Below are positions 1 to 21,878 of a DNA stretch of 21,878 nucleotides, one piece after another (position 1 is the first letter of the stretch; each line of letters starts with the position of its first letter). Under the pieces are notes generated by a model. That model did no database searches. It was not told the origin of the DNA and saw only the letters and a list, made by a program, of their open reading frames with translations. This DNA is from Prasinococcaceae sp. CCMP 1430 (lineage: Eukaryota; Prasinodermophyta; Palmophyllophyceae; Prasinococcales; Prasinococcaceae), in NCBI GenBank assembly GCA_013416795.1, contig RQSC01000016.1, forward strand, positions 257,559 to 279,436. Reading direction: 5' to 3'. A program made the position numbers and the translations under genes.

Positions 1-60
1 GAAGCGCGCGCCGCGGACGCGCGCGCCGCGGGCGCGCGGCCGCTCCCGCCGCTCCCCGAG

Positions 61-3000
61 ATGCCGGCCGAGGACGCCGTCAAGCGGCACGGAAAGCGCG
101 TGCTCAACGCAGCGCGCGAGAAGCGCCGCGGGGAGCGCTGGACGGTGAGCAACTGGCTCACCAAACAGGCCGAGAGTGACCCCAAGTTCAAGGTGCCCCT
201 CTTCCGCCTCGTCGATGTGCTCCCCAGGCTGCAGTCGAGCGCGTCGGTGCTGCAGCACACCAGGGAGTACATGTCCGAGCAGGGCGCCCCCGCGAAGCTC
301 AAGTTCATGCTCGACGCGGCCAGCACGAGCGTGGCGCGCATGGCAGGCGCGGAGACCATTGTCAATAAGAGCGTCGTCATCCCCATCGAGGAGATGGGCA
401 GGACCTTCATCGCCGGCCAGGACGCTACGACCGCCGCGCCCGCGCTGCGGAAGCTCTGGCAGTCGGGCGTGGGCTTCAGCGTCGACCTTCTTGGCGAGGC
501 CGTCGTGCGCAAGGAGGAGGCGGACGCGTCCCTGTCGCAGTACGCCAGCCTCATCGACCAGCTGCCCGACCTTGCGGCAGGCTGGGCGCCCAACCTGACG
601 CTCGAGAACGACCACCTGGGCATCGTGCCGCGCGCCAACGTGAGCGTGAAGCTATCCTCGATGCTCGAGACGCTCGACCCCGTGGCCACCGAGAAGTCCA
701 TCGCCGAGCTCAAGGCGCGCTTGCGACCGCTGCTCATCGAGGCCGGCAGGAAGGGCGTGCATGTCAACTTCGACATGGAGGAGCATAAATTGAAGGACCT
801 CACGCTCCGCATCGTGCGCGAGCTGTGTGAGGAGGTGGACTTCTCCGCGGGCTACTCGCATCAGGCGTACCTCCGCTCCACGGAGCGCGACGCGCAGGAC
901 ATGATCGACTGGGCGCGCGCCAGCGGGCGCATCATCCAGGCGCGCCTCGTCAAGGGTGCCTACTGGGACCACGAGACCATCCACGCGGAGCAGATGGGGT
1001 GGCCTACGCCGGTGTGGAGCCGCAAGGTGGAGACCGACGCCGCCTGGGAGCGCACCGCGTGGCGCATGCTCACGCAGTATCCTCGCGAGCCCGGCGAGGG
1101 CGGCGTGACGCTCGCGCTGGGCACGCACAACGCGCGCTCGATCGGATTCGCGCTCGCGGCGCTCGAGCAGCTTGAGCTGAAGGAGAACGCCATCGAGGTG
1201 CAGAACCTGCGCGGCATGGCCGGCGGCATCCGCGACGCCTGCGCGGCGCTGGGGCTGCGCACGCGAGAGTACGTTCCCATCGGCCAGGTGGTTCCCGGCA
1301 TGAGCTACCTCGTGCGCCGCCTGCTGGAGAACACCTCCAACCAGTCGTGGCTGCTGAACGCCGAAGGCGCGAACCGCGGCGCGGACGACTTGGCGCTCTT
1401 GGCGTCCCCGCACGCGGCCATCCCGGTCGCCAGTGAGTGCAGCCCTAGCCCGAATTCAGACCAGGCCATCTGGCACGAGCTCTCGGTGGCCGTCGAGGGT
1501 GTGGGCGATGGCAAGCCCTTCGTGAACGAGCCGTCGCGCGACTTCAGCGACGCCGCGCAGAGGGAGGGCCTAGCGGCGGCCATCGAGCGCCGCTCGGCGC
1601 AGTTGCTGAAGGATGGTCCACCCGCGCCGGCTGAAGCGAGCGCGGCCGATGCCGACGACGCCGTCGCGCGCGCGGTCGCCGCGGCGGCGGCGTGGGCCGC
1701 CGTGTCGCCGAGGGAGCGTGCGGCGATCGCCGTGCGCGTGGCTGCGATCATACGCGAGCGTCGGGACGACGTGACGGCGTGCATCATGCACGACACCGGC
1801 AAGGGCTGGGCAGACGCCGATGCCGAAACGGCCGAGGGAATCGATTTCCCGGAGTACTACGCTCGCGAGGCCGTGCAGCTCTGCGAGCCGCAGTCGCTGG
1901 GCAAGTTCGTGGGGGAGGAAAACACGCTCCTCCACCGGCCGCGCGGCGTTGCGGTGGTCATCGCACCGTGGAATTTCCCCTTCGCCATCCTGTGCGGCAT
2001 GACCGTCGCGGCGCTCGTCACGGGCAACCCTGTCATCATGAAGCCCGCCGAGCAGACGCCCGCCACCGCCGAGATGCTGCACTCCATCCTGCTCGAGGCT
2101 GGCGCACCGCCCAGCTGCGTGCAGCTGCTGCACGGCCGGGGCGAGGTCGTGGGCGAGGCGCTCACCTCCAACACGGACGTGGCGACCATCCTCTTCACTG
2201 GCTCGAAGGATGTGGGGCTGCACATCGCTCAGAAGGTGGCGGCGGTGGACGAGGGACTGAAGCAGTGCCGCAAGGTCATCGCTGAGATGGGCGGCAAGAA
2301 CGCCATCATCGTCGATGAGTCCGCCGACATGGACGAGGCCGTGCAGGGCGTGGTGCGCGCCGCTTTCGGCTTCCAAGGCCAAAAGTGCTCGGCGGCCTCG
2401 CGCGTGGTGGTGCACGAGGCCGTGTACGACGAGTTCCTGGAGCGCCTCGAGGGGGCCACGCGCGACCGTGTGGTGGGCGACCCGCGCGATCCTGCGACCG
2501 ACATCGGGCCCATGATCGACGCGGATGCGCGCGCCAAGAGCTTGGGCCATGTTGCCGACGCTATGGCAGCATGCCAGGCCTCAGGCCACGACGAGGCTGC
2601 CGAAAACGGCGCCAGGCTCGTCTTCGCGGGCGTGGCGCCCACGCCGGGCGCCGAACTCATGCCCGGGAGGCACTACGTGCCCCCGCACATCTTCGCCGTC
2701 AACGGGGACTCTCCAGTTGACCTGTGGCGCTCGGAGGTCTTTGGTCCCGTGCTCGCCGTCGCCAAGGCGCGCGAAATCGACCACGCCATCGATCTGGCCA
2801 ATGACTCGGACTACAAGCTGACGGGCGCGCTGTACTCGCGGACGCCGAGCCACATCGAGGCGGTGCGCAAGAAATTCAAGGTCGGCAACCTGTACATCAA
2901 CCGTGATCCCACGGGAGCCTTGGTGGGCAGGCAGCCTTTCGGGGGAGGAGGTATGAGTGGGGTGGGGCCGGAGAAGGCCGGCGGCAAGAATTATCTGCCG

Positions 3001-3072
3001 GCGCTCGTTGAGCCGTATGTAGTCTGCGAGAACACGCAGCGTAGGGGGTTCGCGCCCGGGATGGTCCAGTGA
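61..3072 (+). CDS. putA: Bifunctional proline dehydrogenase / delta-1-pyrroline-5-carboxylate dehydrogenase (PutA type), 5' end open
   Basis: This 1003-residue protein should oxidise proline to P5C with FAD and then glutamate semialdehyde to glutamate with NAD. The N-terminal half is a proline dehydrogenase barrel: VNFDMEEH begins near residue 237, RLVKGAYWD lies near 295-303, and the barrel closes with YLVRRLLEN. The C-terminal half is an aldehyde dehydrogenase with APWNFPF near 634, FTGS at 712-715, the general base Glu742 in EMGGKN and the nucleophile Cys776 in GQKCSA. The length matches minimal bacterial PutA proteins of about 1000 residues, which lack the DNA-binding N-terminus. The ATG at 61 is the first in frame, but the frame is open to base 1 and those 20 codons are Ala/Arg/Pro-rich, so an upstream start, perhaps with a mitochondrial presequence, is possible. 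The TGA is at 3070-3072 and no intron is apparent. In eukaryotes these two enzymes are normally separate, so the fusion suggests bacterial ancestry (inference). Confidence 0.93.
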   Translation: MPAEDAVKRHGKRVLNAAREKRRGERWTVSNWLTKQAESDPKFKVPLFRLVDVLPRLQSSASVLQHTREYMSEQGAPAKLKFMLDAASTSVARMAGAETIVNKSVVIPIEEMGRTFIAGQDATTAAPALRKLWQSGVGFSVDLLGEAVVRKEEADASLSQYASLIDQLPDLAAGWAPNLTLENDHLGIVPRANVSVKLSSMLETLDPVATEKSIAELKARLRPLLIEAGRKGVHVNFDMEEHKLKDLTLRIVRELCEEVDFSAGYSHQAYLRSTERDAQDMIDWARASGRIIQARLVKGAYWDHETIHAEQMGWPTPVWSRKVETDAAWERTAWRMLTQYPREPGEGGVTLALGTHNARSIGFALAALEQLELKENAIEVQNLRGMAGGIRDACAALGLRTREYVPIGQVVPGMSYLVRRLLENTSNQSWLLNAEGANRGADDLALLASPHAAIPVASECSPSPNSDQAIWHELSVAVEGVGDGKPFVNEPSRDFSDAAQREGLAAAIERRSAQLLKDGPPAPAEASAADADDAVARAVAAAAAWAAVSPRERAAIAVRVAAIIRERRDDVTACIMHDTGKGWADADAETAEGIDFPEYYAREAVQLCEPQSLGKFVGEENTLLHRPRGVAVVIAPWNFPFAILCGMTVAALVTGNPVIMKPAEQTPATAEMLHSILLEAGAPPSCVQLLHGRGEVVGEALTSNTDVATILFTGSKDVGLHIAQKVAAVDEGLKQCRKVIAEMGGKNAIIVDESADMDEAVQGVVRAAFGFQGQKCSAASRVVVHEAVYDEFLERLEGATRDRVVGDPRDPATDIGPMIDADARAKSLGHVADAMAACQASGHDEAAENGARLVFAGVAPTPGAELMPGRHYVPPHIFAVNGDSPVDLWRSEVFGPVLAVAKAREIDHAIDLANDSDYKLTGALYSRTPSHIEAVRKKFKVGNLYINRDPTGALVGRQPFGGGGMSGVGPEKAGGKNYLPALVEPYVVCENTQRRGFAPGMVQ

Positions 3073-3888
3073 GCTCGCAGCTGGGACACGACAGTATGCT
3101 GCACCGTGGTTGATTGCGCCTGCGCAGTGGAGCGCCTTCAGAACATGCACGACCAGGGGCATATCTGCACTTGAAATTTCATGCATTAGATGCATGCGAC
3201 ATTATATTTGAATGTAAGTTTGTCTTTGGAGAGTCACAGACGAGGCGTCGGTGGCGAGGGGGTCGAGCGCGCCGCGCGCCGCCGCCTCGGCCCTTCCCCC
3301 CACCCCCTCCGGCCACGTCCCCGCGATGGCGGCAGGCCTCGCCCCCGCCGGCAGGCCCGTCGCGGGCCTCGGCCGGCAACGACCAGAGCATTCACGCACT
3401 GTACCTCTTCGTGCGCGCTTGCGTTTTGATGGGGGTTTGGCGGCATCCGAAGTGACATGGCTCGGACCTCCGCCCATTCGCGCGCCGCCCGCGAATCGCC
3501 GCGAGCGTTTACGTGTACGCAACGCAAATTCGCGCGCGCGAATTGACCGGTCGATGGCGGTGCGCGCCGCCGCGCGCGCGCGCGGCCGTTTTTTTTTTTT
3601 TTGCGAGGGGGGGCTGTTTCTGTTTCTGCTCCGCGACCTCCGACCGACCGACCGAAGTGATGCGAGAAATGATCCGACCGGCGGGTTTCTTTCGGCAGGT
3701 TGGGTCGCGGCTTTCTTTTTTTTGGGTTTGTTTGTGCACTGTCTGTCTGTCTGTCTGTCTGTCTGTGTTCGCCGTCTGCGCCGCGCGCATTTGCGCGAGC
3801 CCCCGGAAGCTGCGGCGCCGCGCGCCACAGACAGCGCGCGCGCTGCGCGGCGCGCGTCGGCGGCGCGGCGGAGGCGCGCGGCGCGGCG
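3073..3888. other. Intergenic region with T tracts and (CTGT)n microsatellite
   Basis: About 815 bases separate the PutA gene from the RING gene. The right part holds a T14 run (3589-3602), a T8 run (3716-3723) and seven perfect CTGT units (3739-3766), all T-rich on the coding strand just upstream of the RING start. It presumably contains the PutA 3' UTR and the promoter and leader of the RING gene. No conserved protein is seen on either strand. The long reading frames across it in other frames are GC-driven and carry no recognisable motif. Confidence 0.6.
3739..3766. repeat. Tetranucleotide microsatellite (CTGT)7
   Basis: Seven uninterrupted CTGT units lie about 120 bases upstream of the RING-gene ATG. 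Such tracts usually vary in length between individuals. No function is evident. Confidence 0.9.
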
Positions 3889-5556
3889 ATGGCGGCGCCG
3901 TACTTCTGCTTCGTGTGCAATGCGGAGGTTGCCGTTGCAGACCCCGCCGCCGCGCTGCGCTGCCCGAGGTGCGGCGGCGAGTTCCTCGAGGAGCTGCCGC
4001 AAGCAGGGGGTGGCAGCGGCGATGCGGGCGCAGACGCCGCCCGGGCCGCCGGTGCCGCGGGCGGCGAGGGCGGTGTGGCTGGCGGGCCTTACGACGACCC
4101 TCGCGAGTTCATGCGCCGTCCACAGCAGAACAGGGCAGCTGACAGCTTCGGATTCGGCTTCGGGCCGGCCCGCGACGCCGCGGACACGGGCCCCGCGTTC
4201 GTGCATCCGTTCCAGCTCTTCGCTGGAGACCCGATGAGAGACTTTGGCCGTTACGGCGGCGCTGCCGCCGCGGGGGTTCCAGGGGGGCGGGCAGCTGCCG
4301 ATGGCGGGCCGCACAACGACGCGCGGGGCGCACCGCAGCAGCCGCTCGATGGGGCCGCCGGGTTGGAGCAGGTGTTCGCCGACCTGAGGGGAATGCTGGC
4401 TCAAGCGCGGACGCGTCTGCGCGAGGCGGAGCGAGAGTCGGAGCGGGGGCGTGCGGGCAGGGGCGAGCGAGCCGCCGCCGCCAACGCGATGCCTGAAGAG
4501 GGGCGCACGGGGGCGTCCGTCGACGCGGATGCGCATGGCTCGCTCCCTGGCAGCAGGGGCGCGCGTGGCGCGCAGCAGCAGAGCGCGCAGGCGGGGAGAG
4601 GCCGGCGGCCGGCGGGTGATCCCCGACTCGACCCGCTCCTGCAGATGATGGGGCAGTTGTTCGGAATACACGTGCATGTGGAGGGGGTCGATGCCGCTCC
4701 GATGGCTGGCAACCTCGGAGATTACTACACGGGCAGCCTGGACCGTCTGGCAGAGCAGCTCGCCGAGCAGTTCCCTGCGAGCGCGGCCGGCCCGCCACCT
4801 GCTTCCAAGGACGCTGTAGCTGCTCTGAAGAGCGTGACGGTGGATGCTGCGAGGGTGGCGGCCGGCGAGATGTGCTACGTGTGCCAGGAGGCATACACCG
4901 AGGGCGAGGTGGACGTGCTTGAGATGCCGTGCGGCCACCTGTTCCACAGCGCGTGCCTGAAGCCGTGGTTGGAGATACACAACAATTGCCCAGTGTGCCG
5001 GCACGAGCTACCTACGGACGACGCCGATTACGAGAGGCAGCGCGCGGCCAGGTCGACGGGGGGGCGACGGCAGGGGGACGCTTCGAGCGACGCTGCCGCA
5101 GGGGCTGCCGCGGCCAGCGCCACCCCCGGAAGCGCCGCCGAGCAGTCGGCGGAGCGCGCCCGTGAGCAGGAGGCCGAGCGCGCCTCTGAGCGGGCGGCCG
5201 AGCGGGCCGCTCGCGGGGCGCCTGGCTCCCTCGCAGCGGCGCTGGCGGGGGCGATTGGTCGCGCGTTCGGGCAAGGCGTGGACGCCAGCGACGGCGGCGG
5301 GGACGCCGCCAGGCGCGGCGCGGAGCGCGCCGTCGCTGAGGCCGCAGGCCGCGTCGCCGACACGGTCGCGGACTCGGTCGCCGATGCCATCGCGGACTCG
5401 TTCGACGGCGCGTTCGCCGGAGGCGATAGCCCCACGCCCGTCGATCGCACGGCCGAGCGCGCGATCTTCGACGCCAGCGACGCCATCGCCGCCGCCGCGG
5501 ATGCCGTCGCGGACGCCGTCGACGCCCTGGACAGCGACGCCGACGCCGTCGCATGA
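3889..5556 (+). CDS. RING-H2 E3 ubiquitin-protein ligase with N-terminal zinc ribbon (RNF126/RNF115-like)
   Basis: This 555-residue protein has the layout of RNF126/RNF115 and plant RDUF-type ligases. An N-terminal CXXC zinc ribbon (Cys7, Cys10, Cys25, Cys28) is followed by a long disordered linker and a RING-H2 domain at about 329-370 (Cys329, Cys332, Cys348, His350, His353, Cys356, Cys367, Cys370, with Trp360 at the E2-contact position). In this family the ribbon binds ubiquitin or substrate and the RING recruits a charged E2, in the cytosol or nucleus. The ATG at 3889 was preferred over the in-frame ATG at 3700 because family proteins begin just before the zinc ribbon and because 3700-3888 contains the CTGT microsatellite. 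The C-terminal 170 residues are unusual: an Ala/Glu/Arg-rich stretch followed by repeating V/I-A-D triplets. TGA at 5554-5556; single exon. Confidence 0.9.
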   Translation: MAAPYFCFVCNAEVAVADPAAALRCPRCGGEFLEELPQAGGGSGDAGADAARAAGAAGGEGGVAGGPYDDPREFMRRPQQNRAADSFGFGFGPARDAADTGPAFVHPFQLFAGDPMRDFGRYGGAAAAGVPGGRAAADGGPHNDARGAPQQPLDGAAGLEQVFADLRGMLAQARTRLREAERESERGRAGRGERAAAANAMPEEGRTGASVDADAHGSLPGSRGARGAQQQSAQAGRGRRPAGDPRLDPLLQMMGQLFGIHVHVEGVDAAPMAGNLGDYYTGSLDRLAEQLAEQFPASAAGPPPASKDAVAALKSVTVDAARVAAGEMCYVCQEAYTEGEVDVLEMPCGHLFHSACLKPWLEIHNNCPVCRHELPTDDADYERQRAARSTGGRRQGDASSDAAAGAAAASATPGSAAEQSAERAREQEAERASERAAERAARGAPGSLAAALAGAIGRAFGQGVDASDGGGDAARRGAERAVAEAAGRVADTVADSVADAIADSFDGAFAGGDSPTPVDRTAERAIFDASDAIAAAADAVADAVDALDSDADAVA

Positions 5557-5590
5557 CCTCCCCTCCCCGTACGCTCGGGCCGCGCACGCG

Positions 5591-5610
5591 CGTTCGATTT
5601 TGTAGACCCT
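5591..5610 (-). repeat. Inverted copy of the repeat core
   Basis: On the minus strand these 20 bases read AGGGTCTACAAAATCGAACG. They match the core of the two direct copies at 5943 and 6074 (AGGGTCTACACGAATCGTTC and AGGGTCTACAAGAATCGTTC), allowing one missing base. The copy lies in the RING-gene 3' flank, so the direct copies could face it as an inverted repeat. Confidence 0.5.
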
Positions 5611-5908
5611 ACATGTAACCTAAATTGCTTCGAGGACGAACCTGAATCCCAATGACCGGAAGCTCTCGCATGGATGGAACCGTGTGGCGCTCAACCCAGG
5701 CAGGAGACGTTGAGTTGTTAGCGCCCCACCAACCATCCGACGCCACCGACCGACCGAACCGAACCGAATACCCCCGAACTGAGAACGGGATCGATGCGCG
5801 GGGCTCGCCGTGCGAACCCTCGACGCTCGGACCACTCCCCGGGAGTCACCCGGGTCTGCACGGGACTCGCGCCGGACGCGGGCGCCGAGGGGCGATGGTG
5901 CGCTCGCG

Positions 5909-6140
5909 CGGGCGTCCGGCGCACATGGGGTCTACTCCTATGAGGGTCTACACGAATCGTTCGTGGAGTGCATTTTGATCATGAGACTCCATGCGTTTTT
6001 GGGAGCGATGCGTTTAGGTTGTGTCGCGTCGCCTTCGGGCGTCCGTCCGGCGTACATGGGGTGTACGCCTGCAAGGGTCTACAAGAATCGTTCATGCAGT
6101 GCGTTTTGATGTGTTTTTTGTGGGGGATGCGTTTGGGTTT
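5909..6140. repeat. Diverged tandem duplication, period about 131 bp
   Basis: Two copies share GCGTCCGGCG(C/T)ACATGGGG, AGGGTCTACA(C/A)GAATCGTTC and a following GATGCGTTT(A/G)GGTT block. The CATGGGG landmarks are at 5924 and 6055. Both copies can be read as a closely similar 22-codon stretch ending in the same TGA (R-P-A-H/Y-M-G-S/C-T-P ... N-R-S-W/C-S-A-F). In that stretch 3 of 8 differing codons are synonymous, which may only mean the DNA duplicated. The core AGGGTCTACA also occurs inverted at 5591-5610. Confidence 0.75.
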
Positions 6141-6363
6141 CGGCGCGGCGCGCGCGATCGCCGCCGGGCACACTTTTGGAACGCCGGGCGCGGCGGGTGC
6201 GATACCGCCTCTTCCCGCGGGCCGGGGGCGTGGGGGGCAGGTGTGGGTGCGTTTGATGTAGTTTTGTAATGCTTTGACCCGCGGGCGGATCGGCGCGCGG
6301 TCGCGGCGCCCTTATGCGCTTATTATGCGCGCGCTCGTCGCGCTCCCGGCGGGCGCGCCACAC

Positions 6364-6559
6364 AGCGCGCGCGCCGCTTCGCCAGCTGCCACTTCGTCAC
6401 GTTGTGCACTACGTCGATCATCAGCGGGCGGCCCCACACACGTTTGTCGAGCGCCGCACTGCCCACGACTTCGCCGTGCCAGTTGTGAACCGGGTGCGCA
6501 CCCACGCGCTCCATGCGCTTTGAGCGCTCGCGTGGGTGCTTAGTCAGCGCGCGCTCGTC
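6364..6559 (-). CDS. Orphan exon of mitochondrial-type ribosomal protein uL4 (bL4/MRPL4 family), incomplete at both ends
   Basis: The minus strand reads VVGSAALDKRVWG, then PLMIDVVHN, then KWQLAKRRA. This is the conserved early part of ribosomal protein uL4, and the WQLAKR block resembles alphaproteobacterial and mitochondrial forms. uL4 binds large-subunit rRNA and lines the exit tunnel. GC-ending codons dominate, as in real genes here. After KRRA the homology stops; a GT donor is available at 6363 (GTGTGG) or 6361 (GTGGCG), and unspliced translation would end at 6323. The next conserved blocks of uL4 (the G-T-H-K-T-K segment and the glycine-rich loop) are not found downstream on the minus strand. 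Upstream the frame stays open to the single n at 6561; an ATG lies at 6514. It is either a truncated gene copy or an exon cut off by misassembly. Confidence 0.72.
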
Positions 6560-6560
6560 C

Positions 6561-6561
6561 N
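6561..6561. other. Single ambiguous base, possible assembly join
   Basis: A lone n interrupts the sequence exactly where the minus-strand uL4 reading frame runs upstream. It may be a base-call ambiguity or a collapsed join. The truncated uL4 coding fragment beside it favours a join, but does not prove it. Confidence 0.4.
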
Positions 6562-7008
6562 CGCGCCGCGCCGTGCCCGCGGTTGACCGGCGCGATTTCG
6601 CGGCGCGCCGTTATTTCGCGCGGCGACTCCGCGCAATGTGCGACTGACATCGGCCGGCCTTCGCGCGCAGGCTCCCACGCGACGCGCGCGAGCACGCGCG
6701 GCGCCCCTCCCCCCTACCTCCCGCGCGTCCCCGCGGCGCGGGCGACCCTCCGCCCCCGACCTCGCCCCCAGGAGCGCGAGGCGGGCGCCGCGCCGCCCCC
6801 CCCCTCCAATCCCCTGCCGGACCGACGCAGCCCCGCGCGCGCGGCACGCGCGAGGCTCTTTTTCTTTCCTTTTCTTGCGCGGCGCCGCTCGCGGGCGGCA
6901 CGCCCGCGCGCGCCGTCCCTTAGAAGGGGGAGAGGGAGCCAGTTCCCGTCGACGCTCGCGAGCGAGTGCCCTCGCGGCGCCTCGCGCGCGACACCCCAAC
7001 CAGCGGCC
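6562..7008 (+). promoter_or_regulatory. Upstream region of the MADS-box gene
   Basis: About 450 bases precede the MADS-box ATG. They are extremely GC-rich, with C-tracts near 6709-6720 and 6795-6805 and a pyrimidine-rich TTTTTCTTTCCTTTTCTT stretch near 6858-6876. One other ATG occurs at 6636 and opens a three-codon frame (ATG TGC GAC TGA), which would be a minimal upstream ORF if it is transcribed. No TATA box is evident. The assignment as promoter or leader rests on position only. Confidence 0.4.
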
Positions 7009-7281
7009 ATGGTTGAGGGCCACGAGAGCAGCCGCTGGGCGACGGCCGTGTGCGACAGCGATGACGAAGGCAAACGCGGGCACTCCAACAGTGCGTGCGC
7101 GCTCGCTCGCGCGCGCCCTGTTGCGCGGGGGCATGGCGCGCTTCGGCGAAGCCCCCGCGACGGCGGGGTGCCTGGGGAGCACGCGGAGCGCCTAGCCTTT
7201 CTCCAACGCCTGCGCCCAGCGCGCCTCCCTCGCTCGCGCCTGCGACGACAGGCTGACCGCTGACGGCTCGGCCCTTCACTC

Positions 7282-7316
<35 letters not shown>

Positions 7317-9040
7317 CACACCGCCCCCCACGCCCGCGCGCATGGACTCCCCCCCGCGCGCACACACAAACGGAACCCATCTCACTTGCAGCGGGTCGCA
7401 AGAAGATTCGCATCGAGCGCATCACCGACGAGCGCAACCGCCAGGTCACCTTCACAAAGCGCAAGAACGGCCTCATGAAGAAGGCGATGGAGCTGTCCGT
7501 GCTTTGCGACTGCGACATTGCCCTGGTGATCTTCAACTCGAACTCGAAGCTCTTCCAGTACAGCTCGAGCGAAATAGAGACCATCCTCGAGAAGTACGCG
7601 CGCATGGAGGTCGAGCCGCACGAAAAGCGCAACAACCACGACCTCTTCAACCAGCACTTCAGGGGGCAGATTGCTGAGGACCGCAAGGAGGCGCAGCGGG
7701 CGGGCAAGGCGGTGGATGCCGCCACTGGCCACCTTCCGGAGTCACACCCGAAGGTGCTCAAGAGTGACCTCGCCCTTCTGAAGCAGAAAGGCGCAGCGGG
7801 CGCTAAGGGCGCGGCATCGGCGGGTGGCGCCACGAAGGATGTGAAGCTGGAGGCGAGCAACGCGGCCCCGGAGGACGACAAGGCCAAGGCGGTCGCGATG
7901 GCCGCGGCCAACAAAGCGAAGCGAAAGAAGCCGGGCTCCTCCGGGAAGGCCGCCGCGGGAGGAGAAGAGGCTGCGCCGCTGTCTGCGCAGCCCACGGACA
8001 TCGACGATGACCTCGATAATGACCGATTCATGGAGGAGCTCCGCAACGCGGGTGCCGCCGGCATGGAGGCGAATGGGCTCGGGCTCGGCCTGACCCCCAG
8101 AACAGAGCAGGCGTACCAGCAGCTCAACCGCGACTTCGAGGACATTCAGAACTCGGTTGGCGGCGCGCCTGGCATGGGGGGTCTCTTCGAAGGGTTTCTG
8201 GGTGGCGTCGAGGTGGTGAAGGGAAAGCGAACGCAGCTCACGAACGGCAAGGGCAAAGGTGCCGCCGCACCGGGCGGTGGCGCGGCCAATGGCGAATCTA
8301 ATAAGGGCGCGGCGCCAGGCGGCGGCGCCAAGGGCGGCGCCGCTGCCGCTGGCCTGCCCCCGGCGAAGGGCAACCCCGTCACCAAGCGGCGCTCAGCTTC
8401 GAAGGCCAAGGCGAAGAAAGATCTCTCCATCCTCGTTCCGGAGAACAAGTCCAAACAGATCGTGACCCTCGAGGGCGGTGCGCCCACGGGCCGAGTAAAG
8501 GACGCGGCGGCGAGCTCGGGGCTGGGTCCGGGCATCACGCCAGGCAGGGGGGACATCGGAAGCGCCAAGACAGGGCTGACGCCTACCGGCATCTCCCCGC
8601 CGAACATGCTGAAAGAGCTTGGCCACTCACAGGGACTCGTTGGCGTGCTGCCCAGCCCAAGTGGCCTCGGGGCTCTAGCGGCGCTCTCGCCGCCCGGCTC
8701 GGGCGGCGGGAGCTTGCTGGCGCAGGGCATGCTGACAAGTGGCATAAACCTCGCAACGCCTCTGGGCGTCGCGTCGTTGGACTGGCCATCGCCGCGGGCG
8801 CTCGGGGACTCGACGCGGATAACAGAGACAAGCGGCGGGGGCACGGAGGCTGGGCAGTCGAAACCTAGCAACGCGAAAGACCCTGACGGCGATACCAAGA
8901 CAAACGCGGTGCAGGCCAACGCGAACGGCTCGGCGGCGCGGTCCGCTGCAGCGGACGAGAAGGCAGGGGCGAAGCGGGGCGCGGACGAATCTGGCGCCGC
9001 GCCCGGCAGCAAGCGCACTCGATCGTCGGCAAAGACGTGA
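7009..9040 (+). CDS. MEF2-like (type II) MADS-box transcription factor, two exons
   Basis: The model joins 7009-7090 to 7392-9040, giving 576 residues. The MADS domain starts at Gly29 ([10 protein letters not shown]), continues with [19 protein letters not shown] and [16 protein letters not shown], and is followed by a MEF2-like extension ([11 protein letters not shown]). These are hallmarks of the MEF2 rather than SRF class: dimeric nuclear factors that bind AT-rich CArG/MEF2 sites. The donor CAACA/GTGCGT and acceptor CTTGCAG rebuild Thr28 and keep frame with the MADS start. The ATG has a strong context (GGCCATGG). Most MEF2 proteins begin with the MADS box itself, so the 28-residue leader is unusual. 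The remaining 450 residues are Ala/Gly/Lys-rich and probably disordered, ending in a basic stretch ([11 protein letters not shown]). TGA at 9038-9040 is followed at once by TAG. The gene is convergent with SAS10, 97 bases away. Confidence 0.92.
7091..7391 (+). other. Intron 1 of the MADS-box gene, with a C30 tract
   Basis: This 301-base intron runs from GTGCGT to TTGCAG and splits codon 28 after its first base, immediately before the MADS domain. Thirty consecutive C residues at 7283-7312, flanked by CT/TCC, form an extreme pyrimidine tract 79 bases before the acceptor. The boundary is inferred from MADS-box conservation and frame, not from transcript data. Confidence 0.8.
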
Positions 9041-9137
9041 TAGCGTAGTGTATATAATTCATCGTACGTTTCACTTCCAGGCGCGTGAGGCGGGGTGTGG
9101 TGTGCCAAAGGCGTGTTGGTTACAGGGCCACTCGCAA

Positions 9138-11264
9138 TCACTTGAACTTGCGCGAGCGCACGGTGTTGGTCTTGATGCCCGTGCCCTCCCCACCGTAGCC
9201 CGCGCCACCGCCGCCTGCGGCGGAGGGCCCACGGCCCGACATGCGCACGGAAGCCTTGCGGAACTTCTCGCGCGCCATCGCGCGCGGGTTGCGGGCGAGC
9301 TTCTTGCGGTGGGGCGTGAGGCCTTTGTTCTTGGCCATGGTGCGCGTGAGCGCGCGGCGGCCGCCCTCCTCCGCGAAGGCCTCATCCTTCGAGTCCAGCG
9401 CGTACTGCTGGGCGCGCAGGTTGGCGGTGTCGTACGCGTCCGCGCGGTCCGCCTTGCGCTTGCGCGCAGCGCCCGCGGCCCTGGCATACGTCTCCACGTC
9501 GTCCATGTCCGGAATGTACGTGCCGGGCATCCCGTCATCGCCATCGTCGCCGTGCGACACCGGCGGTCTAGAGCGGTCCATCTGCGAGCGGCGCTCGCCG
9601 AGCGACGGGCGGTTGACCCCCGCGTCGGCGTCGCCAGACTTGGCGGACGCGCGCGCGCTCGCGGCCACCGCGCGCGCGCGCGCGCCCGCGGCCGCCACGG
9701 CGTCGCTGAGCCTGCGGCGCTTGCCGTCGGCGCGCATGGCATCCATGTCCTCGGCCATGCCTGCGACGGTGTCGCCGAGCGCGCCGCTCCCCAGGTCGGC
9801 AAACTCCGACAGCGCCGACCGCATCCTCCCCTGCCTCTCGCCGGCCGCCCTGGCCAGCCTCTCCTTCTTGGTGAGGTTGTGGCGCACAAAGAGCTCCTCC
9901 TCTGCCGCAGCGCGCCGCTCCGCGCGCCGCCGCTCGCGCAGCGCCCACCCGCGGTCCTCGCGCTCGGCGAGCTCCTCGGGCCCGTCGCCGACGTGGCCCA
10001 CCACGTCGCGCAGCTCCTCGTTGCGACCAGTGCGGCGCCCGCGGCGCCCGCGCCGTTCCCCGCGCTCGTCCTCGTCCTCGTCCAGACCCTCGCCTGCCAT
10101 CGACATCGCGCGCATCTTCGGCGGGCGGTACACGTCATCACCCTCACCGCCCCCGCCAGCAAGCGCGTCCGCGTCACCGTCCAGCAGGCGTTCGAGCCCG
10201 CTTGCGCCCCTGCCACCCGCGCGCCCGTCACCCATGCGGTCGGGGCGCGGCGCCAGCAGCGCGTCGTCGTCTTCGACGCCCGCGTCCTCCCCGTCATCGC
10301 CGCCGCCCGCCGCCAGCTGGGCCGCGCCCGCCGCCAGCAGCTTGTCGACCAGATACTGCAGCTTGCGGTCGATGGGGCGCGCCTTCTCGAGGTACAGCCT
10401 GAGTTTCACGAGGCGCTCAACGACGGGGTGTCTGCGCACGGACTTGCCCTCGGCGCGGAGCAGCACGTAGAAGGCGATGTTGGAGCAGTACGACAGCAGC
10501 AGCATGTGCTTCGCCTCGAGGTACGAAAGCCCCTCCGCAGTGGCGTACTCGCCCGCGCGCACGGCCGCGAGCAGCGGCTCGGCCTTTGAGCGCACCTCCT
10601 CGAGGCACGTGCGCAGCTCCTCCAGCAGCGCGGCGAGCTCGGGCGCCGCGTCGGCCACGCGCGCGGCCCGCGCTTCCGCGGCCTCGGCGTCCTCGTCGAA
10701 GTCGTCATCCTCGTCGCCCTCGCCACCGTCCTCGTCACCGCTGTCGTCAAAGTCGGCGTCGTCGAGCTCCTCGAGCTCAGCCTTCTGCAGGCGACGCGCC
10801 TCGGCTGCCTCCTCGCCGAGCGCCTCCTCGTCCTCCTCGTCCGCCGCGGCGTCGGCGCCATAGTACGCGCCGCCCCGCGCGCCCCAGCCGTCGCGCCCAT
10901 CCCCCTCGTCCCCCTCGTCCTCCTCGCCCTCCTCATCGACGCCCGCGCCTCGCAGCGAGCCGCGCATCGCTTTCTGCTGGCGCCTCAGCGCCGCGATGGT
11001 CTCGTCGTCGCCGTCGCCGTCGCTGCCGTCGTCCTCGTAGTCCTCGCCATCCTCGTCCTCTTCCTCCTCTTCCTCCTCGTCGTCGTCCTCGCTGCCAGCG
11101 CCGAGCGCGTCGACGCCGTCCTCGTCCTCGTCCTCGTAGTCGTCGCTCCCTTCGTCGTCCGAGGAGCCGCCGCCCTCCAGCGCGACGCTCGCGTCGCGGC
11201 CGCGCGCGCGCGCGGCGTAGAAGCGGTCCACCTCGTCGCCGCGCGCTGCCTCACGCAGCGCGGC
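9138..11264 (-). CDS. UTP3: Sas10/Utp3 family small-subunit processome protein, 5' end lost in gap
   Basis: At least 708 residues are visible. Sas10/Utp3 is a nucleolar component of the U3 small-subunit processome needed for 18S rRNA maturation. In order the protein shows a DEVDRFY motif near the visible N-terminus, very long Asp/Glu-rich runs, a central Sas10/Utp3/C1D domain (LSYLEAKHMLLLSYCSNIAF, then ARPIDRKLQYLVDKLL), a low-complexity linker, and the C-terminal Sas10 domain (MAKNKGLTPHRKKLARNPR ... REKFRKA ... VRSRKFK). The family normally has the DEVD motif a few dozen residues from its start. A nominal GTG start at 11231 is really the Val of DEVD, and the frame stays open to the N run at 11265. 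The start codon therefore lies in the gap. The stop (TGA) is at 9140-9138. It is convergent with the MADS gene and divergent from the Tudor-UBA gene across the gap. Confidence 0.9.
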   Translation of the reverse strand, partial: AALREAARGDEVDRFYAARARGRDASVALEGGGSSDDEGSDDYEDEDEDGVDALGAGSEDDDEEEEEEEDEDGEDYEDDGSDGDGDDETIAALRRQQKAMRGSLRGAGVDEEGEEDEGDEGDGRDGWGARGGAYYGADAAADEEDEEALGEEAAEARRLQKAELEELDDADFDDSGDEDGGEGDEDDDFDEDAEAAEARAARVADAAPELAALLEELRTCLEEVRSKAEPLLAAVRAGEYATAEGLSYLEAKHMLLLSYCSNIAFYVLLRAEGKSVRRHPVVERLVKLRLYLEKARPIDRKLQYLVDKLLAAGAAQLAAGGGDDGEDAGVEDDDALLAPRPDRMGDGRAGGRGASGLERLLDGDADALAGGGGEGDDVYRPPKMRAMSMAGEGLDEDEDERGERRGRRGRRTGRNEELRDVVGHVGDGPEELAEREDRGWALRERRRAERRAAAEEELFVRHNLTKKERLARAAGERQGRMRSALSEFADLGSGALGDTVAGMAEDMDAMRADGKRRRLSDAVAAAGARARAVAASARASAKSGDADAGVNRPSLGERRSQMDRSRPPVSHGDDGDDGMPGTYIPDMDDVETYARAAGAARKRKADRADAYDTANLRAQQYALDSKDEAFAEEGGRRALTRTMAKNKGLTPHRKKLARNPRAMAREKFRKASVRMSGRGPSAAGGGGAGYGGEGTGIKTNTVRSRKFK

Positions 11265-11771
11265 NNNNNNNNNNNNNNNNNNNNNNNNNNNNNNNNNNNN
11301 NNNNNNNNNNNNNNNNNNNNNNNNNNNNNNNNNNNNNNNNNNNNNNNNNNNNNNNNNNNNNNNNNNNNNNNNNNNNNNNNNNNNNNNNNNNNNNNNNNNN
11401 NNNNNNNNNNNNNNNNNNNNNNNNNNNNNNNNNNNNNNNNNNNNNNNNNNNNNNNNNNNNNNNNNNNNNNNNNNNNNNNNNNNNNNNNNNNNNNNNNNNN
11501 NNNNNNNNNNNNNNNNNNNNNNNNNNNNNNNNNNNNNNNNNNNNNNNNNNNNNNNNNNNNNNNNNNNNNNNNNNNNNNNNNNNNNNNNNNNNNNNNNNNN
11601 NNNNNNNNNNNNNNNNNNNNNNNNNNNNNNNNNNNNNNNNNNNNNNNNNNNNNNNNNNNNNNNNNNNNNNNNNNNNNNNNNNNNNNNNNNNNNNNNNNNN
11701 NNNNNNNNNNNNNNNNNNNNNNNNNNNNNNNNNNNNNNNNNNNNNNNNNNNNNNNNNNNNNNNNNNNNNNN
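11265..11771. other. Assembly gap, 507 N
   Basis: A run of undetermined bases hides the 5' end of the SAS10/UTP3 gene on the left and the promoter, and perhaps the first codons, of the Tudor-UBA gene on the right. The true length may differ from 507. Confidence 0.98.
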
Positions 11772-11789
11772 GGCGGCGCCGGGCGCGAG

Positions 11790-12932
11790 ATGCCTCGGCC
11801 GACGCCGGCGCGCGCCGCGTCGGAGTCGGCGTCGTCGGCGTGGAACTTAAAGGAAAAGAGGGGAAGGCTCAAGCGCGAGTGCTCCCGGGTCGCCGCGTTG
11901 CGCGACGCGCACGCCGACAGCCCGCGGAGCATGCCGCTCAAGAAGCGACGGAAAAGGCCCGCTGCGGGGGGAGGGGGGCGACCCAAGACCAATGGATCCT
12001 GCGAGCCGCAGCTGCTACCGCCGCTCGGTGGGCACATCAAGGTATACTGGGACGGTGAGAGTGCGTGGTACGAGGGCATCGTCGTGGAAATCAAAGAGAG
12101 CTCTGACCCCAGCACGAGCACATACACCGTCTTCTACCCTGTTGACGAGGTGACGACTGAGCATGCGCCCACTGAGCTCTGGCAGCTCGATCGCAATCGA
12201 GACTCCGTGCAAGGGGCGAACGGCAAGCGTCTGATAGGGACATCTCCAGCGCCGGTTCCCTCGTCGGCGCCCGCTGTCGAGGAGACCGATGTCAACGATG
12301 AGATCCCACCAATGGCGGAGCCCGCGCCCGAGGCTCCGGCAGCTGTCAAGGTGCACGGGAAAAGAGGTGGCCGAAAGCCACGGGTGCGGTCACCGAAGGC
12401 CAAGCAAGCACGCCCCGTGGAGCCTGCGCCCGCTGAGCAAGCGTTGGGGCGACGACCTTCGAGGAGGAAACTTCCTGCGCCGACACCATCGGCCCCGCCG
12501 CCGCCCGGCCGCGGCCGATCACGGAAGGGCGCGCGCGCGCAAGCGGAGGAGCCTGCAGAGCCTGCCCCCCCCCTGCCGCCGCTGCCGCACGTTGGCACCA
12601 CCGTGCGCGTTCACTGGGCCGGCGATGGCGAGTGGTACACCGGCAACGTTGTGTCTGCGGACCATAGCACCGCGCAATACCTGGTGCACTACCCTGAAGA
12701 CGACATGACCGTCGCGCACGACGCCAGCGAGCCATGGGAGGTCCTCGCCGACGGCGCGCGGCGCGAGCATGTGCACATTCGCCCCCCGAACATGAGCGAG
12801 CTGCCTGCGGGCCCGCTAGGCCATCTCATGCAGCTCGGATTCGAGAGGGGAGCCGCACAGCAGGCCCTTGACCTTCACCAGGGCGACGCGGTCGCAGCCA
12901 TCGACACGCTCTTTGCCTCGGCGCCCAGGTAG
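11790..12932 (+). CDS. Double Tudor-like / UBA-domain protein
   Basis: The 380-residue frame has two related Tudor/Agenet-like folds and a C-terminal UBA. Tudor 1 (about 80-134) contains IKVYWDGESAWYEGIV and YTVFYPVDE; Tudor 2 (about 268-320) contains VRVHWAGDGEWYTGNVV and YLVHYPEDD, both ending with an E-L/P-W motif. The UBA (about 340-377) has HLMQLGFERGAAQQALDLHQ. Between them lies a Pro/Lys/Arg-rich linker with AT-hook-like GRKPR and several basic clusters. Tudor folds of this type usually bind methylated lysine or arginine, and UBA binds ubiquitin, so a chromatin role linked to ubiquitin signals is an inference. The start is uncertain: ATG 11790 is the first after the gap, while ATG 11931 (MPLKKRRKR, an immediate nuclear-localisation-like cluster) is also good. 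The frame upstream of 11790 is open to the gap. TAG at 12930-12932. Confidence 0.8.
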   Translation: MPRPTPARAASESASSAWNLKEKRGRLKRECSRVAALRDAHADSPRSMPLKKRRKRPAAGGGGRPKTNGSCEPQLLPPLGGHIKVYWDGESAWYEGIVVEIKESSDPSTSTYTVFYPVDEVTTEHAPTELWQLDRNRDSVQGANGKRLIGTSPAPVPSSAPAVEETDVNDEIPPMAEPAPEAPAAVKVHGKRGGRKPRVRSPKAKQARPVEPAPAEQALGRRPSRRKLPAPTPSAPPPPGRGRSRKGARAQAEEPAEPAPPLPPLPHVGTTVRVHWAGDGEWYTGNVVSADHSTAQYLVHYPEDDMTVAHDASEPWEVLADGARREHVHIRPPNMSELPAGPLGHLMQLGFERGAAQQALDLHQGDAVAAIDTLFASAPR

Positions 12933-13236
12933 TGTGGGGGCCGCCCGCCCGCCGCGCGCACACCCCAACCTGTACACGTACCATCCCTTGTGTGTAGCGG
13001 CACCCCCCAGGCGCGCACGCGCCGGGCCCCTCGCCACTCCCCCAGCGCGCGTAGCATGTGCTGCACACGGGCACTCCCGCGAGCGCACACGCGTGCTCGC
13101 CCCTGTCCATGCGTCGGTGCCTGGGGCTGCCCGCATGGACCCCTTGGGTGGGAGCCCTCTGCATATCAAAACCCATGTGAGTGGCTGCGGCACGCCACAC
13201 ACCGCGCGCGGAGCGCAGCGCGGCACTGCCGCGGCC
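12933..13236. other. Intergenic region between Tudor-UBA and C2H2 genes
   Basis: About 300 bases lie between two genes on the same strand. A reading frame continues upstream of the C2H2 gene through this region into the end of the Tudor-UBA gene, with in-frame ATGs at 12868 and 13138. Its encoded residues are compositionally random, and the stronger start is at 13237. I see no other feature. Confidence 0.5.
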
Positions 13237-14121
13237 ATGGCGGGGGAGGCTGGAGAGGTCGGCGGCACTGGCGCTCCCCGGCCAAGGTGGATCCTCGGGC
13301 GAGCGGTGGTGGTCGCGCTTGTCGCTGCAGCTGCACGCACGCGTGCCGCCAGCGCGGCGCCCGCCGATGCGCCTGCGGTCGCGCCAGGCGTGGTGGCTGC
13401 TGCTGCGGGCGTGCCGTGCAGCCGCAGCCGAGCGCGCCAGGCGCGCGCGATCGCGTCCGAGTTCGTGGTCGCGCCTGCGCTTGCGCTTGGCTACGAGCTC
13501 CCCCCCGCGTGTGCCCTGGCACCTTCGAACGACGTGTACGCCGTGCAGGAGGCTGGCAAGCGCATGCGGCGACGCGGGCAGTGGCAGTGCGCACACTGCG
13601 GCAAGCTCTTCCGCACGGAAGAGCACCTGGACAAGCACTTGGGCAATCGTCACTCTGATCTGATACCTGAGGGGGCACACGTGTGCCTGGCGGACCTGTG
13701 CGACGTGTTGCACTGCGACGCGGTCGAGGTGGGCGCGGAGGCCATGCTGCGCGCCCCGTGCCGCGAGTCGGACATGCAGCGTGCGCGCCACGCCTGCGAG
13801 GCCCATGCGCACCAGTGCTATCCGGCGGGCGCGCCGCCGCCGCTCGGTCGCGCATTCAACGAGCGCTTCTGCGCACTGCTCACGTGCGAGCGCCGGCATG
13901 AGGCAGCCAGCTTGCTGCGCCCGCACGGGACGAGCGCCGTACGCGTGTGGTGGTGGATCGGTCTGGTGCTCGCCATCATCGCCAATGTCGCTCTGCTGGG
14001 CACACTCACATACAGGAAAATGCAGCTTGCCACGCGCAGGGACCTGCGGCGCGTCGCAAAGGGCAGCCTGCTCGATCGCGTGGCGCAGGCTTTTCTCGGG
14101 AAGAAGAAGAAGGTCTACTGA
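13237..14121 (+). CDS. Predicted ER type I membrane protein with luminal C2H2 zinc finger and KKXX tail
   Basis: From the ATG at 13237 (GCGGCCATGG, an ideal Kozak context) the product is 294 residues. It starts with a signal-peptide-like segment: a short N-region with Arg-Pro-Arg, then ILGRAVVVALVAAAA and an A-S-A/A-P cleavage-like site. A classical C2H2 finger follows (CAHCGKLFRTEEHLDKHL: Cys118, Cys121, His134, His139). Then comes a Cys-rich region with at least eight cysteines, and one transmembrane helix at about 237-259 (WWWIGLVLAIIANVALLG). The cytosolic tail of about 35 residues ends in Lys-Lys-Val-Tyr, the dilysine KKXX signal for COPI retrieval to the ER. The finger would thus face the lumen, unlike DNA-binding C2H2 proteins. 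I believe related signal-peptide/C2H2/TM proteins exist in plants and protists, but I do not recall a characterised function. Earlier in-frame ATGs at 12868 and 13138 would bury the signal peptide. Confidence 0.78.
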   Translation: MAGEAGEVGGTGAPRPRWILGRAVVVALVAAAARTRAASAAPADAPAVAPGVVAAAAGVPCSRSRARQARAIASEFVVAPALALGYELPPACALAPSNDVYAVQEAGKRMRRRGQWQCAHCGKLFRTEEHLDKHLGNRHSDLIPEGAHVCLADLCDVLHCDAVEVGAEAMLRAPCRESDMQRARHACEAHAHQCYPAGAPPPLGRAFNERFCALLTCERRHEAASLLRPHGTSAVRVWWWIGLVLAIIANVALLGTLTYRKMQLATRRDLRRVAKGSLLDRVAQAFLGKKKKVY

Positions 14122-14536
14122 TCAGCCAGGCGTACCCTGGCAGCGCGTCCCCCGCGGCGCCCTTGTACAATAGTCATTCGCACGACGCACACGGCAGCGA
14201 GCTGCGCGCACGGCTGCGGTGCAGCGTGCGGTGAGGCCACGTGGGGTGCGCCGACTGCGCCTCTCTCCGGCGCGCCGTGCGCGCCGCGCGGACCAGGCCG
14301 CCTGCCTCGAGCGGGCGCAGGGAGGCGGACGTCGGCGCCGTCCTCGCAGGCTCGCAGCGCTCGAGCGTGAGGTTAGGGTACGTTCAGAGTATTTAGGGTC
14401 AAATTACAATTAGGGTGTGGACGTGAGCCGAGGATCGAGGGGGGTACCGATTGCCCCGGCGGTGGCAGACGAGCGCGCACAGGCGGGCGTGTGGGGTGGC
14501 TGTCTCGTGCCCGCCGCGGCGTGGGCGGCGAGGTCC
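14122..14536. other. Intergenic region / leader of the acid phosphatase gene, with three TTAGGG words
   Basis: These 415 bases contain no ATG on the plus strand. TTAGGG occurs at 14373-14378, 14393-14398 and 14410-14415, inside a locally AT-rich patch (14371-14417) in otherwise GC-rich DNA. The patch could be a promoter element, an intron end (ATTACAATTAG would serve as an acceptor) or a trace of telomere-like sequence. No gene is seen here. Confidence 0.5.
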
Positions 14537-15892
14537 ATGCAGCGCCACGCGCACGCGCACGCCTGCGCGCAGCGCAAGCACAGGCCGGGCCCCTTGTCCG
14601 CGCCGCTGCTGGGGGGCGCGCCCGCGGCGGACGCCTCCGCTGCGGGATACGCCTCGAGTGACCCGTACTGCGTCGCGCAAGCGCCACGCGGCGCGGGCGC
14701 ACCGCCGCCGTCGGTCGCACGCACCGGCACGGCGGCCGGTATCGTACGTCGCGCAGGGGAGCCCGCCCCCCGATACGCACTCGCGCGCGCGGCGCTCGTC
14801 GCGCGGCATGGGGATCGCTCTCCGCTCACGGTCTACGACGGTGACGGCTACGACGCCGCGTGGGCGAGCCCGATGTGCCCACGCGCAGACACGCCCGCTG
14901 GCGCGGGTGAGGGTCAGGGTAGCGGCGTGTGCTACCCAGGCCAGCTCACCGCGCGCGGCGCTGCGCAACTGCGGCGCAACGGGGAGGCGCTGCGCGCTCG
15001 CTTCGGCCGAGCGCCCGCCGTCGAGGTGCACTGCACACACATTCCGCGCACGCGCGACAGCGCGCATGCCCTGCTCGCGGGCCTACTCGGCGACACGCGC
15101 GCAGCAGAAGTCGAGGTGCAAGCGCAGCCGGAGGGGCCGCTCACGTGGCTCTATCCCAATCGCAAGCACTGCGCGGCGCTCGGGAGCACCCCCGCCGCCC
15201 ACGCCCTCGGCGAGGCCGCCGCGGACGCGGCAGGCTACGAGCCGGTCTCGCACTGGGAGCTCGGCGAGCACATGGGGAGCTACGACGACAGACGCGTGAG
15301 GCTCTTCGACCTGTATGCGACGCGGCGCTGCCACCAGCCCGCGGCGCAGAGCTCCGGCTTCCCCTGCGGCGGCGAGTGCGGCTTTGGCCAGCTCAAGCGG
15401 GCGGCGACCGCTGCCGAGGTCGCGCCGTTCCTGCAGGCTCGCGCGAGCGGCGAGGCAGCGATGGCGATGCAGGTGGGCCCGCTCATGCACGGTCTCACCA
15501 CCTTCCTCGCGGGCGAGCACAGAGATCCGTCCGTGGAGCTGCTCTACTTTTCCGGGCACGATACCACCCTAATGCCGCTGCTCGTCGCGCTGGGCGTGTG
15601 GGAAGCGGAGGGGGTCGACGGCGTGTGGCCGCCATACGCGAGCACCGTGCTCTTCTCAGTGTGGCGCGCCGAGAGTAGCAGCAGCACCGAGGGTGTGCGC
15701 GCGCCGGTGGCGCCGGAGGAGGTCGTGCTCGTGGAGTACAACGGCCGCGAGCTCGTTCTCCCCGCATGCGCGGAGCCGTGCACACCCACGGCGCTCCGCG
15801 AGGGGCTCGCTGGCCTGGCACTCACTGAGGAGGCGTGGCTGCAGCGCTGCAGTGATGCGAACGCTGCAAATGTCCACGCAAAGAGCGCGTGA
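14537..15892 (+). CDS. Histidine-type acid phosphatase (branch 2 histidine phosphatase)
   Basis: The 451-residue product carries the diagnostic RHGDRSP motif at 90-96, where His91 would be the phosphorylated nucleophile, and the proton-donor HD pair His341-Asp342 in FSGHDTTLMPLL. Between them is the family's conserved IPRTRDSAHALLAGLLG block. The arrangement and length fit eukaryotic acid phosphatases of the ACP6/PXYLP1/prostatic type, which hydrolyse phosphomonoesters in secretory or lysosomal compartments or mitochondria; the substrate cannot be told. Several Cys pairs would suit an exported protein, but no convincing signal peptide follows the ATG. The start is well supported because no ATG occurs between the upstream gene's stop and 14537. 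An in-frame open stretch runs back to a TAG at 14411, so a spliced upstream exon remains possible. TGA at 15890-15892. It is convergent with PUS1. Confidence 0.88.
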   Translation: MQRHAHAHACAQRKHRPGPLSAPLLGGAPAADASAAGYASSDPYCVAQAPRGAGAPPPSVARTGTAAGIVRRAGEPAPRYALARAALVARHGDRSPLTVYDGDGYDAAWASPMCPRADTPAGAGEGQGSGVCYPGQLTARGAAQLRRNGEALRARFGRAPAVEVHCTHIPRTRDSAHALLAGLLGDTRAAEVEVQAQPEGPLTWLYPNRKHCAALGSTPAAHALGEAAADAAGYEPVSHWELGEHMGSYDDRRVRLFDLYATRRCHQPAAQSSGFPCGGECGFGQLKRAATAAEVAPFLQARASGEAAMAMQVGPLMHGLTTFLAGEHRDPSVELLYFSGHDTTLMPLLVALGVWEAEGVDGVWPPYASTVLFSVWRAESSSSTEGVRAPVAPEEVVLVEYNGRELVLPACAEPCTPTALREGLAGLALTEEAWLQRCSDANAANVHAKSA

Positions 15893-16276
15893 GCGCACAT
15901 GCACAGGTCCAATTACGGATGATTGGGTGGCACTCTTCGCGAGCGCGCGGGATGTAAGTCTGCGCCGCTGCTGTGAGGATGGAAGACCTCTGCAGTGGCG
16001 CGCATCGGGGGCGTGCCTGCCATCACCATCACACCAAGTGATACAGAGACGCCAGTGCCGCCCGCTGCGCGTGCGCCACAAAACAGACCAGCTTCTGCGC
16101 CCGCGCGTGAGCGCGCCTCAACGGTCGTATCTGGCACGCCCACCGCGGTAGCCACGCCCACCCCCACCCCTTCGTCCGCCGCGCCCGCCACGACCACGCC
16201 CACCACCGCCGCCGCCCTTCTGCTCGACAAGAATACGCCAGTGCGGCACGCGACCAATGCCACGGCGCCCGCGCCG
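15893..16276. other. Convergent intergenic region between acid phosphatase and PUS1
   Basis: The region is 384 bases long. The plus strand has a Thr/Pro/Ala-rich open stretch (15995-16306) that begins at GTG, not ATG. The minus strand has an open stretch to 15913 that could be an extended last exon of PUS1 if a 52-base intron at 16303-16354 is removed. Neither shows a conserved domain, so this is most simply 3' UTR of both genes. Confidence 0.45.
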
Positions 16277-17618
16277 TCAGCGAAGGGCTTCCTCATCCTG
16301 CGCTGAGGCGGGCGAGCACGGATGCACACGCGCGCGACCGCGCGCGCGCCGCACCTTGGGAAGGTAGTCCTCCACCTTGATGTTGCGGATGTGCTCTGGA
16401 CGCTTGTCGGGCTCGAGGAAGTACGGAAAGCTCGTGGTGTTCAGGCCCTTCAGGAAGAGGGCCACGGTGCCCTCGAGCACTTCGGTACGCGCCATGTGCG
16501 GGTACATGTGTTTGAGCTTGAAGGCGTCGGTTTGGTCTCGGTAGTCAGTCATTGAGAGCTCCCCACTGTCGTGGTGCCCTTGTCCCCACTTGTCATTGTA
16601 CGCCTTAAAGACGCACTCGTGCAGGAACAATCCTAGCTCGGGTGCGAGCGGCGTGTTGATGGGCACCGGCGAGCTCAGTGCCTCTTTCATGTAGTTTTCG
16701 CAGGCCGAGCCGCGCACGGTGGCCAGCATGGCACCAATCATCTTGCGAATTTGGTTGAGCATGAAGGACTGACCCAGGACGGTGCAGCGCACCAAGCGCA
16801 CGCCGCACACCTCGAAGGGCTCCGAGACGTCGAAACGCACCATGTAGCGCTTGGCGTTTGAGTCGGTGTACTTGACACGTGCGGCGAAGTTGTGGAAATT
16901 GTGCGTGCCCAAGTACTGCGAGAGCGTATCCTTGACGCGCTGGCGCACATCCTCGGTCCATTCCCAACCGCCCGCGGACTCCTCCTTGCGTAGCTCCTCC
17001 AGCTTGGCAGCATACCGTTCTTCCTCAGTCTTCCCATCGAATTCGTCCCCCTCCTGTTGCCGCGCCTGCTCCTCGCCCAATGCGCTCTTCCTGGCCTCGA
17101 ATGCCGCCACGCGCTCCTCACGCGAGAGCTTGGCGCACGCGTGCGGGTTGAAGGCGAACACCGGCAGCACGTACTCATACAGGCGGCGGTCGCATTGCTG
17201 CTTGGCGTTAAAGCCATTCGTCACTCGACGGATACCCAGCACACGCACGGTGTCGGGCAGCTTCGCGTTGATGCGCTCTCGAAGCGCGTCCATGGTAGCG
17301 CCCGCTTCCATCTGCATGCGCAGGGCCACCACCTGCCCCACGGCGCTTACGCCCTTGTCCGTGCGCGCTGCGCGCGACCACTGGACCTTGGCGGGGTCGC
17401 CGAAGTTCGAGTCAGAGATGACGCCTGCCTCGTGGAACGCGCGCTCGAGCTCAGACTCGATGGTCTTCTGCCCGGGGTTCCGCTGCATGCCAGCGTAGCC
17501 CAGCCCGACGTACGCGATGAACACGGCCACCTTACGCTTGGGCGCCTTTGCGGGTGCGTCTGTGTCGCCGTCCGCGGCCTCGTCGCCGCCCGCGGCGCCG
17601 CCCGCGGCGCCGCCCGCG
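16277..17618 (-). CDS. PUS1: tRNA pseudouridine synthase Pus1 (TruA family), 5' end unresolved
   Basis: The protein converts uridines to pseudouridine in tRNA anticodon arms and some other RNAs, in nucleus and mitochondria in the known family. The fold opens with KVAVFIAYVGLGYAGMQRNP; the catalytic Asp lies in SRAARTDKGVSAVGQVV (codon 17359-17357). Later come the substrate-pocket Tyr/Leu region (DRRLYEYVLPVF), HNFHNFAA, and the C-terminal FMLNQIRKMIGAML helix. It is closest to eukaryotic Pus1/Pus2, with the usual insert between the halves. The reading frame ends at TGA 16279-16277. The frame continues through the n at 17619 to an ATG at 17707, but bases beyond the n look like coding sequence on the other strand, so the true N-terminus is probably missing. 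Near the end, LPK is followed by GTGCGG...CCTCAG (16354-16303), a possible 52-base intron. Confidence 0.9.
17584..17618. repeat. GCCGCCCGCGGC tandem repeat ending at the n
   Basis: About three 12-base units run directly into the ambiguous base at 17619. On the minus strand they encode Gly-Gly-Ala-Ala repeats at the start of visible PUS1. Repeats like this commonly break assemblies, which fits the join proposed here. Confidence 0.7.
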
Positions 17619-17619
17619 N
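17619..17619. other. Single ambiguous base, probable collapsed gap
   Basis: One n lies between the truncated 5' part of minus-strand PUS1 and a plus-strand coding-like fragment, exactly where the shared promoter of two divergent genes should be. No promoter or start codon for either gene is present, so missing sequence is likely. Confidence 0.55.
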
Positions 17620-17620
17620 G

Positions 17621-17713
17621 CCCGGTTTCATCACCTCCAACCTCGTGGGCAAGGCCGCCGACGGCTCCCTCATCAAGGAGTTCTCGCCAACCGCGCTGCG
17701 CCGCCACCCGCGC
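17621..17713 (+). CDS. Probable internal exon of the downstream basic-protein gene, truncated at the n
   Basis: These 31 codons read PGFITSNLVGKAADG and then SLIKEFSPTALRRHPR. All but two end in G or C, as in confirmed genes of this window, whereas the minus-strand reading of the same bases has many A/T-ending codons. A GTGCGC donor follows at 17714. Joining it to the acceptor CGGCAG ending at 17886 is phase 0 and runs straight into the frame of the next gene, through His-Ser-Phe before its Met. I do not recognise the peptide. Confidence 0.5.
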
Positions 17714-17895
17714 GTGCGCGCGCGCAAGAGAGAGAGAGAAAGAAGGGTGGAGGACGGAGGAGGGAGTGGAGTGCGGGGTGGAGGGAGTGCGTTGGCGGCG
17801 GCTGCAGGCCCGGGGCCGCGGCGCAAAGCCGCGGTGGGCGGGCGCCGCTCCCCTGGCGCCAGCACCGGCCGAGGCACACGCGGCAGCACTCGTTC

Positions 17896-18711
17896 ATGGA
17901 TGCTGTTCCCCCGCCGCCCACGGTGAACTTCGGCGCGGCGGGCATCTGCGCCGTCCCCCTGCCTCCGGCCCTCGCGCCTGAGCCGAGGGCCGGTACGCTC
18001 GAGGATCAAGGGGCGGAGGTCCCGCCTCCCGGCTGTCCTTCTGCCGACGGCGGCGACACCAACTACGAGCATGTGCCGCGTGCGCAGCTCGTCGCCGACG
18101 CCGTGCGCAAGCGCGGCGCGGCGCTCGCATCGGCATCAGCCCCGAGGGACCGCCGCGCGGTCGCGCTGGAGCTGTGCGAGGAGGCGGAAGTCGGGGCAAG
18201 ACGCGAGGGGCTGTGGATAGACGACGGCAACGAGTCGCTCATGGACGTGATCATGGCTGTTGTGGACGGCCTCGAGACGCTGGACAAGCGCAGGGGCGGC
18301 GCCAGCGGCGGTGGCCCCGTGGCAAAGGCGTCTGCCGCGAAGCGAGCTTCCACGCACGCCAAGACCGGGCGAAAACGAGCCCGCATCAAGCAGTCAGACT
18401 GGACCATTGAGAACTACCACTCGACGTGGGAGCGGGCGCGGGAGGCGGCGGACGCGCTCGCCAACGCAGAGGGCCTCCTGTCGCTGGGCGGCACGAGCAC
18501 GCCGCCGGCGGCGCGCGCGATGAAGGGGTCCCTCAAGCGCAAATACAGGAAGTACAACGAATGCACGTTTTGCGGCCCCAAGCGCGCGCACCTGTGCACG
18601 CGAGCAATCGCCGCCGAGGAGCGCCGCGCATCCGAGGACGCCGAGTGGACGTTCGTGGTGCTGACATACGGCGAGCACGCCCCGCTGTCGGCGGCCGGCG
18701 ACGCGGTCTGA
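17896..18711 (+). CDS. Hypothetical basic protein with a CX2CX5HXC cluster
   Basis: From the ATG at 17896 the product is 271 residues and I do not recognise its family. The N-terminus is Pro/Ala-rich. A helical, acidic middle follows, with LVADAVRKRGAALASA and SLMDVIMAVVDGLETLDK. Then comes a strongly basic segment (KTGRKRARIK) that could be a nuclear localisation signal, and SDWTIENYHSTWERAREAAD. Near the end, ECTFCGPKRAHLC gives a CX2CX5HXC pattern able to hold a zinc ion, flanked by basic residues (SLKRKYRKYN). A nuclear, nucleic-acid-related role is only a guess. The gene probably has an exon at or before 17621-17713, so the ATG at 17896 may be internal. TGA at 18709-18711; it is convergent with the thioesterase gene, which ends at 18902. 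Confidence 0.6.
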   Translation: MDAVPPPPTVNFGAAGICAVPLPPALAPEPRAGTLEDQGAEVPPPGCPSADGGDTNYEHVPRAQLVADAVRKRGAALASASAPRDRRAVALELCEEAEVGARREGLWIDDGNESLMDVIMAVVDGLETLDKRRGGASGGGPVAKASAAKRASTHAKTGRKRARIKQSDWTIENYHSTWERAREAADALANAEGLLSLGGTSTPPAARAMKGSLKRKYRKYNECTFCGPKRAHLCTRAIAAEERRASEDAEWTFVVLTYGEHAPLSAAGDAV

Positions 18712-18742
18712 TTCGTCCACTGCCGCGTGTGCATGTGCGTGT

Positions 18743-18773
18743 GTGGTGGTGGTGGTGATGGTGGTGGTGGGGT
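18743..18773. repeat. Imperfect GGT trinucleotide microsatellite
   Basis: Roughly ten GGT units, interrupted by one GAT, lie in the 190-base region between two convergent genes. The stretch is preceded by GTGTGCATGTGCGTGTGT. It is presumably in a 3' UTR, and no function is evident. Confidence 0.8.
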
Positions 18774-18901
18774 GTCCGGGGCAGCGCGTGGCCGGCATCG
18801 CAGGCCTCCTGCGCGCGCGCCACGACAGCTGCCGGGCCCACCCCGCGCGCTCGCCTTCCCCTGGCTTCATGCACGCCCTCTTATTAATGAACTGGACAAC
18901 A

Positions 18902-20161
18902 CTACCCTCCGGCCTGCCCGCTCGCCTGGAAGGCGCGGGCCCGGGCGACCGCCCGCCGCCCTGCGAGGAAGCGCGCGACGTTCCTGTACCTGCGCGGACG
19001 CACGCGCCGCAGCGGCGCGCCCTCCTCGCCGCCCCCCTCCTCTGCGCCCCACCCGAACTCCTTCGCCCCTTCCTCTGTGGCGTCATCGACGCTGAATGTG
19101 TACCTGAACTCGTTGGTGGTGTGCCCCTCGCCTGTTCGCGGGTTGACGACCTCGGCGCTGACGGCAACAGCCATCGAGTTGCCCTCGACGTACGTGACCA
19201 GGGCACTCGTGCGCAGGATGGCGCCGATGGGCACCGGGTGCGTGAAGGTGATTTCATCGACGTGCCGCAGCACGGGCGGGCGCAGCGCGTGCAAGTGCCC
19301 GGTGCACCACGCGAGCTCGAAGGACTTGCGCATGAGCCAGCCGCCGAAGAGCTGGCCGTGACTGTTGCGGTCCTGCCCGTGCACCACCTGTACATTCTCA
19401 CACAGCGTGTTCTCGATATCCGTCCAGTGCCCGGGGATGCCGGCGTCCACGCCATCCTGCTGCTCGACGGGCGATGCCGACGCATGCACGAACGCAATCT
19501 CCTCGGCGGTGGGGGTTCCCCGCTCGCCCCGTTCCGCCTTGTACTGTCGATAGAGACGCTGCCCTTGCACGAGCAGCGCGCGCTCGTTGCTGCTCTCGGC
19601 GACCAGTGCGGGCACGCGCGGGGGCGGCGGCGCGACCTCACGGCCGCTGTGGTCCGCCGCCTCCGCCGGGCGCCGCACGAACACGAAGCGCGCGCCGCCG
19701 ACGCGCCGCGCAACCTCCCCATCGCTCCCGTCCTCGGGCGCGCGCACCGAATGCAACTCGAGTAGCACGTCCATGCTCGTGAGGCCCGCGCGGCACACCG
19801 CGCCGCGCAGCACGAGGTCGTCGCGCACGGTGGGCACGCCAGCGAGGCCGGGCCGGACTGCCTGGCCCGCCTCCTCCTTCTCTTGTCCCTGCTGCCGTTC
19901 GTGGGCGCGCTCGGAGACGCCCCACTCGATGTTGTCGACGGTGGCCGTCACTACATTGGCCGTCGGGTCGCCCGTGTGCCTCACGGCGATGTCAGCCGCG
20001 AACGTGTCCATCACCTCCATGACCGGGCCCACGCGCATGGCGTCGGTGCGGAATGCGCGGAACGCGTCGCGCAGCGCGGCGTCCGAGCTGAATGGCAGGC
20101 GCAGCTCGAGCCAGCTGCGCGAGGGCGGCACAGCATCCAGCCTCTGCGAGTACGTCTCCAT
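18902..20161 (-). CDS. Acyl-CoA thioesterase, ACOT9/10 type (two hotdog domains)
   Basis: The 419-residue frame from the ATG at 20161 has the two-hotdog layout of ACOT9-like thioesterases, which hydrolyse acyl-CoAs to fatty acid and CoA, in mitochondria in animals. The first hotdog follows SRSWLELRLPF (a family landmark) and includes MEVMDTFAADIAVRH. The second contains HGQLFGGWLMRKSFELAW, the conserved segment that packs against the central helix, then DEITFTHPVPIGAILR, typical of the fold's active-site strand. An Ala/Glu-rich linker joins them. The C-terminal Glu/Gly-rich tail ends in an Arg-rich stretch. The frame is open upstream to a GTG at 20212, and a small spliced 5' exon with presequence character is possible (20330-20259). 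TAG at 18904-18902. The gene lies directly downstream of the S28 peptidase, on the same strand. Confidence 0.87.
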   Translation of the reverse strand: METYSQRLDAVPPSRSWLELRLPFSSDAALRDAFRAFRTDAMRVGPVMEVMDTFAADIAVRHTGDPTANVVTATVDNIEWGVSERAHERQQGQEKEEAGQAVRPGLAGVPTVRDDLVLRGAVCRAGLTSMDVLLELHSVRAPEDGSDGEVARRVGGARFVFVRRPAEAADHSGREVAPPPPRVPALVAESSNERALLVQGQRLYRQYKAERGERGTPTAEEIAFVHASASPVEQQDGVDAGIPGHWTDIENTLCENVQVVHGQDRNSHGQLFGGWLMRKSFELAWCTGHLHALRPPVLRHVDEITFTHPVPIGAILRTSALVTYVEGNSMAVAVSAEVVNPRTGEGHTTNEFRYTFSVDDATEEGAKEFGWGAEEGGGEEGAPLRRVRPRRYRNVARFLAGRRAVARARAFQASGQAGG

Positions 20162-20350
20162 GTCGACAGGCACCCTCGCGGGTTGCCGCGCGCCGAGCCG
20201 CGCCCACCCCACCTACGCAGACCTCGCCTGCGGCACGTCCAACCGTTTTTTTAACTACCGCGGCAGCTCGAAGGACGGCGCGCTCCGGGGCGACGCGCGC
20301 GCCCTTGTGCGCGCGCTTGCGCGCACGCATGTATTCGACGCGCGCCCCGC

Positions 20351-21878
20351 CTACGTCGCGGCGACGCCGCGCTTCGCCTCGATCCACCTCGTGATGGCCG
20401 CCAGCTCGTAGCGTCGCGCCTCGACGGCGTCGGGGGGGTCCCTCTTGTGGGCGAACATGAGATCCAAGTGGTGCGCTCCGTTCGGCAGGACCACGGCCGT
20501 CACGTCGCGCGCGAGGCTCACATTCTTCGTCACGCCGCCGGCCGACCAGGGATCCAGCTCGCCGTTGCTGAACACGATGTTGGAGGCGCGGCTGAGGTCG
20601 CTCCCCCACCACGTCGTCGCCGCCCAGAGCGGCCGCGGCGTCACCCCCCACTGCGCCTGACACGACGCGAACGCCGCTGTCTGATTGTACGCGGACAGTG
20701 GGTAGAACATATCGGCCGCGGTGCCCTGCGTGAACGGCTGGTGCATCTCCGTGCACCACTGCCAATCCCAATTGCCGACACACGTGTCATCGCGGACGTC
20801 GGCGACGCTGGCGGCCGGCGCGTTGAAGAAGCAGCCCTCGCCTCCTGTGTTGTTGTAGTACACAGCGACGGCGGCGCGCAGCGCCTCGAAGAGGGGGGCG
20901 TCTTCGCCGGACGCGAGCGCCGGGTCGCGCAGCGGCTCGCACGCGGCTCGCACGGGCCACGCTGGCAGCAATGAGAGCCCGTGCATCAGGTAGGTCGACG
21001 GGTATGGGAAATTGCCCATGGCCAGCGTCGCCCAGGGAGCCTGCGCCCACGAGTTGAGCGCCGCGGCGGCCGCCGCGTCGCGCAGCGGCGCGCATGTGCG
21101 GAAGGCCTCCGCCAGGAGCGCGCGCCCCGCGGCGGTCTGACCCGCCTTGAGGATGCGCCGAAAGGCTTCCTTGGCGTTCGCCGCGCACGACGGCGCGGCG
21201 CCACCGGCAGCCTGCGCGTCGCGCGTCACCACCCTCATGAAGCCGTCGGCGTCGTACGCCGGCGTCAGCCCGAAGAAGCTCCAGATGGGCGCGCTCGCGC
21301 TTATGACGCCGTCCACCAAGTGCGGGAACTTCAAGCGAAACCACGCTGCCATCATGCCGCCGTAAGACCCGCCGAAGCCCACCACCGGCGTCACGCCGCG
21401 CCTTGCGCCTGGCAGCACGCTGTCCAGGCTCATAAGCACCGTCGCAAAGTCCGCCAGCGCCTGGTCGGTGGTGAGGTAGTTCAGGCACGACGGGTTGCGC
21501 GGCAGCGTGCCATTGGGCTCGGCGGGCGGCACCGTGCTCTCGCCGTAGTACCTGTGCTCCACGAACAGCAGCGCCGCACCCAGCCGGTCTGCGTTCTCCC
21601 ACATGAGGCCCGTGTGGTTGACGTAGAGCTCAACGTTGTCCTCATTGCCGAAGTAGAACAGCACGGGCCGCTGCGCGGGCGGCAGCGGCGACGCCTTCCA
21701 GCTCTTGACGCACAGGAAGTACCGCTGCCGAAAGCGGGGGGCCAGCGCGCCGCCCGCGGGCGGCGCGAACCCGAAGTGGTCGGTCGTCTGCGCGAACCAG
21801 CGCTCCTCGCACGACGACACATCTGCCAGCTGGTGCGCGGGCGCGCGCGGCGGCGCTCCGCCGCCCGCCGCGGCGAGC
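20351..21878 (-). CDS. Serine carboxypeptidase S28 family (Pro-X carboxypeptidase / DPP2 type), N-terminus beyond the window
   Basis: The frame runs from the right edge of the window to a TAG at 20353-20351, about 508 codons. Mature S28 enzymes begin close to the QTTDHF motif, seen here as WFAQTTDHFGF. They are lysosomal or secreted alpha/beta-hydrolases that cleave next to proline. The catalytic triad is complete: Ser in GFGGSYGG (codon 21367-21365), Asp in NGELDPW (codon 20554-20552) and His in NGAHHLDL (20473-20468). FVEHRYYGES and the APIWSFFGL segment are further family marks, and several N-X-S/T sites (NHT, NGT, NNT, NQT, NVS) fit a glycosylated secretory protein. A nominal GTG start at 21820 is not real; the open frame upstream has no ATG, so the signal peptide lies outside the window. 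Confidence 0.93.
   Translation of the reverse strand, partial: LAAAGGGAPPRAPAHQLADVSSCEERWFAQTTDHFGFAPPAGGALAPRFRQRYFLCVKSWKASPLPPAQRPVLFYFGNEDNVELYVNHTGLMWENADRLGAALLFVEHRYYGESTVPPAEPNGTLPRNPSCLNYLTTDQALADFATVLMSLDSVLPGARRGVTPVVGFGGSYGGMMAAWFRLKFPHLVDGVISASAPIWSFFGLTPAYDADGFMRVVTRDAQAAGGAAPSCAANAKEAFRRILKAGQTAAGRALLAEAFRTCAPLRDAAAAAALNSWAQAPWATLAMGNFPYPSTYLMHGLSLLPAWPVRAACEPLRDPALASGEDAPLFEALRAAVAVYYNNTGGEGCFFNAPAASVADVRDDTCVGNWDWQWCTEMHQPFTQGTAADMFYPLSAYNQTAAFASCQAQWGVTPRPLWAATTWWGSDLSRASNIVFSNGELDPWSAGGVTKNVSLARDVTAVVLPNGAHHLDLMFAHKRDPPDAVEARRYELAAITRWIEAKRGVAAT

Follow-up and report, generated by a model that had tools for sequence, protein, structure and literature searches.

A C2H2 zinc finger with a predicted luminal position in a dilysine-tailed, single-pass membrane protein of a prasinodermophyte alga

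The window, by which we mean the whole stretch of 21,878 nucleotides that was analysed, has a GC content of about 70% and contains, exactly where the initial annotation had placed it, an intact open reading frame for a protein of 294 amino acids (P0001, Table 1), running from an ATG to a TGA with no internal stop. The 24.5-Mb genome holds a single copy of it and no paralogue. In the same genome, an exon of the RuBisCO small subunit lies on DNA of 67% GC outside Ns, which is hence nuclear-like. Upstream of P0001, an open frame at 11790-12932 (+) codes for a protein that ends in a UBA-like domain and also has Tudor/Agenet-like segments, every one of them scoring below the Pfam cut-offs, while directly downstream lies a gene for a Branch-2 histidine acid phosphatase (14417-15892, +), a family that is usually secretory, as is that of the S28 serine carboxypeptidase encoded farther along (20351-21820, -). 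Between the finger gene and the phosphatase gene, positions 14365-14415 consist of degenerate TTTAGGG-like repeats (GTTAGGG, TTTAGGG, ATTAGGG); true TTTAGGG arrays are found on several contigs of the genome, and together with the RuBisCO exon and the GC content they suit a green picoalga.

Table 1 Features of the P0001 locus, in coordinates of the window
Feature	Position	Strand	Basis or remark
Open reading frame P0001, 294 aa	13237..14121	+	Intact, single-exon as read; coding bias clear from about 13417
Predicted signal peptide, residues 1-37 (second candidate cleavage site after residue 40)	13237..13347	+	Weight matrix, hydropathy; codon bias gives no support
C2H2 zinc finger, residues 116-139	13582..13653	+	Canonical pattern; sub-threshold Pfam zf-C2H2
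Eight-cysteine block, residues 150-217	13684..13887	+	Predicted helical (low-confidence model); no family model
Transmembrane helix, residues 237-259	13945..14013	+	Highest peak on the KD and biological scales; charge bias follows the positive-inside rule
Basic tail (+10), predicted cytosolic	14014..14118	+	Charge count
C-terminal KKVY, predicted dilysine COPI-type signal	14107..14118	+	Position; shuffles

Codon usage, scored with the neighbouring genes of the window as training set, becomes positive in the frame of P0001 at about 13357 and is clearly positive beyond 13417, and by the same statistics the segment 13237-13356 is indistinguishable from the flanking intergenic DNA. The ATG at 13237 stands in a good start context (GCGGCCATGGC); the sole other in-frame ATG within 12933-13560, at 13135, lies upstream in the intergenic gap and would bury the hydrophobic core about 34 residues deeper; and the first in-frame Met after it comes at residue 109. 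For these reasons 13237 is, on the sequence, the natural start, with an N-terminus that is a predicted one. Since the codon bias of the gene does not extend into the signal-peptide region, and Ala-rich frames are common in DNA of 70% GC, the true start may lie elsewhere, or there may be a spliced 5' exon or 5' intron. The start is the weakest element of the gene model and, because the codon signature is clear only farther downstream, the predicted signal peptide rests on its hydropathy and its cleavage score. The von Heijne eukaryotic weight matrix, with a usual cut-off of 3.5, gives a score of 6.93 for cleavage between RTRA and AS (5.3 at the second site), higher than for the cytosolic neighbours tested in the window, and the 12-residue KD peak of the N-terminus reaches 2.45. 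When this Ala-rich N-terminus was shuffled, 2% of the shuffles equalled both score and hydrophobicity.

The zinc finger, W116-x-C118-x2-C121-x3-F-x5-L-x2-H134-x4-H139, displays the full canonical pattern, which none of 20,000 shuffled versions of the protein reproduced (98 of them had the loose Cys/His spacing). C2H2 fingers are mostly nuclear, and DNA-binding transcription factors of this type would be expected to pass the curated zf-C2H2 cut-off in Pfam, usually with several fingers, whereas P0001 has one, which scores 17.2 bits against a cut-off of 25.2. The matches of the protein among PDB sequences are ordinary C2H2 fingers (best E 0.022). Its best Pfam match is ARS2/SERRATE (PF04959), a nuclear RNA-processing factor that shares with P0001 the finger match only; we rejected this assignment since the score of 21.7 bits lies below the cut-off of 30 and the true ARS2/SERRATE gene of the genome is found on another contig, C72 (84.9 bits). 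At least one other open frame in the genome exceeds the Pfam C2H2 cut-off. In Prasinoderma coloniale, which has a genome of 25.3 Mb with 69.8% GC, the C2H2 transcription factors are reported to have been lost (PMC7455551).

Behind the finger, eight cysteines are spaced as C150-x4-C155-x4-C160-x14-C175-x11-C187-x6-C194-x17-C212-x4-C217. We found no model or family for this block in Pfam, NCBIfam or the PDB, which leaves standing the earlier suggestion of a possibly undescribed domain as far as these collections go, although a protein of such a layout is known in plants, as discussed below. Single-sequence structure models were of low confidence, with a pLDDT of 52.5 over the full length and of 63.7 over residues 105-232. 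Foldseek returned no match with E < 0.001 for the P0001 model, and the best VIA-align hit (Z 5.9, rmsd 3.0, 83 residues aligned) was a designed helical protein, one of several helical bundles with nearly equal scores; with no Foldseek match and near-tied top hits, we dropped a fold assignment for the block. Searches for relatives in viral and prokaryotic collections, by exact 8-mers of the finger and the cysteine block and by two probe alignments (A1 and A2), gave none, and a DNA pattern for CLADLC..LHCD yielded nothing confirmed. The additional rows of A1 and A2 were partly modelled on plant proteins and partly improvised, and served as search probes only, so that their identities to P0001 are no evidence. 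Luminal cysteines tend to form disulfides, and eight of them in an oxidising lumen suit structural disulfides at least as well as the zinc or redox sensing proposed by the initial annotation, which is a possible role for P0001.

The segment at residues 237-259 is the highest hydropathy peak of the protein (KD19 2.09), and the net charge rises from +1 over the preceding 15 residues to +5 over the following 15. A signal peptide followed by a stop-transfer helix and a basic tail gives type I topology, and a KKXX sequence on a cytosolic tail binds coatomer. The C-terminus of P0001 reads KKKKVY and thus carries lysines at -3 and -4, the KKXX arrangement of type I ER proteins retrieved by COPI, on a tail whose cytosolic side is predicted; a C-terminal KKXX arose in 21 of 20,000 shuffles. 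All five parts named by the initial annotation, that is signal peptide, C2H2 finger, Cys-rich block, single transmembrane helix and terminal Lys-Lys-Val-Tyr, are found, the first of them as a prediction in a stretch free of codon bias. Their presence in the right order, together with the charge bias expected of a cytosolic tail, favours a type I topology. We put the probability of this topology at about two in three. The best-supported model makes P0001 an early-secretory membrane protein (ER and cis-Golgi), with finger and cysteine block predicted to be luminal and with predicted retrieval by COPI.

It could also be that the topology is the same and that the lysines do not retain the protein, which would then reside in the Golgi, in the plasma membrane or at the cell surface. 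A tail that is basic throughout and ends in four lysines could carry KKXX incidentally, and AT2G29660, an Arabidopsis protein considered below, has been catalogued as GPI-anchored (PMC6726743); given how seldom the exact position arises from this composition by chance, we regard such a location as unlikely. The Ala/Arg-rich N-terminus and the missing coding bias before about 13357-13417 would, in turn, suit a transit peptide that targets the plastid or the mitochondrion, or a start at Met109, either of which would place the finger outside the ER lumen. Against this stand the high signal-peptide score with its hydrophobic core and cleavage site, the KKXX tail, and a distance from N-terminus to finger that resembles that of AT5G63280 (115 versus 104 residues), which together make an organellar or cytosol-facing protein rather improbable.

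The closest parallel to P0001 that we found is this uncharacterised C2H2-type protein of Arabidopsis, AT5G63280, which is predicted to be secretory and has its finger at residues 105-128 and its transmembrane segment at 223-246 (PMC9237531). Compared by layout, not by alignment, with P0001 (116-139 and 237-259), the two agree to within about a dozen residues per interval: some 100 residues, one finger, some 95 residues and a single C-terminal transmembrane segment. We infer from this layout that they may belong together. In land-plant homologues there is presumably a CLADLCGALHCD motif that keeps this cysteine spacing of P0001, which we treat as a lead only. Between its finger and its transmembrane segment, AT5G63280 carries an N-glycosylation site identified by mass spectrometry, and it is nonetheless listed as a membrane-bound transcription factor with a predicted type II topology (PMC9237531). 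P0001, unlike AT5G63280, has no N-x-S/T sequon; glycosylation is not established as a defining trait of the family, and the absence of a sequon excludes neither an AT5G63280-like family nor the topology. N-glycosylation occurs in the lumen, so the stretch between finger and transmembrane segment of AT5G63280 is luminal despite the topology prediction, and its label as a transcription factor is doubtful. A second Arabidopsis protein listed as a membrane-bound transcription factor, AT2G29660, is hydrophobic near its N-terminus, at residues 9-29, and has its finger at 126-149 (PMC9237531). It resembles P0001 in having such a hydrophobic segment and a single finger, and differs in that no C-terminal transmembrane segment is listed and in its GPI entry. 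In the literature on luminal or membrane-anchored C2H2 proteins, these Arabidopsis lists were all that we found. The placing of the finger in the lumen of a COPI-retrieved type I protein, as first proposed for P0001, thus holds as the best reading of the sequence, backed indirectly by the layout and the N-glycan of AT5G63280, and its topology is a predicted one; the kind of protein is probably not new, as plants have one that is laid out in the same way and is uncharacterised.

That P0001 is a membrane-bound transcription factor, its finger part released through regulated intramembrane proteolysis, or retrotranslocated in the manner of NRF1, to act in the nucleus, would fit the nuclear habit of most C2H2 fingers, the listing of both Arabidopsis proteins and a degenerate S1P-like motif near the transmembrane segment of AT5G63280, and is nevertheless very unlikely in view of the lone finger, a cysteine block typical of oxidised domains, the signal peptide and C-terminal dilysine, and the N-glycan of AT5G63280.

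On the type I reading, the signal peptide would start translocation and then be removed, helix 237-259 would halt transfer, and the tail would remain cytosolic, where coatomer could bind the terminal KKVY and return the protein to the ER. About four disulfides might link the eight cysteines within a small helical domain. On less firm ground, the finger may hold a structural zinc ion in the lumen, and finger and cysteine block may bind proteins. Tentatively, and with the odds somewhat against it, this part of P0001 could be a protein-binding module, and P0001 a retrieved adaptor or a partner in the cargo handling or quality control of secretory proteins, not a transcription factor. Taken as a whole, the explanation of P0001 as a type I, retrieved adaptor or quality-control partner in the early secretory pathway has, in our judgement, an even chance of being right. 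Zinc in the early secretory lumen would have a precedent in ERp44, a chaperone in which zinc bound by a His cluster controls client retrieval (PMC6363758). The likeness to the model of P0001 lies in how it works only, both being luminal, zinc-binding and ER-retrieved; ERp44 has a thioredoxin fold, is soluble, and differs further in its His-cluster zinc site and in its retrieval through RDEL and the KDEL receptor. One could also speculate, and we think it quite improbable, that P0001 stands for a conserved family of ER membrane proteins in the green lineage, perhaps in eukaryotes more widely, in which a true C2H2 finger in the lumen acts as a switch that binds clients in response to zinc and is coupled to retrieval by COPI; its land-plant members, now listed as membrane-bound transcription factors, would then be proteins of the secretory pathway.

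If the type I topology is right, a type of finger that is usually taken to bind DNA has its place within the secretory pathway, and the functional class given to at least one Arabidopsis gene is probably wrong. With the N-glycan of the plant protein and the dilysine of the algal one, the location can be tested directly in a model plant, and the useful outcome is the suggestion that such proteins are secretory and misfiled as transcription factors.

Two further genes of the window deserve mention. The open frame at 7475-9040 (+) encodes a protein of MADS/SRF type. Since the frame covers no more than profile positions 20-48, an intron probably interrupts the MADS domain; if the species is P. coloniale, this would be a MADS gene that does not belong to the MIKC class reported as lost there. 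At 61-3072 (+) lies a fused proline dehydrogenase/aldehyde dehydrogenase with a PutA N-terminal domain, a PutA of bacterial type in a eukaryote, possibly acquired from bacteria.
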